Of a DNA stretch of 61,725 nucleotides, positions 1-61,725 are shown one piece after another. This DNA comes from Blautia sp. (GTDB taxonomy: Bacteria; Bacillota; Clostridia; Lachnospirales; Lachnospiraceae): the NCBI GenBank assembly GCA_017515325.1, contig JAFWGA010000033.1, positions 1 to 61,725 of the forward strand. Direction: 5' to 3'. Position 1 is the stretch's first letter, and every line of letters begins with the position of its first letter. The position numbers and the translations under genes are program-made. Under the pieces are notes generated by a model, which worked only from the letters and a program-made list of their open reading frames with translations, made no database searches and was not told the origin of the DNA.

Positions 1-117
1 AACTTTCCAGAGAGGGAAGAATTCAAAGGATTGGATCCAACAAAACTGGTTACTGGGAGATTTTCTGATGTTCAGACCAACGTTTCCAGCAATACAGTAA
101 AACCAGGGTGTGCATAA
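1..117 (+). CDS. 3' end of an unidentified gene running in from the left edge
   Basis: Frame 1 is open from the window edge through 38 codons and ends at TAA 115-117. The tail is hydrophilic and ends PGCA. I recognise no family. It converges with the recombinase remnant, whose stop is at 121-123, so it may be the neighbour into which the element inserted, or chance coding. A 38-codon open frame is weak evidence. Confidence 0.3.
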   Translation, partial: NFPEREEFKGLDPTKLVTGRFSDVQTNVSSNTVKPGCA

Positions 118-120
118 TAC

Positions 121-519
121 TTACTTTGTAGGATACTCATGATCGCCTTCGACATAGTACTGGGGCACTTCACCGTGGTTTTTCAGGCGGTCCTTCGATA
201 GAAAGTCAATGGAGTATGTTTTCTGAAGCAGTTTATCGCCCATGTACGTCTCGTTCGAGAGGACCCGCCTTATTGTGGTGTATGACCACTTTTTCTTCCC
301 CGCAGGCGTGGGAACCCCCTCATCAGTCAGGGTTTTTGCTATCTGATAGGGGCTGTGCCCTTTCAGGAACATACCATATATCCGGCGGACCAGCTGGGCC
401 TGCTCCTGATTGATGACAAGCTTGACCGGCTCCTTTGTGCCGTCCAGCGCCTTGATACAGGCGCTGTTTTTGCTGAGGCTCCGAATGTGCCTCTCTGTGG
501 TCAGGTTGATGTTCGTCAT
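121..519 (-). pseudogene. Internally deleted and truncated large serine recombinase
   Basis: The 132-residue product has a good ribosome binding site (AAAGGAGGG) and starts MTNINLTTE like element-borne recombinases. It then jumps straight into the Recombinase domain: QEQAQLVRRIYGMFLKG, the helix around PYQIAKTLTDEGVPTPAGK, and SNETYMGDKLLQK. The roughly 150-residue N-terminal resolvase domain with the catalytic serine is absent, so it cannot cut DNA. The C-terminal zinc ribbon and coiled coil are also missing: the protein stops just after YYVEGDHE, where relatives continue. Both ends therefore look like deletion breakpoints. It is the decayed integrase of a lost conjugative or mobilisable element. 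Family assignment is secure; loss of function is inferred from the missing domains. Confidence 0.8.
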
Positions 520-542
520 GAAAATGCCCTCCTTTACAGCAG

Positions 543-665
543 TCAGTTGTCTTCAGCGTAGCAGTAGATGGTATCCTGCTCCTCAAAGTCGAGGTCATTG
601 AATTTGCAGCCGTGCCAGTCCTTTGCAATCTTGTTCAGAACCTTCATCTCTTCCTTGCTGTACAT
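543..665 (-). CDS. Small 40-residue protein upstream of the recombinase remnant
   Basis: A short ORF starts at ATG 665 with an AGGGAGG ribosome binding site about 8 bases upstream and ends at TGA 543-545, 23 bases before the recombinase start. The product begins MYSKEEMKVLNKIAKDW and ends DTIYCYAEDN; it is acidic, soluble and has two cysteines. Small accessory ORFs of this kind often sit beside recombinases in Firmicute elements. I do not know a function. The clean ribosome binding site and tight spacing support expression together with the remnant. Confidence 0.5.
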   Translation of the reverse strand: MYSKEEMKVLNKIAKDWHGCKFNDLDFEEQDTIYCYAEDN

Positions 666-713
666 GCTTTTATCCTCCCTGGTATAGTCGTTTGCCTTTT
701 GGTAGTGTGTACA

Positions 714-800
714 TTACCGTCTTTCAGGCATAAAGTCCACGCCTTCAGGGAAGGATCGGGGCCAGCCCCGCCTTTTCCAGCGCCTCAATGGTGCCGCAGG
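714..800 (-). pseudogene. Frameshifted coding fragment of the lost element
   Basis: On the minus strand one frame reads IEALEKAGLAPILP then stops. The next frame continues at the same point with PEGVDFMPERR and a stop at 714-716. Joined by a one-base shift the two give a smooth protein-like tail, which suggests a decayed gene. No start or ribosome binding site is visible upstream. The identity is unknown. Confidence 0.35.
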
Positions 801-932
801 AATCTATTTCATGGTTTTTATTTTTTTAAACCCTCTTTCCAGCACGTATGTATTGCGCTGAATAATTAGTTGTACCTATCTATGGTTAGTAAAATATCAT
901 TCTCCTGAAAAATCTGAATTTCCTATAGAGTA

Positions 933-979
933 AAAAACAGCCCGGGAAACTGTTTTTCGCAGTTTCCCGGGCTGTTTTT
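933..979 (-). terminator. Terminator after metA (perfect 20-bp stem)
   Basis: Perfect inverted repeat with arms 933-952 and 960-979 (AACAGCCCGGGAAACTG and its complement), a 7-base loop and A/T tracts on both sides. It can terminate either strand. It lies 87 bases downstream of metA and closes the rluF-ligA-metA unit. Confidence 0.9.
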
Positions 980-1065
980 CCCCTTTTATCATTGACAGTC
1001 TCCGAATCATTCCTTGACGCTTAAGGAGCCAGGGACTGAGCCGTTACAGATCCCCCACATCTCCC

Positions 1066-1998
1066 TCAAAGAGCAGAGAAATCCGGTACGCCATACAGGT
1101 CGTAGGGTGTTGACTGATAGACATAATAATTCAGCCAGTTCGTATAAAGATTGTTGGCGTGGGCCCGCCACAACAAGAGCGGCTTCTTTTGCGGGTCATC
1201 GTCCGGATAATAGCCTTTCGGCAGAGCAATATCCAGCCCCTTGCCCTTATCCCGCCGGTATTCTCCATCCAGGGTAATGCGGTCGTATTCCGGATGCCCC
1301 ATCACAAAGATCCGGCGGCCATTCTGAGCCATGACGAGAAAAACGCCGGCCTCATCCGACTCCGCCAGCACCGTCAGTTCCCTGCAGTTATGGATATCCT
1401 CGGCACTAACCTCGGTGTGCCGGGAATGCGGAGCCAGAAACTCATCGTCAAAGCCTCTGACCAAAGGTATCTTTCTGTTCCTCACCCGGTGTGGGAACAA
1501 GCCGAACATCTTGTGGTCCAGCCTGCGTTTTTTCAGGCCATAAAAATGATAGAGGCTCGCCTGGGCTGACCAGCAAAGGAAGATCGTTGAGGTCACATGG
1601 GATTGGGTCCAGTCCATGATCCTTACCAGCTCCTCCCAGTAATCCACCTCTTCAAATTCCAGGTGTTCCACAGGGGCTCCTGTGATGATCATCCCGTCGT
1701 ACCGTTTATCCTTCAGTGCGGAAAAGGTCTCATAAAAATTGTTGAGATGGCTCTTCGACGTATGGGTAGCCTCATGACTTTCCACTGTCATAAAGCTGAC
1801 GTTCACCTGCAGGGGCGTGTTGGACAAGGACCGAAGCAGCTGCAGCTCCGTATCCTCCTTCAAGGGCATCAGATTGAGGATGAGGATCTCAATCGGCCTG
1901 ATATCCTGATGCAAGGCCCTGTTCTCATCCATGACGAAAATGTTTTCCTCCTCCAGAATCTCCCTCACAGGCAAATCGCTTTGTATTTTAATCGGCAT
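1066..1998 (-). CDS. metA: Homoserine O-acetyltransferase (MetA family)
   Basis: The 310-residue product belongs to the MetA family, which acylates homoserine at the first committed step of methionine synthesis in the cytoplasm. The catalytic cysteine is C142 in FLCWSAQA, and the His/Glu pair is H235/E237 in GHPEYD. Residue 111, in TGAPVEHLEFEE, is glutamate. In characterised members Glu at this site selects acetyl-CoA while Gly, as in E. coli, selects succinyl-CoA, so an acetyltransferase is predicted despite the usual succinyltransferase label. GGAGG precedes the ATG. It lies 21 bases after ligA in the same unit and is followed by a strong terminator. No SAM riboswitch or T-box is seen in front of it. 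Confidence 0.95.
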   Translation of the reverse strand: MPIKIQSDLPVREILEEENIFVMDENRALHQDIRPIEILILNLMPLKEDTELQLLRSLSNTPLQVNVSFMTVESHEATHTSKSHLNNFYETFSALKDKRYDGMIITGAPVEHLEFEEVDYWEELVRIMDWTQSHVTSTIFLCWSAQASLYHFYGLKKRRLDHKMFGLFPHRVRNRKIPLVRGFDDEFLAPHSRHTEVSAEDIHNCRELTVLAESDEAGVFLVMAQNGRRIFVMGHPEYDRITLDGEYRRDKGKGLDIALPKGYYPDDDPQKKPLLLWRAHANNLYTNWLNYYVYQSTPYDLYGVPDFSAL

Positions 1999-2019
1999 AT
2001 ATAACCTCCTTCATCACTC

Positions 2020-4002
2020 TTACTCATGTTCTGTACCCTGAGCCAAAGCCAGAAATTCCTCCTCGGAAATCACCGGCACGCCCAGCTGTGCTGCTTTTTT
2101 ATTCTTTGCAGAGCCGGAGGAAGTATCGTTGTTGATCAGAAAAGACGTCTTCCCCGTAACGGATCCCGTCACCTTTCCTCCCAGTCCCTCGATATAACTC
2201 TTCAGCTCCGAGCGGTTGGCAAAATGCTCCACACTACCGGTGATCACAAAGGTCTTTCCCGCCAGAGAAAGGACTCCGTCACGGCTCTCCCTCTCGATCT
2301 GCAGATGGGAAAGCAAATGGTCCAGCTGCAGGCATTTCCCGGGATCAGCAAAAAAAGCCGTCATACTCTGAGCGATCACCTCGCCGACCCCATCGATGGC
2401 CATATAATCCTCCTGGGTCGCCTGGCGAATGCGGTCTATGTCATCGTCAAAATAACGGCAGATCATCTTCGCGTTCGCCGCGCCCACATTCGCAATCCCA
2501 AGGCTGTAAATCACCCGGGACAAGGTCGTCTTTTTCGCCGTATCCAGGCTCTTTAACAGGTTCTCGAAGGATTTTTCCCCGAAGCCCTCCATAGCAGTGA
2601 TCTCGTCCCTATGACGCTCTATCTCAAAGATATCCCCCCACTCGTGGATAAAGCCTCTGGCGATGAATTTCTCCAGTGTAGCCTCCGAGAGTCCGTCAAT
2701 ATTCATGGCATCCCTCCCTGCAAACAGGGCAAATGCCTTGATCCGCTTAGCCGGGCATTCCGGATTGGAGCAATAGAGCACCTCTGCCTCATTCTCCCTG
2801 CGCAGGCTGACCTGGCCGCCACAGGCAGGACATGTCCGGGGCAGGGGAAGGGTATCACTGCAGGTAAGGTTTTTGGCGATCTGAGGGATGATCATATTCG
2901 CCTTATAGACCAGCAGCTCATCCCCGATGCCCAGCTTCAGCCCCCTGAGGATGCTGACATTGTGGACACTGGCCCTGCTGACCGTTGTCCCCTCCAGCTG
3001 CACCGGCTCAAAGACCGCGATCGGGTTGATCAGACCGGTCCTGCTGGGACTCCATTCCACATTTTTCAGCTTTGTCTGCCCCAGCTCGTCGGCCCATTTA
3101 AAGGCGAAGGAATTCCTGGGAAATTTCGCCGTGCTTCCCAGCGAATTTCCATAGGCAATGCCATCATAGAGAGCCACCAGACCGTCAGAAGGAAAATCAT
3201 TTTCTATAATCCTGGCGGAAAAGTAATCCATGGCCTCGTCCAGATTGGCAGCGGTTACCAGGCGATATTCCACGATATCAAAGCCCTGCCTTTTCAACCA
3301 CAGGAGCTCCTCTTCATGAGAATCATGGAAATCCACGCCCCCAGCCTCAACCAGCATAAAGGCATAAAAATGGACACTCCTCTCGGCTGTTACCGCGTTA
3401 TTCAACTGCCTGACAGAGCCGCTGCAAAGGTTTCGAGGATTTTTGTATTTTGCATCCACATCCTCAATTCCTTCATTGATGCGCTCAAATTCCGAATAGG
3501 TAATGACAGCCTCGCCCCGCAGAACCAGCCTCCCCGGATAGGAAATCTTCAGAGGAAGATTGCGAAAGACTCTTGCATTATTGGTGACTACCTCACCCAC
3601 CAGACCGTTTCCTCTGGTAACCGCTTTGACCAGCTCCCCTCCTTCATAGGTCAGGACAATGGTCAGCCCATCCAATTTCCAGGATAAAAGAGTCTTTCTG
3701 TCACCGATAAAGCTGCGCAGGGCCTCCCTGTCCTTTGTCTTGTCCAGGGAGAGCATAGGACTGACATGCGCTTCCTTGGGAAGACTGTCCACTGCCTCAT
3801 AGCCTACGCTCATGGTAGGAGAATGGGACAGCCTGATTCCCGTTTCTTCTTCCAGCTCCTCCAGCCTGGCGTACAGCTCATCGTATTCCAGGTTGGACAT
3901 GATCTCCTTGTCCTCGGCGTAATATGCCCTGGATGCTTCCCTCAGCTGCTGCGAAAGAGCCTTCATCTCTTCAAGCTTCTGCGCCCTGTCCTTTTCCTCC
4001 AT
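2020..4002 (-). CDS. ligA: NAD-dependent DNA ligase
   Basis: The 660-residue product seals nicks during replication and repair using NAD+. Order of parts: N-terminal NMN-binding region (residues 1-75), adenylation domain with active lysine K109 in SWKLDGLT, OB fold, a four-cysteine zinc finger (CPACGG...CSNPECPAK, around residues 395-425), helix-hairpin-helix repeats, and a C-terminal BRCT domain (LAGKTFVITGSVEHF onward). The length is normal. The active motif is KLDG rather than the more common KIDG. The ATG lies one base after the rluF stop, and its ribosome binding site GGAGG is inside the end of rluF, so translation is probably coupled. Confidence 0.95.
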   Translation of the reverse strand: MEEKDRAQKLEEMKALSQQLREASRAYYAEDKEIMSNLEYDELYARLEELEEETGIRLSHSPTMSVGYEAVDSLPKEAHVSPMLSLDKTKDREALRSFIGDRKTLLSWKLDGLTIVLTYEGGELVKAVTRGNGLVGEVVTNNARVFRNLPLKISYPGRLVLRGEAVITYSEFERINEGIEDVDAKYKNPRNLCSGSVRQLNNAVTAERSVHFYAFMLVEAGGVDFHDSHEEELLWLKRQGFDIVEYRLVTAANLDEAMDYFSARIIENDFPSDGLVALYDGIAYGNSLGSTAKFPRNSFAFKWADELGQTKLKNVEWSPSRTGLINPIAVFEPVQLEGTTVSRASVHNVSILRGLKLGIGDELLVYKANMIIPQIAKNLTCSDTLPLPRTCPACGGQVSLRRENEAEVLYCSNPECPAKRIKAFALFAGRDAMNIDGLSEATLEKFIARGFIHEWGDIFEIERHRDEITAMEGFGEKSFENLLKSLDTAKKTTLSRVIYSLGIANVGAANAKMICRYFDDDIDRIRQATQEDYMAIDGVGEVIAQSMTAFFADPGKCLQLDHLLSHLQIERESRDGVLSLAGKTFVITGSVEHFANRSELKSYIEGLGGKVTGSVTGKTSFLINNDTSSGSAKNKKAAQLGVPVISEEEFLALAQGTEHE

Positions 4003-4003
4003 C

Positions 4004-4708
4004 TCATGCCTCCTCCAGCATCCGCTTAAGCTGATCCCATTCCTCCTCTGACACTTCCCTGTATTGCCCTTTTTTCAGCTTACCCAGTGTCAGGTTCATG
4101 ATCCTGATTCTTTTCAGCCGGACAACCCGATAGCCCAAGGCTTCACACATCCTGCGGATCTGCCGGTTCAGTCCCTGGGTAAGAGTAATGGCAAAGCAAT
4201 TATCGTCCTTTTTCTCCACCCGGCAAGGCCGGGTCACCGTGTCCAGAATAGGAACGCCGGTGCTCATTTTATGGACAAAGAAGCTGTCGATGGGATGATC
4301 CACCCATACCAGATATTCCTTCTCGTGACGGTTTCTGGCCCGTAGGATCCGGTCTGCCAGATCTCCCTGATTGGTCAGAAGAAGAAGGCCTTCCGAATCC
4401 TTGTCCAGCCTTCCCACCGGGAACAGACGTAAAGGATAACGGATGTATTCTATCACAGTAGTCTCGTGAAACTGTTTTTTCGTACTGCACACCAGTCCCC
4501 GGGGCTTATAAAAAAGAAGAAGAACCTTTCGCTCTTCCTTCCGAATGCTTTTCCCGTCGATCCGTATCTCATCACTTGGGAGGATCCGGCTTCCCGGCAC
4601 TGCTGTGCTTCCGTTCACGCTGACACGTCCTTCCTGAATCAGACGGTCAGCCTCCCTGCGGGAGCATACCCCCACTTCACTCAAATATTTATTGATCCTT
4701 ACTTCCAT
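4004..4708 (-). CDS. rluF: 23S rRNA pseudouridine synthase, RluF/RluB family
   Basis: The 234-residue product has an N-terminal S4 RNA-binding domain (INKYLSEVGVCSRREADRLI, residues 5-24) and a pseudouridine synthase domain with catalytic Asp102 in GRLDKDSEGLLLLTN. The C-terminal motif LTQGLNRQIRRMCEALGY is typical of RluB/RluE/RluF. It isomerises a uridine in 23S rRNA; U2604 (RluF) is the best guess from sequence style, but site specificity cannot be fixed by eye. It is the first gene of the rluF-ligA-metA unit. The ribosome binding site is weak (GACAGAGAATC). Confidence 0.85.
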   Translation of the reverse strand: MEVRINKYLSEVGVCSRREADRLIQEGRVSVNGSTAVPGSRILPSDEIRIDGKSIRKEERKVLLLFYKPRGLVCSTKKQFHETTVIEYIRYPLRLFPVGRLDKDSEGLLLLTNQGDLADRILRARNRHEKEYLVWVDHPIDSFFVHKMSTGVPILDTVTRPCRVEKKDDNCFAITLTQGLNRQIRRMCEALGYRVVRLKRIRIMNLTLGKLKKGQYREVSEEEWDQLKRMLEEA

Positions 4709-4936
4709 GATTCTCTGTCAGCTGCGCAGGGGGCATAGCCCTTTCCTGCCTGAACCCGTCCGCGGGAAACGCCGGTCACTGTCAGGTGACATATCTCCTT
4801 CCGGTGCCCCTGCCATCCAGGAAGAGGAAGGTGCCGAAAGCGACAGCTTCCGTCTGGTAGCCCCTGCCATAAAAAAGGGCAGAGATTTCTCCCCGCCCCT
4901 TTACTGTTTTCCATATCTTCTCACGTTTGCCTGAGC
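4709..4936. repeat. Intergenic region with type A palindromic repeat
   Basis: No gene is seen. 4773-4789 holds the type A core GGTCACTGTCAGGTGAC, followed by the conserved CATATCTCCTTCCGG and GTGCCCCTGCC (to 4813). A second conserved block at 4857-4900 (GCCCCTGCCATAAAAAAGGG followed by CAGAGATTTCTCCCC) recurs at 41202-41233. Further copies are at 16741, 20530 and 47838. The repeat lies between the SH3 protein gene and rluF, both on the minus strand. Confidence 0.75.
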
Positions 4937-5968
4937 TTATGCCTCTTCGGCTTCCTCCTCAGCTCCGTTTTCTTCCGGCTCGTTCTGCCCGTCTTCATTG
5001 TCACCGATGATGGTTGCAGTGCCTACACCTGCCTCCTGAAGCAGGCTGCCGTGTACGTAGGCCGTCTCCCCGTCGTAAGAGATCTGGACCCACTCTCCGG
5101 CATCACCGGTCTTTCTCACAGAATCTCCCGCTGCAAGACCGCCAACGATATTGCTGCTGTCCTGCGTGGAAGGAGATGAACGCACATTGCAGTCAGAGGT
5201 AACCATCATGATGGTTCCTGTATCGGCTGTCTGTGATGCGGATCCCTCATCAACCGTCTCTCCAAGGCTGTTCAGATACTCGCTCAGGGCGGCATCTCCT
5301 GACAAGGCCGTCTGATATGCATTCCTGTTCTTATCCAGAAGGGCTGCCACATCGGAATCCTGACTGAGCTTTGCCACAAAGGCACTGATCCGCGAGTCCT
5401 CCTGTGCGTCGCCGTCGATCTTCCATGAACCGTCCTCACCCTGAATCAGGTACAGCCAGCTGACATCAGGAACGACCGTATCATAGCCATCCACCTTATA
5501 CGTATAGGAAGCATAGACCACCTTTGCGTCCTCTGTCAGGCCGTTTTTCGTATAAATATCTCCGACGACATAATTGCCAAATGCGGAATTCTTGATCTGA
5601 GGTTCATCCGAAGGAAGCAGATCATCCACCAGGTTCTGCATTCGCTCCACATCCTTCTGGGACAGGGCTTCATAATAGTTGCGGATCAGAGATACAATGG
5701 CATTGTCTGCCGCAACCAGAGGATTCTGGGCCGCAGCGGCCGTCACTGTGGCAGATGTATTTTCCTGTCCTGAATCACCCGTGTCGGATGAAACCTGTGT
5801 CGATGATGTATCGCTTACAACGGTATCATTTGTCCCGGATGTACTTTTATCTTTCCTGCCATGGCAGGCACGTAGGCCAAAAATGATTGCCAGTACGACG
5901 ATCAGAATGGCACCGCCCAGTATAAAATATCTCAAATAGTCGGACAACCACTCTCTGAAATCATCCAT
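4937..5968 (-). CDS. Membrane-anchored protein with C-terminal bacterial SH3 domain
   Basis: The 343-residue product has one N-terminal transmembrane segment (about residues 16-34, FILGGAILIVVLAIIFGL), then a Ser/Thr-rich linker (residues 40-85). A globular extracytoplasmic region (about 85-245) contains the pattern IVSLIRNYYEAL. An SH3b domain (about 253-315, CNVRSSPSTQDSSNIVGGL to AYVHGSLL) follows, then an acidic tail (EENGAEEEAEEA). SH3b domains usually bind peptidoglycan or cell-wall peptides, so a role at the envelope is likely; no enzyme motif is seen. GAGGAG lies 8 bases before the ATG. It is a common Lachnospiraceae architecture with unknown function. Confidence 0.8.
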   Translation of the reverse strand: MDDFREWLSDYLRYFILGGAILIVVLAIIFGLRACHGRKDKSTSGTNDTVVSDTSSTQVSSDTGDSGQENTSATVTAAAAQNPLVAADNAIVSLIRNYYEALSQKDVERMQNLVDDLLPSDEPQIKNSAFGNYVVGDIYTKNGLTEDAKVVYASYTYKVDGYDTVVPDVSWLYLIQGEDGSWKIDGDAQEDSRISAFVAKLSQDSDVAALLDKNRNAYQTALSGDAALSEYLNSLGETVDEGSASQTADTGTIMMVTSDCNVRSSPSTQDSSNIVGGLAAGDSVRKTGDAGEWVQISYDGETAYVHGSLLQEAGVGTATIIGDNEDGQNEPEENGAEEEAEEA

Positions 5969-6004
5969 CTCATTACTCCTCTAAGAACTCAGCTCTATTT
6001 TCAA

Positions 6005-6034
6005 AAAGACCCGAAGCAGACATTCTGCTTCGGG
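6005..6034 (-). terminator. Terminator after tRNA-Arg
   Basis: Stem CCCGAAGCAGA / TCTGCTTCGGG with a CAT loop at 6010-6034, followed on the minus strand by TCTTTTTG. It lies directly behind the tRNA. Confidence 0.85.
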
Positions 6035-6038
6035 AAAA

Positions 6039-6110
6039 CACGCCTGAAGGGAATCGAACCCCCGCACATGGAACCGGAGTCCATTGCTCTATCCACTGAG
6101 CTACAGGCGC
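6039..6110 (-). tRNA. tRNA-Arg (anticodon CCG)
   Basis: On the minus strand a cloverleaf folds with acceptor GCGCCTG / CAGGCGT, D-loop AGCTCAGTGGATAGAGC, anticodon stem ATGGA / TCCAT around loop CTCCGGT (anticodon CCG), and T-arm GGGGGTTCGATTCCC. CCA is not encoded. The first acceptor pair is G-U. It decodes CGG. A terminator follows immediately. Confidence 0.95.
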
Positions 6111-6207
6111 ACATATCAAATATCAGGATAACCTCAAGCCATTTAGTATAATACCATGCCTCAGCGCTTTTGTAAAGCAAAGTTTTTCAATTCTTTCCAC
6201 ACTTTTC

Positions 6208-7551
6208 TTATCCCGGCTCTCCCTCTCCAAAGTAACTGTAATCCTGCCCCGCCTCCAGTGAAATTCCCTTTTTTTCCGCCAGCTCTGAAACCGTCACCAG
6301 AAGATATCCTCTGCGGATGAGTTCGGGTACTGCGAGTTCTACCGCATCTACTGTTTCCGAAAAGATATCATGAAGAAGGATGATCTGGCCATCCTGCGCC
6401 TGCCCGATCAAACTCCTGGCGATCAGATCAGGCTCCTGTGTCTCCCAGTCATCCGTATCGACAGACCACAGAATCAAGGGTCTTCCCGCTGTCTGCCGCA
6501 CCGCGTCATTGATTGTCCCATAGGGCGGCCGCACCAATGCCGGATAAATCCCTGTCATCTGATAGATCAGCTCATCTGTTTTTCCCAGCTCCTCCTGAAG
6601 CTCTTCTGATGTCAGCTCCGTCAGGTCCACATGAGAATAGGAATGGTTGCCCAGCTCACAGCCTGCCTCCTGAATGATCCTGGCCAGTTCCGGAAAATTT
6701 TCCATCTCCTGACCCACAAGGAAAAAGGTTCCCCGGCTGTCATTCTCCTGCAGGCATGTCACCAGTCTCTGCGTGAAGGCATCCGGTCCGTCGTCAAAAG
6801 TCAGAGCCAGGAAACCCCTGCTTCCTGGCTCTGCCGACGCAACCATTTCCTGCTCTTCTGCCGCCGCTTTCGTAGATGCCGTCTTTTCCTCCCCGGTCTG
6901 CGACTGCTCTTCTCCGGAGCTTTCCCCTTCTGTCCCTGCTGTCTGAGCCGGTTCCTGCACGGAAGCATCCGCAACAATGAGCCGACCGTCAGCGCCAAAT
7001 GTAAAGCTTTCTCCGTCGATCTGGACCTGTCCTGTCTGCATGATCCCATCCGCATCCAGGTAGTACCTTGCGCCGCCCTCATCCAGCCAGCCGGTCTGCA
7101 TGATTCCGTCCAGGTCAAAATAGTACCGTTTTCCGTCTGTATCATTGAGCCAGCCTACATAGGCAACCCCATCAGAGAGGAACATCCAATTCGTTCCTAC
7201 CGGAATCCATGTCCCCTCCTGTGCCTCAGCAGAAACCGTGTAGGGACTGCTTTCCCGCAAAGCATAGGGAACCTGTCCGTCCACCTCCATCGTCTGGACT
7301 TCTTCCGGGGTATTATCCCCGGCTGTTTCCGTGTCCTGCCTTTCTTCAATGGGCAGGGGATCCGGGAGAAGAGCATCCATATTTCCCAAAAGCTCTGCCG
7401 AAAGAGCCTGCATCGCCAGCTCAGAGGAAACATCCAGGGGAGTATAAGCCGATTCCTTCAGCCACAGGACACTGGAGCAGCAAAGCAGCAGGGTAACCAT
7501 CAGCAAGGGCAAACTGGTTTTGACATCCTTTTTTTCACTGGTTCGTTTCAA
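6208..7551 (-). CDS. Membrane-anchored polysaccharide deacetylase with cell-wall-binding repeats
   Basis: I place the start at TTG 7551 because AAGGAGG lies 6 bases upstream; an in-frame ATG at 7614 would overlap the preceding gene. The product is 447 residues. A signal anchor (SLPLLMVTLLLCCSSVLWL) is followed by aromatic choline/glucan-binding-type repeats (GWLNDTDGKRYYFDLDGIMQTGW, here shown as two repeats GWLND/GWLDE with YYFDLDG and YYLDADG) and a Ser/Glu linker. The C-terminal NodB deacetylase domain carries TFDDGPD, the metal-binding HSYSH, RPPYG, DTDDW and LLHD. It probably removes acetyl groups from peptidoglycan or another surface glycan. Third member of the leftward DUF362 unit. Confidence 0.85.
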   Translation of the reverse strand: MKRTSEKKDVKTSLPLLMVTLLLCCSSVLWLKESAYTPLDVSSELAMQALSAELLGNMDALLPDPLPIEERQDTETAGDNTPEEVQTMEVDGQVPYALRESSPYTVSAEAQEGTWIPVGTNWMFLSDGVAYVGWLNDTDGKRYYFDLDGIMQTGWLDEGGARYYLDADGIMQTGQVQIDGESFTFGADGRLIVADASVQEPAQTAGTEGESSGEEQSQTGEEKTASTKAAAEEQEMVASAEPGSRGFLALTFDDGPDAFTQRLVTCLQENDSRGTFFLVGQEMENFPELARIIQEAGCELGNHSYSHVDLTELTSEELQEELGKTDELIYQMTGIYPALVRPPYGTINDAVRQTAGRPLILWSVDTDDWETQEPDLIARSLIGQAQDGQIILLHDIFSETVDAVELAVPELIRRGYLLVTVSELAEKKGISLEAGQDYSYFGEGEPG

Positions 7552-7582
7552 TTTTATCCTCCTTCCCGTATCATAATCCGCC

Positions 7583-8371
7583 TCACAGGTCAGGCCCTTT
7601 CTCCTGTCTTTCATAGATCCGATACTCCATCACCTGGCCTGTCTCCACATAACCCTTGGCATTCAAGCGCTCCACCCCCTTTGGCGTCGGTTCCTTGGTG
7701 ACAATATAGTCCACTCCCAGAGCCAAGGCTTTTCTTGCGAGGATCTTATAATCTGTCTCCGGCCAGGCTTCCAGCATCTTGTAAACCCAGACCGCTTCCT
7801 TGATCTTGGTTCCATGTCTCACTCTTCCATAAGGCATCGTGATCGTAGGATCATAGATTCTGATATAGGCTGCCAGGTAATCATTCGCGGCAACCAGGAC
7901 ATCCTTCTCCCCACACCTGCTTCTGATGAGATTGCAGATCATCTGAACCTGGCCGGGAACCTGCTGCAGATTATCGGAATAAGCATACTGATCAGAAGAG
8001 AAAGCATTTTTCCCGGTCAGCGCAATGGCGGCGGAAAACAAAAGGACAAGCCCTGTCCGCAGCCATTTTTTCCCCGCCAGAAATGTCATTTTTACCAATG
8101 CATAAGCCGTCACGGGAACTACCGGCAAAAGCCATAGAAGACGCCAGTAAACCGATTCCCCTATCACCTTATGGATCAGTTTTGCTCCCAGTGGAAAAAA
8201 GAAGATCAGAATACTCACAAGGCAATAGCCCAAAAGCAGCCTGATCTTTTTTCCCCTGTTTTCCTTCACTAGCAGAAACAGGCAGCAGCCTGCAAATAGC
8301 AGCAGAAACAACCCGTTTCCCCAATAGCTTTTCCAGGCAGTCAGACATGCCTTGATCACTCCTGTCACCAA
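7583..8371 (-). CDS. C-terminal part of a DUF6077-like membrane protein, split by an amber codon
   Basis: The 262-residue product starts at TTG 8371 or the adjacent GTG, with GGGGAGGG upstream. It has about four hydrophobic segments (such as GLFLLLFAGCCLFLLV and LLLGYCLVSILIFFF), then a soluble tail with DVLVAANDYLAAYIR, TMPYGR and VDYIVTKEPTPKG. It is in exactly the same frame as the upstream ORF. The only break is one TAG at 8450-8452, and the intervening 26 codons are open. The two halves together give about 622 residues, close to what I recall for DUF6077 proteins. Either an interrupted gene or a reinitiated second product. Function unknown; polytopic glycosyltransferase-like. Confidence 0.65.
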   Translation of the reverse strand: MVTGVIKACLTAWKSYWGNGLFLLLFAGCCLFLLVKENRGKKIRLLLGYCLVSILIFFFPLGAKLIHKVIGESVYWRLLWLLPVVPVTAYALVKMTFLAGKKWLRTGLVLLFSAAIALTGKNAFSSDQYAYSDNLQQVPGQVQMICNLIRSRCGEKDVLVAANDYLAAYIRIYDPTITMPYGRVRHGTKIKEAVWVYKMLEAWPETDYKILARKALALGVDYIVTKEPTPKGVERLNAKGYVETGQVMEYRIYERQEKGPDL

Positions 8372-8449
8372 AGCTTCCCTCCCCTCTTTCTCTGAGGATC
8401 TTTGTACAGATAAACAGCCTGCGCTTTGATCCGTCTGCCATAAATGTTC

Positions 8450-9451
8450 CTATAATACGGCCAGCCTTATGATGGCCAGCAAAATACATGGCAGACAGCA
8501 GGCCAGAAAAGTCAGCGCCACAGCCGGTTTCCTTTTTCCCAGTAGGGCCATCAGGATCAGTCCCCCAGTCGCCAGAGGCGCAAGCAGGATTCCCATCGAG
8601 GACACAAAGCAACAGCTCAGGCAATTCAGGAAGAAAAAAAACCAGTCAGACTTTTCCTCTTGTCCGGCCATCAGGATTTCAAGTCCCTGGCAGATCAGAA
8701 GCGGCAGGAGACCACCAGCCAGCAGGGCCTTCCCCTGCCAGAGACGGATCATGGCAAAATTTCCGGCATTATAGATAGACCAGGAACTGAACTGCATCAC
8801 CAAGGCCGAGAAAAAGAGAAACAGCCCCTGCTTTTTCCTGTCCCTGGGAAAGAGGAAATTCCCCCATCGCGCCAGGACGGTATAGATCAGCAGCAAAAAA
8901 ACGGGCGGCAATACCCGATGGGCAAAGGCAGCAGGATTAATGCCCCCGCACAGGCGGCTCATGACGGCTGTAAAGGCGGGGAAGGGAGAAAGAACATAGC
9001 GCTTCGGCAAATGCTCATAGAGATATCCGGTATAGGGATTGTAACGGTAAATACTGTCAGTCGCCACATCGGTAACAGCCGTCCCCACATAGAAGGCATC
9101 GTCCGCATCCATATGGGCGAACAGACTGGAAAAAGCCATCTGAAAGACAATCAGCAAGCGCCCCAGCCACAAAGCCAGGCCTCCCTCCCGATTCAAGGCA
9201 GCCAGGCTGTGAAGATTTTCATGAATCCTTTGCCTGTTTCTGATCAGTCCCGCAAGGCCAAGAGCCCCCAAACAGATCCCATAAGCCAGAACCAGAATAT
9301 GAAGAGGAGCCTGAAGAAAGATCATGGGAAGAGCCAGAAGCTCCATCAGGGTAAACAAGACCAGGTACCCCTTCTCAAGTGAAGCCCCGATCCCTGCCGG
9401 AAGCAGAACAAGCCACAGGCAGGAAAGTATGATAGGTAAAATCAGCTTCAT
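8450..9451 (-). CDS. N-terminal part of the same DUF6077-like polytopic membrane protein
   Basis: I start at ATG 9451 (AAAGGAC upstream), because longer versions run into the DUF362 gene ending at 9493. The 333-residue product has about eight membrane segments and one clear extracytoplasmic loop with FAHMDADDAFYVGTAVT and RYNPYTGYLYEHLPKRY. The DADD motif resembles the acidic catalytic loop of GT-C glycosyltransferases, but this is inference. It ends at TAG 8450 inside a hydrophobic stretch (ILLAIIRLAVL), an unnatural place to stop, and the frame continues open into the next ORF. The neighbouring deacetylase suggests cell-surface polymer work. Confidence 0.65.
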   Translation of the reverse strand: MKLILPIILSCLWLVLLPAGIGASLEKGYLVLFTLMELLALPMIFLQAPLHILVLAYGICLGALGLAGLIRNRQRIHENLHSLAALNREGGLALWLGRLLIVFQMAFSSLFAHMDADDAFYVGTAVTDVATDSIYRYNPYTGYLYEHLPKRYVLSPFPAFTAVMSRLCGGINPAAFAHRVLPPVFLLLIYTVLARWGNFLFPRDRKKQGLFLFFSALVMQFSSWSIYNAGNFAMIRLWQGKALLAGGLLPLLICQGLEILMAGQEEKSDWFFFFLNCLSCCFVSSMGILLAPLATGGLILMALLGKRKPAVALTFLACCLPCILLAIIRLAVL

Positions 9452-9492
9452 AAAAGTCCTTTTCCGGAGAATCCTTTTTCCGGTGCTTTCTG

Positions 9493-10614
9493 TCAGGCCT
9501 TGGAAATGATGCCTTTCAGGAATCGGTAAACTTCCTCCTCGGTCGGGGGACACCCCTCCACATGTCTGTCAAAAAGGCTGGTGCAATGGCCTACGCCAAG
9601 GCTGCCTGTCTTTCCCCTGAACCCCTGGCCGATACAGATCGGAGAACCGAACAGTTCCAGGAGTGAAACATTTTCCTTCCCCTGGGCGGCCAATTCCTCC
9701 TTGATCCGCTGCAGGGCAGGGATGAGGCAGCCATAGCAGGCAGAACAAGAGTCCACCTCCTCCACCGCGTCAGATAACTCTACGACCTTTCTGGACAGAG
9801 GAATCTCTCCGCCGGTGTCCTGGCCGCAGACCCTGATATCCGCCCGGGAAAGATCCGCGCAGCCGACCCCCAGCTCCTCAGCCAACCTGACATAAGGCAC
9901 CTCGTCCACCTCGTAATGCATCAGATGGCATACATAGGCATCAATCAGGACCGGATCCCGTCCGGTCAGGATGCGGTTCATCACCACCGGATTGCCCCCG
10001 TCCTCGAAATCCAGATCCCCGCAGATGTTGTCCACGACGATAAAATCCTGGTGTATGCCGGTGTTCAGGTGAGCAATGGGTTTGTGAAGCCCCAGGGAAT
10101 GAAAGCGCCTTTTCTCCGCATTGGGAATCAGCCCCTTCATGTTTTTCAGGGCACAGGTGACCTTGGTCTGACAGTGTCCCTTCAGTACAGGCACATTAAT
10201 CAGAAAATCCACCTCGTCTACCCGGTCACAGATGTTCAGCTTCATCCCCGCGCAGATCCGTGAGCTTCCCTTTTCCTTCTGCATGTCGATAAAGGGCACA
10301 CCGTATTCAGAACACAGCCTGTCATAGCCCGCCAGGTCAAAGGCGTCCCTGGTTCTGGCTCCCACCCAGGAGCCTTCCATCAGCTGAAGGTCCAGAAAGC
10401 CTCTTTCCTGAAGGTATTCGATCAGGCCCGCGAGAATCTCGGCATGAGTCGTAGCGCCGTAAGACGGCTCCGAAGGGCTGACCAGATTGGGTTTGATCCC
10501 GATCTTCTTTTTCCTGTCCCCAATCAGGTCTGCCAGCCGGCTCTCTCTGAGGATATTCTTTGTCATCGATTTATAATCTTTTCCATATATGATGAAAATC
10601 TGGTTTTTTTCCAT
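9493..10614 (-). CDS. DUF362 domain protein with a cysteine cluster
   Basis: The 373-residue product carries the DUF362 signature: KPNLVSPSEPSYGATTH near residue 42, then VDFLINVPVLKGHCQTKVTCALKNM (quoted in pieces: FLINVPVLKGH and ALKNMKGLIP). Near residues 292-299 is the cysteine cluster SCSACYGC. Relatives often carry ferredoxin-like iron-sulphur domains and are of unknown role in anaerobes. No membrane segment is seen. GGAG lies ahead of the ATG. It is the first gene behind a strong promoter (10651-10680) and is followed by the membrane protein and deacetylase genes. Confidence 0.85.
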   Translation of the reverse strand: MEKNQIFIIYGKDYKSMTKNILRESRLADLIGDRKKKIGIKPNLVSPSEPSYGATTHAEILAGLIEYLQERGFLDLQLMEGSWVGARTRDAFDLAGYDRLCSEYGVPFIDMQKEKGSSRICAGMKLNICDRVDEVDFLINVPVLKGHCQTKVTCALKNMKGLIPNAEKRRFHSLGLHKPIAHLNTGIHQDFIVVDNICGDLDFEDGGNPVVMNRILTGRDPVLIDAYVCHLMHYEVDEVPYVRLAEELGVGCADLSRADIRVCGQDTGGEIPLSRKVVELSDAVEEVDSCSACYGCLIPALQRIKEELAAQGKENVSLLELFGSPICIGQGFRGKTGSLGVGHCTSLFDRHVEGCPPTEEEVYRFLKGIISKA

Positions 10615-10650
10615 AACAACATTTCTCCGGACGATAATTCTTGAGATAAT

Positions 10651-10680
10651 ATTATAGCTTGATCATCCCGTCTATGTCAA
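10651..10680 (-). promoter_or_regulatory. Sigma-A promoter for the DUF362 unit
   Basis: On the minus strand, TTGACA (10680-10675), an 18-bp spacer and TATAAT (10656-10651). Both hexamers match consensus perfectly. The DUF362 ATG is 37 bases downstream of the -10. Confidence 0.85.
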
Positions 10681-10685
10681 TGGGC

Positions 10686-10714
10686 TTGCCCTGGGGAAAC
10701 AGATGTTATACAAT
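10686..10714 (+). promoter_or_regulatory. Probable promoter for the 10750 gene
   Basis: TTGCCC, 17-bp spacer, TACAAT. It sits 35 bases before the ATG at 10750. It faces away from the DUF362 promoter, and the two -35 regions nearly touch. Confidence 0.55.
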
Positions 10715-10749
10715 GATAGCAAAGCAGCGAGGGAAAGGGAGGTTTAGAT

Positions 10750-11055
10750 ATGATCCAGGTCAGATACGAGCCGGAGCTGCTGGCTTATATGAAGGAAAAA
10801 GGCAGGAAAAACATATCCGTGGAGGTTGCCAGCAGCCATGCCTCGGATTTCGAAGTGACTGAGATCTTCCTGCGTTTCGTCAGGGATTCGCAGGCGGACT
10901 ATCTGTGCCGGAAACAGCGTTACCGCAGCATACAGACCGAGATCGGCCGGGTGCTGCTTCCCCCCTACCGGCTGGAATATGATGATACGATCACCTTCGG
11001 CTTAAAAAAATATTGGATTTTCCGTCACGTCACCTTTGATGGGATCCGTTTATAA
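10750..11055 (+). CDS. Small HesB/CC-Se-like protein lacking the metal-binding cysteines
   Basis: The 101-residue product is preceded by AAAGGGAGG. Its plan (ELLAYMKEKGRKNISVEVA, a variable middle, then YRLEYDDTITFGLKKYWIF and VTFDGIRL) resembles the small CC/Se-motif proteins with a HesB-like fold, common in clostridia. The expected Cys-Cys or Sec-Cys pair after the first strand is replaced by SSHAS, and only one cysteine (residue 57) remains. Redox or metal function may therefore be lost or changed. Monocistronic: own promoter and a strong terminator. Family match is by memory of pattern, so moderate. Confidence 0.6.
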   Translation: MIQVRYEPELLAYMKEKGRKNISVEVASSHASDFEVTEIFLRFVRDSQADYLCRKQRYRSIQTEIGRVLLPPYRLEYDDTITFGLKKYWIFRHVTFDGIRL

Positions 11056-11152
11056 ATTCCAGGTACCCATTCGGAAACAGATTCTTCACCGTTACGGCAA
11101 AAGGTGCTGCCTCGCGTCGCCATCGACGGCAATTATCATAACACGACTCCGG

Positions 11153-11208
11153 AAAAAAAAGGACGAGCCCGTTTCCTCCAAAGAGAGAAACGAGGCTCGT
11201 CTTTTCTT
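11153..11208. terminator. Bidirectional terminator between 10750 gene and cstA
   Basis: GACGAGCC-GTTTC and GAAAC-GGCTCGTC form a stem with small bulges (about 11162-11200). It is flanked by an A8 run on the left and TTTTCTTTT on the right, so it can stop both convergent genes. Confidence 0.85.
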
Positions 11209-11211
11209 TTA

Positions 11212-12918
11212 TTATTTTGCCTTGGCCTGTTTGCCGAAGGTAATCAGGCCTTCGATCACCAGGATAACCGCCAGCAGCACCATAGCTGCAGCAAAACAGA
11301 GCTGGAACCAGTCTCCCCACAGGGCTGTGCTGGCCTGAACCAGGGCCACCTTAGCTTTGATGGTAAGGACAAGGCTGGTGATGGTAGCGCAAAGCATAAA
11401 GATCATGGGGATGAAGAACATCTTGTTGTTCTTTCCTACCTGACCCAGCCATGCGCAGACAGCCATCAGGGCAATACCTGCCAGGAGCTGGTTTGCCGCG
11501 CCGAACAGTCCCCAGATCTGGGAGAGGCTGAGAGCACCCAGGATACAGCCGATCACGACCATAAACAAAGTGCCAACCAGCGGATGAGTCAGGGCCTTGC
11601 GGATGCCGGTGGCTTCCTTATAGGATTTCTCCTCCTCCTTCAGGAAAAGCTCAGAGAACATGAAACGGGAAAGCCTTGTTCCGGTATCCAGTGAGGTCAG
11701 GGCGAAAACAGAAACGGCAAGAGTAAGCAGAGCATAGATCGTGTTGTACTTCGCGGTTCCGGGCTCCCCGAACATGATGCCGATACCGCCGGCAAAGGCA
11801 GCGGAAGGAGAACCGAATTCCCCATTGAGATAGCGGGTATAAACCATACCGACGGCAATCAAAGAGATAACGCCAAGGGCGGATTCGATCAGCATGGAGC
11901 CATAGCCGATGGCCTTGGCATGGCTTTCATTGTCAAGCTGTTTGGATGAGGTACCGGTGGCAATCAGGGAATGGAAACCGGAACAGGCTCCACATGCCAC
12001 AGTGATGAACAGAGCCGGGAAAAGATTGCCGATCTTGGTGGTCCAGCCGGTAAAGGCAGGAATCTCGAAGGTCGCGTTACCGTTGAAGGCTGACATCACG
12101 ATACCTACGATAGCAACCAGCATCATGGCGTAAAGCAGGAAGCTGGAAAGGTAATCACGAGGCTGAAGCATGATCCATACCGGGATCAGGGACGCCACGG
12201 TGATATAGGCGCCGATCAGGACGATCCAGGCCGTGCGGCTCATGGCCAGTCCATAGTTCATGCCGAGATAGATGATGCCAACGATGCCGACGATGCCAAG
12301 GATGGTGGCGACAACGGTAGGAAGTCCTGCGCGATTGGTCAGAAGGCCATAGATAATGGCAAGGAGAATAAACAGCATGGAGATCATAGCCGTTGTCTGA
12401 TTGCCGGTGGGATTTTTGACAATACCGAAGGTCACCTCTGCATCACCAGGGGTAAAGAAGGTTCCGGCCACGACATTGACAAAGGAAGCGATAACCAGGA
12501 TCAGAACAAGAAGTCCAAAGATCAGGAATAGCTTCTTGGCACGGGGACCCATGGAAGACTTGATGATTTCGCCGACTGATTTGCCGTCATTGCGGACGGA
12601 AGCAAAGAGAGAACCGAAGTCCTGCAAACCGCCAAAGAAGATGCCTCCAACCACGCACCACAGGAATACAGGCAGCCATCCGAATACAGAAGCCTGGATG
12701 GGGCCATTGATCGGTCCGGCACCTGCGATGGATGAAAAATGATGTCCCATCAGAACGGCCGGAGGAGCAACAACATAGTCCACTCCGTCTTCCATGGTGA
12801 CTGCGGGGGTCTTACGTGTGGGATCAATGCCCCACTGCTTTGCCAGCCAGCTGCCATAGGTAATGTAGCCAATGATCAGCAAAACAATCGCGGCAATGAT
12901 GATAAGTAACGCTGTCAT
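11212..12918 (-). CDS. cstA: Carbon starvation protein CstA family transporter
   Basis: The 568-residue product has about 15-16 membrane segments and the family landmarks GHHFSSIAGAGPINGPI, FGWLPVFLWCVVGGIFFGG and SASVR-like FASVRNDGKSVGEI. CstA proteins take up pyruvate or peptides in other bacteria; the substrate here is not known. AGGAGAAAAAGG precedes the ATG. The DUF8052-like gene is 70 bases upstream on the same strand with no terminator between, so both are probably read from the promoter at 13575-13603. Confidence 0.92.
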   Translation of the reverse strand: MTALLIIIAAIVLLIIGYITYGSWLAKQWGIDPTRKTPAVTMEDGVDYVVAPPAVLMGHHFSSIAGAGPINGPIQASVFGWLPVFLWCVVGGIFFGGLQDFGSLFASVRNDGKSVGEIIKSSMGPRAKKLFLIFGLLVLILVIASFVNVVAGTFFTPGDAEVTFGIVKNPTGNQTTAMISMLFILLAIIYGLLTNRAGLPTVVATILGIVGIVGIIYLGMNYGLAMSRTAWIVLIGAYITVASLIPVWIMLQPRDYLSSFLLYAMMLVAIVGIVMSAFNGNATFEIPAFTGWTTKIGNLFPALFITVACGACSGFHSLIATGTSSKQLDNESHAKAIGYGSMLIESALGVISLIAVGMVYTRYLNGEFGSPSAAFAGGIGIMFGEPGTAKYNTIYALLTLAVSVFALTSLDTGTRLSRFMFSELFLKEEEKSYKEATGIRKALTHPLVGTLFMVVIGCILGALSLSQIWGLFGAANQLLAGIALMAVCAWLGQVGKNNKMFFIPMIFMLCATITSLVLTIKAKVALVQASTALWGDWFQLCFAAAMVLLAVILVIEGLITFGKQAKAK

Positions 12919-12988
12919 ACCTTTTTCTCCTTCTCTTTTTCATATTGCGGGGAAGCCAGCCTGCATCCGGAGCTCAGTCTAAATCCGG

Positions 12989-13552
12989 TCAGCTTCCTGT
13001 CTGAGGGAATATATTGCGAAGAGTTTTCTCCAGCATCCGGCCTTGGCGGTTTGTGACCATCATTCCGGAGGAAAGCTCATAAGCAATCACACGAAAGTCG
13101 CTCCACCCCCGCAATCCCAGCCGATAGCTCTTATAGCGGCGCCGTTTACGGATGGTTTTTCCGGCTTCTTCAGATAAGTGGTTCGTCAGTATAATCAGAA
13201 TAATGTCAGTATTTCTGTGGTTGGGTCCCGGGTCTACACAGGAAAGTCCCTCCTCCCAGGCTGCGGTATCCAGTTCCTCATAGACAGACTGGGTAAGCTC
13301 CTCCCTGATGGCAAAGAAAACCTGCTCCCGGGAATCCGCTTCCGAAATCTTGGCGCTTCTTACCAGCACATACTGCTCATCATGCAGCTGGAAGCTGGCA
13401 CGTGCGTCAAACAGCGGCGAAGACGGCAAACGGTCGACATCATAATATCTATCATAGGCTCGAAGCACCTTTTCCAGTGCATGGGTTAAATCAGGCATCA
13501 ATGATCTGCTGTCCCTTCTGTCAAATGGCAGCTGCGGAGGATCTGCCGACAT
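12989..13552 (-). CDS. DUF8052-like protein, cotranscribed with cstA
   Basis: The 187-residue soluble product contains YYDVDRLPSSPLFDARASF, YVLVRSAKISEADSREQVFF and LGLRGWSDFRVIAYELSSG. I associate this pattern with a conserved protein of unknown function (DUF8052) often found next to cstA in anaerobes. No signal peptide or membrane segment is seen. The start is uncertain: ATG 13552 is only about 16 bases after the predicted transcription start, and ATG 13498 is an alternative. Position suggests an accessory or regulatory role for CstA, which is inference. Confidence 0.65.
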   Translation of the reverse strand: MSADPPQLPFDRRDSRSLMPDLTHALEKVLRAYDRYYDVDRLPSSPLFDARASFQLHDEQYVLVRSAKISEADSREQVFFAIREELTQSVYEELDTAAWEEGLSCVDPGPNHRNTDIILIILTNHLSEEAGKTIRKRRRYKSYRLGLRGWSDFRVIAYELSSGMMVTNRQGRMLEKTLRNIFPQTGS

Positions 13553-13574
13553 AATGTAGGTTCTTCAGCGCGTT

Positions 13575-13603
13575 AGTATAGCACACCTCTAAAGTACATG
13601 CAA
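13575..13603 (-). promoter_or_regulatory. Promoter for the DUF8052-cstA unit
   Basis: On the minus strand, TTGCAT (13603-13598), a 17-bp spacer and TATACT (13580-13575), with a TG one base upstream of the -10 (extended -10). Confidence 0.75.
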
Positions 13604-13664
13604 GAGCAAGTTGTCCTGATTCCCGGAACTGTACTGTCTGTATTCCTTCCCAGATAACTTTCTC

Positions 13665-13693
13665 TTGTTGTAGAATTATGGGTATGATATAAT
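13665..13693 (+). promoter_or_regulatory. Promoter for the lactonase gene
   Basis: TTGTTG, a 17-bp spacer, and TATAAT at 13688-13693. The predicted transcription start near 13700 is at the edge of the type B palindrome. Confidence 0.75.
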
Positions 13694-13704
13694 TCATATG
13701 ATAT

Positions 13705-13731
13705 CGGTCACCTTAGTGACCGCACAGGTCG
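13705..13731 (+). promoter_or_regulatory. Type B palindrome at the lactonase transcription start (possible operator)
   Basis: CGGTCACCTTAGTGACCG at 13705-13722 is an 18-bp inverted repeat with 7-base arms, followed by CACAGGTCG, which makes a second small dyad GACC-N5-GGTC. It occupies about +5 to +30 of the predicted transcript, where a repressor would block. Related copies are at 20416, 24183 and 33015. Confidence 0.55.
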
Positions 13732-13754
13732 CATTTTTTAGGGAGGCAGGGAGA

Positions 13755-14858
13755 ATGTCTGATAAAAAGAAAAAATATGTGGCATATGTCGGATCCTATA
13801 CTCATGGCTCCAGCAAAGGGATCCAGGTATTTGACGTTAACGTGGAAGAGGGAACCCTCACGCCCAGAAGTGAGATTCCTGTGAGCAACGCATCCTATGT
13901 AGCCTGTTCCAAAAACCGGAAATATCTGTATTCCATCGAGGATGAAGGCGTCGCCGTTTTCTCCCGGGATGAAAACGGCGATCTGTCACGGATCAACAGT
14001 GTAAATATCGATGGGATGCGCGGCTGTTTTCTCTCCACGGATGTAGACGGAAAATACCTTTACGTCGCCGGTTATCATGACGGAAAGGTCACTGTCGTCC
14101 ATACCCATCATGACGGCCGGCTGGGCAGTCTTGTGGACGGTGTCTTTCACACCGGACTGGGCAGCGTAGCTGAGAGAAACTTTCGGCCTCATGTCAACTG
14201 CGTGCGTCCCACCCCTGACAATAAGTACCTGTGTGCCGTAGATAACGGCATTGACCAGGTTAAGCTTTACAGCATCAACAAAAGAACCTCCAAGCTGGAG
14301 CTGGCAGACATCCTGCGCTGCCCCAGGGAGAGCGGCCCCAGGATCATCCGCTTCAGCAAGGACGGGCGATTCGCCTACGTCATCTTCGAGCTCAGCAACG
14401 AGATCAAGGTCTACAGCTACGATGGTTCCGGGAAAAATCCCGAGTTTGAGCTGCTCCAGACTATCACCACCCTGACCAATGTCAAATCCCCGGATGCAGT
14501 TCACAATGCAGCCTCAGGCCTTGCGCTGTCTCCGGATGGTTCCCATCTTTTCTGTACCACCGCCGGGGAGGATACCATCAGCATGTATGAGGTAGATACC
14601 CAGACAGGTCTTCTGACCAAAAAGTTCTCCCTCCCTGTCAGCGGGGATTACCCCAAGGATCTGGTTATCTTCCCGGACGGAAAGCATGTGGCGACAGTCA
14701 ATCAGGCCAGCAATACCGTCACCACCTATACCGTAGACTACGAGAAAAACACCCTGATTATGAAGGGCAGGCCGCACAAGGTCGATATGCCCAACTGTAT
14801 CAATATCTGGTCGGTGCCTCAGGGCGCGGACGATGTAGGAGACAAGGAGCATAATTAA
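13755..14858 (+). CDS. Lactonase family protein (6-phosphogluconolactonase-like beta-propeller)
   Basis: I start at ATG 13755, which has AGGGAGGCAGGGAG just upstream; a longer frame reaches back into the type B repeat and is unlikely to be translated. The 367-residue product has the seven-blade lactonase pattern: YVAYVGSYTHGSSKGIQVF at the start, FRPHVNCVRPTPDNKYLCAVD, SGLALSPDGSHLF and a late GDYPKDLVIFPDGKHVATVNQ (in pieces GDYPKDLVIFPDG). Members hydrolyse 6-phosphogluconolactone or other lactones in the cytoplasm. No pentose-phosphate gene is adjacent, so the substrate is open. Confidence 0.85.
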   Translation: MSDKKKKYVAYVGSYTHGSSKGIQVFDVNVEEGTLTPRSEIPVSNASYVACSKNRKYLYSIEDEGVAVFSRDENGDLSRINSVNIDGMRGCFLSTDVDGKYLYVAGYHDGKVTVVHTHHDGRLGSLVDGVFHTGLGSVAERNFRPHVNCVRPTPDNKYLCAVDNGIDQVKLYSINKRTSKLELADILRCPRESGPRIIRFSKDGRFAYVIFELSNEIKVYSYDGSGKNPEFELLQTITTLTNVKSPDAVHNAASGLALSPDGSHLFCTTAGEDTISMYEVDTQTGLLTKKFSLPVSGDYPKDLVIFPDGKHVATVNQASNTVTTYTVDYEKNTLIMKGRPHKVDMPNCINIWSVPQGADDVGDKEHN

Positions 14859-14878
14859 TCCCTGTTTTTCTGAAACCG

Positions 14879-14917
14879 TTATAGTCAACGACAAATGTCA
14901 TTTATCGTTGACTATAA
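14879..14917. repeat. Inverted repeat with 15-base arms downstream of the lactonase gene
   Basis: TTATAGTCAACGA at 14879-14891 and TATCGTTGACTATAA at 14903-14917 are near-perfect complements around an 11-base centre (CAAATGTCATT). No T run follows on either strand, so it is a poor terminator. It may be a protein-binding site or the end of a lost small element. Confidence 0.6.
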
Positions 14918-15017
14918 GCCTCTGGCTGAATGCATGTGAAAAGCCATAACTACATAGCTCCAAATGCTGCGTCATTACGAAAAAGCAGGGATAAAAAAGC
15001 AAAACGGGAGGCGGCAG

Positions 15018-16688
15018 ATGGGAACATATCTGAATCCAGGCAAGAATGCTTTCGAAGAAGCAATGAATTCAGAAATATTCGTTGATAAGACCGAAATGAT
15101 CTGCCACATTAACAGTGTCATCAAGACTGAGCAAAAATATGTTTGTGTTTCCCGGCCACGCCGTTTTGGGAAATCCATGGCTGTAAAAATGCTTTGTGCC
15201 TATTATAGCCGAGGAACAGAAAGCAGATCCCTTTTTGAAGGATGCAGAGTAAGCCAAAAAGAATCTGACTGGGATAAATATCTGGGGAAATTCGATGTCA
15301 TCCGGCTCGTCATGACCGATTTCTTTAAAAAGGGACTTTCTGTCAACCAGGCCTTAACCAGGATGCAGACCCTGGTGGTAAGAGATTTGGCCAAAGCATA
15401 TCCTGAGGTGGACTTCTTTGACAAAAATGACCTGGTTCAATCCATGCAGGACGTATATGAGGAGATGCAAACCCAATTCGTGATTATCATCGATGAATGG
15501 GATGCCATATTCCGGGAGTATAAGGAAGATAAGGTCGGGCAGAAGAAATATCTGGATACTCTTAGGGAATTGCTGAAGGATAAAGATTATGTGGCTTTGG
15601 CCTATATGACGGGCATTCTCCCGATCAAAAAATACGGAAAGCATTCTGCCTTGAATATGTTTGATGAGTATTCTATGAACGCTCAGATGCAATTAGCACA
15701 GTATACAGGCTTTACAGAAGATGAAGTAAAACAGCTGTGCCTGAAATATGAAATGGAATTTGATTCTGTATCGGATTGGTATGACGGCTATCTTCTGACT
15801 GATGCCATCCCTGTTTCTATGAGAGAACGGTTCCGCAAGGGAATCTATCATGGACATGCTATCTCCGTTTACAGCCCTCTATCTGTAGTCAAAGCGATGC
15901 GAAGCGGAACCGTCGATAATTACTGGAATAAAACCGAAACTTATGAAGCGCTGGCAGATTATATCAGGATGGACTTCGATGGTCTGAAGGATACCGTTGC
16001 TCTTATGATGGACGGAGGGCGTGTTCCAATCAGCATGAAGACTTACCAGAATGATATGTCCACTTTCCATAGCAGGGATGACATCCTTTCTTTGTTGATT
16101 CATCTTGGCTATCTGGGATTTGAAGGCAATATCTCAGAGCGCGGAATTGATTCCGAGCACGGGGATGTCTTTATTCCCAACAAAGAAATCCTGGATGAAT
16201 TCAAAACCTCTACAGGGACAGAAGAATGGATTTCAACCTTTGCCGCTTTTCAGATGTCTCAGGAGCTGTTAAAAGCGACATGGGCTATGGATGAAAACAA
16301 AGTGGCTGAATTACTGGAAAAGGCCCACAACGATGTGGAGAGTAAATCCTACAACGATGAAAAAGCGTTAAGTTATTCTGTGCAATTAGCCTATTATGCT
16401 GCCCAGAAGTATTATACAAAGATCCTTGAACTGGCGACAGGAAAAGGGTATGCCGATATTGCCTACCTTCCTTCACCCCAATACCCGGATATCCCAGCGC
16501 TTCTTATTGAGTTGAAATTCGATGAAAAAGAATCCGTGGCCCTGGAGCAGATCTATCGCCAGAAATATGCGGATCGATTAAAGCATTACGAAAGGAATCT
16601 GTTCCTCATTGCCATCTCATATAAAAAAGGCGAAAAGAATACAAGCCCAGAATTCAAAAGACATCGGTGCCGGATTGTCAAAGCGTGA
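15018..16688 (+). CDS. AAA-ATPase-like / PD-(D/E)XK nuclease family protein, complete copy
   Basis: The start at ATG 15018 is fixed by CGGGAGGCGGCAG. The 556-residue product has the N-terminal AAA-ATPase-like domain (VDKTEMI, Walker A-like SRPRRFGKSMA near residue 55, Walker B IIIDEWDAIF near 160) and a C-terminal PDDEXK_9-type nuclease domain ending in DIAYLPSPQYPDIPALLIELKFDE (in pieces DIAYLPSP and ALLIELKFDE), where D and E-x-K are the nuclease residues. Such proteins are multicopy in Lachnospiraceae and Bacteroidetes; their role is unknown, with defence or mobile-element functions suggested. Two relatives lie at 52364 and 58110. Confidence 0.85.
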   Translation: MGTYLNPGKNAFEEAMNSEIFVDKTEMICHINSVIKTEQKYVCVSRPRRFGKSMAVKMLCAYYSRGTESRSLFEGCRVSQKESDWDKYLGKFDVIRLVMTDFFKKGLSVNQALTRMQTLVVRDLAKAYPEVDFFDKNDLVQSMQDVYEEMQTQFVIIIDEWDAIFREYKEDKVGQKKYLDTLRELLKDKDYVALAYMTGILPIKKYGKHSALNMFDEYSMNAQMQLAQYTGFTEDEVKQLCLKYEMEFDSVSDWYDGYLLTDAIPVSMRERFRKGIYHGHAISVYSPLSVVKAMRSGTVDNYWNKTETYEALADYIRMDFDGLKDTVALMMDGGRVPISMKTYQNDMSTFHSRDDILSLLIHLGYLGFEGNISERGIDSEHGDVFIPNKEILDEFKTSTGTEEWISTFAAFQMSQELLKATWAMDENKVAELLEKAHNDVESKSYNDEKALSYSVQLAYYAAQKYYTKILELATGKGYADIAYLPSPQYPDIPALLIELKFDEKESVALEQIYRQKYADRLKHYERNLFLIAISYKKGEKNTSPEFKRHRCRIVKA

Positions 16689-16700
16689 AACATTATCAAT

Positions 16701-16736
16701 AGGGGTAGAGGGAGGCGCAGCCGACTCTCTACCCCT
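16701..16736. repeat. Conserved hairpin GGGTAGAG...CTCTACCC (copy 1)
   Basis: AGGGGTAGAG and CTCTACCCCT pair around GGAGGCGCAGCCGACT. Nearly the same hairpin is at 47876-47908, again next to a type A repeat. No T run follows, so it is not a standard terminator. Confidence 0.75.
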
Positions 16737-16740
16737 CGGC

Positions 16741-16790
16741 GGGGCGCTGGTCACCGTCAGGTGACATCTTCCTCTCAGCGCCCCTGCCGG
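16741..16790. repeat. Type A palindromic repeat (best-preserved copy)
   Basis: Outer stem GGGGCGCTG / CAGCGCCCC encloses the core GGTCACCGTCAGGTGACATC and TTCCTCT, followed by TGCC. It lies between the convergent AAA-ATPase gene and aroC. The outer stem at 41161 differs in sequence (GGGCTGCCG/CGGCAGCCC) yet still pairs, so the fold rather than the sequence of that arm is kept. Confidence 0.8.
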
Positions 16791-16806
16791 CATCATGATT
16801 TTGCAG

Positions 16807-17913
16807 TCAATTCTTATGCGTCCCATTTCTATAAAAATCTCTGACATATTCCATGCGTGAACCCATATTCTGCAGCACAGCGTCTGCCAGCACCAGGGCA
16901 GCCATCGCCTCCACCACGACAACCGCCCGGGGAACAATGACAGGATCATGCCGTCCCTTTATCTCAAGCCGGATATTTTCCCCCTTTGCATTCACCGTCT
17001 CCTGGGGCTGCGCAATAGACGGCGTCGGCTTAACGGACGCCCGCAGGATAATCTCCCCACCGTCACTGATGCCGCCCAGGATTCCTCCTGCATGATTCGT
17101 TTTCTTTTTGATGCCAGCTTCGGCATAAAAGCTGTCGTTATTTTCAGAGCCCTTCCGGCCTGCCACTGCCATACCGTCCCCGATTTCCACTGCCTTCACG
17201 GCGCCGATACTCATCAGTGCCTGGGCAAGGACGGCGTCCAGCTTCCCGAAAACAGGATTTCCCAGACCTGCAGGAACTCCCGTGATCCGGCATTCGACAA
17301 TGCCTCCGGTGCTGTCCTTCCGGCTCATGCATTGTTCCAGATAAACCGCGGCTTCGGCGGCTGCAGCTTCATCCGGCATATAAAATGGATTACTGTTGAT
17401 CTTTGCCGGATCAAAGGCCTCTGCCCTTACCGGTCCTATGGCCTTGGCATAAGTGCAGAAGGAGATTCCCAGCTCCTTCAGAAGCAGAATGGCAATCGCT
17501 CCTCCCGCCACTCTCGCCACCGTCTCCCTGGCAGAGGACCTTCCCCCTCCCCGATAGTCCCGGAAGCCATATTTGGCGTCATAACCGTAATCCGCATGAC
17601 CCGGACGATAGGAAGAGGCCAGATTCCCGTAATCCCGGGATCTCTGATCTGTATTTCGGATCATCAGAGAGATCGGAGTGCCCGTCGTCTTCCCTTCAAA
17701 AACCCCGGAGAGGATCTCCACCCGGTCATCCTCCCGCCTGGCCGTCACGTACTGACTCTGTCCGGGCCTGCGCCGTTCCAGATACTTCTGAATATCCTCC
17801 TCCTGCACAGACAGGCCCGCCGGACAGCCATCCACCACGGCTCCTATCGCTTTTCCATGGGATTCCCCCCACGTCGATATGACAAAACAATTCCCGAATG
17901 ACGATCCCCCCAT
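16807..17913 (-). CDS. aroC: Chorismate synthase
   Basis: The start at ATG 17913 follows AAGGAGAAAAGC. The 368-residue product makes chorismate from EPSP using reduced FMN, the last step of the shikimate pathway. Signatures: GESHGKAIGAVVDGCPAG near residue 15, the stretch FRDYRGGGRSSARETVARVA around 120-140, and RHDPVIVPRAVVVVEAM (in pieces RHDPVIVPRA) near the end. Normal length. No other aro gene is adjacent. It is transcribed away from the rhomboid-like gene; the type A repeat lies just past its stop. Confidence 0.95.
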   Translation of the reverse strand: MGGSSFGNCFVISTWGESHGKAIGAVVDGCPAGLSVQEEDIQKYLERRRPGQSQYVTARREDDRVEILSGVFEGKTTGTPISLMIRNTDQRSRDYGNLASSYRPGHADYGYDAKYGFRDYRGGGRSSARETVARVAGGAIAILLLKELGISFCTYAKAIGPVRAEAFDPAKINSNPFYMPDEAAAAEAAVYLEQCMSRKDSTGGIVECRITGVPAGLGNPVFGKLDAVLAQALMSIGAVKAVEIGDGMAVAGRKGSENNDSFYAEAGIKKKTNHAGGILGGISDGGEIILRASVKPTPSIAQPQETVNAKGENIRLEIKGRHDPVIVPRAVVVVEAMAALVLADAVLQNMGSRMEYVRDFYRNGTHKN

Positions 17914-17994
17914 GCTTTTCTCCTTATTTACCAAATGATAAAAGAAACGTAACGGTATCATAGTATATCCGATCGCATATTGCAAACGAAAAAA

Positions 17995-18023
17995 TTGACA
18001 AACGAAGACCCCACCCCTATAAT
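17995..18023 (+). promoter_or_regulatory. Consensus sigma-A promoter for the rhomboid-like gene
   Basis: TTGACA, exactly 17 bp, TATAAT: both hexamers perfect. The ATG at 18086 has GGAAAGGAG ahead of it. Confidence 0.85.
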
Positions 18024-18085
18024 AATGAAATCCGAAAACAAATGCCCTCTGCCAGAAGGGCCGCACCCTGGGAAAGGAGTTCCCC

Positions 18086-18973
18086 ATGAGATGGATAGAT
18101 AAACTGGAACGAAAATACGGACGCTACGGCATCCCTAACCTCACTCTCTACATGGTTTCCTGCTATGTCATCGGCTACATGCTCCAGATGTTCATGCCTT
18201 CCCTGATGAGTTACCTCAGCCTGGATATGCGTATGATCTTCCGTGGCCAGATCTGGAGACTGGTGACCTGGATTCTCTTCCCGCCGAACTCCTCCAATGT
18301 TTTCCTGTTCGCCCTGATGATCATGTTTTTTTATTACCCCCTCGGCACTTCCCTGGAGCGTACCTGGGGAAGCTTCCGCTATACTCTCTACATTTTTTCC
18401 GGCCTGTTTTTTACGGTGCTTGCCGCCCTGCTCCTCTTCCTGTTCACAGGGAATATCGTTTCATACGGTGGCTTTCCCTACCCTATTACCGGAAGGATGT
18501 TTACCACCTATTATATTTCCCTGTCCATTTTCCTGGCCTATGCCGTATCCTACCCGGATATGCGCATTCTCCTCTGGTTTGTCATCCCTATCAAGATGAG
18601 TTGGATGGCCATTGTGTACGGCCTGATCATTCTCTATGAGATCTACTCTTACATCCGGCAGGGAGCGTGGTTCATGGCAATCCCTATCGTTGCCTCTTTG
18701 CTCAATTTCGCCATTTTTTATCTGGGAACCAAGGATCTGCATCGCTATAACCCCAAGGAGGTCAGGCGCAGACAGGAATTCCGCAGGGAAATGCAGCCCC
18801 GGCATCACAATCCCGCTTCCGGCAGTGAAAAGATGGTGCCAAGGCACCGCTGTGCCATCTGCGGACGCACGGAGCTCGACAACCCCAATCTGGAATTTCG
18901 CTATTGCTCCAAATGCAAAGGAAATTTCGAATACTGCCAGGATCATCTCTTTACCCACCAGCATGTCCAGTAA
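18086..18973 (+). CDS. Rhomboid-like membrane protein with C-terminal zinc ribbon
   Basis: The 295-residue product has about six membrane segments in rhomboid order (LYMVSCYVIGYML, a RGQIWRLVTWILFPP loop typical of rhomboids, LMIMFFYYPLG, YIFSGLFFTVLAAL and others). It then has a basic stretch and a C-terminal zinc-binding module CAICGRTELDNP...YCSKCKGNFEYC...HLFTHQH (about residues 252-293). The rhomboid GxSG serine motif is not visible, where GGFPYPITG or similar stands, and no clear catalytic histidine is seen. It is probably a non-proteolytic pseudo-rhomboid; substrate handling in the membrane is inference. Confidence 0.75.
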   Translation: MRWIDKLERKYGRYGIPNLTLYMVSCYVIGYMLQMFMPSLMSYLSLDMRMIFRGQIWRLVTWILFPPNSSNVFLFALMIMFFYYPLGTSLERTWGSFRYTLYIFSGLFFTVLAALLLFLFTGNIVSYGGFPYPITGRMFTTYYISLSIFLAYAVSYPDMRILLWFVIPIKMSWMAIVYGLIILYEIYSYIRQGAWFMAIPIVASLLNFAIFYLGTKDLHRYNPKEVRRRQEFRREMQPRHHNPASGSEKMVPRHRCAICGRTELDNPNLEFRYCSKCKGNFEYCQDHLFTHQHVQ

Positions 18974-19144
18974 TCCTGTCAGACAGCCTTTATCACAAAA
19001 CCGTCATCCAAAAACGGTATGTCTGTACAGGACATACTGATCCTGGAGGCATGACAACAAATCCTGTTTTCCCTTTCATTATGGGAACGGGTATCGTAAC
19101 TGTAACTGAACAGTTACCTGATCATGAAGAGGAGGCAGTTAGCA

Positions 19145-20413
19145 ATGGAGAAAAAGACCTTCGTTACCCTTGAAAAGCTGAAGGAGATCAATGCCCTATA
19201 TCCTACCCCCTATCATCTTTATGATGAAAAGGGGATCAGGAAGAATATCCAATCATTACAGCAGGCCTTCTCCTGGAATCCTGGCTTTCGGGAATTCTTT
19301 GCCGTCAAGGCTGAGCCCAACCCCAGGATCCTTCAGATCCTGTCTGAATATGGTTGCGGCTGCGACTGCTCCTCTCTGACTGAGCTGATGCTGGCCAAAG
19401 CCATAGGCTGTGGTGCCGGCGATGTGATGTTTTCCTCCAACGACACCCCGGCAGAAGAATTCCGCTACGCCCATGAGATGGGCGGCATCATCAACCTGGA
19501 TGATATTACCCATATTGAATACCTGGAAAAGGCCATCGGATGCATTCCCAAGACCATCTCCTGCCGCTTCAATCCCGGCGGAGTTATCACCATGAGCAAT
19601 GGCATCATGGACAATCCCGGGGATGCCAAGTACGGCATGACGCGGGAGCAGATTTTTGAAGCCTTCCGCATCCTGAAGGAAAAAGGAGCCGAGCGTTTCG
19701 GCATTCACGCCTTCCTCGCCAGCAATACCATCTCCAATGAATATTATCCCAAGCTGGCAGGAATCCTCTTCTCTCTTGCGGTTCAGCTGCAGAAGGAAAC
19801 CGGGGCAAAGATCGGCTTCATCAATCTTTCCGGCGGGATCGGCATTCCCTACAAGCCCGAGGACCAGGCCAACGATATCTTTGTCATCGGGGAAGGCGTC
19901 CGCAAAGCCTATGAAGAAATCCTTGTCCCTGCAGGGATGGGGGACGTGGCCATCTATACGGAGCTTGGCCGCTACATGACCGGTCCCTTCGGCTGCCTTG
20001 TCACCACCGCCATCCATGAAAAACACACCCACAAGGAATACATCGGTGTGGATGCCTGTGCCTGCAACCTGATGCGTCCTGCCATGTACGGGGCCTATCA
20101 CCATATCACCGTCATGGGAAAGGAAGAGCTTCCCTGCGACCATGTCTATGATGTGACCGGTTCCCTGTGCGAAAACAATGACAAATTTGCCATCGACCGC
20201 CACCTTCCCCGGATCGACAAGGGCGATATCCTGGTCATCCACGATACCGGCGCCCACGGCTTTTCTATGGGATACAATTATAACGGAAAGCTCCGCTCCG
20301 CTGAAATCCTCCTGAAGGAGGACGGCAGCTTCGAGCTCATCCGCCGGGCAGAGACACCCAAGGATTATTTCGCCACCTTCGATTTCCTGCCCATATATGA
20401 AAAACTGGTGTAA
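19145..20413 (+). CDS. lysA: Diaminopimelate decarboxylase
   Basis: The start at ATG 19145 is set by GAGGAGGCAGTTAGCA; a longer frame exists but lacks such a site. The 422-residue product is a fold-III PLP decarboxylase: K55 in FFAVKAEPNP binds PLP, GGIGIPY and ELGRYMTGP follow, and VTGSLCENNDKFA supplies the catalytic cysteine of the partner subunit. It makes lysine from meso-diaminopimelate; dapA and dapB lie at 43019 and 42048. A 14-bp palindrome TAACTGAACAGTTA sits about 30 bases before the start. No lysine riboswitch is seen. Confidence 0.93.
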   Translation: MEKKTFVTLEKLKEINALYPTPYHLYDEKGIRKNIQSLQQAFSWNPGFREFFAVKAEPNPRILQILSEYGCGCDCSSLTELMLAKAIGCGAGDVMFSSNDTPAEEFRYAHEMGGIINLDDITHIEYLEKAIGCIPKTISCRFNPGGVITMSNGIMDNPGDAKYGMTREQIFEAFRILKEKGAERFGIHAFLASNTISNEYYPKLAGILFSLAVQLQKETGAKIGFINLSGGIGIPYKPEDQANDIFVIGEGVRKAYEEILVPAGMGDVAIYTELGRYMTGPFGCLVTTAIHEKHTHKEYIGVDACACNLMRPAMYGAYHHITVMGKEELPCDHVYDVTGSLCENNDKFAIDRHLPRIDKGDILVIHDTGAHGFSMGYNYNGKLRSAEILLKEDGSFELIRRAETPKDYFATFDFLPIYEKLV

Positions 20414-20415
20414 CA

Positions 20416-20447
20416 CGACCTGCTCGGTCACTGAAGTGACCGATACC
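20416..20447 (-). repeat. Type B palindromic repeat after lysA
   Basis: CGGTCACTGAAGTGACCG, an 18-bp inverted repeat, with the flanking CGACCTG... arm. It is oriented opposite to the lysA gene and lies between its stop and its terminator, so it is not an operator for lysA here. Confidence 0.65.
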
Positions 20448-20468
20448 AACGGGATTCGCTCAGGTCGA

Positions 20469-20522
20469 AAAAAGGGACCGGGATGTCTCGAAAAGAATTC
20501 GAGGCATCCCAGTCCCTTTTAT
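20469..20522 (+). terminator. Terminator after lysA
   Basis: AAAGGGACCGGGATGTCTCG and CGAGGCATCCCAGTCCCTTT form a long stem with one mismatch and loop AAAAGAATT, followed by TATTAT. The A run on the left makes it bidirectional, serving the convergent permease gene. Confidence 0.9.
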
Positions 20523-20529
20523 TATCCCA

Positions 20530-20562
20530 TGGCAGAAGCGCAGAAAGGAAGATGTCACCTGA
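20530..20562 (-). repeat. Type A repeat, reverse orientation, partial
   Basis: Read on the minus strand: CAGGTGACATCTTCCTTTCTGCGC then TTCTGCC (first block longer than quoted core; core CAGGTGACATCTTCC). It matches the right half of the 16741 copy; the left GGTCACC arm is missing. It sits in a convergent gap 8 bases from the permease stop. Confidence 0.65.
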
Positions 20563-20570
20563 TCCTCATG

Positions 20571-21536
20571 TTATTTGACAACCATGCCGGTATTCCTGTC
20601 ACTGAAGAGAGCGACCTCTCCCAGGAAGACGATGCCCAGGATCAGCTGCTGCAGCTGGGTGGGAATCATGAGCATGACCAGACCTCCGGAAAGGATTTTG
20701 TAGGTCATGACACCAAGAATGATATTGTAGAAGCGTACCTTCGCGCCGCCGGAGATGGGCATACCCCCCAGAACCAGGGAGATCATGATCTGCGTCTCCA
20801 GCTGGCTGCCGGCTGTGGAGGTCACGGAGCCGACCTTTACGGAATTGACGAAGGCTGCCAGTCCTGTGATGCATCCCGCCGCCATATAGACCAGCATCTT
20901 GGTGCGCTCGACGCGGATACCGGCAAACCGGGCAGCCGTCTCGCCGGCCCCGATAGCCTTCAGGCGGGAGCCAAGGCCGGTAAAGGTGAATACCAGCCAG
21001 GCGATGACAAAGATCACCACCGTGAAGGTCATCATAAAGGGCAGATTGTTGTACTTGGAAATATCGCTGACGCCGTAAACCGGAGATTTGGTGGTCAGGT
21101 AAGCGCAGACGCCGCGGAAAAGGTACATGTTACAGATGGTTACGATAAAGCTGGAGATCTTGCGTTTTACGTTAAAAAAGCCATTGATCAGACCGATCAG
21201 GCCGCCCGTCACCACGCCGCCGATAATGGCCAGCACAATATTATAGTGGGACAGGTAGCAGACCACGATAGAGGATACACCCAGCATAGAGCCCTGGGAG
21301 AAATCCAGTCCGCCCATGGTCATGATAAAGAAGACGCCGATCGAAGAGATCAGGAGCATGTAGGACTGGCTCATGAGAAGTCCCAGGCTCTTGGAAGAAA
21401 ACAGACGCCCATTGGTCAGGTAGTAAAACAGGCCGCAGATGATCGCGAATCCCGCAATGGGAAGGATCGTGCGGACGATAGGCCGGTCCAGGAAGGGAAC
21501 CTTCGCTGCCGCCTCTTTTTTCACAGTCGTATCCAT
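20571..21536 (-). CDS. Sugar ABC transporter permease (RbsC-like), second permease
   Basis: The 321-residue product has about eight membrane segments and the family motif GSMLGVSSIVVCYLS, plus EAA-like GAGETAARFAGIRVERTK (GAGETAARFAG). It forms the membrane channel of a monosaccharide importer with the paralogous permease at 23061 and the ATPase at 21553. It is the last gene of the four-gene unit, 16 bases after the ATPase gene, with AAAGGAGG before the ATG. Confidence 0.9.
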   Translation of the reverse strand: MDTTVKKEAAAKVPFLDRPIVRTILPIAGFAIICGLFYYLTNGRLFSSKSLGLLMSQSYMLLISSIGVFFIMTMGGLDFSQGSMLGVSSIVVCYLSHYNIVLAIIGGVVTGGLIGLINGFFNVKRKISSFIVTICNMYLFRGVCAYLTTKSPVYGVSDISKYNNLPFMMTFTVVIFVIAWLVFTFTGLGSRLKAIGAGETAARFAGIRVERTKMLVYMAAGCITGLAAFVNSVKVGSVTSTAGSQLETQIMISLVLGGMPISGGAKVRFYNIILGVMTYKILSGGLVMLMIPTQLQQLILGIVFLGEVALFSDRNTGMVVK

Positions 21537-21552
21537 TACAATCCTCCTTTTC

Positions 21553-23049
21553 TCAGATCATCTTCTCGATCAGATCCATATCGCTCAGAGACTCCGAGCG
21601 CTGGAATTCGCCGTTGATCTTCCCGTCCTTCATGATCAGGATCCTGTCCGCCATACCGATCAGCTCCATGATCTCCTCGGATATCATAATAATGGACTTG
21701 CCGTTTTTGCGCATATTGTCCATCATGGCATAGATATCGGCCTTGACCTTGACATCGATACCACGGGTCGGAGAATCCAGGATAATCAGGTCAGAATCCT
21801 TCCCGATCCAGCGGGCCAGGACAACCTTCTGCTTATTCCCGCCGGAAAGGGCAGAAACAAACTGATCCACACCTGTCATCTTGGTACTCATCTGCCGGGC
21901 AAACTTGTTGGCAAAAGCCTTCATGGCACTGCCGAAGAGGAAGCCGCCTTTTTTCAGCTCCTCCAGGGAGGGCAGGCAGATATTTTCGCAGATGGTGTCA
22001 TTGATAACCAGCGATTCATTGTCCCTGTCCTTGGAGGCATAAGCCATACTGTGGGAAATCGCGTCCGGGATGGAATCGATACTGGTTCCGTCCGCAAGCG
22101 TCACACTTCCCTTGCGGAAATAAGAGGCACCGAAAAGCGCTTTGCCGATCTCATGCATACCGCACTCGGACAGACCGCCGATACCCAGGATCTCCCCCTT
22201 ATGAAGCTCCAGGGATACATCGTCAAGCTGTCCCGGAACAGAAATATTCTTCGCAGAGATGACCACCTCGTCAGAGATCGCTTCTCCGTAGTCTGTACGG
22301 TAATAGTTGTCCCCGATCTCACGGCCCACCATCATCTTTTTCAGGATATCCACAGTGGCATCCGCTTTATCGATGGAGCCGATGTAGACACCGTCGCGCA
22401 GCACGCTGATCGAATCTGACAGCTCAATCACCTCGTCCAGGTCATGGGAAATGAAGATCACACAGCTCCCCATCCCCTTCATCCGGTGCATGACCTTGAA
22501 CAGCTCTTCACGGCCCTTCTGGCCAAGAGCCGTAGTCGTCTCATCCACCACCAGGACCTTGGGGTTGAAGTAGGTAGCCTTTACGATCTCCACCAGCTTA
22601 CGGTCTTCAAAATTGTAATCATCGATGGAACGGGCAGCATCGATATGATCAAAGCCATACTCGTTCAGATACTGCTGCGCCTTCCTGTTCATGGCTGAGG
22701 CATTCTTGATCCCGTGGCTGATGAACATATCCTCGTTTCCCAGGAAAATATTCTCCGCCACTGTCAGCCCGGAAAGGGTACCGATCTCCTGCACAATAAT
22801 AGCCGCCCCAAGATGGTTGGCATCCACCTGGTTCTTTGGCTCAATCACCGTCCCGTCGAGGGTGAAGGTACCCGAATCCTTTTTATAGATACCGGTCAGG
22901 CAGTTGGTGATGGTTGACTTCCCGGAACCGTTTTCTCCGATCAGGGCATGGATTTCGCCCTTGTTGAAGGTCAGGGAAACATGGTCCAGCGCATGGGTAA
23001 TCCCAAAGTGTTTATCGATACTGTCCGCTTTCAGCAATAATTCTCCCAT
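21553..23049 (-). CDS. Sugar ABC transporter ATP-binding protein (RbsA/MglA-like, two NBDs)
   Basis: The 498-residue product holds two nucleotide-binding domains. NBD1 (about 1-245) has a full Walker A GENGSGKST and Walker B VLVVDETT, but its ABC signature is degenerate (FEDRKLVEIVKA instead of LSxGQ). NBD2 (about 255-498) has the reverse: a degraded Walker A (GIGGLSECGMHEIGKALFG, key part GGLSECGM) and a good signature LSGGNKQKV with LIILDSPTRG. This asymmetric pairing fits one functional site, as in carbohydrate importers of the CUT2 class. It energises uptake with the flanking permeases. Confidence 0.92.
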   Translation of the reverse strand: MGELLLKADSIDKHFGITHALDHVSLTFNKGEIHALIGENGSGKSTITNCLTGIYKKDSGTFTLDGTVIEPKNQVDANHLGAAIIVQEIGTLSGLTVAENIFLGNEDMFISHGIKNASAMNRKAQQYLNEYGFDHIDAARSIDDYNFEDRKLVEIVKATYFNPKVLVVDETTTALGQKGREELFKVMHRMKGMGSCVIFISHDLDEVIELSDSISVLRDGVYIGSIDKADATVDILKKMMVGREIGDNYYRTDYGEAISDEVVISAKNISVPGQLDDVSLELHKGEILGIGGLSECGMHEIGKALFGASYFRKGSVTLADGTSIDSIPDAISHSMAYASKDRDNESLVINDTICENICLPSLEELKKGGFLFGSAMKAFANKFARQMSTKMTGVDQFVSALSGGNKQKVVLARWIGKDSDLIILDSPTRGIDVKVKADIYAMMDNMRKNGKSIIMISEEIMELIGMADRILIMKDGKINGEFQRSESLSDMDLIEKMI

Positions 23050-23060
23050 ATCCTGCCTCC

Positions 23061-23999
23061 TTACTTCACGACAACGCCCTTGACTGGTTTTGTCGTCAGG
23101 GTCACGATGATGAGCAGCGCGGCGCCGGTAACCACATTCTGGATAGTTGTCGGTGCGCCCAAAGCTACAAAGCCGTTAAACATCAGCTGAATGATCATCT
23201 CACCAATGACAATGGCAATGACCGGATGACCGTACTTCTTGAAGGCCAGGCCAAAGAAGGTTCCCATCAGGGGGGTAAAGTTCCGGCTCATGGATGACAG
23301 ATTGGAGGCCGATGTCATGGAAGTACCAAAGCTGATGGTCAGGATGGACTGGATGCCAAAGAAGAAACCGGCCAGGGCAAAAGCGATGACCTTATACTTC
23401 GGAACATTCACGCCCATGTTCTTTGCCACAACCTCATTGGAGCCGATGGCATAGGTGTAGGTTCCGATCTTGGTATATTTCAGGATAAAACCACACAGAC
23501 AGTAGGCAAAAAGAGCCAGGATCAGGTTTGCCGGATAATCCCCGAAGGCACGGTAGCTGGTGCTGAGGATAACGTTTTTGCCATTGGTGGCGTACACACT
23601 CAAGGCCTCATAGATGAGGGACAAGCCTACCGTAACGATCAGGGAGGAAATGTGAAGCTTGATATAGACCAGACCATTGCAAAGACCGATCAGAGCGCCG
23701 CAGATCAGGGGAGCCACCACCAGGCCGACATAGCCAAAGCGCATGCTGAAATTACAGGCGATGATGGAGGAAAGCACGATATTTGCGCCGACACTGAAGT
23801 CAAAGGGTCCCATAACACAGATGAAATACAGACCGCAGCCGCCCACTGCATAGATCAGGGCGGACTTGGCATAAGTAAGCAGCTTATCCGGAGAGCCAAA
23901 GGTGGCAGGGGCAAGGAACTTGAAAATACCCCAGAAGGCAACCACCAGAAGCAGCAGAATTCCAATTCCATAGAACTGGCTCTGTTTTATTTTTTTCAT
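23061..23999 (-). CDS. Sugar ABC transporter permease (RbsC-like), first permease
   Basis: The start at ATG 23999 follows AAGGAGTTCAGAT. The 312-residue product has eight to nine membrane segments; landmarks are MGPFDFSVGANIVLSSI and YAIGSNEVVAKNMGVNV. It forms a heteromeric channel with the 20571 permease (CUT2-type systems usually use one or two). It is separated from the binding-protein gene by a partial terminator, so it is expected at lower level. Confidence 0.9.
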   Translation of the reverse strand: MKKIKQSQFYGIGILLLLVVAFWGIFKFLAPATFGSPDKLLTYAKSALIYAVGGCGLYFICVMGPFDFSVGANIVLSSIIACNFSMRFGYVGLVVAPLICGALIGLCNGLVYIKLHISSLIVTVGLSLIYEALSVYATNGKNVILSTSYRAFGDYPANLILALFAYCLCGFILKYTKIGTYTYAIGSNEVVAKNMGVNVPKYKVIAFALAGFFFGIQSILTISFGTSMTSASNLSSMSRNFTPLMGTFFGLAFKKYGHPVIAIVIGEMIIQLMFNGFVALGAPTTIQNVVTGAALLIIVTLTTKPVKGVVVK

Positions 24000-24100
24000 A
24001 TCTGAACTCCTTCTGGTTTCCGGCACCAGGAATCCATGACAGAGCATGCGGGCCGAAAACGGATACGATCGAATCAAAACGAACAGCAGCATTTGCGTCA

Positions 24101-24150
24101 AAAAGGCAGGTTATCTTAGATGAAACAGATCTCTAAGCCACCTGCCTTTC
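24101..24150 (-). terminator. Intra-operon attenuator between binding protein and permease genes
   Basis: AAAGGCAGGT at one side and ACCTGCCTTT at the other, with an inner TTAGA/TCTAA stem; followed on the minus strand by TTTTTG. It is placed so that transcription from the binding-protein gene is partly stopped, which keeps the binding protein in excess. Confidence 0.75.
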
Positions 24151-24182
24151 TTTACCTTATAAAATACTCACGAATTACTTTC

Positions 24183-24200
24183 AACCTGTGCGGTCACTAC
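24183..24200 (-). repeat. Type B repeat, degenerate copy
   Basis: The minus strand reads TGTAGTGACCGCACAGGTTG, matching the right half of the 13705 copy. It lies just after the binding-protein stop at 24207, upstream of the attenuator. Confidence 0.5.
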
Positions 24201-24206
24201 AGTAGA

Positions 24207-25355
24207 TCAGGCACTGTGACGTGCGATAACGTCCTCGATGGACAGGGAGGTGGCAGCAGCATTCAGCTCGTCAAAGGTATAGCCGGCCATCTCAACCAGT
24301 TCCTCATCCGTATACGGATCATCATTGACAAAATACTGCTCATAGTTAGCATAGTCTTCCGGAGAGGAGACATACAGATAGGGGAAGAGGATCTCATAGC
24401 CAAAGCTTCCTTCTTCTTTCATATAGGTCTCGCTGCCGACTACCGCATTGTAGGTCATCAGGAAGGCAAACAGAGGATCGCAGAAATGTCCGCCGGACTC
24501 TGCAAACATACCGCCGATCTCAAGCTGCTCAGCCAGGTCATCCAGGAAGTCTGTGGAGACAACATCGATCTTACCGGTCAGGCCTTCGTTGGCCAGAGCG
24601 CCGATGGAACCGACAAGGGGATCTCCGCCGCCGCCGGCAACGATCAGAGCGTCGGTATCAGGATTGGAGTTGATCAGGGAAAGAGCTGCTGCCGCGCCTT
24701 CCTCGGAAGAGGTGTTTGCGTAAACCGGCTCGGTGATGGTGGCCGGATCATCCGGATTGGCCTCGTTCCACTCGTCTACAGCCTGCTGATAGCCTTTCCA
24801 TCTCTGCTGGAAGGTAGCATCGCCAACGGTCCAGGCTTCCAGAGCGATATGTCTGTCGCCGTTCTCCAGAAGGAGGTTGACCAGGGTATAGCCATTGGTT
24901 ACTTCGTCTTCGTGGACAGCGCCAAGATAATACTTGGAATTGCAGGCTGTCTGATATACCTCAGGGCTGTTCTCCTCAGAGATAATGCGGAAGAACTGGG
25001 TCAGATACACTTCATTGGCTTCGCAGGTCTGGATGGCGCTGGTCATCTCGGAGTCAGCGGAGTTACAGATCACGATACCATCGCAGCCTGCTGCGCAAAG
25101 CTGCTCAACAGAAGCGGTAACCTGCTCAGAGATATGTCCCTGATCTACATACATAACATTGACGCCAAGCGCCTTGGCGGCCTTGTCGATGATCTTCTTG
25201 CACTGGCTGCCCAGAACATCGGTGGAGCTCCAGATGGATACGCCGATGGTGACATCCTCTGCTGCGGAAGCCGTAACTGTGCTGAAGCCTGCCATGGAAA
25301 CTACCATAGCTGCCGCTGTCGCAATGGCAATGACTTTTTTCTTGAGATTCTTCAT
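24207..25355 (-). CDS. Sugar ABC transporter substrate-binding protein
   Basis: The start at ATG 25355 has AGGAGG 7 bases upstream. The 382-residue product has a signal peptide (MKNLKKKVIAIATAAAMVV... cut near TASAA) without a lipobox cysteine. A type 1 periplasmic-binding fold follows: VTIGVSIWSSTDVLGSQ, CDGIVICNS, and DALIVAGGGGDPLVG. It captures an unidentified sugar or related small molecule outside the membrane. Absence of a lipobox is unusual in a Gram-positive, so retention may be by other means. The YesM/YesN system is encoded divergently upstream. Confidence 0.88.
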   Translation of the reverse strand: MKNLKKKVIAIATAAAMVVSMAGFSTVTASAAEDVTIGVSIWSSTDVLGSQCKKIIDKAAKALGVNVMYVDQGHISEQVTASVEQLCAAGCDGIVICNSADSEMTSAIQTCEANEVYLTQFFRIISEENSPEVYQTACNSKYYLGAVHEDEVTNGYTLVNLLLENGDRHIALEAWTVGDATFQQRWKGYQQAVDEWNEANPDDPATITEPVYANTSSEEGAAAALSLINSNPDTDALIVAGGGGDPLVGSIGALANEGLTGKIDVVSTDFLDDLAEQLEIGGMFAESGGHFCDPLFAFLMTYNAVVGSETYMKEEGSFGYEILFPYLYVSSPEDYANYEQYFVNDDPYTDEELVEMAGYTFDELNAAATSLSIEDVIARHSA

Positions 25356-25506
25356 GTCCAATCCTCCTGTGATTTTTGTGAAGTTTTAGAAACTGTGAAT
25401 CGGGGTTTTTGTCTTCTTTGCTATTTAATCATAGAATTTTCTTCAGGTGTTAGGACAAATCCGTAAAAAAAGTTGCACTATTTTGTAAAGTTGTCAAAGG
25501 TATTCA

Positions 25507-25535
25507 TTGAAGAAATCATGGACATCGGTTAGAAT
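25507..25535 (+). promoter_or_regulatory. Probable promoter for the YesM/YesN unit
   Basis: TTGAAG, 17-bp spacer, TAGAAT. The 250-bp gap between the two divergent units should also hold the YesN-controlled promoter of the transporter, which I could not place; a TTGACA on the minus strand at 25498-25493 has no good -10 partner. Confidence 0.55.
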
Positions 25536-25570
25536 AGAAGACAGGAAACGCATGAATTTACCGCAAAATC

Positions 25571-25589
25571 ATGCCGCTTGCAGCGGCAT
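25571..25589 (+). promoter_or_regulatory. Short hairpin in the YesM/YesN leader
   Basis: ATGCCGCT TGC AGCGGCAT, a perfect 8-bp stem, ending 17 bases before the small membrane protein start. No T run follows, so it may protect the RNA or affect initiation. Confidence 0.5.
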
Positions 25590-25606
25590 CAATGAGGTAT
25601 CCTGTT

Positions 25607-25789
25607 ATGGCTAAGAAAAAAACGAAGCGAATGGCGAAGGCAGAGCTGGCCTATATCGTGGGTGGACTCCTGATCGTTGTGGGCTTTATCCTCGCTTTCC
25701 TGATCCGCTATGCAGGGATTTTGGTACTCTGCATCGGAGCGGCTCTTCTGTATTATGGCAATCGGCATGGCGGGGGGGATAAATCTTGA
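25607..25789 (+). CDS. Small single-pass or hairpin membrane protein ahead of the sensor kinase
   Basis: The 60-residue product starts MAKKKTKRMAKAE and has two hydrophobic stretches (LAYIVGGLLIVVGFILAFL and YAGILVLCIGAALLYYG) in about residues 15-52, so it forms a membrane hairpin or one long segment. Its stop overlaps the kinase TTG start (TTGA), which predicts coupled translation and a working link with the kinase. No family recognised. Confidence 0.65.
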   Translation: MAKKKTKRMAKAELAYIVGGLLIVVGFILAFLIRYAGILVLCIGAALLYYGNRHGGGDKS

Positions 25790-27585
25790 ACCAGCGTTGG
25801 ACCATGCGCAGTGCCATTTTTGCCCTGTGCATCGGAAGCGTAGTGGTCTCCCTCTTTCTTCAGACCGCCCTTTTCCAGGCTTCCCTCCGCCGCCAGATCC
25901 GGACGGAGAGCATTGCGGAAAACACCTCCTCCCTTGAGCGGATGAAGTCCGATATCAACTCCTTTTTCCATGATCTGACATCGGAAATGCTGACCACCTA
26001 TACGGAGTCAGACCTGATCGGTGACCTGCGCCTTCATAGCCAGGGGGATGGCCTTCTGAAGAAATATTACTGGCGGGCCTGGTACCTTGGCCGCAAACGG
26101 TATGCCCGGAAAAATCGTCTTCTCGCCCTGTATCTCTATGATAACTATGACCGGATCATCAGCAGCTACCGCTATAACTGCCAGAGCTTTCCCCGGGATA
26201 TGTATTCCTCAGCCTACAAGGCCAACACCCAAAAGGTGCTGGACTACGTCCATGGAGAGGACAGCCAGCTCCTCGTTTCCGGCTACTACAACCCCCTGGA
26301 AAAAAAGGATATCCTTCGCCTGGTGCTCAGACTGCACAATTACGATGCAGACCGTCGCCAACTGGGCTACCTGGTCTGCGAGTATGACAGCCAGGTCCTG
26401 GCGGAAATCATGAAAAAGTACATCTCCTCTGACAATGTATTTCTCTGGCTGCAGCCCGTGGACGACAGAAGCATTGCCCATATCGGTACTGCCGAAGGGA
26501 GCTTTTCCACAGCCTATCGCCAGATCTCCAAAATTGTCCAGAACTATTATCCTTACAATACTCTGGAGGAGGAATACGATGGCTACTACCTGATTCACGT
26601 CAGCCTGGAAAATTATCATCTCGAAGCCTTCGCCATAGTCCCTCAGTCTCTTTTGACAGCAGCCCAGCAGTCCCAGACCCGCACTCTCCTGATCCTGGCT
26701 CTGGTCATGATTCTGATTGCCTCCGTCCTTGCCTTTTTACTGTCGCGATGGATCTCGCGGCCCATTGAGGATATGAAGGATACTATCCTGCGGATCCGAT
26801 CCGGTGAATCCCACCTGAGGATCAACCCTGACGGCTGGGCGGAGGAGCTGACCGTGCTGGGCAGCCAGTTTAATGAGATGCTGGACCGCATCCAGCAGAT
26901 GATGACAGAGGAATATGAATACAAGCTTCTGGCTGAGCGGACCGAATACAAAATGCTGCAGGCACAGATCAATCCTCATTTCCTCTACAATACCCTGAAT
27001 ACCATGAGCGCTATCGCCAACGTACAGAATTGTCCCCTGGTGAGCGGGATGTGCATCTGTCTCTCAGCCATCTTCCGCTACTGCCTGGATATGACGGATG
27101 AGCTGTCTACGGTGCAGAAGGAGATCGAGCATACCAGAAATTATCTTTACGTCATGGATGTCCGCAACGGAGGCAGCATCCGCTATGAATACGAGATTGC
27201 GGATGAGGTTCTTGACTGCCGGCTCCCCCGCATCACCCTGCAGCCCATCGTGGAAAACGCTGTGACCCACGGCCTCAGAAATGTCAGAAGGAAAGACAAA
27301 TACCTGCGGATCCGGGCCTTTCGGGACGATAAAGAACTGTTGCTGATCGTAGAGGATAATGGGATCGGCATGGACGCCCGTCATATGAACCGGGAGCTTG
27401 AGGAAAATGATCCCAAAAGGGTGGAATCCGGTATATCCATAGGCATTCTGAATGTAAACGCCCGTCTGAAAAAAGTCTTTGGCAAGGAATACGGCATCAC
27501 GATTGAAAGTGTTAGCGGAGAGGGTACCAGCGTAAAGATATGTGTACCCGCCCAAACCGATACAGAAAGGAAAGACGATGAATGA
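25786..27585 (+). CDS. YesM-type sensor histidine kinase
   Basis: The TTG start follows GGGGGGGAT. The 599-residue product has an N-terminal membrane segment (SAIFALCIGSVVVSLFLQ), an extracellular sensor region of about 270 residues, and a second membrane segment (TLLILALVMILIASVLAFLL, about residues 300-322). A HAMP domain, the His_kinase domain (QINPHFLYNTLNTMSA with the phosphorylated His) and a HATPase domain (VENAVTHGL, DNGIGM) follow. It senses a sugar signal, possibly through the adjacent binding protein, and phosphorylates the regulator at 27578. Confidence 0.92.
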   Translation: MNQRWTMRSAIFALCIGSVVVSLFLQTALFQASLRRQIRTESIAENTSSLERMKSDINSFFHDLTSEMLTTYTESDLIGDLRLHSQGDGLLKKYYWRAWYLGRKRYARKNRLLALYLYDNYDRIISSYRYNCQSFPRDMYSSAYKANTQKVLDYVHGEDSQLLVSGYYNPLEKKDILRLVLRLHNYDADRRQLGYLVCEYDSQVLAEIMKKYISSDNVFLWLQPVDDRSIAHIGTAEGSFSTAYRQISKIVQNYYPYNTLEEEYDGYYLIHVSLENYHLEAFAIVPQSLLTAAQQSQTRTLLILALVMILIASVLAFLLSRWISRPIEDMKDTILRIRSGESHLRINPDGWAEELTVLGSQFNEMLDRIQQMMTEEYEYKLLAERTEYKMLQAQINPHFLYNTLNTMSAIANVQNCPLVSGMCICLSAIFRYCLDMTDELSTVQKEIEHTRNYLYVMDVRNGGSIRYEYEIADEVLDCRLPRITLQPIVENAVTHGLRNVRRKDKYLRIRAFRDDKELLLIVEDNGIGMDARHMNRELEENDPKRVESGISIGILNVNARLKKVFGKEYGITIESVSGEGTSVKICVPAQTDTERKDDE

Positions 27586-28330
27586 GTCCAGGCTTTTTCG
27601 TGTTATGGCAGCAGACGATGAATACTGGAGCAGAGAAATATTGAAAAGCCTGATCCCCTGGAAGGACTACGGCATGGAAATGCTGGAACCGGCCTGTGAC
27701 GGAGAAGAAGTGTTGGAGCGCATTCCCACAGAAGAGCCGGATATCGTACTGACCGACATTGACATGCCTTTCCTTGACGGTCTGGCCTTGATGGAACGCC
27801 TGAAGAAGGAATATCCCCGGATTATTGCCATCGCCATCAGCGGCTATGATGATTTTCCAAAGGTTAAGGGATTTTTTGTTTCCGGCGGATATGATTACCT
27901 GCTCAAACCGGTAGACCCTTCCGAGCTTCGCAGAGCCATCCTGAAAGCCAAGGGTATTCTGGCCGAACGCGAGTCGCCTTCCCAAAGCCTGGCTCAGGCG
28001 ACTCCCGCTTCCGATCAGACCGCCCTCGTCCGGCAATACATTGAACAAGCCTATGCCCAGCCCATCACCCTCAGCAGTCTGGGAGAGCTCTTTCATATGG
28101 ATGGAAATTACCTGTCAAGGCTTTACAGCCAAAGGTACGGGGAAACCGTTACCGCCAGCATTGCCCGGCTCCGGATCGAGCATGCGGTTGAGCTGATGCG
28201 GACCACGGACCGTAAGCTGGAGGACATCTCTTTCCAGGTAGGCTATGACGATTATCACTACTTCAACCGGGTTTTCCGCAAAAGAATAGGAAAAAGCCCC
28301 AGCGAATACCGCCGGGGCCTGTCGGAATGA
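27578..28330 (+). CDS. YesN-type response regulator with AraC HTH domain
   Basis: The start at ATG 27578 overlaps the kinase end by 8 bases, with GAAAGGAAAG upstream. The 250-residue product has a receiver domain (phospho-acceptor D60 in PDIVLTDIDMP, lysine in YLLKPVDP) and a C-terminal AraC DNA-binding domain (ITLSSLGELFHMDGNYLSRL and ISFQVGYDDYHYFNRVFRK). It is shorter than many YesN proteins because it lacks the middle domain. It most likely activates the divergent sugar transporter genes. Confidence 0.92.
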   Translation: MNESRLFRVMAADDEYWSREILKSLIPWKDYGMEMLEPACDGEEVLERIPTEEPDIVLTDIDMPFLDGLALMERLKKEYPRIIAIAISGYDDFPKVKGFFVSGGYDYLLKPVDPSELRRAILKAKGILAERESPSQSLAQATPASDQTALVRQYIEQAYAQPITLSSLGELFHMDGNYLSRLYSQRYGETVTASIARLRIEHAVELMRTTDRKLEDISFQVGYDDYHYFNRVFRKRIGKSPSEYRRGLSE

Positions 28331-28376
28331 GCAAAATGCATATGCGCAGCAGCGTGCAGCGCGGATTGAGAACAGA

Positions 28377-29081
28377 TTAATAGGTAACCGTATAAACTTT
28401 GCCGCCCTGGTCTTTCAGCTGATAGCTGACGTGATCGTTGCAGACCGTCACCTGATAGATCTCGCCGGGAAGATTCAGGGAAAGCAGCACTCTTTTCCCG
28501 CTTCCGTCCGCCTTGCTCTGTACGATCTGCAGCTTGTTCTCTTTACCCTGAGCCGAAGCCTTGGCATAATACAGCAGATTCCCATAAAGCCGGGGCGAAT
28601 AAATCTGCCCCAGGTCGATGGCTCTGCTGGTAGACAGATTGAAGATACAGCAATAATCCGGCTGGGGAGCCTCCGAATAGCGATAGACCCCAATGATGTA
28701 GCGCCCCCGCTTCAGGGAAAAGTCAAGATTCACCCCTCTGGCAAAAAGCCGGAAGCCTTCCGTACCAATGGTGTAGGACATCACATTCAGCGATCCTGAA
28801 TCCTTCAGGTTGAAGAAAAGGGTGTCCCCACAGGCGCCGACATAAGACATCTTGCAGGACTCTTTTCCTTCAAAGACCGCAAGATCTCCAGCCTGGTTTC
28901 TGCCCAAGGCCGTCAGGGTGTAAGTCATTTTGCCTTTTCCGGAGATAGAAGTCTCCTGATACATCATGTTATTTACCGTGAAACGCCTGACTGTCGCTTC
29001 TGCTCTTACTCCCTTTACCGGAAGCAGGACAAAAGCAGCCAATGCGATCAGGAATGTCAGTTTTCTCTCCCAGGTTTTCAT
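28377..29081 (-). CDS. Secreted protein of unknown function (beta-propeller-like repeats)
   Basis: The start at ATG 29081 is set by AAGGAGACG. The 234-residue product has a signal peptide (LTFLIALAAFVLLPVKGVRA). The body is rich in beta strand with repeated phrases such as DLAVFEGKESCKMSYVG, DTLFFNLKDSGSLNVMSY and GNLLYYAKASAQGKENKL (short tags: GDTLFFNL, GNLLYYAK), as in DUF5050-like or TolB-like propeller fragments. No enzyme motif is seen. It converges on the YesN gene; any link to the transporter is unproven. Confidence 0.7.
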   Translation of the reverse strand: MKTWERKLTFLIALAAFVLLPVKGVRAEATVRRFTVNNMMYQETSISGKGKMTYTLTALGRNQAGDLAVFEGKESCKMSYVGACGDTLFFNLKDSGSLNVMSYTIGTEGFRLFARGVNLDFSLKRGRYIIGVYRYSEAPQPDYCCIFNLSTSRAIDLGQIYSPRLYGNLLYYAKASAQGKENKLQIVQSKADGSGKRVLLSLNLPGEIYQVTVCNDHVSYQLKDQGGKVYTVTY

Positions 29082-29120
29082 CGTCTCCTTCCCCCTTTCC
29101 CTTCTCCTCATCAATCCCTT

Positions 29121-29513
29121 TTACAGATATTGGCTGAACTCCACCTTTTCCTTGTTAGGACCCTCGATGGTAAAGTAGCGGACCCCCTTCTCCCAGTAGG
29201 GCAGAAAATGGATCACATCCTCCAGGCTATTCATTCCCCTCTTGCAGATGGTATCATACACGGCCTCCACATCTGTAACATTGATGGCTATGTGCTCGAT
29301 CGATCCCCGGCAGGAAGGCGCATCCTCTGCCTCATAGGTTTCCAGAAGGAGATTTCCCAGCTTCAAAAACAGCACACGCCCGCCAGTGTTGGGGTCACTG
29401 GTGGAATGGGCCACCTCAAAGCCAAGCTCTGTATAAAACAGAACCGTCTCATCGATATCCTTTGTCGGAATCCCGATATGCTGCAACCCGGTTGCGTAAT
29501 CTGCAATTTTCAT
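29121..29513 (-). CDS. VOC family (glyoxalase/dioxygenase fold) protein
   Basis: The 130-residue product has the paired beta-alpha-beta-beta-beta modules of the vicinal oxygen chelate fold: LQHIGIPTKDIDETVLFYTELGF at the start and IEHIAINVTDVEAVYDTI in the middle. Metal ligands are likely H12, E58 (LLLETYE), H74 and the late glutamate (KVEFSQ). The substrate is not predictable; sugar or methylglyoxal chemistry is possible given the neighbours. It lies 39 bases upstream of the secreted-protein start on the same strand. Confidence 0.85.
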   Translation of the reverse strand: MKIADYATGLQHIGIPTKDIDETVLFYTELGFEVAHSTSDPNTGGRVLFLKLGNLLLETYEAEDAPSCRGSIEHIAINVTDVEAVYDTICKRGMNSLEDVIHFLPYWEKGVRYFTIEGPNKEKVEFSQYL

Positions 29514-29616
29514 AGTTCGTCCTGATCCTCTCTATTGGTGGATACTTTTCGATAATGGTAGTATTATAGTATAAGACATTGTGAAGGAAAATTCAAGATT
29601 TTTGAAAGAAAGAAAA

Positions 29617-29645
29617 TTGCAGTCATTCTCCATTTGTATTATAAT
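29617..29645 (+). promoter_or_regulatory. Promoter for the FGGY kinase and RNase H genes
   Basis: TTGCAG, a 17-bp spacer and a perfect TATAAT. The ATG is 56 bases after the -10 with AGAGAGGA upstream. Confidence 0.75.
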
Positions 29646-29700
29646 CATTTTATCGTATCAATGGTCTGGGTTATGAAAAAGAAAAGAGAGGAAAACGACA

Positions 29701-31005
29701 ATGAAGGCAATAGGAATTGATATTGGTACGACATCCATCAGCATAGTTGTGCTGGATTTAGTGAAAAAAAAGGTCCTGGCCTCTCGGTGCATGGACAATG
29801 ATTCCTTTTTGCGCGCAGAACAAGAAGGTCAGGGCATCCAGGATCCCACCCTCATCTTTAAACGCACGATGGACGCGCTCGATGAAATCATCGGGAACTA
29901 CCCTGATTTTTCCGCGATCGGCATTACCGGCCAGATGCACGGGATCGTCTATATCGATGGCATGAGGCGTTTCGCCAGCCCTCTCTATACCTGGCAGGAT
30001 GAAAGCGGAAACCGTCCGGATGCCCAGGGAAACACAATGGTGGAACTGGTCAGGCAGCGCTATGGTATTCCTGTGGCCTCAGGCTATGGACTGATCACCT
30101 ACCTCTGCCATAAAAGGGAGGGGAAGGTTCCTGCCAATGCCCGGTATATGTGCACCATTATGGATTACATTGCGATGCGGCTGTCAGGAAGGCCGAAGCC
30201 CCTCATGCACGTGAGCAACGCAGCCAGCCTTGGTTTTTACGATGTAAAAGAAGGCTTGTTTCAGACAAAGATACTTTCAGAGCTGGGTGTGGATCTCTCC
30301 CTGATCCCTGAGGTGACCTCCCACTTCGAAGTACTGGGAAGCTTCAGGGGCATCCCCGTATACACAGCCATCGGGGATAACCAGGCCAGCTTTCTGGGTG
30401 CTGTGGGAACACAAGAAAATTCGGTCCTGGTCAATATGGGAACGGGGGGGCAGATTTCTGTTCTTTCCGATACCTTTTTTGAGGCTCCGGGCATCGAAGC
30501 CCGCCCTATTTACGATGGACACTATCTGCTGGCCGGCTCCTCTCTGTGCGGAGGGAGGGCTTATGCCGTTGTCGAGCATTTTTTCCGTACCTTTGCTGTC
30601 TATGCCGGTCTGCCGGATATCCCCCAGTATGACCTGATGGCCCGCATTCTCAGCTCCGAAAAGGAAAGCAGTCCCCTGAAGATAGAAACAACCTTTAAAG
30701 GAACCCGCTTCGATCCGGACAAAAAAGGTTCCATCATAGGGATCACAGAGGAAAATCTGACTCCGGTCCACCTGATCCGGGGTACCCTGGAGGGTATGGC
30801 CCAGGAGCTGTATGATATGTATCACCAGATCTGTGAGGGAACCAATCTCCATTGCGACAGACTTTATGCCTCCGGAAACGGTCTGCGCAAAAATCCTGCC
30901 CTCATGGAGATTTTCCAGAAGAAATTTCAGATGCCTCTCCTGCTGGCGCCCTTTGAAGAGGAGGCTGCCTGCGGGGCCGCCATCAGCACAATCCTGAAGG
31001 GATAA
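29701..31005 (+). CDS. FGGY-family carbohydrate kinase, sedoheptulokinase-like
   Basis: The 434-residue product has the two actin-fold halves of FGGY kinases: the N-terminal phosphate loop GIDIGTTSISIVVLD, the substrate region TGQMHGIVY and WQDESGNRP, the IGDNQASFLGAVG motif with the catalytic aspartate, and the C-terminal ATP site VNMGTGGQ, ASGNGLRKNP and EEEAACGAA. The QMHG and GDNQASF patterns recall sedoheptulokinases. It is slightly shorter than the 480-520 residues usual for FGGY enzymes. It may phosphorylate the sugar imported by the 20571-25355 transporter, which is inference from proximity. Confidence 0.85.
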   Translation: MKAIGIDIGTTSISIVVLDLVKKKVLASRCMDNDSFLRAEQEGQGIQDPTLIFKRTMDALDEIIGNYPDFSAIGITGQMHGIVYIDGMRRFASPLYTWQDESGNRPDAQGNTMVELVRQRYGIPVASGYGLITYLCHKREGKVPANARYMCTIMDYIAMRLSGRPKPLMHVSNAASLGFYDVKEGLFQTKILSELGVDLSLIPEVTSHFEVLGSFRGIPVYTAIGDNQASFLGAVGTQENSVLVNMGTGGQISVLSDTFFEAPGIEARPIYDGHYLLAGSSLCGGRAYAVVEHFFRTFAVYAGLPDIPQYDLMARILSSEKESSPLKIETTFKGTRFDPDKKGSIIGITEENLTPVHLIRGTLEGMAQELYDMYHQICEGTNLHCDRLYASGNGLRKNPALMEIFQKKFQMPLLLAPFEEEAACGAAISTILKG

Positions 31006-31037
31006 TGATATCGTTGAACATTACACCAGGACAAAAT

Positions 31038-31688
31038 ATGGCAGAAAATAAAACAACAAAGAAAAGCAGCAAAAAGAAAAATTACTATGCCGTCCGCAAG
31101 GGCCACACAACCGGTTTATTTACCTCCTGGCCGGAATGCCAGGAAGCGGTTCGCGGTTTCTCCGGCGCAGAATTTAAGGGATTTTATACCAAAGAGGAGG
31201 CTATGGCTTATCTTACCGGTGAAAGCCTCTTCCTGCAGGAGGAGACAGGTCCGGACGAGAACGATCTGATCGTCTATGTGGACGGAAGCTTTGATGCCTC
31301 CCTGAAGCGCTATGCCTACGGTTGTATCTTCCTGCTTCCGGAGGGCGAGGAAGCCCTAAGCGGCTGCGGAAATGACCCGGGGCTCCTCCCCTTACGCAAC
31401 GTGGCGGGGGAAATGCTCGGAGCCATGAAAGCGGTCCAGTGGGCCATCCGCCACCAATTCGGGTCTGTCCAGCTTCGCTATGACTACAGCGGGATAGAAA
31501 TGTGGGTTACCGGCGTGTGGGAAACCAAAAACGAGTATACCCAAAAGTATGCCGCCTATATGAGGGGCTGCCAGGAAAAGATCGCCATTTCCTTCAAGAA
31601 GGTGGAGGCCCATTCCGGCAACCCTCTCAATGACGCCGTCGACCAGCTGGCCAAGGATGCTCTGCGCGCCGAACCCGGGAGCCACTGA
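31038..31688 (+). CDS. Ribonuclease H with N-terminal viroplasmin-type domain
   Basis: The 216-residue product (from ATG 31038, AGGA upstream; an ATG at 31005 that overlaps the kinase stop is possible) has a basic tail, then a small hybrid-binding domain (YYAVRKGHTTGLFTSWPEC to FKGFYTKEEAMAYL, about 17-60). The RNase H fold follows: D in VYVDGSFD, E in VAGEMLGAM, D in RYDYSGIE and D in PLNDAVDQLAK give the DEDD set. It cuts RNA in RNA-DNA hybrids. Cotranscribed with the kinase by position only. Confidence 0.9.
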   Translation: MAENKTTKKSSKKKNYYAVRKGHTTGLFTSWPECQEAVRGFSGAEFKGFYTKEEAMAYLTGESLFLQEETGPDENDLIVYVDGSFDASLKRYAYGCIFLLPEGEEALSGCGNDPGLLPLRNVAGEMLGAMKAVQWAIRHQFGSVQLRYDYSGIEMWVTGVWETKNEYTQKYAAYMRGCQEKIAISFKKVEAHSGNPLNDAVDQLAKDALRAEPGSH

Positions 31689-31713
31689 CTCCCGGCGCTG
31701 TCGTTGGTCTTTG

Positions 31714-32991
31714 TCACCCCTTGCGGAACACCTTCTCCATACCGGCTACGCAATGGCGGAATTCCTCCTCCGGCAGATAATCCTGCAGATCATAGATCAG
31801 CTTATTCACTACCTTCCCCACCGCCGTATCGATCTGCCCCAGCAGAATCTCTTTTTCCTTCTCCTCCACCGGGAGCTTACGCACTGCCTTACCCAGCCTG
31901 AGATTTACGCTGGCCACGGCGTCCTCCTGAATACACTGGATACGAGGCCGAAGATCCCGCGTCCCTTCCCAGAGATGATATTCCCGGATATATTTGTCCA
32001 TGATTTTCTCTGCCTGTAGATACGCTTTGGCATTTTCCTCCGAATCTGAGGTGGAGAAGTCATCAATATCATAGAGGGTATAAGGAGGAAGCTCCCGGAT
32101 TCCGGGTTCGATATCCCGGGGGACAGCCAGATCCAGGAGGAAGGTCTTATGGACTGCCTGACATGCCCTGAGTTTCTCCAGGCGAATGGTATAATGGGGA
32201 CTGGCAGTCGCGCTTACCACCACCTGGCACTGGGGAATGTACTGGTAGCGGTCATCATAGGCAATGGGACGGCATCCCTGAGGCAAAGCGACATTTCCGC
32301 TGTGATACTGCCGAAGGGTCATCATCACATCCGCACCGTACTGCAGGAGAGTAGTGGCAGCCAGGCGGCCGTATTCTCCGTTTCCGATCACCATACATGT
32401 CTTGCCCGCAACAGGAAACCCCTGATCCTCCAGCCGCTGAACCGCCTGCTCGATAGCGGAAGCATTAGCCCTGCTAAAGACGACTTCTGTCTTGATCTTT
32501 TTGGCGGCTGTGACGGCTGTCCGGAAAAGTACCTCCATACAGCTGCCTGCCATTTTCTTGTCCCGGGAAAAATCCAACGCCTGTTTGACCTGGGTCAACA
32601 CCTGATCCTCCGCCAGGATGGCGGAACGCAGGCCGCAGGCCAGATAAAAAAGATGCGAAACTGCTCTCTCACCCGAGCGGAAGGCAAAATAAGGCGCATA
32701 CTCCTCCGGTGTCAGGCCCGCATAGGAACAGAAAAGTCCAAGCAAGGGGTCTTCCGGGTATACCTTTCCTTGTTCTGCCTCCTTGAGCCAGATTTCCGGC
32801 AGCATCTCGTCATCGCTCGTATTCACCCATATCTCCAGGCGGTTGCAGGTCGACAGGATTACCACACCCTCCACTGCAAGCCTTTCCCTGATCTCTCCCA
32901 TCAACTCTGTCAGTCTTTGCTGCGTCAAAAACAGAGAAGACCTGACAGATACCGGTGCCCGGCTATGGTCTGTCCCGATCATTGTTACCAT
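31714..32991 (-). CDS. hemA: Glutamyl-tRNA reductase
   Basis: The start at ATG 32991 follows AGGGAGGGG; a longer frame runs back into the type B repeat. The 425-residue product reduces glutamyl-tRNA to glutamate semialdehyde, the first step of tetrapyrrole synthesis. The catalytic cysteine is C49 in STCNRLEIWVNT. The NADPH domain has VIGNGEYGRLAATTL and the family block ATASPHYTIRLE. The C-terminal dimerisation helix is present. It is the last gene of the unit that begins with cobI, 69 bases after the surface-protein gene, and no other hem gene is in the window. Confidence 0.92.
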   Translation of the reverse strand: MVTMIGTDHSRAPVSVRSSLFLTQQRLTELMGEIRERLAVEGVVILSTCNRLEIWVNTSDDEMLPEIWLKEAEQGKVYPEDPLLGLFCSYAGLTPEEYAPYFAFRSGERAVSHLFYLACGLRSAILAEDQVLTQVKQALDFSRDKKMAGSCMEVLFRTAVTAAKKIKTEVVFSRANASAIEQAVQRLEDQGFPVAGKTCMVIGNGEYGRLAATTLLQYGADVMMTLRQYHSGNVALPQGCRPIAYDDRYQYIPQCQVVVSATASPHYTIRLEKLRACQAVHKTFLLDLAVPRDIEPGIRELPPYTLYDIDDFSTSDSEENAKAYLQAEKIMDKYIREYHLWEGTRDLRPRIQCIQEDAVASVNLRLGKAVRKLPVEEKEKEILLGQIDTAVGKVVNKLIYDLQDYLPEEEFRHCVAGMEKVFRKG

Positions 32992-33014
32992 TTTCTTTCC
33001 CCTCCCTAATATAT

Positions 33015-33045
33015 CGACCTGTGCGGTCACCAAAGCCAATACCAC
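33015..33045 (-). repeat. Type B repeat upstream of hemA
   Basis: The minus strand reads GGTATTGGCTTTGGTGACC then GCACAGGTCG. The right half matches the 13705 copy, including the GACC-N5-GGTC dyad; the left CGGTCAC arm is changed. It is 24 bases before the hemA start, a position fit for an RNA structure or protein site affecting hemA. Confidence 0.55.
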
Positions 33046-33060
33046 ACAGGTAGAAGCTGT

Positions 33061-34152
33061 TTACGAACGCCTTTTTGCCAGTTGGTTGACGACCCCGCCT
33101 ACTGCCATGATGGCCATTGCGATAAACAGAACCCGCTTTGCCGCTTCCTGCGGAATACTACCTTTTCCGCCTATCCTGTCTGAATAGAAGGTCAGGGTAT
33201 ATTCGATCTCCAATGGATCTCCCATTGCTGTCGTATCCGCAATCACATACATAGGTTCATCCATCACTGTGATGGGTATGGTAAAGGAAGAATTCCCTCC
33301 ATCTGTCGTCTCATTGTCGTATCTGATTCCGTCAACCAGCATATAATCATAATAGGGGCTGCTCCACAGTAGCCTGGCGTAGGCTCTCCCCTCCGAAACA
33401 ATCAGCCAGGTGGGTGAGGTCACCCCAGCCCGTCCGCTGCCTCCGGTAAGGGATAGCTCGATCGCGTATTCCCCGTCAGGCCGATCCAACCGGACTGCCT
33501 CGGCCTGGGCGGACACCGTCACGGGAACCGCCTCTTCCGCCTTTGTCTCCTCTTCCGGATGATTCCGGCTGTACTCTCTCATTGCCTTCTCGATCTTTTT
33601 ATAGTCCGGAAGGGGAAAGGCCAGTGCATCTGCCGGAATACCTGCGGCATCAAAAAGGAGCAGCCTGTCATACCATTTACTGCGGTTTTTGCTGTAGGCA
33701 GCGCATTCCAGTCCGACATTGAGCGCAGCAACAGGAACCGTAAAGGTATAATACCCTTCTCTCTCCACAAAGGGGATATAGTCCTCAAGAGGAGCCGCCG
33801 CTGCTGCTTCCCCGGAGCCCATATAGACAAAGAGATAGCTCTTGCTGTACATATGAAGCTCTGCCTCCATCCTCTGGTCCTTCACCGTGAGCACGGCCTC
33901 CAGTACACGGAAAAAAGGAGAGCTGCACTCTACACTCAATGTATAAATCCCGTCCCGGATGTCCCGGCCATAGATCGGTACCATCCCATAGCTTCCTATG
34001 GCTTCGCCCGGCGCCCTTTCCGTGGCAAAGGCAACGGCACTGTGCTCGGCATCCGCCAGAATCCTTTCCGGCGATACAGCCATCGCCAAAAAAGCGAAAA
34101 GCGATAGCCATGTCAGTCTTTTTATCATTCGCATCATTCTCTTTCTTTCCAT
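33061..34152 (-). CDS. Membrane-anchored surface protein with two beta-rich domains (NEAT-like?)
   Basis: I start at ATG 34152, two bases after the permease stop. The 363-residue product has a signal peptide (LTWLSLFAFLAMAVSPERILA) and domain 1 (about 25-165; DIRDGIYTLSVECSS, KSYLFVYMG, the tag SKNRSKWYDRLLLF). A linker rich in Glu is followed by domain 2 (about 205-320; DGEYAIELSLTGGSGRAGV, YARLLWSSPYYDYMLVDG) and a C-terminal membrane segment ending AKRRS. The tags recall NEAT-like haem or metal-handling surface domains of clostridia, but I cannot confirm the family. Position between an exporter, cobI and hemA suggests a tetrapyrrole or metal role. Confidence 0.65.
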   Translation of the reverse strand: MERKRMMRMIKRLTWLSLFAFLAMAVSPERILADAEHSAVAFATERAPGEAIGSYGMVPIYGRDIRDGIYTLSVECSSPFFRVLEAVLTVKDQRMEAELHMYSKSYLFVYMGSGEAAAAAPLEDYIPFVEREGYYTFTVPVAALNVGLECAAYSKNRSKWYDRLLLFDAAGIPADALAFPLPDYKKIEKAMREYSRNHPEEETKAEEAVPVTVSAQAEAVRLDRPDGEYAIELSLTGGSGRAGVTSPTWLIVSEGRAYARLLWSSPYYDYMLVDGIRYDNETTDGGNSSFTIPITVMDEPMYVIADTTAMGDPLEIEYTLTFYSDRIGGKGSIPQEAAKRVLFIAMAIMAVGGVVNQLAKRRS

Positions 34153-34153
34153 G

Positions 34154-34894
34154 CTAAAGGGTCTTTTTTCTGTAAATAAATCCAACCGCAATCAGGGAAA
34201 AGACCAGCAGATACGCCAGAAGCAGCATACAGCCCGGCAGAATTCCCTCTGGTACGCCCATGGCAATGCTCCGGATCATCCCGCTGGCCTGGGACAAAGG
34301 AAGCAGGGCCACTGCCTGCCGGAAGCCTCCCGGGATCTGGTCCGTTGAGAAAAAGGTATTGCAAAGAAAGGACATGGGCATAATAATATAGGAGGTATAG
34401 CGAGGGGCATCCGTATAACTCTTGGCCAGGAAAGAGAGCACCAGGGCGATGGTGGAAAAAACGGTTCCGTTCAGAAACATGATAAAAAAAGACAGTCCGT
34501 TAAAGACAAGGCCGGTACGAATGGGCATAGTCAGTAGAAGAATGATTCCCCCGGCATACATGCCACGAAGGCTGCCCCCGATGATCTGGCCAAGAATAAA
34601 CTGCCACAGCGGCGTGGGGGAAACCATGATCTGATCCAATGCCTTCTCATACAGCCTCTGAACGCTCATATTCTGGGCAACGGCACTGAAGCTGCCGGTC
34701 ATCGTCGACATGGCCACAAGCCCCGGGATCAGGAAATTCAGATAAGGCTCTCCGTGGGAAGTCGTCTGGATCCCCAGGCCAAAGATCACAAGATACATCA
34801 GGGGAGATACCATGGCTGCCATGGTAATCTTATAAAAATCCCGCTTGAATTCCGTCCACTTTTCCCATAAAACTGTGATAATCCCCATGGTCAT
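34154..34894 (-). CDS. ABC-2 type permease
   Basis: The 246-residue product has six membrane segments and the ABC-2 pattern: YKITMAAMVSPLMYLVIFGL, GLVAMSTMTGSFSAVAQNM, ALDQIMVSPTPLWQFILGQIIGG (tag ALDQIMVSP). It is the membrane half of an exporter of the DrrB/NodJ kind. It overlaps the ATPase gene by four bases (ATGA) and ends two bases before the surface protein. The substrate is unknown; the cobI/hemA context favours a tetrapyrrole, metallophore or the neighbouring surface protein's ligand. Confidence 0.88.
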   Translation of the reverse strand: MTMGIITVLWEKWTEFKRDFYKITMAAMVSPLMYLVIFGLGIQTTSHGEPYLNFLIPGLVAMSTMTGSFSAVAQNMSVQRLYEKALDQIMVSPTPLWQFILGQIIGGSLRGMYAGGIILLLTMPIRTGLVFNGLSFFIMFLNGTVFSTIALVLSFLAKSYTDAPRYTSYIIMPMSFLCNTFFSTDQIPGGFRQAVALLPLSQASGMIRSIAMGVPEGILPGCMLLLAYLLVFSLIAVGFIYRKKTL

Positions 34895-35727
34895 CCTATC
34901 CCCCGGCCAATCCGCTCTACAAAAACATCCTCCAGATTGGTATTGCGCAAAACCGCCTCCTTCCCTGCCTGGGAAAGAAAGGCGATGGCAGCGTCCCTGT
35001 CCGCGAAATACCTGCTTTGCAGGGTATCCTCTGCCGGAATATCCACGGCAAAGCTGCCCAGTTCTTCGATCAGATGTCCGGGAGTGTCAACGATATCCAG
35101 CTTTCCTTTTTCCATCAGGGCAACACGGTCGCACAGATACTGGGCCTCCTCCATATAGTGGGTGGTCAGAAGAATGGTGAGCTTTTGGCTATGCAGCCGG
35201 CGCAGCAGATTCCACATCTGCCGGCGGGATATGGCGTCCATTCCCGCTGTGGGCTCATCCAGCAAAAGGATCTCCGGCTCTGTCATCAGGGCACGACAGA
35301 TCATCAGCTTGCGCTTCATCCCTCCGGAAAGATGCCTCACCGTCCGATGCTTAAAGTCTGTCAGGCCGGTGAAGGCAAAGAGCTCCTGGGTTTTCTGCCG
35401 GATCTCCTTGCGGGAAAGATAATACAACCGGCCCTGATATTCCATGGCCTCACTCATGGTCATATCCTGGCGCATGGAATATTCCTGTGTAATCACACTA
35501 AGCCTGCGCTTTTCCCTGGATGCCTTCCGGGTCAGAGGGACTCCGTCCATCAGGATCCTTCCCTCGCTGGGCAGCAGCACCGTGGACATCATACTGATGG
35601 TGGTGGTCTTGCCGGCACCGTTTTGGCCTAAAAGCCCCAGGAATTCTCCTGTCCGGATCGTAAGATTCAGATGATCCACCGCCGTAAAATCCCCAAAGCG
35701 TTTGGTCAGGTCTTTTAGCTCTATCAT
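34891..35727 (-). CDS. ABC transporter ATP-binding protein (exporter, DrrA-like)
   Basis: The 278-residue product has Walker A GQNGAGKTT, Q-loop ITQEYSMRQDM, signature LSGGMKRKL, Walker B ILLLDEPTAGMD and H-loop LLTTHYMEEAQ. A C-terminal extension of about 55 residues matches the DrrA/CcmA type. Its ATG overlaps the cobI stop (ATGA), an arrangement that strongly couples it to cobI. It drives the permease encoded next. Confidence 0.92.
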   Translation of the reverse strand: MIELKDLTKRFGDFTAVDHLNLTIRTGEFLGLLGQNGAGKTTTISMMSTVLLPSEGRILMDGVPLTRKASREKRRLSVITQEYSMRQDMTMSEAMEYQGRLYYLSRKEIRQKTQELFAFTGLTDFKHRTVRHLSGGMKRKLMICRALMTEPEILLLDEPTAGMDAISRRQMWNLLRRLHSQKLTILLTTHYMEEAQYLCDRVALMEKGKLDIVDTPGHLIEELGSFAVDIPAEDTLQSRYFADRDAAIAFLSQAGKEAVLRNTNLEDVFVERIGRGIG

Positions 35728-36419
35728 GACTGGAACTTAGCCTTCTTGGCGATAATCAGAGAAAAGTAGCCGGCTTCATCCGGGATCTCATCTGTACTGC
35801 GGTACACTTTTTCCGTATCCATACCGCAGTTCTCCACTGCCTGGACGGTCTTTCCGCTTTTGCGCAGCTGATCCTTTACCTCCTTCATATGGCTGCCGGA
35901 TTTCATCAAAACGTAGGTTCCGGGAAGGTCCAGGGAATCCTCGGTATCATGAAGCGCCGGCATGACATGTAAGGGTTCATTCCACTCTGTCAGCGGAATA
36001 TTCAGACGGGCGGCAGCAGCGCAGAAGGAGGTAATCCCACTGACCAGGGCCGTTGCATAGCCATCCCTCTCCAGGATCTCCTGCAGATAACTGAAGGTAC
36101 AATACACGGTAGGATCTCCCAGGGTAAGATAGATGACGTTTCTCCCCTGGTCCAGATATTCTTCTATCCGTCTGGCTCCTCTTTCATGGCTTCGGCGGAT
36201 CAGCTCCCGGTCCTTGACCATAGGCATTTCCACTGCTACCAGTTCCTTATCCGCCAATTCCGGAACTGCCTGCACGGCGATTTTGTAAGCCACTGTCTCC
36301 CTGGCCTGCTTTCCCGGAACCATGATCACTTCATTTTCCCGGATGAGCCGTACCGCCTTCAATGTCATCAGCTCCGGATCTCCAGGGCCTACCCCCAGAC
36401 AATATGCCGTTCCCTTCAT
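35724..36419 (-). CDS. cobI: Precorrin-2/cobalt-factor II C20-methyltransferase
   Basis: The start at ATG 36419 follows GAGGAGGTAAA. The 231-residue product has the SAM-dependent tetrapyrrole methylase fold: GVGPGDPELMTLKAV at the start, YLTLGDPTVYCTF in the middle and VSGITSFCAAAARLNIPL (tag GITSFCAAA). CobI/CbiL adds the C20 methyl group in corrin ring synthesis. No other cob/cbi ring gene is adjacent, only the CobO-like gene at 43119. It is first in the cobI-ABC-ABC-surface-hemA unit. Confidence 0.9.
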   Translation of the reverse strand: MKGTAYCLGVGPGDPELMTLKAVRLIRENEVIMVPGKQARETVAYKIAVQAVPELADKELVAVEMPMVKDRELIRRSHERGARRIEEYLDQGRNVIYLTLGDPTVYCTFSYLQEILERDGYATALVSGITSFCAAAARLNIPLTEWNEPLHVMPALHDTEDSLDLPGTYVLMKSGSHMKEVKDQLRKSGKTVQAVENCGMDTEKVYRSTDEIPDEAGYFSLIIAKKAKFQS

Positions 36420-36510
36420 TTTACCTCCTCGTCGATGTCGGTTTCCGCCGCCGGTACTCGACTGTCCCGGTGCTGTAAGCCGGGAAATGTCCTTTGGTTG
36501 CCGGTGCGAT

Positions 36511-36600
36511 AAAAAAGCAGATCCTTTTCGTTCATACAGAAAAGAATCCGCCCACACCTGGTACAGACTGCCCAGGCGCTTTTCCTTGCCTCAAAGTGTC
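36511..36600 (-). promoter_or_regulatory. Structured leader RNA with intrinsic terminator upstream of cobI
   Basis: From the predicted start near 36599 the first 50 bases can form either an 8-bp stem (GCGCCTGG with CCAGGTGT) or a junction closed by ACACTT/AGGTGT with an inner AGGC/GCCT. Immediately after comes a 13-bp terminator stem (GCGGATTCTTTTC with GAAAAGGATCTGC, 36517-36551) and TTTTTTATC. cobI starts 92 bases further on. Mutually exclusive stems before a terminator are the layout of an attenuator or riboswitch. It lacks the cobalamin-riboswitch B12 box, so the ligand is unknown. Confidence 0.55.
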
Positions 36601-36605
36601 GCGTC

Positions 36606-36634
36606 AGTTTACCATGTTATCCAGGCACTGTCAA
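36606..36634 (-). promoter_or_regulatory. Promoter for the cobI-hemA unit
   Basis: On the minus strand, TTGACA (36634-36629), a 17-bp spacer, and TAAACT (36611-36606). Confidence 0.8.
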
Positions 36635-36792
36635 GTTTCACATATAATCGTCATTGTCCGTTCATATATAGATACAAATGGGGCGTTCGTGGTTTCTGCC
36701 ATACCTACGAAGCGCAATTGCCAGGCGCCCCATCATCCGACCTGAACCAGATTCCCAGGTTTCACGATAGCAGGGATAAGGAAGAATCTGCC

Positions 36793-37548
36793 ATGAAGAT
36801 AGAAAAACAGGATGCGTTTATTTCTGAATTGCTCTGCGAGCAGGAGCTTGCCGCATTGATTGACCGGACCGGCTGCGGCCTGGAGCTGATCCAGTTCAGT
36901 GTCTCCGAAAATCTCGACCACTTTGATCAGACTCTCCGCCAGGTCAGAGACTGCCTTGCCAGACTGGGGAATCCTTCCGTGACCATCCATGGCCCCTTCC
37001 TGGATCTTAACCCCATGTCCTACGACAGCCTGGTGCAAAAGGCAGCTCTCTATCGGTTTGAGCAGGCCTACAGCGCAGCCCAGGCGCTTGACGCAAAACG
37101 GCTCGTCTTTCACAGCGGCATGATTCCCTCTGTCTATTTTCTGGATGGCTGGGCTGATCGCATGGTTCAGTTCTGGCATTCTTTTTTGCGTGACAAGTCA
37201 GGCGTGATTGTGTGCATGGAAAATGTTCTGGACCGGGAATACCTGCCCTTCCGGGATGTCGTTCAAAAGCTGGGACATCCGGATTTTGGCATCTGCCTTG
37301 ACCTGGGTCATGCCCATTGCTATTCCCCTTATTCTGTCCTGAAATGGGCTGAAGCCCTGGGTCCCTATATCCGACATGTCCATCTGCATGACAATGATGG
37401 ATCCCGGGATCAGCATAAGGCGCTGGGGGAGGGATCCGTACCCTGGCGTCAGGCTCTTTCCCTCCTGCAGGAATATTCCTCATCCCTGACCTATACCATA
37501 GAATGTGCCGTTAAGGAAGATGTATGGAAAAGCTGGACACAGCTATAA
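36793..37548 (+). CDS. Sugar phosphate isomerase/epimerase family TIM barrel
   Basis: The start at ATG 36793 follows AAGGA; longer frames upstream overlap the cobI leader. The 251-residue product has the AP-endonuclease-2-like barrel: GLELIQFSVSENLDHF, VTIHGPFLDLNP, KRLVFHSGMIP, MENVLDREYLPF, FGICLDLGHAHCY, RHVHLHDNDGSRDQHKALGEG (tag HVHLHDND) and YTIECAVKED. The His, Glu and Asp residues match metal-binding positions of the family. The substrate is not predictable. A single-gene unit with its own terminator. Confidence 0.82.
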   Translation: MKIEKQDAFISELLCEQELAALIDRTGCGLELIQFSVSENLDHFDQTLRQVRDCLARLGNPSVTIHGPFLDLNPMSYDSLVQKAALYRFEQAYSAAQALDAKRLVFHSGMIPSVYFLDGWADRMVQFWHSFLRDKSGVIVCMENVLDREYLPFRDVVQKLGHPDFGICLDLGHAHCYSPYSVLKWAEALGPYIRHVHLHDNDGSRDQHKALGEGSVPWRQALSLLQEYSSSLTYTIECAVKEDVWKSWTQL

Positions 37549-37580
37549 TTTTATGGAAGCATGGAAAAATATGCCATAAA

Positions 37581-37625
37581 AAAACTCCCTGTCTGAAGAA
37601 TTGTCATTCCTCAGACAAGGAGTTG
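37581..37625. terminator. Bidirectional terminator between the epimerase gene and lepB
   Basis: AACTCCCTGTCTGA and TCAGACAAGGAGTT form a stem with one mismatch. A seven-T run follows on the minus strand, so it is strongest for lepB. Confidence 0.85.
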
Positions 37626-37662
37626 TTGAACAGGAAAACTGCTGGGCTGCCCCTATATGGGG

Positions 37663-38256
37663 TCAGGTGATCGAACCGAATTTATCCATCGGCCAGATCC
37701 GGAAGGTCAGCTTTCCGACGATCTGTTCCTGGGCGACGCAGCCTACGGTAGAGCTTCGGCTGTCCACGGAGACACTGCGGTGATCGCCCATAACGAATAT
37801 TCTCCCGTCAGGTACCTGGTAAGGATAGGTAATGTCTGTATCTCCCAAATCTTTATCGATCAGATAGGGCTCGTTGAGAGGAACGCCGTCAACCGTCACA
37901 TTGCCATCCTTATCGATATCCACCCATTCGCCTGCATTTGCGATGACGCGTTTTACAAGAATCTTATTGTTATAATAAAATGCAACAATATCCTGCCTGT
38001 TGAATTCCGCGTTTTTCAGGGAAACAACAATATCCCCGTCAGCCAACGTAGGCTGCATGCTGGTCCCGTAAATCTGAAGCACCGGCAGCAACAGGGTAGC
38101 AACCAGAATAGCAATCGCTGCTACCGCCAGCAGGGTAGTGATCGTACTTTTCAAAACCATACGGTAATCCCTGCGTTCCCGCTCTTTCTTACGCGCTTTC
38201 TTCAGTTCCTCTTCATACTCCTTCAGAGTAGTTGGAAGCGTCCTGGTCTTTGCCAT
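37663..38256 (-). CDS. lepB: Signal peptidase I
   Basis: The 197-residue product cleaves signal peptides at the outer membrane face. The N-terminal cytoplasmic part is a charged likely coiled coil (EYEEELKKARKKERERRDY), then one membrane segment (about 40-60). The catalytic pair is S66 in GTSMQPTLADGDIV and K102 in ILVKRVIA; GDHRSVSVDSR is box E. A coiled coil this charged before the membrane anchor is less usual and could be a partner-binding site. GAGGTGAG precedes the ATG. The downstream terminator makes it the end of its unit. Confidence 0.95.
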   Translation of the reverse strand: MAKTRTLPTTLKEYEEELKKARKKERERRDYRMVLKSTITTLLAVAAIAILVATLLLPVLQIYGTSMQPTLADGDIVVSLKNAEFNRQDIVAFYYNNKILVKRVIANAGEWVDIDKDGNVTVDGVPLNEPYLIDKDLGDTDITYPYQVPDGRIFVMGDHRSVSVDSRSSTVGCVAQEQIVGKLTFRIWPMDKFGSIT

Positions 38257-38492
38257 TCAGATCTCACCTCGTTCTTTCGTGCATTTTTTGGAGTATTCTT
38301 TCTGTAAAGCGTTTGCCAGTCCACCGCTCTGCCTGGATTTTTTGTAGGGGCAAGGCTTTCATGGACAGGCGTCAGATTTTATTATACGACAAAAGGTTCA
38401 AAAATACTACGGGAAGATAAAAAAAACGCGTCATAGAGTTCCGTTTATTTTTTGAAGCCATTCTCAAAATCGAAGAGAGAGGGTTGGCTGAA

Positions 38493-38521
38493 TTGACAAG
38501 AAAGAGGCCAGTCGATATACT
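38493..38521 (+). promoter_or_regulatory. Consensus promoter for hisA
   Basis: TTGACA, exactly 17 bp, TATACT. The predicted transcription start is near 38528. 38257-38492 holds nothing else that I recognise. Confidence 0.8.
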
Positions 38522-38550
38522 ATGCCCATATTGAAATGAAAGGGTTTGCT

Positions 38551-38658
38551 ATGTTCCCGCACAACCATTGCTTCAATCCATGGATGTACCGGAACATTGG
38601 CATCGGTTTTGAATATGAAATTTCGTCCTTGTATCGATATACACAACGGAAGGGTTAA
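38551..38658 (+). CDS. Possible 35-codon leader ORF overlapping the hisA start
   Basis: ATG 38551 has AAAGGG 7 bases upstream, unlike the hisA ATG, and the frame MFPHNHCFNPWMYRNIG... ends at TAA 38656-38658 inside hisA. It has only two His codons close to the start, too few for a classic His attenuator. Translation may bring ribosomes to the hisA start; it may also be chance. Confidence 0.3.
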   Translation: MFPHNHCFNPWMYRNIGIGFEYEISSLYRYTQRKG

Positions 38659-39406
38659 ACAGATCATCGGAGGAAGTCTGAGAGATGCGGGTGATCAGGC
38701 TTTGGAGAATTTTGTCTCCGAACAGGACGCGGCCTTTTATGCCAGGCTTTATCAGAAGCATGGCCTCTCGGGAGGACATGTCATTCTTCTGAACGGCGAG
38801 GATTCCCCCTTCTATCCTGCCACAAGACAGCAGGCTCTATCGGCTCTGGCCGCCTTTCCCGGAGGGCTTCAGGTCGGCGGAGGCATCCGTCCGGACAAGG
38901 CCTGGGATTATCTGAATGCCGGGGCCAGCCACGTGATCGTAACCTCCTACGTTTTCCGGGACGGGAGGATAGATTTTGACCGCCTTCTTGAGATGGAAGC
39001 AACCGTGGGGCGAGAACGCCTGGTTCTGGATATGAGCTGCGTCAGGCGTGAGGGGCAGTATATCATCGTGACTGACCGCTGGCAGAAATTTACCGACCTT
39101 GCTCTCACCCCGGAGCTTCTTACCGGGTTAGGAGACCATTGCAGCGAATTTCTGGTTCACGCCGTGGACGTGGAGGGAAAGGCTCGTGGGGTTGAACAGA
39201 CTCTTGCCGGGATCTTGGGAGAATATGCCAGGCGAAAAGGCTCCCGACCCGTAACCTATGCCGGTGGGATCGGAAGCCTTGACGATATGAGGATTCTTTC
39301 CTCCTGTACCCAGGGCAGTGTCGATTTCACCATCGGCAGCGCCCTGAGCCTGTTTGGGGGAAAAATACCCTTTGAAGATCTGCTTGTTATTTCAGGAAGC
39401 CATTGA
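38615..39406 (+). CDS. hisA: HisA-type ProFAR isomerase, eukaryotic (HIS6) type
   Basis: The 263-residue product begins MKFRPCIDIHNGRVKQIIGG. It carries the landmarks of the fungal/plant-type ProFAR isomerase rather than the common bacterial HisA: HVILLNGEDSPFYPATRQQAL (tag VILLNGEDSPFY), GGLQVGGGIRP, LDMSCVRREGQYIIVTDRWQK (tag LVLDMSCV) and EFLVHAVDVEGKARGV, TYAGGIGSLDD. It isomerises ProFAR in histidine synthesis. No other his gene is nearby, and the ATG lacks a good ribosome binding site. The 3' end overlaps the convergent smsB gene by 20 bases. Confidence 0.85.
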   Translation: MKFRPCIDIHNGRVKQIIGGSLRDAGDQALENFVSEQDAAFYARLYQKHGLSGGHVILLNGEDSPFYPATRQQALSALAAFPGGLQVGGGIRPDKAWDYLNAGASHVIVTSYVFRDGRIDFDRLLEMEATVGRERLVLDMSCVRREGQYIIVTDRWQKFTDLALTPELLTGLGDHCSEFLVHAVDVEGKARGVEQTLAGILGEYARRKGSRPVTYAGGIGSLDDMRILSSCTQGSVDFTIGSALSLFGGKIPFEDLLVISGSH

Positions 39407-40313
39407 TGATCTGCTCTTCTGCTTCCTGCTCTGTAAGGCCAAGCGTCATCAGCTTAATGATCTGATCCCCGGCGATCTTTCCGATTGCCGCCTCATGAAC
39501 CAGGGCGGCATCGACATTGTTTGCCTCAAGTCCGGGCACAGCCAGAATCCTGCCCTCGTCCATGATGATGGAATCACACTCTGTATGGCCGGAACAGGCC
39601 GCATTGCCCACCAGCTTAGCATCAAACTTCTGATAGGATGTATCACGGGCGACGGAACGGGATACCACATCCGCCGTTGCCCCTTCCCCATTCATACTGA
39701 CAAGGTAGGTGCTGACGGCGTTCTGGCAGCCGTGGGTCATGAGTCTCTCCCTTACCACCAGTCTGGCTCCGGCCGCCAGCTCTGCCGTGGTGACGCGGTT
39801 GGTATCGTCCACTCCCTTGATCTGCACCATCTCCATTTCCATGGAGCTTCCCTCTTCCATGTAAACCTCGGTTCCCGGATTGAGGATACGCTTGCCCTTT
39901 CCGTCCCCGGAGCCATAATGCTTTTCCACATAACGGATTTTTGCGTTTTTCCCCACATAGAAACGATGGATGCCATCGTGCTCACTGTCGTCGGGACCGC
40001 AGTTGTCAATGCCGCAGCCGGCTACGATGACAACGTCAGCGTCCTCCCCGATGTGGAAGTCATTGTATACCACCTCAGTCAGACCACTCTGGGTCATGAC
40101 CACAGGGATATGAACGCTCTCATTCTTCGTTCCCGGTTTAATATAGATATCCAAGCCGCTTCCGTTCTCCTTTGGCTCAATCTCGATATTGGCCGTGGAA
40201 ACCCTTCCTGCGGACTTGCCATTGGAGCGAATGTTGTAGGCCCCCTCCGGCACCTTGTGAAGATCAGCAACCTCCATCAGCAGTCTTTTCTGAATCTCAT
40301 CAAGCTTTAGCAT
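39387..40313 (-). CDS. smsB: SufB/SufD-like scaffold of a minimal SMS-type Fe-S assembly system
   Basis: The start at ATG 40313 follows GGAGGAGACGG and overlaps the ATPase gene end by 7 bases. The 308-residue product is a beta-helix SufB/D core protein far shorter than E. coli SufB (about 495) or SufD (about 423). Motifs: VAGCGIDNCGPDDSEHDGIH near residue 95, CSGHTECDSIIMD near 235 and LVHEAAIGKIAGDQI near 265. With the ATPase it forms the scaffold on which clusters are built. A single short scaffold with SufC is the gene content of the SMS (SmsCB) system described in archaea and anaerobes. No SufS or SufU gene is adjacent. Confidence 0.82.
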   Translation of the reverse strand: MLKLDEIQKRLLMEVADLHKVPEGAYNIRSNGKSAGRVSTANIEIEPKENGSGLDIYIKPGTKNESVHIPVVMTQSGLTEVVYNDFHIGEDADVVIVAGCGIDNCGPDDSEHDGIHRFYVGKNAKIRYVEKHYGSGDGKGKRILNPGTEVYMEEGSSMEMEMVQIKGVDDTNRVTTAELAAGARLVVRERLMTHGCQNAVSTYLVSMNGEGATADVVSRSVARDTSYQKFDAKLVGNAACSGHTECDSIIMDEGRILAVPGLEANNVDAALVHEAAIGKIAGDQIIKLMTLGLTEQEAEEQIINGFLK

Positions 40314-41062
40314 TCCGTCTCCTCCGTCTGACTTACACCGCTCTTCCTGCATCCTCTGACGGCGGAAGCCGTCCCGATCAGATCTGGTAAAATCTCCCCT
40401 CTTGTTCCCTGTTCCGCCAGCTCTCCCTCCCGGATGACGATAACCTCGTCCGCAATATTCAGGATCCTTTCCTGATGGGATATGACAAGAATGGAGCTGT
40501 CCTTAATATCCCTTCTCATCTGCTCAAAGACCTCGATCAGGTTCTGAAAGCTCCACAGGTCAATGCCGGCCTCCGGCTCGTCAAAGATCGACAAGCGGGT
40601 GGCCCGGGCCAGAACCGTAGCGATCTCGATACGCTTCAGCTCGCCTCCGGACAGACTGGCATTTATTTCACGGTCGATATAATCATGGGCACAAAGCCCT
40701 ACCCGGGACAGGTATTCACAGGCATCTGACACGGGCAGGTTTTTCCCTGTGGCAAGCTTCAGAAGATCAAACACCTGAATTCCCTTAAAACGTACCGGCT
40801 GCTGAAAGGCAAAGCCAATCCCCAGCTTTGCCCTTTCTGTGATAGACAAGGACGTGATATCTGTCCCATCCAGAAAAATCCGGCCGGAGGTAGGCTTCTG
40901 AATGCCTGCGATCACCTTGGCCATAGTGGATTTTCCTCCGCCGTTTGGCCCAGTCACCACTACCAGCTTATTGTCCGGTATTGTCAGACTGATATCCCGG
41001 AGAATTTCCTTATCCTCCCCCTCTTCTGCCACTCCAAAAGAGATATTCCTGAGCTCCAGCAT
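40307..41062 (-). CDS. smsC: SufC-like ATPase of the minimal Fe-S assembly system
   Basis: The 251-residue product has Walker A GPNGGGKST, the SufC-style Q-loop FAFQQPVRFKGI, signature SLSGGELKRIEIA, Walker B LSIFDEPEAGIDLWSF and H-loop ISHQERIL. The EPEAGIDLWSF stretch is typical for SufC rather than import or export ATPases. Its C-terminal end is extended (GCRKSGVSQTEETEC). It is directly followed by the scaffold gene. Soluble; no permease nearby, which supports the assembly role. Confidence 0.85.
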   Translation of the reverse strand: MLELRNISFGVAEEGEDKEILRDISLTIPDNKLVVVTGPNGGGKSTMAKVIAGIQKPTSGRIFLDGTDITSLSITERAKLGIGFAFQQPVRFKGIQVFDLLKLATGKNLPVSDACEYLSRVGLCAHDYIDREINASLSGGELKRIEIATVLARATRLSIFDEPEAGIDLWSFQNLIEVFEQMRRDIKDSSILVISHQERILNIADEVIVIREGELAEQGTRGEILPDLIGTASAVRGCRKSGVSQTEETEC

Positions 41063-41292
41063 AAAACCCCATCCTTTCTATATCTCATCCCGCACTCTGC
41101 CGGGGCAGGCAGCCCTGCCTTCCGATTCAGAGGGCGGCTCTGTCCGCACTCTGCCGGGGCGGGCTGCCGGTCACCGCCAGGTGACATCATTCCTTACGGC
41201 AGCCCTGCCAAAAAAAGGGCAGGAATTCATCCCACCTCAGGTGAAACGCAAACCTGTCCTTACCTGTTCCGACTGCCATTCTGCAGCCACAA
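41063..41292. repeat. Intergenic region with tandem GC-rich units and a type A repeat
   Basis: No gene is seen. CGCACTCTGCCGGGGC occurs twice (about 41091 and 41147). 41161-41210 holds a full type A repeat: outer stem GGGCTGCCG / CGGCAGCCC around GGTCACCGCCAGGTGACATC. The next block, CCCTGCCAAAAAAAGGGCAG, matches 4857-4900. Both neighbours (dapB upstream, smsC downstream) are on the minus strand. Confidence 0.75.
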
Positions 41293-42048
41293 TTATCCAA
41301 TCACATCTGCCATATCGTACTTACCCGCCGGTTTACCTGCCAGGAACTTTGCCGCTTCCACGGCTCCCTTTCCAAAAACGGAGCGGGAAAAAGCTGCATG
41401 ATGAAATTCCACCACCTCATCCTGCCCGGCAAAGATGACGACGTGATCCCCTGTGATATTTCCGCCCCTCACTGCAGAAATGCCGATCTCCATCGGATCC
41501 CGCTGAGCGCGCACCTGGCTGCGGTCATATACGTAATGATATTTTCCGTCCATGGCTTCGTTTATGCTGTCGGCCAAGGCCATGGCTGTCCCACTGGGCG
41601 CATCCACCTTGCGGTTATGATGACGCTCCACAATCTCCATATCAAAGCCTGCCGGAGCCAGTGTACGGGCCGCATCCTTCAGAAGCTTAAGAAGAAGGTT
41701 GACTCCCAGGGACATATTGGCAGATTTCAGAACCGCCACTTTTTTTGCCGTCTCCTCGACGCGTGCCAGCTGTGCCTCATCCAGGCCTGTCGTACACAGA
41801 ACAACGGGAAGACCCTTAGCCACACAGTCATCCAGCAGGGCATCCACTGCCTTCGCGTTGGAAAAATCCACCACAACGTCCGCTTCCACCGCACAGGCGG
41901 ACAATCTGTCAAATACCGGAAAATCAGCCTTGCCGTCATCAAAAATGTCCACCCCCGCCACGATCCGGACTTCGGGGTCCTGCTCGACAATGCCGGCAAT
42001 TACCTTTCCCATACGGCCGCTGCAGCCGTGCATGATGATTCGAACCAT
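41293..42048 (-). CDS. dapB: 4-Hydroxy-tetrahydrodipicolinate reductase
   Basis: The 251-residue product has the dinucleotide-binding start IIMHGCSGRMGKVIAGI, VVDFSNAKAV, the active-site motif EIVERHHNRKVDAPSGTA (tag ERHHNRKVDAPSGTA) and a C-terminal GKPAGKYDMADVIG. It reduces the dihydrodipicolinate precursor with NAD(P)H on the way to diaminopimelate and lysine. AAGGAGAAGATAA precedes the ATG; it lies 80 bases after dapA in the same unit. Confidence 0.95.
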   Translation of the reverse strand: MVRIIMHGCSGRMGKVIAGIVEQDPEVRIVAGVDIFDDGKADFPVFDRLSACAVEADVVVDFSNAKAVDALLDDCVAKGLPVVLCTTGLDEAQLARVEETAKKVAVLKSANMSLGVNLLLKLLKDAARTLAPAGFDMEIVERHHNRKVDAPSGTAMALADSINEAMDGKYHYVYDRSQVRAQRDPMEIGISAVRGGNITGDHVVIFAGQDEVVEFHHAAFSRSVFGKGAVEAAKFLAGKPAGKYDMADVIG

Positions 42049-42128
42049 TTATCTTCTCCTTATACTAAGGTCCACAATCCCATGGAAACCGAATTTGCTG
42101 CCACATGTTCTCCCGATAAATCGATGAA

Positions 42129-43019
42129 TTATTTTAACAGACCATAATTCACCAGGGAATTGCGAAGGCGCTCAAGATTTTTGGGCTCCATACTGCAAAG
42201 CGGCATACGAAGCGGTCCAACCTCCCAGCCCATCAGATTCAGGGCTTCCTTGACCGGGATCGGATTGACCTCACAGAATAAGGATTCAATCATATCGATG
42301 GCTTCCAGCTGAATCCTGGCGGCTGTCTTTACGTCCCCCTCAAGGAACTTCGCCACCATGTCATGGGTCCGGCGGGGAGCAACATTGGACAGGACAGAGA
42401 TCACGCCCAGGCCTCCCAGAGAAAGAATCGGGACGACCTGATCATCATTTCCGGAGTAGAGCTCCAGCTCATCCCCGCAAAGGGACATTGTCTTTGCAAT
42501 CTGGGAGAGACTGCCGCTGGCTGCCTTCAGGCCTACGATGTTCGGCACATTCTTTACCAAAGCAGCTACTGTTTCCGGAAGAATGTTCGTCCCCGTCCGG
42601 CTTGGCACATTGTAGAGAATGACCGGGGTCTTGGGAATCGCGTTGGCAATCTGTGTATAATGCCCGATCAATCCTTTCTGGGTTGCTTTATTGTAATATG
42701 GGCTGACCAGAAGAACCGCATCTGCTCCGTAGGAGGCTGCCTCCTCGGACATCATGATTGCCGTATCTGTAGCATTGGAGCCTGTACCCGCAATGACCGG
42801 CAGTCTGCCCTTAACCTGGTCAATCGCAAATTTTATGGTCTTCAGGTGCTCTCCATGGGTCAATGTGGATGACTCACCTGTGGTTCCGCAGATAATGATC
42901 GCATCGGTACCGTTTGCGATCTGAAATTCAAGAAGCTCATCCAGCTTATCGTAATTAACAGAATAGTCTTCCTTCATCGGTGTGACAATGGCAACACCAG
43001 CGCCCTTGAAAATAGCCAT
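42129..43019 (-). CDS. dapA: 4-Hydroxy-tetrahydrodipicolinate synthase
   Basis: The start at ATG 43019 has AGGAGGTTTGTTC ahead. The 296-residue product condenses pyruvate with aspartate semialdehyde. TIM-barrel landmarks: GAGVAIVTPM, IICGTTGESSTL, VSPYYNKATQKGL, ILYNVPSRTGTN with the catalytic tyrosine, and the Schiff-base lysine in VGLKAASGS. It lies 100 bases after the CobO-like gene. With dapB and lysA at 19145 the window carries three lysine/peptidoglycan precursor genes. Confidence 0.95.
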   Translation of the reverse strand: MAIFKGAGVAIVTPMKEDYSVNYDKLDELLEFQIANGTDAIIICGTTGESSTLTHGEHLKTIKFAIDQVKGRLPVIAGTGSNATDTAIMMSEEAASYGADAVLLVSPYYNKATQKGLIGHYTQIANAIPKTPVILYNVPSRTGTNILPETVAALVKNVPNIVGLKAASGSLSQIAKTMSLCGDELELYSGNDDQVVPILSLGGLGVISVLSNVAPRRTHDMVAKFLEGDVKTAARIQLEAIDMIESLFCEVNPIPVKEALNLMGWEVGPLRMPLCSMEPKNLERLRNSLVNYGLLK

Positions 43020-43118
43020 GAACAAACCTCCTCTTTATAAGGCAAAAGCTTTGCAGCAATCGGGCAGATGACGGAATCCTTTCCGCCTCCTGTCTGCCCC
43101 GCGAAATATACGAACGAA

Positions 43119-43619
43119 TCAAGCCTCCGTCAGTACCTCGGTTGTCACCCTGGTCACCTGATCTACCAGTTCCGTCATCCAACCCGGCATGTTCGTGCCT
43201 GTCATAATAATCTCCATGGAACCATCTCTGGCAGAAAGAACATCCATTATGGTCTCCTTGAGCGCGATTCCCATATCAATCACCCCCAGCAGCTCGTCCA
43301 GCACCAGGAAATCGCACTCTCTCGTGGCAATCACCTTGCGGGCAAAATTTAGGCCATTCTGGATATTGACGCGTTCCTCCTCCTTTTCCTGATCACTCAG
43401 CTCCTGATAGAAGGCTTCCTGCTTTTCAAAACGGAAGGTCTTGATATCAAAATCCTTAAGCTCCTCCAGGATATCTGTTTCGCCTCTCTCGCTTCCCTTC
43501 AGAAAATGGATCACAATCACGCTTTTTCCCTGGAGGGAGGCTCGTAAACATTTTCCTACTGCCATGGCAGTCTTACCACTGCCGGAACCATATATGACTT
43601 CTGTCAGATTTCTTTCCAT
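43119..43619 (-). CDS. cobO: CobO/CobA-type corrinoid adenosyltransferase-like P-loop protein
   Basis: The 166-residue product has a P-loop YGSGSGKTAMAVGKCLRA, then VIVIHFLKG and the Walker B-like stretch CDFLVLDELLGVIDMG. Those match ATP:corrinoid adenosyltransferases of the BtuR/CobO kind, and VIHFLKG and DELLGVID fit well. The P-loop is GSGSGKT where GNGKGKT is usual, so activity needs testing. It would attach the adenosyl group to a corrinoid. Placed 30 bases after typA and before dapA, so cobalamin and lysine genes share a unit, which looks accidental. Confidence 0.7.
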   Translation of the reverse strand: MERNLTEVIYGSGSGKTAMAVGKCLRASLQGKSVIVIHFLKGSERGETDILEELKDFDIKTFRFEKQEAFYQELSDQEKEEERVNIQNGLNFARKVIATRECDFLVLDELLGVIDMGIALKETIMDVLSARDGSMEIIMTGTNMPGWMTELVDQVTRVTTEVLTEA

Positions 43620-43649
43620 AGTGTTGTGTAACCTTTCTGAACCGGACGA

Positions 43650-45482
43650 TCAGCTTTTGCGGAAAGCAGCTCTCTTGCGATCCCGGGAATCCAGGATCCT
43701 CTTGCGGATGCGAAGGCTTTTCGGCGTCACCTCCAGAAGTTCATCCTGGTCAATAAATTCAATGCATTGCTCCAGGCTGAGAATCCGGGGCGGTGTCAGC
43801 TTGAGGGCTTCATCCGCATTGGAAGACCGGGTATTGGTCAGATGCTTGGTCTTGCATACATTCAGCTCGATATCCTCCGATTTGCCATTCTGCCCAATCA
43901 CCATCCCCGCATATACTTTTGCGCCGGGACCAATGAAGAGGGTTCCCCTCTCCTGTGCAACGAAGAGGCCGTAGGTGACTGCTTCACCTGGCTCAAAGGC
44001 AATCAGAGAGCCCTGTTTACGATACTGAAAATCCCCTTTATAGGGAGCATATCCGTCAAACAGGGTATTGATCACGCCGGTTCCTCTGGTATTTGTCAGA
44101 AAATCACCTCTGAATCCGATCAAGCCCCTCGACGGAATGCGGAATTCCAGGCGGACAGAACCATCAGAGCCTGTGTCCATGCTGGTAAGCTCACCCTTTC
44201 GTTCGCTGAGCATCTGAATCACTGTCCCGGAAAACTCCTCTGCCACATCCACCAGGGCTATTTCCATCGGTTCAAGCTTCGCTCCGTTTTCATCCTGACG
44301 ATACAGAACCTCCGGCTTACTTACCGCAAACTCATACCCCTCGCGGCGCATATTCTCAATCAGAACCGAAAGATGGAGCTCCCCTCTTCCGGAAACCTTG
44401 AAGCACTCGGTGCTGTCTGTATCCTCCACCCGCAGACTGACATCCGTATTCAGCTCGCGGTACAGTCTGTCTCTGAGATGGCGGGAGGTAACATATTTCC
44501 CCTCAGTCCCTGCCATGGGACTGTCATTGACAAGAAAGTTCATGGCGATGGTAGGCTCAGAGATCCGCTGAAAAGGAATGGCCTGAGGATGATCGCCGCT
44601 GGCCAGAGTATCTCCGATATGAATATCCGGTATGCCGGAAATGGCAACGATAGACCCTACCGTCGCTTCCCTGACATCAATCTTGTTCAGGCCATCAAAC
44701 TCGTAGAGCTTACTGATCTTTACCTTCTGGAATTTATCCGGATCATGGTGATTGATCAGGGCAACCTCCTGATTGACACGGATGGTTCCGTTTTCCACCT
44801 TGCCCACGCCGATCCTGCCGACATATTCATTGTAATCGATGGTGCTGATCAGCACCTGGGTATCTGCTTCAGGATCTCCTTCGGGAGCAGGAATGTATTT
44901 CAGGATGGCTTCAAACAGGGGAACCATGCTCTGGGAGCTGTCCTCCAGCTCCATGACAGCCTGCCCGGTTTTTGCCGAAGCATAGAGGAAGGGGCAGTCC
45001 AGCTGCTCGTCTGAAGCGCCAAGATCCATCAGCAGCTCGAGCACCTCGTCGACAACCTCCTGCGGACGGGCTTCCGGCCGGTCGATCTTATTGATGCAAA
45101 CGATAACGTGCAGATTCAGCTCCAAGGCCTTTTTCAGAACAAATTTGGTCTGAGGCATTGCGCCTTCGAAGGCATCCACCAGAAGGATCACGCCGTCGAC
45201 CATCTTGAGAACACGCTCCACCTCACCACCGAAATCTGCATGGCCTGGGGTATCTACAATATTGATTTTTACTCCGTTATAATGGACTGCGGTATTCTTG
45301 GAAAGAATGGTAATGCCTCTCTCCCGCTCAATATCGTTGGAGTCCATAACACGCTCCGCGACCTCCTGATTGGCGCGGAACACGCCGCTCTGCTTCAGGA
45401 GCTGATCGACCAGCGTCGTCTTGCCATGATCTACATGGGCGATAATAGCTACGTTGCGAATATCCTCTCGCTTCGTTCTCAT
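43650..45482 (-). CDS. typA: Ribosome-associated GTPase TypA/BipA
   Basis: The 610-residue product is a translational GTPase: G1 [14 protein letters not shown]2/G3 [13 protein letters not shown] and [15 protein letters not shown] (tag [11 protein letters not shown]), G4 [10 protein letters not shown], then domains II and V and the BipA-specific C-terminal domain ([20 protein letters not shown], tag [11 protein letters not shown]). It helps ribosome assembly and stress adaptation. The upstream gap holds a likely promoter (45796-45823). Confidence 0.95.
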
Positions 45483-45895
45483 AAACCTTTCATATCCTTT
45501 CCTGAAGGGCCGGGATTCCTTTCGCGGCCTCTGATCATTTCTGCAGACCGGCAGACCTGACGTTGTCCATTGATACGGACATCCAAATAGTAGGGTTCAG
45601 TCAATGCCTTGAGACAGGCATCAAGCGGTATGTGACAAAAGACGGACTGTCATGGGCAAAGGCGCTTCCAACCGTAGGATATGCGCCAGCCTGCTCCGTA
45701 TGGATAAAGTGATCCGTGACTGACCGGTTACGTCCGTTTTACCTGCAGAAGCAAAATACAGGAAAATGAGACAGTCTGCGGCATTTTGAAATAGTAGTTT
45801 AACATAAAACGGAAAGAATACAAGATACAAATATCATAAACTTTTATGCCGGTTTCTTTTTCCCGGCTGTGATTTGTGCCCGGAAATCCAGACTT
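45483..45895. other. 413-bp gap with the typA promoter and no gene
   Basis: On the minus strand, TTGTAT (45823-45818), a 16-bp spacer and TAAACT (45801-45796) make a plausible typA promoter with a long leader of about 300 bases. A weak hairpin (CTTGA...TCAAG near 45610) is seen in the leader. No ORF with a ribosome binding site and no type A/B repeat were found. Confidence 0.55.
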
Positions 45896-47083
45896 TTATC
45901 CTCTGTATTCCTCAGCCAGCTTTGCAAACTGGGGAAGGGAATGGATAATGGTATCGTAGGATACGCAGTAAGCCAGGCGGACATAGCCGGGACAGGCAAA
46001 GGACGAGCCGGGAACCATCAGGATATTGTATTTCTTACCTGCTTCACAAAAAGCCTTCTCGTCCGGAACAGGTGATTTCACGAAGAGATAGAAGGCTCCC
46101 TGCGGTTTTACGCATTCGAATCCCAGCTCTGTCAGACCATTGTAGAGAGCCTGGCGGTTTTTGTCGTAGGCTTCCACGTCACAGGCTGCGTCTACACACC
46201 TGGCGATCACTCTCTGAATCAGAGAAGGGGCGTTGACGGCACCGCTGATCCGATTGGCGATGGTCGCCGCCTCGATCATCTCTTTACTGCCATCCGCCTC
46301 ATCGGGAATCACCACATAGCCAATCCGTTCTCCGGGAAGAGAGAGGGATTTGCTGTAAGAATAGCCTACCACGGTATTGGGGTAATATTTCGTCAGGTAG
46401 GGAACCTCGGCCCCGTCATAGGCCAACTCACGGTAGGGCTCGTCGGAAATCAGATAGATCACGGAGCCGTATTCCTTCTGTTTTTTCTGCAGAATGGCTG
46501 CTATCTCTTTTATCGTTTCTTCCGAATAGATCACACCTGTAGGGTTGTGGGGAGTGTTGACTATGACAGCCCGGGTTTTGGGACTGATCTTTTCCTCAAA
46601 TTCCCTCAGATTGGGCTGGAAGGTCTCTGTATTGGGAGTGATCTCTACCAGAATGCCATCGTAGTTGCGTACATAGGAACCGTATTCCAGGAAATAGGGA
46701 GCAAATACAATGACCTCCTCACCGGGATTTACGATCGTTTTCAGAATGATATTGAGGCCGCTGGCGGCGCCGACGGTCATGATAAGATTTTTGGCGGAAA
46801 AGGCTGTTCCGAAGCGACGATTCAGAGAGCTGGCGATAGCTGCCCTTACATCTTCAAAGCCGGCATTGCTCATATAGCCATGGACAACAAGGGGATCTTC
46901 ATGATTCACAATGTCAAGGATTGCCTCTTTAACGCATTCCGGTGCCGGGACGGAAGGATTGCCCAGGCTGAAATCAAAGACGTTTTCCGCTCCGTGGATG
47001 GCTTTCAGCCGGTTGCCTTCTTCAAACATCATGCGGATGGCGGAATTGTTCCTGACATATGGTTTCATTTTTTCTGAGATCAT
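45896..47083 (-). CDS. Pyridoxal-phosphate aminotransferase, class I/II (aspartate-type)
   Basis: The 395-residue product is a fold-I aminotransferase: FDFSLGNPSVPAPECV, the GAASGLNIILKT cofactor loop, VNTPHNPTGVIYS, LISDEPYRELAYDG, the PLP lysine in SYSKSLSLPGERIGY and the substrate arginine near YVRLAYCVSYD. It probably transfers amino groups between amino acids and 2-oxoacids; the exact substrate is open. Single gene behind a promoter at 47161-47189. No other amino-acid gene is adjacent. Confidence 0.9.
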   Translation of the reverse strand: MISEKMKPYVRNNSAIRMMFEEGNRLKAIHGAENVFDFSLGNPSVPAPECVKEAILDIVNHEDPLVVHGYMSNAGFEDVRAAIASSLNRRFGTAFSAKNLIMTVGAASGLNIILKTIVNPGEEVIVFAPYFLEYGSYVRNYDGILVEITPNTETFQPNLREFEEKISPKTRAVIVNTPHNPTGVIYSEETIKEIAAILQKKQKEYGSVIYLISDEPYRELAYDGAEVPYLTKYYPNTVVGYSYSKSLSLPGERIGYVVIPDEADGSKEMIEAATIANRISGAVNAPSLIQRVIARCVDAACDVEAYDKNRQALYNGLTELGFECVKPQGAFYLFVKSPVPDEKAFCEAGKKYNILMVPGSSFACPGYVRLAYCVSYDTIIHSLPQFAKLAEEYRG

Positions 47084-47160
47084 GGCTATCTTTTCCTCCT
47101 GGTTTTACTCTGCTTCTTTTTCTATCTCTTATGTCTGTTGATCAGCGCTTTATCCGGGCT

Positions 47161-47189
47161 ATCATATCATATTCACTGACGATAAGCAA
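47161..47189 (-). promoter_or_regulatory. Promoter for the aminotransferase gene
   Basis: On the minus strand, TTGCTT (47189-47184), 17-bp spacer, TATGAT (47166-47161). Confidence 0.65.
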
Positions 47190-47216
47190 GAGATTGTATT
47201 TACGGGAACGCCCGTC

Positions 47217-47245
47217 TTGACAAGGGTCTCTTCCCATAATATCAT
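47217..47245 (+). promoter_or_regulatory. Promoter for the cupin-like gene
   Basis: TTGACA, 17-bp spacer, TATCAT; the gene starts 57 bases downstream. It is divergent from the aminotransferase promoter. Confidence 0.7.
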
Positions 47246-47301
47246 GATCCCGACAGTGTTTTTCCTTTTGTTCGTTCCCTGATCAGGATGGAGGTATGGA
47301 T

Positions 47302-47847
47302 ATGGATAAGAAAGAATTGGTTCTTCCGGTACAGGAGATGACACCGGAGCTGATGCAGATGATGGAAGACGAGGGATTGATCGTAAGACTCTCGCCTCGG
47401 CATCATGAGATCTCCGATGCTCCCTTTGGCGAGACCAGCTGGATGACGCTTTATGATGGGGTGGATGGGTATGGTCCTCACAAGATTATTGCGATTACGG
47501 TTAACCGGCTTGGCTTTCCTGGCTTCGGAACCCATCCGGATCAGGAAGAGTTTTTGCTGATCGGAACCAATGCTTCTGTCCCTATGTATATCCTTGTCGC
47601 CCGGATGCAGAGGGAGGAGTTTGAAAAGAAACGGGATGCCGGAGCGCTTACGGCTGATGATTTTTATTTTCTGAAGGCGAAATTCAATGACCCCGAGGTC
47701 AGCTTTTTTGTGATGAATAAGGGAGTTCCCCACGGGGAGGGAATCCTGGAAACAGGCGACCTGCTGCCCTCCTTCTATGTGACGGAAAGCCGGGATCTGC
47801 CGCTGGATCTGTGCGAGATCGGCTATGAAATAGAGGCCGCCAGGTGA
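47302..47847 (+). CDS. Cupin-like protein of unknown function, stop codon inside a repeat
   Basis: I start at the second ATG (47302), which is 7 bases after GGAGG. The 181-residue soluble product contains GFGTHPDQEEFLLIGTNA and VPHGEGILETGDLLPSFYV, beta-strand-rich phrases suggestive of a single cupin-like barrel; the His-Glu-His metal set is incomplete, so this is uncertain. The last codons read into the type A repeat, where AGGTGACATC supplies Arg and the TGA stop. The original C-terminus may therefore have been different. Confidence 0.7.
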   Translation: MDKKELVLPVQEMTPELMQMMEDEGLIVRLSPRHHEISDAPFGETSWMTLYDGVDGYGPHKIIAITVNRLGFPGFGTHPDQEEFLLIGTNASVPMYILVARMQREEFEKKRDAGALTADDFYFLKAKFNDPEVSFFVMNKGVPHGEGILETGDLLPSFYVTESRDLPLDLCEIGYEIEAAR

Positions 47848-47908
47848 CATCTTCTTTTCGGCTCCCCTGCCAATAGGGTAGAGAGAGGCGCAGCCGACTC
47901 TCTACCCC
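47838..47908. repeat. Type A repeat (right half) plus conserved hairpin (copy 2)
   Basis: CCAGGTGACATCTTCTTTTCGG then CTCCCCTGCC (core CCAGGTGACATCTTC) is a type A right half; 47876-47908 is GGGTAGAGAG ... CTCTCTACCC around GCGCAGCC, the same hairpin as at 16701. Here the order of the two modules is reversed relative to 16701-16790, so they can combine independently. Confidence 0.75.
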
Positions 47909-47927
47909 CTCGCTTTACAGCTGCAAG

Positions 47928-49661
47928 CTATACATCCTGCTCAAATACCCCCGCATACCTGGCGTATATCCCGCCCTGCCGGATCAGCTCTTCATGGCTT
48001 CCTCTTTCCGCGATACCCTGCTGGTCTATGACAAGGATTTCCTGGGCATTGCGGATGGTGGACAGGCGATGGGCGATGGTAATGGTGGTACGACCCTTTG
48101 AGAGGAGATCCAGGCTTTTCTGGATATGGGCTTCGCTTTCGTTGTCCAGGGCGGAGGTTGCTTCGTCGAGAATGAGGATGGGCGGGTTTTTCAGGAAAAT
48201 CCGGGCTATGGAAATCCTCTGCTTCTGGCCTCCGGACAGGCGCGTGCCCCGCTCTCCTACATAGGTGTCGTAGCCATCCGGCAGGGTTTCGATGAATTCG
48301 TGAATATCCGCCTTTTTTGCGGCTTCAACGATCTCCTCAAAGGATGCGTCCGGTTTTCCGTAGGCAATGTTTTCCCGGACGGTCCCGCCGAAAAGATAGA
48401 CATCCTGCTGGACGATACCGATATTGCCGCGCAGACTGGACAAGAGGATATTTCTGATGTCCTGTCCGCCTATGGTGATACGTCCGCCGGAGGTATCGTA
48501 AAAGCGCGGAATCAGGGAACAGATCGTGGTTTTTCCCCCGCCCGAGGGACCTACCAGGGCGACAGAGGAACCGGCCGGAACGGTAAAGGTCATATGATCG
48601 AGAACCGTGCTGCTGGTTTCATAGTGAAAGCTGACATCGTCAAATACGATGTCCCCCTTCGGATTGACGAATTCCCTTGCCCCCGGCAGATCCACGATCT
48701 CCAGAGGTGTTTCCACCACCTCCAGAAAACGCTGAAAGCCTGACAGGCCCTTTTGGAGCATCTCCGTCAGTTCCACCAGGATCTGAATCGGGCTGACGAA
48801 AAGTCCGATATAAAGGACATACATGGAGATATCCTCCACCGTCATCTCCTTCTTTGCCACAAAATAGCCACCGGCGATCAAGGTGGTAAGATACATCATT
48901 CCCTGGAAAAAAGTATTGATGCTCTGGAAGGTTCCCATAGCCTGATAATTGACCTTTTTGGAAGCCAGAAAGGCTTCATTGCCACGATGGAATTTCTCAT
49001 CCTCGATCTGCTCATTGGAGAAAGCCTGGACGATCCGGATTCCGGAAAGAGAATCCTGCAGCGTCGCATTGATGTCCCCTATCCGTCGCCGGTTTTCCCG
49101 GAAGGTCTCTCTCATCCGCTTATTCTGGGCAAAGGAGACTACAGCCATGAGAATCACAAGACAGAAAAGCATCAGGGCCAGCTTCTTCTGGATCATGAAG
49201 AGGAAGACAAAGGAACCGGCTATTTTTACGACGGAGATAAAAAAATTCTCCGGCCCATGGTGTGCCATCTCCGAGATATCAAAAAGATCCGAAACCAGTT
49301 TGCTCATCATCTGGCCGGTATTGTTCCTGTCATAATAGGAGAAGGAGAGCTGTTCATAATGTTCAAAAAGCTCGCGCCTCATATCCCTCTCCATCTTTGC
49401 CCCCATGATATGGCCCTGGCAGGATACATAGTATTTGCACAAGGCCTGAAGGAGATAGCCCAGCAAAAGAACCGCCCCCAGGAGCGGGAGGCTGGACAGG
49501 ATAACGTCCGCATCTCTTGTAAATAAAGTCCGCGCTGTACCTCGCAGGATCTGAGGATAAGCCAGATCCACCAGACTGATGATCGCCGCGCACAGCAGAT
49601 CGATATAGAAGGTCCGGCGATAAGGATAATAATAATGAATAAATTTTCGGATGACATGCAT
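47928..49661 (-). CDS. ABC exporter half-transporter (permease plus ATPase)
   Basis: The start at ATG 49661 follows GGAGGCGATATTTT. The 577-residue product has six membrane segments (residues 1-300) and an ATPase domain (about 335-577) with GPSGGGKTT, the signature LSGGQKQRISIA and ILILDEATSALD. This is the MsbA/LmrA-like type that works as a dimer; the product must form a homodimer because no partner gene is next to it. The substrate (lipid, drug or peptide) is not predictable. Confidence 0.9.
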   Translation of the reverse strand: MHVIRKFIHYYYPYRRTFYIDLLCAAIISLVDLAYPQILRGTARTLFTRDADVILSSLPLLGAVLLLGYLLQALCKYYVSCQGHIMGAKMERDMRRELFEHYEQLSFSYYDRNNTGQMMSKLVSDLFDISEMAHHGPENFFISVVKIAGSFVFLFMIQKKLALMLFCLVILMAVVSFAQNKRMRETFRENRRRIGDINATLQDSLSGIRIVQAFSNEQIEDEKFHRGNEAFLASKKVNYQAMGTFQSINTFFQGMMYLTTLIAGGYFVAKKEMTVEDISMYVLYIGLFVSPIQILVELTEMLQKGLSGFQRFLEVVETPLEIVDLPGAREFVNPKGDIVFDDVSFHYETSSTVLDHMTFTVPAGSSVALVGPSGGGKTTICSLIPRFYDTSGGRITIGGQDIRNILLSSLRGNIGIVQQDVYLFGGTVRENIAYGKPDASFEEIVEAAKKADIHEFIETLPDGYDTYVGERGTRLSGGQKQRISIARIFLKNPPILILDEATSALDNESEAHIQKSLDLLSKGRTTITIAHRLSTIRNAQEILVIDQQGIAERGSHEELIRQGGIYARYAGVFEQDV

Positions 49662-49680
49662 AAAATATCGCCTCCGTATG

Positions 49681-51090
49681 TTATTTCCAGAAATCCAGCT
49701 CCTGTTCATCCAGGTCGATCGCCTTTGCCCGGAACACAGGATTGATTCCCTGTTTCCTTTGCCTCTCGTAATCCGTCAAAGCATCGATGGCTCTCTTGCC
49801 CAGCAGCATACAGGCCGGAAGGTTGATCAGTGTCATTCCACCCATGGTGATATCTGCCGCCGCCCAGGCTGCATTCATCGGAATAACAGCGCCAAAAAAT
49901 ACGACAGCGGCACAGCCCACATGGAAAACCCGCATAAAGGTCTTTGTCGGCTGCTTTTTGTGATTGAGATAAATCAGGGCATTATCCACATAGTAAAGAT
50001 TACCCAGCAGCGTCGTAAAAGCAAACAGGATCATGGCGATGGTAATAAAGGTCGGACCGGCCGCTCCAAATACGGTAGATATCGCATTCTGGACATAGGG
50101 TGCGCCGGAAACCGCCTCGCTTCTTTCTACTCCGCTGGACAGGCACATCAGAGCGGTGGCCGTGCAAAGCAGCAGGGTATCAATGTAAACGGAAAGGGTC
50201 TGTACCAGGCCTTGCTTGACGGGATGGGATACCTTAGCCGAAGCAGAGGCGTTGGGAGCGGAGCCGACACCGGCTTCATTGGAGTATAGTCCTCGCTTGA
50301 TCCCGTAGATCAGGCACGAGCCTGCCATGCCGCCAAAGATTGCCTTAAAGTTAAAGGCGTCCTGGAAGATGGCAGCTAACATGGAGGGAATCTGGGAGAA
50401 ATGACAGAGGATCACAATCAGAGAGATCGCCACATAGGCAACGCCCATAATCGGTACAATCACACTGGTCAGCCTCACAATTCTCCTGCCTCCCCCGAGG
50501 AGACAGTATCCGGTCAGCAGTGCAAGGATACCACCGATGATCGCCGGAGTAATCATCGGACGGTAGAAGGAATAGGTTTCGAAGGTGGACTGAAGGTTGT
50601 AAGAGCACAACAGATTGAAGCCCACCGCATAGGTCGCAATCAGAAAGATACAAAAGGCGCCGGCCAGCACAGGAGCATGGAGGGCTTTTTCGATATAATA
50701 AGCCGGGCCGCCATAGCATTCCCCCTGTGCGTTCTTCTGCTTATAGATCTGTGCCAGAGTACTCTCAACAAAAGCAGAAGAAGCTCCCACGATACACATG
50801 ACCCACATCCAGAAGCAGGCTCCTGGCCCTCCCAGACATATGGCTGTGGAAACCCCGACGATATTTCCCGTCCCCACACGAGATGCCGTGGAAACCAGCA
50901 TAGCCTGCAGAGAAGATACATGTTTCTTATCCTCCGGCTGTTCCCTCAGCAAACGGATGGATTCCGGAAAAAGGCGGATCTGCACTCCCCTGGTCAGAGT
51001 CGTAAAATACAAGCCTGCAATCGACATCACGATAATCAGAATCGGGTAATACATCACACTATCGATTCTGTCAAGAATTTGTCCTATCAT
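49681..51090 (-). CDS. Sodium:alanine symporter (AGCS family)
   Basis: The start at ATG 51090 follows GGGAGGAGGAAAAGG. The 469-residue product has about 11 membrane segments and the family signature GVQIRLFPESIRLL, SRVGTGNIVGVSTAICLGGPGA (tag VGTGNIVGVSTA) and KRGLYSNEAGVGSAPNASA. It imports alanine or glycine with sodium. It lies 19 bases before the ABC exporter start on the same strand, so the two may be cotranscribed. Confidence 0.92.
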   Translation of the reverse strand: MIGQILDRIDSVMYYPILIIVMSIAGLYFTTLTRGVQIRLFPESIRLLREQPEDKKHVSSLQAMLVSTASRVGTGNIVGVSTAICLGGPGACFWMWVMCIVGASSAFVESTLAQIYKQKNAQGECYGGPAYYIEKALHAPVLAGAFCIFLIATYAVGFNLLCSYNLQSTFETYSFYRPMITPAIIGGILALLTGYCLLGGGRRIVRLTSVIVPIMGVAYVAISLIVILCHFSQIPSMLAAIFQDAFNFKAIFGGMAGSCLIYGIKRGLYSNEAGVGSAPNASASAKVSHPVKQGLVQTLSVYIDTLLLCTATALMCLSSGVERSEAVSGAPYVQNAISTVFGAAGPTFITIAMILFAFTTLLGNLYYVDNALIYLNHKKQPTKTFMRVFHVGCAAVVFFGAVIPMNAAWAAADITMGGMTLINLPACMLLGKRAIDALTDYERQRKQGINPVFRAKAIDLDEQELDFWK

Positions 51091-51192
51091 TCCCTTTTCC
51101 TCCTCCCTGAAAGCAATTATCAGATGCCCGGACTTACTGGCATTCTTCGGAACACCATACTTTGTCTCCAAAACTGTAGTATGTGTACGAAC

Positions 51193-52317
51193 TTACTGCG
51201 GTAATCTCTCATCTGACATCAAAGAATTGATTTTATGGTCAATGAAAAGAGAAATTCTGTCAATGAAAGAGACCATTCGAATTTCGATCAGGTATTTTCT
51301 CATCAATTCTATGATAGTGCATCCGACAAAAACAGTGACAATCGCCATCACAGAATAGGGAATCAGCAAATGGCTTTCAGCATATGCCGCACTGGGGAAA
51401 AGTGTCTTCCATAGAAATTGGCGGACATATTCGTTTTCATGAATGAGATACACCCCAAAAGTAGCCGATGCCATGGTGTTAATCCATTTGCTGTATCCTG
51501 CCTTTATCTTTGTGAAGCCAAGAAGCATCAATACCGCTATCACCAGAGCAGGAAGCTTTTGCATAGGATCATAAAAGAAGGTCGCACGGACTCCAAAGAA
51601 AGGGATTTTTGTACCCAAAACATCCAATATTACTGTGGATAAAAAGGTCAGGAGAAAGCAAGCAAGGGAAAGCCCGATCCATTTACCGCCTGTTAAATCA
51701 ATTTTGCATCCAAAAATCCTGATGTACCCCGCTATGGCATATAGGGTCATAAACCAGAGCAAGGAATTGCACTGAAAGTATTCCCCTGTTAAGGTAGGTA
51801 TCACGCTCCACAGCAGTACCAATAAGGTAAGAAATCGCATGTACTGTTTTTTATCAAAGGAAACTAACAATCGATTGATATAGGGGAATAACAGATACAG
51901 AACAAAATATGTACTGGCAAACCACCATCGGGAAAAGGTAACAGGGGCAAGAGCCCATATCAGTTTGATCATGCCAAAGGGCTCTTTTCCAAAGAGGATA
52001 AAAATCAGAAAAAAGATTACAGAATAAAAGAAAATCTGTCCCCACAGCTTCATCAATCTGGAGGTTTTCATTGTCTGTTGGGAAACCAGAAAATACCCTG
52101 TTATAAGCACAAAGACATTCACGCCGATTTTTCCGCCAACTACGGCAAATTGAACCCATAATCTGTTAACCGAAATTTGCTCCAGCGGATAATCGAACCC
52201 ACTATGTGACGCAAAATGGTGGGCTACAATCAACAGCATCGCGATCATGCGCAGCAGCTCAATATTGGATTGACGCTGCTCCTGTTTGCCTGTCATAATT
52301 TGTGATTTAGATTGCAT
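51193..52317 (-). CDS. Membrane acyltransferase (acyltransferase_3 / OatA-like)
   Basis: The 374-residue product has about ten membrane segments and the family start NIELLRMIAMLLIVAHHFASHSG, with the catalytic-type histidine in AHHF, and SRWWFASTYFVLYLLFP. Such proteins O-acylate surface sugars, peptidoglycan or exopolysaccharide, or modify phage receptors. AGGGGA precedes the ATG. It starts 47 bases after a truncated AAA-ATPase gene and begins the accessory AT-richer region. Confidence 0.85.
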   Translation of the reverse strand: MQSKSQIMTGKQEQRQSNIELLRMIAMLLIVAHHFASHSGFDYPLEQISVNRLWVQFAVVGGKIGVNVFVLITGYFLVSQQTMKTSRLMKLWGQIFFYSVIFFLIFILFGKEPFGMIKLIWALAPVTFSRWWFASTYFVLYLLFPYINRLLVSFDKKQYMRFLTLLVLLWSVIPTLTGEYFQCNSLLWFMTLYAIAGYIRIFGCKIDLTGGKWIGLSLACFLLTFLSTVILDVLGTKIPFFGVRATFFYDPMQKLPALVIAVLMLLGFTKIKAGYSKWINTMASATFGVYLIHENEYVRQFLWKTLFPSAAYAESHLLIPYSVMAIVTVFVGCTIIELMRKYLIEIRMVSFIDRISLFIDHKINSLMSDERLPQ

Positions 52318-52363
52318 CTTGTTAATCCCCTATTCTGAATTATTATGTTACTCATTGGTTCGG

Positions 52364-53584
52364 TTACTTCCATTCCGGACTCTTGGTAGATGTTTTGAAT
52401 TCATCCAATATCTCTTTGTTTGGTATAAAGACCTCGCAAGCAGTATCGTCATAGCCAAGATATCCAAGATGAATCAGGAGAGAAAGTACATCGTCCCTGC
52501 CATGGAAAGTGGTCATATCATTCTGGTATGTTGAAGCATCCATTTTTATTTTCCCTCCGTCCATCAGGAGCGCGACAGCATCCTTCAAGCCATCAAAATC
52601 TTTTCTGATATATTCGGCAAGTGCTTCATAGGTCTCTGTGTTATTCCAGTAGTCCTTTATCACGCCTGTGATCATAGCTTCCACCACTGACAAAGGACTA
52701 TAAAGGGCATACCTTATCGCCTTAGGCGATTGGCCAGCCTCCTTCAGCTCCTTGTGGTTCGGATCCGGTGGAATAATGTCACTGACCTCGTAGCCGTCAT
52801 ACCAGTTCCTTATCCCGTCATAGTTTCTTCCGTAACGCTTGCACAAAGCCTGTACTTCACTCTCGGTAAATCCGGTAAACCGAGCCAGCTGCCTGGGAAA
52901 CATCATGGAATACTCCGTAAACATATTCAAAGCCGAATGCTTCCCGTATTTCTTAATAGGCAAAATCCCGGTGATATAAGCTAATGCAATATATGGCTTA
53001 TCTTTCATCCAGTCGCGAAGAAAATCGAGATATTCAGTATGCCCGCTTTTGTCTTCTTTACGGATCCGGAATACAGCATCCCATTCATCAATAACAATAA
53101 CCATCTGGATTCTCGTCGCTCTGTAGAATCTGTCCATGCTGTAAAATAAATCGGTGGAATCATATTTTACTTCCGGATAGGCTTCGTTCATTTCATTCAG
53201 AATTCTCGCCTTTAGGATAGACAAGCTTTCCGTGACTGTCCTGGTCACATTTATGAAATCCGTCATCACCAGCCGGATCACATCAAACCTTCCAAGATAC
53301 TCATCCCAATGGATTCCCTTTTCTCCCAACCGCTCAGACGGGCATCCGGCCAGCTTCCTCCTCGCAAATAAGCTTCTGCTGTCTGCTTCTCTATCATAAT
53401 AGGCACAGATCATATCTGCTGCCATCGTTTTTCCGAATCTTCTGGGACGGGAAACACTGACATATCGCTGCTGTGTATTAACAACAGTATTCAAATACTG
53501 TATCATATCTGTCTTGTCAATAAAGATTCTTGAATTAACAGCCATTTGATAACTGTCTTTTCCCGGATTCAAATATGTTCCCAC
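52364..53584 (-). CDS. AAA-ATPase-like family protein, C-terminally truncated copy
   Basis: The GTG start at 53584 has GGGAGGGAGAGG upstream. The 406-residue product closely parallels the 15018 copy: VDKT-type IDKTDMI, SRPRRFGKTMAADM, VIVIDEWDAVF, GILPIKKYGKHSALNMF and NKEILDEFKTST. It stops after EWK, where the 15018 copy goes on for about 150 residues with the PD-(D/E)XK nuclease. The nuclease part is gone and the acyltransferase starts just beyond, so a deletion or insertion removed it. It may still bind ATP or partners. Confidence 0.8.
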   Translation of the reverse strand: MGTYLNPGKDSYQMAVNSRIFIDKTDMIQYLNTVVNTQQRYVSVSRPRRFGKTMAADMICAYYDREADSRSLFARRKLAGCPSERLGEKGIHWDEYLGRFDVIRLVMTDFINVTRTVTESLSILKARILNEMNEAYPEVKYDSTDLFYSMDRFYRATRIQMVIVIDEWDAVFRIRKEDKSGHTEYLDFLRDWMKDKPYIALAYITGILPIKKYGKHSALNMFTEYSMMFPRQLARFTGFTESEVQALCKRYGRNYDGIRNWYDGYEVSDIIPPDPNHKELKEAGQSPKAIRYALYSPLSVVEAMITGVIKDYWNNTETYEALAEYIRKDFDGLKDAVALLMDGGKIKMDASTYQNDMTTFHGRDDVLSLLIHLGYLGYDDTACEVFIPNKEILDEFKTSTKSPEWK

Positions 53585-53812
53585 TGCAGCCTCTCCCTCC
53601 CCATAAACCCATTCTTATGTTGACCCATTATTCTATATAGATACCATAGCATGGATTCTGCAGACATCCGCTTTAACTATTTTCAGTTTTCCATAAGCAT
53701 CATAGAATGTCAATCCCCCAATCATTGAAAGCTCTTGGAATCCTTTTCCCCAACCAAAGTCTTCTCGTCTCCGCCTCGCCATCCTCCTATCATTCTATAC
53801 CTGTAAAAGCCA

Positions 53813-53844
53813 CAGCCCCTGCCAAATATTTGTAGCAGGGGCTG
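53813..53844 (-). terminator. Terminator of the prepilin operon
   Basis: CAGCCCCTGC and GCAGGGGCTG with a 12-base loop, then on the minus strand TGGCTTTTAC. It lies 17 bases after the last prepilin gene. 53585-53812 holds no other feature that I see. Confidence 0.8.
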
Positions 53845-53860
53845 CAGGGATTGGATTACA

Positions 53861-56149
53861 TTATTTTGTATAATTGAGAACGAACACTTCCGGTGCAGGC
53901 CAATCACCGTAGTGGGTATAAACAAAAAGATCTGACCAAGAAGCCACATTTGGCGGGAGTTCCTCCGATGGATTCAGCTCTCTCACTGTCTCCAAACTAT
54001 ATTTTCCTTTGTAATACTCCACCAGAGAAGCATCATATGCCCTGGCTGGGTACCAACTATCCTCTGCTTCTACAAAACTATTGTAAGTATCCGTATTAAG
54101 GTCTATCGGTATAATCTGACTTTTATTTTCATCCAGCTTATACCCATCCATTGGCAGCAATTGCCCTATCCCCCCTTCGGTTTCAGGGCTTTCATTGATC
54201 ATACTGAAATAATAGTTACCAGTAAGTGACGACGGTGACCCACTTCCAAGAAAAGCAAAAACCGCAGCATCCTCTTTCGTCTGATCAATCAACCCAGTCG
54301 CGTAGCAGTTTTTGATACTTCCACTGGCACTCCCCACAAAACCTCCAACTTTAGCTCCCGACACTGAGCAAGTCGAATAGCTATTTTTTATTTCTGAACC
54401 TGTGTATTTACCAACCAAACCTCCTGCTGTACCTCCCGTCACATCATAGGAGTGACCAGCTATCGAAATCCATTCTGGATATGACCCGTTCTTTGTATGC
54501 CCTGCGGCGTAACAGCCCGTAATCGTGCCACTTGCCTCTCCAATCAGGCCACCGGCAGTTGTGTTCCCAGCTACAATTACTACTGCAGCACTATACTGAG
54601 CAGAACCACCGATCATATTACCAATCAAACCACCGGCAGTGGGCGCTATAATATTCTTGGCTGCCGAATTTGTACTGTTCCTTGCCAGAACATTGGTTAA
54701 GGTGCAGTCTCCTATTGTCCCCGCCAAGCTGCCAGCGCTGGTTGTTCCCGTAATAGAGAAATCGATCAGCTCGAGATTTTTAATCTCCTTAACCGAGTTT
54801 GTAGAACCAAACAGGCCAGCATTATCGATGTCATTCACAGCAACATCGGAAATACTATGATTCTTTCCATCATAGGAAAGCGAATAGTCAGGCTCAATCG
54901 GCATATAATAACCTGGTGCTGTACTTTTTGAACCGTCACAATCAAAAATAGTGACGGGTTCATAGTCCTCCCTATCCGGCGCTTCTCCGCTTATGCTCTT
55001 TGACTCGATCTTTCTAATTCCTTTTTGAAACTCAATCCAGCTGAAGCTATCCGTCTGCTCAGCCGCTTTTATCTTTATCGTATCCGATGAGTCATTCGCT
55101 TTCAGATTCGATATACTCTCGTCCAAATTCTCTAAATGACGGATGTTTCCAATATATGCAGTTTCCTTTGAGCCGTCTATACTGTCAAATAAGCTATTCG
55201 TGACGCTTTTCGGACTATAGGCTATATTTGTTAAAAACTTCGTACTGTAAGCCACAGCCTGAATTTCAATATCCTCTCCAGGAATAAAGCTTCCCTTGTC
55301 AGCTGAGATATTGCCAAAGTGCATAGCTGATGACGTAACATCATCCAAGATTACGGTATAATTGTTATCATAAAATATTATATGAGCTGCATCCTCCGAT
55401 ACAGCCTTCAATTCATAGGCCTTTTGCGCTTTACTGTCCAGCCCTGTGATAATCAGCTTCAGCTGAGCATCCGAAATTCCACTATTGGGATTTGTCACCT
55501 CGACATAGAGCTTCTCAGCATTTACAACCTTAATTGACGGAGCCTGAAGGGTTGTCGATGGGAGAAGTGCCGCATCTGCGCCACCATACCATCCAAGAAT
55601 ATGACTATTCCAGTTTTTCCGATCATTCTTATGGCTCACTGAATCAGTATCTCTTAATGCAAGAACAGCATCATAATCGCTATCTGCAAGCGCATAATTG
55701 AATTGTGTCGGCGAACCATTTCGTGTGCAATAGAACACATCCAATACAAGCCCGGTGTTCTTCTGGTATCTGACAATATAGCTTCCACCACCACGCACTG
55801 TTTCGTCCAAAGAACCAAAGGGAAGTATTTGCCCCAAGATAGAGGAATCCGAAATATTCCCATTAACCGTAAAGTAATATACTTCCTTCCCTGAATCCTC
55901 AGTAGCCGTTTCTTGTGTGCCAAAGCCTGAGCTTGTCATTCCTAAATATCCAGCGCCATAAGCAATCGTGAGATGATTCTGTGCCGCAACGTAGATTTCT
56001 TTCGCGATAGCATCGCGTTCCAATTGGCCTAGCGTTCTCTGATAATTCCAGACAGAAACAAACGCAACGCCACTAAGGACAGCAATAATGGCGACAACAA
56101 TAAGCATTTCTGCCATAGTCATTCCGAGTTTATTATTTAGCTTCTTCAT
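53861..56149 (-). CDS. Giant prepilin with GLUG-repeat ectodomain
   Basis: The start at ATG 56149 follows GAGAGG. The 762-residue product starts with a class III/IV-type prepilin leader: KKLNNKLG then MTMAEMLIVVAIIAVLSGVAF, with Glu at position 5 after the cut. A pilin-like region (about 40-200) precedes a two-part beta region (about 200-400). From about 445 to 615 there are GLUG-type repeats (AGLFG, AGSLAG, GGLIGN, GGLIGE, GGLVGKYTGS, GGFVGSASGS), as in surface adhesins and glycan-binding proteins. A pilin stem fused to an adhesin-like body suggests a tip adhesin or a pseudopilin presenting a large head. It is the last gene of the four-gene operon. Confidence 0.8.
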   Translation of the reverse strand: MKKLNNKLGMTMAEMLIVVAIIAVLSGVAFVSVWNYQRTLGQLERDAIAKEIYVAAQNHLTIAYGAGYLGMTSSGFGTQETATEDSGKEVYYFTVNGNISDSSILGQILPFGSLDETVRGGGSYIVRYQKNTGLVLDVFYCTRNGSPTQFNYALADSDYDAVLALRDTDSVSHKNDRKNWNSHILGWYGGADAALLPSTTLQAPSIKVVNAEKLYVEVTNPNSGISDAQLKLIITGLDSKAQKAYELKAVSEDAAHIIFYDNNYTVILDDVTSSAMHFGNISADKGSFIPGEDIEIQAVAYSTKFLTNIAYSPKSVTNSLFDSIDGSKETAYIGNIRHLENLDESISNLKANDSSDTIKIKAAEQTDSFSWIEFQKGIRKIESKSISGEAPDREDYEPVTIFDCDGSKSTAPGYYMPIEPDYSLSYDGKNHSISDVAVNDIDNAGLFGSTNSVKEIKNLELIDFSITGTTSAGSLAGTIGDCTLTNVLARNSTNSAAKNIIAPTAGGLIGNMIGGSAQYSAAVVIVAGNTTAGGLIGEASGTITGCYAAGHTKNGSYPEWISIAGHSYDVTGGTAGGLVGKYTGSEIKNSYSTCSVSGAKVGGFVGSASGSIKNCYATGLIDQTKEDAAVFAFLGSGSPSSLTGNYYFSMINESPETEGGIGQLLPMDGYKLDENKSQIIPIDLNTDTYNSFVEAEDSWYPARAYDASLVEYYKGKYSLETVRELNPSEELPPNVASWSDLFVYTHYGDWPAPEVFVLNYTK

Positions 56150-56176
56150 ATACAAAATCCTCTCTGGCCGCTGTCC

Positions 56177-56767
56177 TCAATTCGATATCACCCGAATTGA
56201 CAGGTTACCTCTCGAAGAAAGACCTTTGCTTCCCGATTCTCGATCTATCGATAATCCTTTGAATGAGATAATACCATTTATATATTCAACTGAGTCGTAG
56301 GTGACATACAGGTCTTGCGTTGAAGCCTTGGATGAAATCAATGGAACCGGAGCATAGTCTGCACTCAGTCCCTCTATACTATAATAGCGTTGGAACATGA
56401 TCTCCTGTTTATTACCGAGATCGGAGTCCACATATATTTTTGATGAGGTTCCCCTGGTCGGATTATAATAGGTGATAATTGTTCCGGCCTTCGCGTTCTC
56501 TCCTGGTTGTGGATCTTGCACCTCCACATTCTGTGCAGTTCCTAATTCATTCCTCAGAGTGGATATGGTAGTAGACAGCAGCACCTCTGCATTGGATGCA
56601 AGTACAACCTTCTCATAGGCATTCTTCGCCACAGGAATTCCGGTTGCAACGATGGTAGATACCATGAGTAAGATTAAAACTGCCAATAAGGTCTCTGCCA
56701 AGGTAAACCCTTCGTTGGATTGCAGTTTCCTTTTCATTTTCTCATCCATATTCCTCACTTCACTCAT
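56177..56767 (-). CDS. Minor prepilin (type IV pilin-like, PulJ/GspI class)
   Basis: The product is 196 residues from ATG 56767, which overlaps the previous stop (AATGAGTGA); ATG 56749 is another choice. The leader ends SNEG and is followed by FTLAETLLAVLILLMVSTIV, with Glu5, the best prepilin signature of the four. The C-terminal part is small and beta-rich, and shows no cysteines that would give the usual disulphide loop. It is probably a pseudopilin or minor pilin that helps to start assembly. Confidence 0.8.
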   Translation of the reverse strand: MSEVRNMDEKMKRKLQSNEGFTLAETLLAVLILLMVSTIVATGIPVAKNAYEKVVLASNAEVLLSTTISTLRNELGTAQNVEVQDPQPGENAKAGTIITYYNPTRGTSSKIYVDSDLGNKQEIMFQRYYSIEGLSADYAPVPLISSKASTQDLYVTYDSVEYINGIISFKGLSIDRESGSKGLSSRGNLSIRVISN

Positions 56768-57098
56768 TCTTCATTTCATATGCAATGACTGGTTTTTTGC
56801 TGAACTGATCATTCTTGAAATATGTAATCGGGTAGTTTTGCTCTTTGATAACACTGGAAGAATCAGTAACAATGATATCCCCAGTTCCAATACCTGCTCC
56901 TATTTTCTTTATAACTACACCGGAATCCTCTTCGTTTGCAGAATAATATTCATCCAGTTTCTCTCGACTCCTGACAATAATGCCTGAAGATGTAGACATC
57001 GCTGCTGCCAGCATGACAAGCGCAAGAGCGGCAATAAGAAGAGAAATAAGAGTCTCAGCTATAGTCTCGCCAGCCTGGCTGTTCAGTTTCTTCTTCAA
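56760..57098 (-). CDS. Minor prepilin, short (GspH/I-like)
   Basis: The TTG start at 57098 follows GGGGG 11 bases upstream. The 112-residue product starts KKKLNSQAG then ETIAETLISLLIAALALVMLAAA: position 1 is Glu rather than Phe, but Glu5 and the hydrophobic stem are kept. Only about 75 residues follow. It overlaps the next gene by 8 bases. Together with its neighbours it fits a four-protein initiation complex as in type II secretion and type IV pili. Confidence 0.75.
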   Translation of the reverse strand: MKKKLNSQAGETIAETLISLLIAALALVMLAAAMSTSSGIIVRSREKLDEYYSANEEDSGVVIKKIGAGIGTGDIIVTDSSSVIKEQNYPITYFKNDQFSKKPVIAYEMKNE

Positions 57099-57120
57099 CT
57101 TTTCATCATCCCCCTTCTCT

Positions 57121-57924
57121 TCAGGAGCCCGTCTTAATCCCGATCAAAGTCCACGTCAATGTTGTAATTGAGATTTCAGTCGTTTCCGTGTTTACCTTAT
57201 AGGAATTCCCACTTACTGCTGTTGAAGATACATTCTCCGTTTTTGTACTCGTCGTAAACCCCTTGTCTGCCCCCAATTGCATTACCAAAGTATAGCGGCT
57301 TCCTGGGTTACTGGGGATATCCTTTTCTTTATATTTATTATACATCGTCAGTATAATATTTCCATCTGCATCCAAGTCTTCCAAAATCGTCACAGCAATG
57401 GCGTCGTAGTCCAACCCGATTTCTGGTTTGGAAAAAAATGACGATGTAACCGTAAGTTCTCTTTTGTTGATATTTGATGTTGTCCCATCATAAATATTTT
57501 TAGCGGCATCCTTCTGAATGCTATCAATTGGACTTACGCCACCTACTTTATTACCGTCAACCAGATCTTCATCCGTAATCTCTGAAGCCTTCTTATCAGC
57601 CACAATATATACTGTTTTTTTCGCCTCTCCCTTTACTGGTGCACCAGCCACTCCATCTGTGTAAGTCGTTGAATATGGAGTCTTAACCATCTCCACAATT
57701 GATACCGTTGGATTCTTTTTAAATACATTCTTCAGCAACTCAGCCGCACTTGTCACGGCATAATATCTCTGGTCTGCCTCAGCTATCCCACTCATCCGCC
57801 CGGACGCTGCTGTGGCTGCTGTAAGTATCACTGAACACAGAACGGCACAGACAAGAAACAAAAGCAGAGCAAAGGTAATCGAAGCCCCCGCCTGGGAGCT
57901 AAGCTTGTTTTTTATCCCATTCAA
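57121..57924 (-). CDS. Atypical prepilin or class III pilin-like first gene of the operon
   Basis: I place the start at TTG 57924, 10 bases after AAGGGGG; ATG 57966 has no ribosome binding site. The leader LNGIKNKLSSQAG is followed by ASITFALLLFLVCAVLCSVIL: a clean hydrophobic stem, but no Glu5. A 200-residue soluble body follows (residues about 60-268), with VYIVADKKASEITDEDL and a terminal LTWTLIGIKTGS. Missing Glu5 is known in GspK-type pseudopilins that cap the complex, and it is the natural candidate for that role. Family placement is inference. Confidence 0.65.
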   Translation of the reverse strand: MNGIKNKLSSQAGASITFALLLFLVCAVLCSVILTAATAASGRMSGIAEADQRYYAVTSAAELLKNVFKKNPTVSIVEMVKTPYSTTYTDGVAGAPVKGEAKKTVYIVADKKASEITDEDLVDGNKVGGVSPIDSIQKDAAKNIYDGTTSNINKRELTVTSSFFSKPEIGLDYDAIAVTILEDLDADGNIILTMYNKYKEKDIPSNPGSRYTLVMQLGADKGFTTSTKTENVSSTAVSGNSYKVNTETTEISITTLTWTLIGIKTGS

Positions 57925-58041
57925 TCTGACCACGCCCCCTTCTGAATAGTCGGGTTTCTTTTGCATCTATACCAACAAGGACTTTTCATCAAATATAGAA
58001 TTGACAGAAAAGAAGAGAGAATTCCCTTTACTGATATTCGA

Positions 58042-58071
58042 ATTATACCAAATATCTGCCTGCTTTTTCAA
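58042..58071 (-). promoter_or_regulatory. Promoter for the prepilin operon
   Basis: On the minus strand, TTGAAA (58071-58066), an 18-bp spacer and TATAAT (58047-58042). With the terminator at 53813 it bounds a complete four-gene unit. Confidence 0.75.
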
Positions 58072-58109
58072 GTACAATGACCCGGAGCAGATTTTTATTT
58101 TGAGTCTTT

Positions 58110-59768
58110 TCATAGCTTTTTTACCAAAGCGCTTTTCCTATAAAAAGCAATTCCATAGCAATAGACCTGATAATCCTCCAGTCCTCTGGCATACTGCTGA
58201 TCTACGATCTGCTTCAGAGCCTCCTCGCAGTCATGTTCCATCCTGGCTGCACTATCCGATTTCTTTGCTTCTATGATAAGGATACGCCGGTTATCATCAT
58301 CCGTCAGTCTGATGTCCGGGCGGCCAAGTCCGTGCTCTTTGTTGCTTTCCACTTCATACCCTCTGCCAGCGAATATTCCTGACAGAAATGCATGATAATA
58401 GTCTTCATGATAGTCCATATAGCTTATGGTCTGCCAGAGAAGATCAGAAATTGTTTCTGAAGCTGTCTTCTCATCGCCATCCCACAGCGCCTTCATCACA
58501 GACTTCTGTTTTGCATCTTCTACGTGGTCACAAAAATACTTCACCACCGTATCCTGAAATATACCGGCAATTTCCCGATTCGGAATCTTCAGCGAAACCG
58601 TAGCCCCTTCTTCCTCCGGGTTTGCTTTTGTGAGATATCCTGTCATCAGAAGGACGCTCCATAGATTGTCCTCTGTTTCGAAGAGACTGTCATAGGTAAG
58701 CTCATCGGAAATGGTCTGTGTAATTGTCCCTCCATTCATCAAGGTTTCGAATTTGACCTTGACACGAAATTCTGTTCGTTCCACAAAATCCCGAATGATA
58801 CCATTTCCACTGGTATTCTTCCAGTAATTCTTGGGAAGTGAATTATTGCGCTTCAAAAGGGCGGAGACATAGTTCACGACGTCCCAAGGGCAATAGACGG
58901 CTTCATTTCCGAAGATATATCCATCATACCACGCTTTCAATACCCCGGCTTTCTCTCGTCGATCAGCAGCTTCGAGAAGCTCGTCTATTTCCTCCTGGGT
59001 AAAGCCGAAATATCCGGAAAAATCCTCATCCAGCACGGAATATGCTGTAAAATTATTCACTCCGGTAAAAAGACTTTCTTTTGCAATCCGCAGGCATCCG
59101 GTGACTACGCCGAATTTCAGATAATCATTGGATTTAAATGCCATACTCATCATACTGCGGATCACTTCAAGCATCTGGGGATAATACCCTTCCCCGTCTT
59201 TTTTCTCTTCATTCGCCTTTGCCAGAGGAACATCATATTCATCGATTAAAAGGATGGCCGGTCTGCCATAATGTGCCGCCATCATACGGGTCAGCGTTTT
59301 CAGAGAATTCTGCACATCAGCATCTGAAGCGGTTTGCCCGCGCAGACGCTCGAACAATTCTCTGTCGTAAAGGTCAACCTTATCACTTGCTGCAAGAAAT
59401 GCATGTTTTTTACACGTGTCCGCGATAACCGTTTTCAGCTTTCCAAATGCTCCGGAAAAGGTCAGACCTTCCACATCTTTAAATGAAAGGAACAGTACCG
59501 GATACTGATTCATCCATTGTTTGCAGAAGTCCTGATGTTTTGATATCCTCAGCCCTGCAAACAGCTCTCTGCTGTCACAACTGATATCAAAGAAATTCTC
59601 GATCATGCTCATCATGAGTGTTTTGCCAAAACGCCTGGGACGGGTAAACAGCGTAACCTTGCTTTTCCTGTCATGAATCAGTTCATATACCAGATCTGTC
59701 TTGTCTACATAATAGCTGCCATCCCTTCGAAGTTCACTGAAATTTTTATCATTGAGTCCGGTACTCAG
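58110..59768 (-). CDS. AAA-ATPase-like / PD-(D/E)XK nuclease protein lacking a normal start
   Basis: The conserved frame begins upstream of the first ATG (59615), because Walker A FTRPRRFGKT and the typical YYVDKTDLVYEL lie before it. The open frame continues past the DUF4256 stop without an ATG, GTG or TTG in frame; CTG 59768 is the only start-like codon. Domains: ATPase region (Walker B ILLIDEYDVPL) and a C-terminal nuclease with GLGRPDIRL and ILIIEAKKSDS. From CTG it would be 552 residues. The start was probably lost by deletion at the junction with DUF4256, or translation is coupled. It is a different subfamily from 15018. Confidence 0.65.
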   Translation of the reverse strand: MSTGLNDKNFSELRRDGSYYVDKTDLVYELIHDRKSKVTLFTRPRRFGKTLMMSMIENFFDISCDSRELFAGLRISKHQDFCKQWMNQYPVLFLSFKDVEGLTFSGAFGKLKTVIADTCKKHAFLAASDKVDLYDRELFERLRGQTASDADVQNSLKTLTRMMAAHYGRPAILLIDEYDVPLAKANEEKKDGEGYYPQMLEVIRSMMSMAFKSNDYLKFGVVTGCLRIAKESLFTGVNNFTAYSVLDEDFSGYFGFTQEEIDELLEAADRREKAGVLKAWYDGYIFGNEAVYCPWDVVNYVSALLKRNNSLPKNYWKNTSGNGIIRDFVERTEFRVKVKFETLMNGGTITQTISDELTYDSLFETEDNLWSVLLMTGYLTKANPEEEGATVSLKIPNREIAGIFQDTVVKYFCDHVEDAKQKSVMKALWDGDEKTASETISDLLWQTISYMDYHEDYYHAFLSGIFAGRGYEVESNKEHGLGRPDIRLTDDDNRRILIIEAKKSDSAARMEHDCEEALKQIVDQQYARGLEDYQVYCYGIAFYRKSALVKKL

Positions 59769-60289
59769 ACAAGAATATACCCTCTGAATCCGCGCACAGA
59801 ATAGTAGGAATCCGCGCCGTTGTGAAAAGTGAACACGGTATCATAGCGGCGTTCGCAGAACAGCGCGCCGCCCTTACTGCGGATATCATCTGGTGTAGCG
59901 ATCCAACTTGACGTTTTCAGATCAAATGAGTCGAGACTTTGCAGTCGACGATAGAGTTCCTCCGTCATCATCGAAACGCCAATCTCTTTCGCTTTCCGTT
60001 CGGCGCTGCCTGACGGTGGGTTTTTAGTGCGCCCATGCAATGCCTTTTCGTCATAGCACAGGCTTCTGCGCCCGACGGGCGATTCCTTTGCGCAGTCGCA
60101 GAAAATGAGTTTTCCCGTCTTTACGTCATAACCCATGGTGTCCGGCTCACCGCCGCTTTCCTCCATCTTTTGCAAAACCGCGATGGCAGCGGGAGCCTCA
60201 CGCAGCCTATGCTCCACCTCGGACCATTCCAGACCCGGATGAAGATTCCTGTGTTCTAAAAACCTCGTTTTCAGTATTTCCAACATCAT
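59765..60289 (-). CDS. DUF4256 domain protein
   Basis: The start at ATG 60289 follows AGAGGTGAGC. The 174-residue soluble product has the family pattern: HPGLEWSEVEHRL, GGEPDTMGYDVKTGKLIFCDC, SPVGRRSLCYDEKAL, SSWIATPDDIRSKGGALFCERRY and SYYSVRGFRG near the end. Length is normal, so its 3' end is complete, and the stop overlaps the next frame. Function unknown. It may share a unit with the acetyltransferase genes upstream (about 20 bases away). Confidence 0.85.
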   Translation of the reverse strand: MMLEILKTRFLEHRNLHPGLEWSEVEHRLREAPAAIAVLQKMEESGGEPDTMGYDVKTGKLIFCDCAKESPVGRRSLCYDEKALHGRTKNPPSGSAERKAKEIGVSMMTEELYRRLQSLDSFDLKTSSWIATPDDIRSKGGALFCERRYDTVFTFHNGADSYYSVRGFRGYILV

Positions 60290-60311
60290 GCTCACCTCTA
60301 TAAATCCCGAT

Positions 60312-60959
60312 TTACAATCTTGCCAACAGTTCCCGCCTGACTTTTCCCAAATCGCTACTGGTCAAGATGGGAATCAGCCTATCGATTTCTTCGATGCTCT
60401 TATCCCACCATTTGAATTTGAGCATCAAATCAATCAATTCATCATCAAAGCGTTTTCGCAGTTCCCTCGCGGGATTTCCAACCGAAATGGTATACGGCGC
60501 AACATCACTGCCCACAACACTGTTCGCGCCGATGATGGCTCCGTCACCAATATGAACACCGGGAAGAATAACAGCATTCTGTCCAATCCACACATCGTTG
60601 CCGATTATGGTATCTCCCTTGAGCGGAAGATCAGACAATGCGGGCGGATTCATATCCCAGCCTTCCAGAGTGTAAAACGGAAAGGTCGATACGGCATTCA
60701 TCTGATGATTTGCGCCGTTCATCACAAATTCTACACCTGCCGCTATCTGGCAGAACTTCCCGATGATGAGCTTATCGCCATTCCACTCATATAGATGCGT
60801 GACATGACTCTCAAATTCGGAGTCCGCGATGTATGTGAAATCGCCAACGACAATATTTGGATTATTGATCGTCGGTTTCACATAGATTTCCTTGTCATAT
60901 CCGGCTATCGGATGGATCACATTCGGATCTGGCATTTTTCCGTTTTTCATAATTCGCAC
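60312..60959 (-). CDS. Vat/Xat-like hexapeptide acetyltransferase
   Basis: The 215-residue product (start 60959, or ATG 60950 MKNGKMPDPN) is a left-handed beta-helix enzyme like the Vat streptogramin A and xenobiotic acetyltransferases. Landmarks: GDKLIIGKFCQIAAGVEFVMNGANHQM (tag IMNGANH-like FVMNGANHQM, where His is catalytic), GNDVWIGQNAVILPGVHIGDGAIIGANSVVG (tag GNDVWIGQNA) and PYTISVGNPARELRKRF. It may acetylate an antibiotic or another acceptor; resistance is not shown. It overlaps the GNAT gene by 13 bases. Confidence 0.85.
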   Translation of the reverse strand: MRIMKNGKMPDPNVIHPIAGYDKEIYVKPTINNPNIVVGDFTYIADSEFESHVTHLYEWNGDKLIIGKFCQIAAGVEFVMNGANHQMNAVSTFPFYTLEGWDMNPPALSDLPLKGDTIIGNDVWIGQNAVILPGVHIGDGAIIGANSVVGSDVAPYTISVGNPARELRKRFDDELIDLMLKFKWWDKSIEEIDRLIPILTSSDLGKVRRELLARL

Positions 60960-61624
60960 ACCATAATGAATTCTTCAGCGTTTTCATCGACCGTCTTGAA
61001 TCCGACATTCCTGTACATCTTTACGGCGTAATTTGCTTTCTGCACCGCCAGGGATGCCCGCTCGTATCCCTGCCATTTTAGCAATTCGAGCATCTTCACC
61101 ATCAGCTGAGAACCGATGCCCTGACCGCGATATTCGTTATAAAGCGAAATGGCCAAAGACGGCGTTTCATCATCCACATGACCGTAATCGTCCATGATCC
61201 TCGTCCAGACAGCTCCGACTACCTTGCCGCCAAAATCAGCCACCAGGCAGTTGTCGCCTTTCCGGGTTCCAAAGTCATCTGTGTACACCCGCAGTTCCGG
61301 TTTCTCAATAATGTCCCGCGCTGGCCGCTCCATTCCATCCGGCACGAATATCGCTTCATACAGGAAGTCCTTCAGCAGATTAGTTTCACCCTTGCGAAGG
61401 CTGCGGATGATATACCTTCTGCGCTTATCGCTGGTCATGTGGGAAATATGCTCATTCTTAAGCCTGCCGGCCATTTCGAGTATCTGCCTGCCTATCCGCT
61501 CCGGGTCATTATCATTCCCGCCGCAGATCAGTACCAGCGTTTCCGGCGTCCAGATATACCCATGCGTCTTATTATAAAGGTACTGCTGGAATTCTTCGTA
61601 TTCTTTATCCTTTAGCTGCTTCAT
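60947..61624 (-). CDS. GNAT acetyltransferase with an extra N-terminal domain
   Basis: The 225-residue product has a C-terminal GNAT domain (about 85-225; ADFGGKVVGAVWTRI, LAISLYNEYRGQGIGSQLM with the acetyl-CoA motif, and MYRNVGFKTV). The N-terminal part (about 1-65, GYIWTPETLVLICGGNDNDPER) is not recognised and may bind a partner. Its ATG overlaps the stop of the gene upstream (ATGA), so it is coupled to a probable regulator. A toxin-like GNAT with an antitoxin partner is possible, but this is speculation. Confidence 0.75.
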   Translation of the reverse strand: MKQLKDKEYEEFQQYLYNKTHGYIWTPETLVLICGGNDNDPERIGRQILEMAGRLKNEHISHMTSDKRRRYIIRSLRKGETNLLKDFLYEAIFVPDGMERPARDIIEKPELRVYTDDFGTRKGDNCLVADFGGKVVGAVWTRIMDDYGHVDDETPSLAISLYNEYRGQGIGSQLMVKMLELLKWQGYERASLAVQKANYAVKMYRNVGFKTVDENAEEFIMVCEL

Positions 61625-61725
61625 GGCTCTTCCTTTTTCACGTAGGTCAGTTGGATGTCATAGCCCAGCTTGTCGAGCATATCCACGAAGACCTTATTGA
61701 CGATGCCTTCTTTTTTGTTTATGAG
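61621..61725 (-). CDS. C-terminal end of a probable HTH-type regulator, cut by the window edge
   Basis: On the minus strand the open frame enters at 61725 and ends at TGA 61621-61623. The residues end FVDMLDKLGYDIQLTYVKKEEP. The phrase MLDKLGYDIQLTYV is frequent at the C-terminus of XRE-type regulators in Lachnospiraceae, in my recollection. The stop overlaps the GNAT start by four bases. Confidence 0.5.
   Translation of the reverse strand, partial: LINKKEGIVNKVFVDMLDKLGYDIQLTYVKKEEP

Follow-up and report, generated by a model that had tools for sequence, protein, structure and literature searches.

Closest described systems

NEAT domains are familiar from iron uptake, where they capture haem, and YxxxY is the haem-iron motif of those that bind haem. 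Isd-type proteins (IsdB, IsdH, IsdX1, and IsdX2) carry them in tandem, and the Isd systems combine a FecCD permease with a Peripla_BP_2 protein under iron control. CbiMNQO, an ECF importer that supplies cobalt for B12 synthesis, takes up the bare ion. In Desulfovibrio, one B12 element controls both cbiK-cbiL and btuCDF, according to PMC545781, and a cbiKP riboswitch appears in PMC11124144. The former paper describes cbiK-bearing delta-proteobacteria as devoid of homologues of the cobalt transporters then known; this and the shared B12 element speak for the cobalt shuttle put forward below. For the same bacteria its authors proposed CbtX as another cobalt transporter, a proposal that counts against the shuttle.

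The locus studied here shares with the Isd-type proteins a predicted NEAT fold in tandem, and importer loci of the same family carry FecCD and Peripla_BP_2 proteins as well. It differs from Isd in that cobalamin riboswitches occur at loci of its relatives in place of iron control, that a cobalt chelatase and an exporter are the partners, that the position of the tyrosine iron ligand is replaced in domain 1, and that the surface protein ends in a C-terminal helix with no LPXTG-like signal by eye. An exported CbiK (with a match to PDB 2xvx), CbiL/CobI, a BtuCDF-type importer, and a B12 element are common to this family and the Desulfovibrio system, whereas the passages on the latter in PMC545781 and PMC11124144 mention no NEAT protein or ABC-2 exporter, and the authors of the former propose CbtX as the cobalt transporter. 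CbiMNQO, here often found with a CbiO-CbiK fusion, likewise serves cobalt supply for B12 but consists of proteins unrelated to the exporter module. The ATPase and permease belong to the same family as the ABC-2 exporters of the DrrAB/NodIJ type; the pair scored below the cut-offs of the named subfamilies, and another cargo is expected.

Organization of the cobI-exporter operon

The window (the whole stretch of DNA analysed, 61,725 nucleotides), which comes from a B12-producing gut bacterium, contains on its minus strand, in this order, cobI, an ABC ATPase gene, an ABC-2 permease gene, the gene of a membrane-anchored surface protein, and hemA, with one promoter-like site ahead (Table 1). The coupling described in the original prediction was confirmed in that ATGA overlaps join cobI to the ATPase gene and the ATPase gene to the permease gene; the gap between the permease and surface protein genes is 1 base and not the 2 bases claimed. 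The row ends with hemA, as had been proposed; it begins 69 bases past the stop of the surface protein gene and is followed by a convergent gene at 31005-31688. At the start of cobI, GAGGAGG precedes the ATG. A single sigma-70-like site was found upstream of cobI, in agreement with one promoter for the unit; since six promoter-like sites occurred in the region versus 4.7 expected, the call depends on the 10/12 match and the location of the site.

Table 1. Features of the operon in the window
Feature	Position	Strand	Evidence
Sigma-70-like promoter, TTGACA-17-TAAACT with TG	36606..36634	-	Consensus scan, 10/12 match; function not evidenced by the scan alone
Leader ahead of cobI, about 185 nt	36420..36605	-	No Rfam match
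cobI (CbiL), (cobalt-)precorrin-2 / factor II C20-methyltransferase	35724..36419	-	TIGR01467 3e-57, above cut-off; PF00590
Exporter ATPase, ABC, DrrA/NodI-like	34891..35727	-	PF00005 (ABC_tran) 2.8e-34
Exporter permease, ABC-2	34154..34894	-	PF01061 (ABC2_membrane) 4.5e-20
Anchored surface protein, 363 aa, predicted tandem NEAT, hydrophobic helix at N-terminus	33061..34152	-	AlphaFold2 model; Foldseek and VIA matches to NEAT
NEAT-like domain 1, about residues 66-170	33643..33957	-	
NEAT-like domain 2, about residues 222-328	33169..33489	-	
C-terminal helix, probably membrane anchor, basic tail, residues 334-362	33067..33153	-	Model; PQEAAK...GGILN...KKR tails alike in anchored relatives
hemA, glutamyl-tRNA reductase	31714..32991 (ATG at about 32991)	-	TIGR01035 2e-69, above cut-off

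A search of the window with the cobalamin riboswitch model RF00174 gave no match, a degenerate form before cobI being sought up to E 5; together with the lack of an Rfam match in the leader, this means that no recognisable cobalamin riboswitch is present there. The Clostridiales-1 RNA (RF01699), considered as the operon's own leader because of locus L041, was rejected as a dispersed element with 22 matches in the genome of the window and 42 in G035. Both family marks of ABC-2 exporters, an ABC_tran ATPase and an ABC2_membrane permease, are present; the nearest NCBIfam model of the ATPase is drrA, with a score below that model's cut-off.

The surface protein and its predicted tandem NEAT fold

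The surface protein of the window gave no match to any Pfam family, PF05031 included. Its AlphaFold2 model (mean pLDDT 88.3) comprises two beta domains and a C-terminal helix, and both domains are modelled as NEAT domains, that is, as the beta-sandwich of the PF05031 superfamily, in Foldseek and VIA comparisons. The earlier guess of a NEAT-like protein is borne out by this model, and the protein matched no family with an unrelated ligand. In profile searches, domain 1 retrieved NEAT5 chains at E 0.004; the NEAT chains retrieved by domain 2 had E values of 0.09 to 0.57 and were interrupted by an unrelated chain at 0.15. Because a GABA receptor ranks third for domain 1 (0.011), the sequence evidence taken alone is weak. 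Among the relatives, 42 of 50 domain-2 members matched PF05031 at E up to 1 (best 3.3e-7), and the protein of locus L095 scored 23.1 bits, below the cut-off of 32.8.

In a weak alignment, the iron-binding tyrosine position of NEAT is Lys or Arg in 38 of the 39 ungapped domain-1 rows and the second tyrosine of YxxxY is mostly retained, and the YxxxY motif is thereby absent from domain 1; domain 2 of the window presumably has Leu at the iron-binding position. The pump might counter porphyrin toxicity or load haem onto the NEAT domains as in Isd systems, as the fold itself and the neighbouring hemA, hemC, or hemB genes (in the window, G002, and Coriobacteriia contigs) would suggest. With the iron-binding position altered and a context of cobalamin riboswitches, CbiK, and cobI, however, such handling of haem or porphyrin is highly improbable. 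With a median net charge of about -15, the two NEAT domains are acidic, which is odd for a binder of polycarboxylates and counts against the shuttle reading.

Distribution of the exporter and its near-exclusion with CbiMNQO

The exporter, traced by its permease, was found in 25 of 116 genomes, all from one genus of the 48 represented; a permease of 39% identity in G014 was excluded from this count. An anchored NEAT gene adjoins it in 21 of the 25 genomes, so the module is not specific to this strain, and the ATPase-permease pair with the anchored NEAT gene is its steadiest part. The five-gene order that had been expected to be conserved turned out not to be fixed: cobI is joined to the exporter in 17/25 genomes and hemA in 1/25, the window only. 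In three Coriobacteriia contigs (L036, L037, and L039), hemA comes after the surface protein gene, and exporter genes are visible in two of these. Two Coriobacteriia contigs have the module, together with cobI and hemA, inside a run of B12 genes, beside an importer. L036 presents, in a single direction, a CbiK fragment, NEAT, binding protein, FecCD, ATPase, cobI, the exporter pair, and CbiK, and after these the anchored NEAT gene, hemA, hemC, cobA/hemD, and hemB. Exporter and importer genes are also neighbours in G044, G009, and G035; gene sets for synthesis of the ligand (a candidate ligand only), export, surface binding, and import occur together in L036, G044, and G009.

The nearest models of ATPase and permease are generic ones of the DrrA/DrrB and NodI/NodJ type, with scores below cut-off, as would be expected of a drug- or peptide-type exporter merely cotranscribed with B12 genes. 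The linkage to the anchored NEAT gene in 21/25 genomes, the location within B12 gene runs of Coriobacteriia contigs, and the association with cobalt transport genes make such a passenger role rather improbable.

Cobalt-type CbiM was present in 1 of 25 exporter genomes versus 18 of the 39 others of the genus (Fisher p 2e-4), where weak hits (G028 and G062) and fragments (G025 and G032) were scored as absence and the CbiM type was taken from sequence in 20 loci, with Pfam on 3, and from open-frame length in the remainder. Hand counts gave 1/20 versus 8/17 (p 0.005) for genomes at least 90% complete with CbiD, and 7/25 versus 10/39 (p 1.0) for nickel-type CbiM as control. A Pagel-type test on a CbiD tree of 51 tips yielded LR 30.3 and p 4e-6, in a fit with clipped branch lengths, two starts per model, and rates left at bounds, from which 5 long or outgroup rows were omitted; the Treekit independent-pairs test comprised only 3 supported pairs, a number that puts significance out of reach. 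Both systems are present in G009. The exporter is almost exclusive with CbiMNQO and appears to be its alternative. Of the 27 CbiD genomes on the tree that lack the exporter, 11 have neither of the two, so other cobalt routes exist.

Near-exclusion would also fit an ABC-2 pair that, with the anchored NEAT protein, takes up cobalt or a cobalt-chelate in place of CbiMNQO and without any exported ligand, and NEAT proteins elsewhere capture ligands for import. ABC-2 transporters are known as exporters, however, and the importer loci already encode a FecCD importer of their own, complete with binding protein; we consider this uptake route very improbable.

Importer loci, exported CbiK, and a possible cobalt shuttle

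Paralogous NEAT genes occur in riboswitch-led importer loci that encode an exported cobalt chelatase CbiK together with a FecCD permease and a Peripla_BP_2 binding protein; in L095 and L098, NEAT-like domains are fused to the latter. A cobalamin riboswitch lies within 5 kb upstream of 32/37 nonanchored NEAT genes, comprising 19 of 24 in loci chosen before the riboswitch search and all 13 in loci chosen with the riboswitch list in view, and within 5 kb upstream of 2/22 anchored ones, in a search that scored part of its candidates. The low number for anchored genes, and the lack of a riboswitch in the window, weigh against the shuttle. Most of the importer/chelatase loci examined are thus riboswitch-led, among them that of the genome of the window (riboswitch at C3:42321-42521), which is separate from the operon and encodes an exported CbiK. 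The CbiK of the importer locus matched PF06180 and contains the His/Glu/His metal-site residues. All 19 inspected importer-type CbiK proteins with an intact start begin, as judged by eye, with a lipobox or signal peptide, and they retain the His/Glu/His positions; assignment as exported or cytosolic was by eye and hydrophobicity. The original prediction of tetrapyrrole or metal traffic is supported, and riboswitches, CbiK, the FecCD-type importer, and the rarity of CbiMNQO point to cobalamin and cobalt, and not to haem, as its context.

Exporter genomes encode CbiD in 25/25 cases versus 32/39 of the others of the genus (p 0.037). This difference speaks for the shuttle proposed below. The presence of CbiD in all 25, the joining of cobI to the pump in 17/25 genomes, and the association of the NEAT family with riboswitch-led loci whose importers may take up corrinoids would also agree with a pump releasing a finished or nearly finished cobamide, held by the anchored NEAT protein for storage, sharing, or recapture. 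In G056 and G009, however, a cobalamin riboswitch precedes the exporter operon itself, and B12 should switch the operon off, which argues against overflow export of B12 and makes corrinoid release for its own sake a poor fit. Export of a cobamide would also leave the near-exclusion of CbiMNQO and the exported cobalt chelatase unexplained, and we regard it as unlikely. In a literature search on cobalamin, cobamide, or corrinoid exporters, no bacterial B12 exporter appeared in titles or abstract openings among the matches listed; these matches dealt mostly with human ABC transporters or were unrelated.

The related genomes suggest that the gene set helps cells to obtain cobalt for B12, perhaps via an exported precursor. 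As best explanation we tentatively propose, at somewhat less than an even chance, that the operon encodes the export side of a shuttle in which a tetrapyrrole brings in cobalt for B12 synthesis. From the gene context we infer the substrate and direction of the pump, the site of cobalt insertion, the NEAT ligand, and the hand-over as follows. HemA would feed the tetrapyrrole pathway, and the ABC-2 pump would export an early tetrapyrrole of the corrin pathway, most likely metal-free sirohydrochlorin. Outside the cell, exported CbiK would insert cobalt, and the cobalt-tetrapyrrole would be bound by NEAT domains, anchored beside the pump and encoded in the importer locus, from which the binding protein and the FecCD-type ABC importer would receive it. 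On re-entry, CobI would methylate it and thereby commit it to the corrin pathway. The broader claim that some gut bacteria export sirohydrochlorin as a cobaltophore that is loaded by CbiK outside, caught by NEAT domains, and reimported, in replacement of free-cobalt import by CbiMNQO, is possible but doubtful.

We know of no earlier tetrapyrrole metallophore for cobalt, and the shuttle would, if true, be the first. Literature searches, thin in their coverage of subscription papers, returned nothing on "cobaltophore" and no paper joining "cobalamin riboswitch" with "NEAT domain". In gut commensals, a branch of the predicted NEAT fold is here placed in a cobalamin/cobalt setting; should nothing beyond the linkage prove true, surface and export proteins are still named for corrinoid or cobalt exchange. 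The shuttle, if true, would give exported CbiK proteins a role and open the exchange of B12 precursors among gut bacteria to testing.

A second CbiK match was found in 22/25 exporter genomes, that of the window included, and none of the nine second copies inspected shows a clear signal peptide; they are apparently cytosolic. Cells with these genomes could thus insert cobalt internally, a point against the shuttle, and the loss of cytosolic CbiK expected from a strictly extracellular model was not seen. In 12 genomes with CbiD the sole CbiK match is the exported one, which speaks for the shuttle; only one of them (G021) has the exporter, which speaks against it. Under the shuttle model, relatives that have the importer and an exported CbiK while lacking the exporter would depend on chelate made by other cells. 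In G019 the exporter is present and the sole CbiK looks cytosolic; contig ends truncate the CbiK proteins of G027 and G048, and the sole CbiK of G056 lies outside the inspected set. A hidden second chelatase of the CbiX type was rejected, since the 17 CbiX matches (20 genomes) all lie inside CbiK genes; among the 12 genomes whose only CbiK is exported, the 9 searched for CbiX gave just these same genes. The exported CbiK of the window's genome also matches FetB (PDB 9b86, CbiK family), which we take to be from Porphyromonas gingivalis, at 1.2e-44; unlike the cobalt chelatase CbiK, FetB is haem-binding according to the entry title.

Architecture and distribution of the exporter module

In the window, the original prediction of a five-gene unit with ATGA overlaps was confirmed on the minus strand, except that the gap before the surface protein gene comprises one base rather than two. 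Apart from this gap, the spacing within the set consists of two ATGA overlaps and one 69-base gap. No cobalamin riboswitch was detectable 5' of the window's cobI operon.

Features of the cobI operon in the window and of the importer locus on contig C3 of the same genome
Feature	Position	Strand	Assignment
Promoter-like site	36634-36606	minus	
cobI	36419-35724	minus	passes NCBIfam cut-off
ABC ATPase	35727-34891	minus	ABC_tran match
ABC-2 permease	34894-34154	minus	ABC2_membrane match
Surface protein	34152-33061	minus	
hemA	about 32991-31714	minus	passes NCBIfam cut-off
Importer-locus copy	C3:37-42 kb		
Cobalamin riboswitch of importer-locus copy	C3:42321-42521		

The permease of the putative exporter (ABC ATPase plus ABC-2 permease) was found at 63-80% identity in 24 further genomes, giving 25 of the 116 genomes compared with the window's own genome included, all confined to one of 48 genera. 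For this count, 26 genomes reached the threshold, and G014 (39% identity) was excluded. CbiD was present in all 25 exporter genomes versus 32 of the 39 remaining genus members (p 0.037). The surface protein of the window has two modeled NEAT domains and a probable membrane anchor (anchored NEAT). In 21 of the 25 genomes, the exporter is adjoined by an anchored NEAT gene; this number includes G017, where the gene lies beside the ATPase and the permease is on a different contig. In G004 the anchored NEAT gene is located 4.8 kb from the exporter, and in G011, G040, and G053 the exporter is located at a contig end. The cobI gene is joined to the exporter in 17 of the 25 genomes; in seven of the other eight, cobI lies beside cbiD.

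Among the exporter genomes, hemA was found 3' of the module only in the window; in G002 the module is followed by hemC-hemB. The order cobI, exporter pair, CbiK, anchored NEAT, hemA, with importer genes adjoining, was observed in two contigs titled Coriobacteriia (L036 and L039), and a third (L037) contains anchored NEAT, hemA, hemC, cobA/hemD, hemB, hemL, and cbiD; all three belong to draft metagenome bins. In the window's own genome, a 13-gene cob/hem run on C3 (some gene names under cut-off) lacks cobI and hemA. Besides the window copy of cobI, this genome contains a second CobI-like gene on contig C52 (L103:8399-9115). Its product is 46% identical, the neighboring genes are glyoxalase- and rhodanese-like (named by eye), and no B12 cluster was seen around it.

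Exporter and cobalt-type CbiM

CbiM proteins without a PDGLE domain, usually accompanied by CbiN, CbiQ, and CbiO or a CbiO-CbiK fusion, were classified as cobalt-type. Such a CbiM was found in one of the 25 exporter genomes versus 18 of the 39 others; PDGLE-type CbiM showed no such bias (7/25 versus 10/39). On the CbiD tree, at least 14 changes of the exporter and nine of CbiM were counted, and a model in which the two depend on each other was favored (LR 30.3). The close relative pairs G040/G060 and G034/G015 differed in exporter and CbiM in the expected direction; for the stricter pair test of treekit there were too few pairs. Neither the exporter nor cobalt-type CbiM was found in eleven treed CbiD genomes; thus, the exchange of exporter and CbiM is not strict.

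Among the CbiMNQO genomes, Pfam placed the cobalt importer ATPase CbiO and the cobalt chelatase CbiK in a single fused protein at L171:703-2361. The corresponding proteins of L173, L178, L179, L180, and L181 are similar to it in length and start (Pfam was applied to L171 only).

Importer loci with exported CbiK

Non-anchored NEAT paralogues are encoded in loci together with an exported CbiK, a Peripla_BP_2 binding protein, a FecCD permease, and an ATPase; to some of the binding proteins NEAT-like domains are fused. A cobalamin riboswitch was located at most 5 kb upstream of 32 of the 37 non-anchored NEAT genes; for genes in loci selected without sight of the riboswitch list, the figure was 19 of 24. 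Of the 19 loci on named contigs, 14 contained such a riboswitch. All 19 importer-type CbiK proteins inspected that have an intact start carry a signal peptide or lipobox (assigned by eye) and retain the metal-site residues. In 12 CbiD-bearing genomes no CbiK besides the exported one was found, and a search for CbiX in nine of these revealed no further gene. The exporter was present in only one of the 12 (G021), several of which are incomplete. A second CbiK match was obtained in 22 of the 25 exporter genomes.

Very large proteins with NEAT-like domains (1071-1301 aa) are encoded directly 3' of cobalamin riboswitches at L091:13385-16600, L105:8069-11374, and L107:5882-9787; the two tested (L091 and L105) gave no Pfam match at E values up to 0.01. 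On contig C45 of the window's own genome (C45:85274-86944, equivalent to L067:10275-11945), a 556-aa protein combines one NEAT-like domain with a tail that by eye resembles importer binding proteins; no riboswitch was found within 5 kb upstream of its gene.

Proposed role in cobalt supply and candidate cargo

Cobalamin riboswitches usually control genes required at low B12, and such a riboswitch leads two of the exporter operons (G056 and G009). An exporter that B12 would switch off and that appears to replace the cobalt importer fits best as a component of cobalt supply. PMC8123684 gives sirohydrochlorin as the substrate of CbiK/X, with methylation of the cobalt form as the next step. Therefore, the simplest candidate cargo would be sirohydrochlorin on the way out and cobalt-sirohydrochlorin on the way in. 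Evidence against the simple version of this shuttle, in which exported CbiK would load cobalt outside and NEAT proteins would capture the product for reimport, comes from the acidic NEAT domains, the second CbiK of most exporter genomes, and genome G019. For Desulfovibrio, PMC545781 and PMC11124144 describe CbiK, CbiL, and BtuCDF as being under B12 control and the transporters known at that time as absent; in the former, CbtX was proposed for this case. The component families of the module are known and their combination is new; if the shuttle were demonstrated, the system would be of a new kind.

As a separate observation, the Clostridiales-1 RNA (RF01699; Rfam type sRNA) is a dispersed many-copy element in the window's own genome and its relatives (e.g., L041:7600-7763), with 22 matches in the former, 42 in G035, and 41 in G066.
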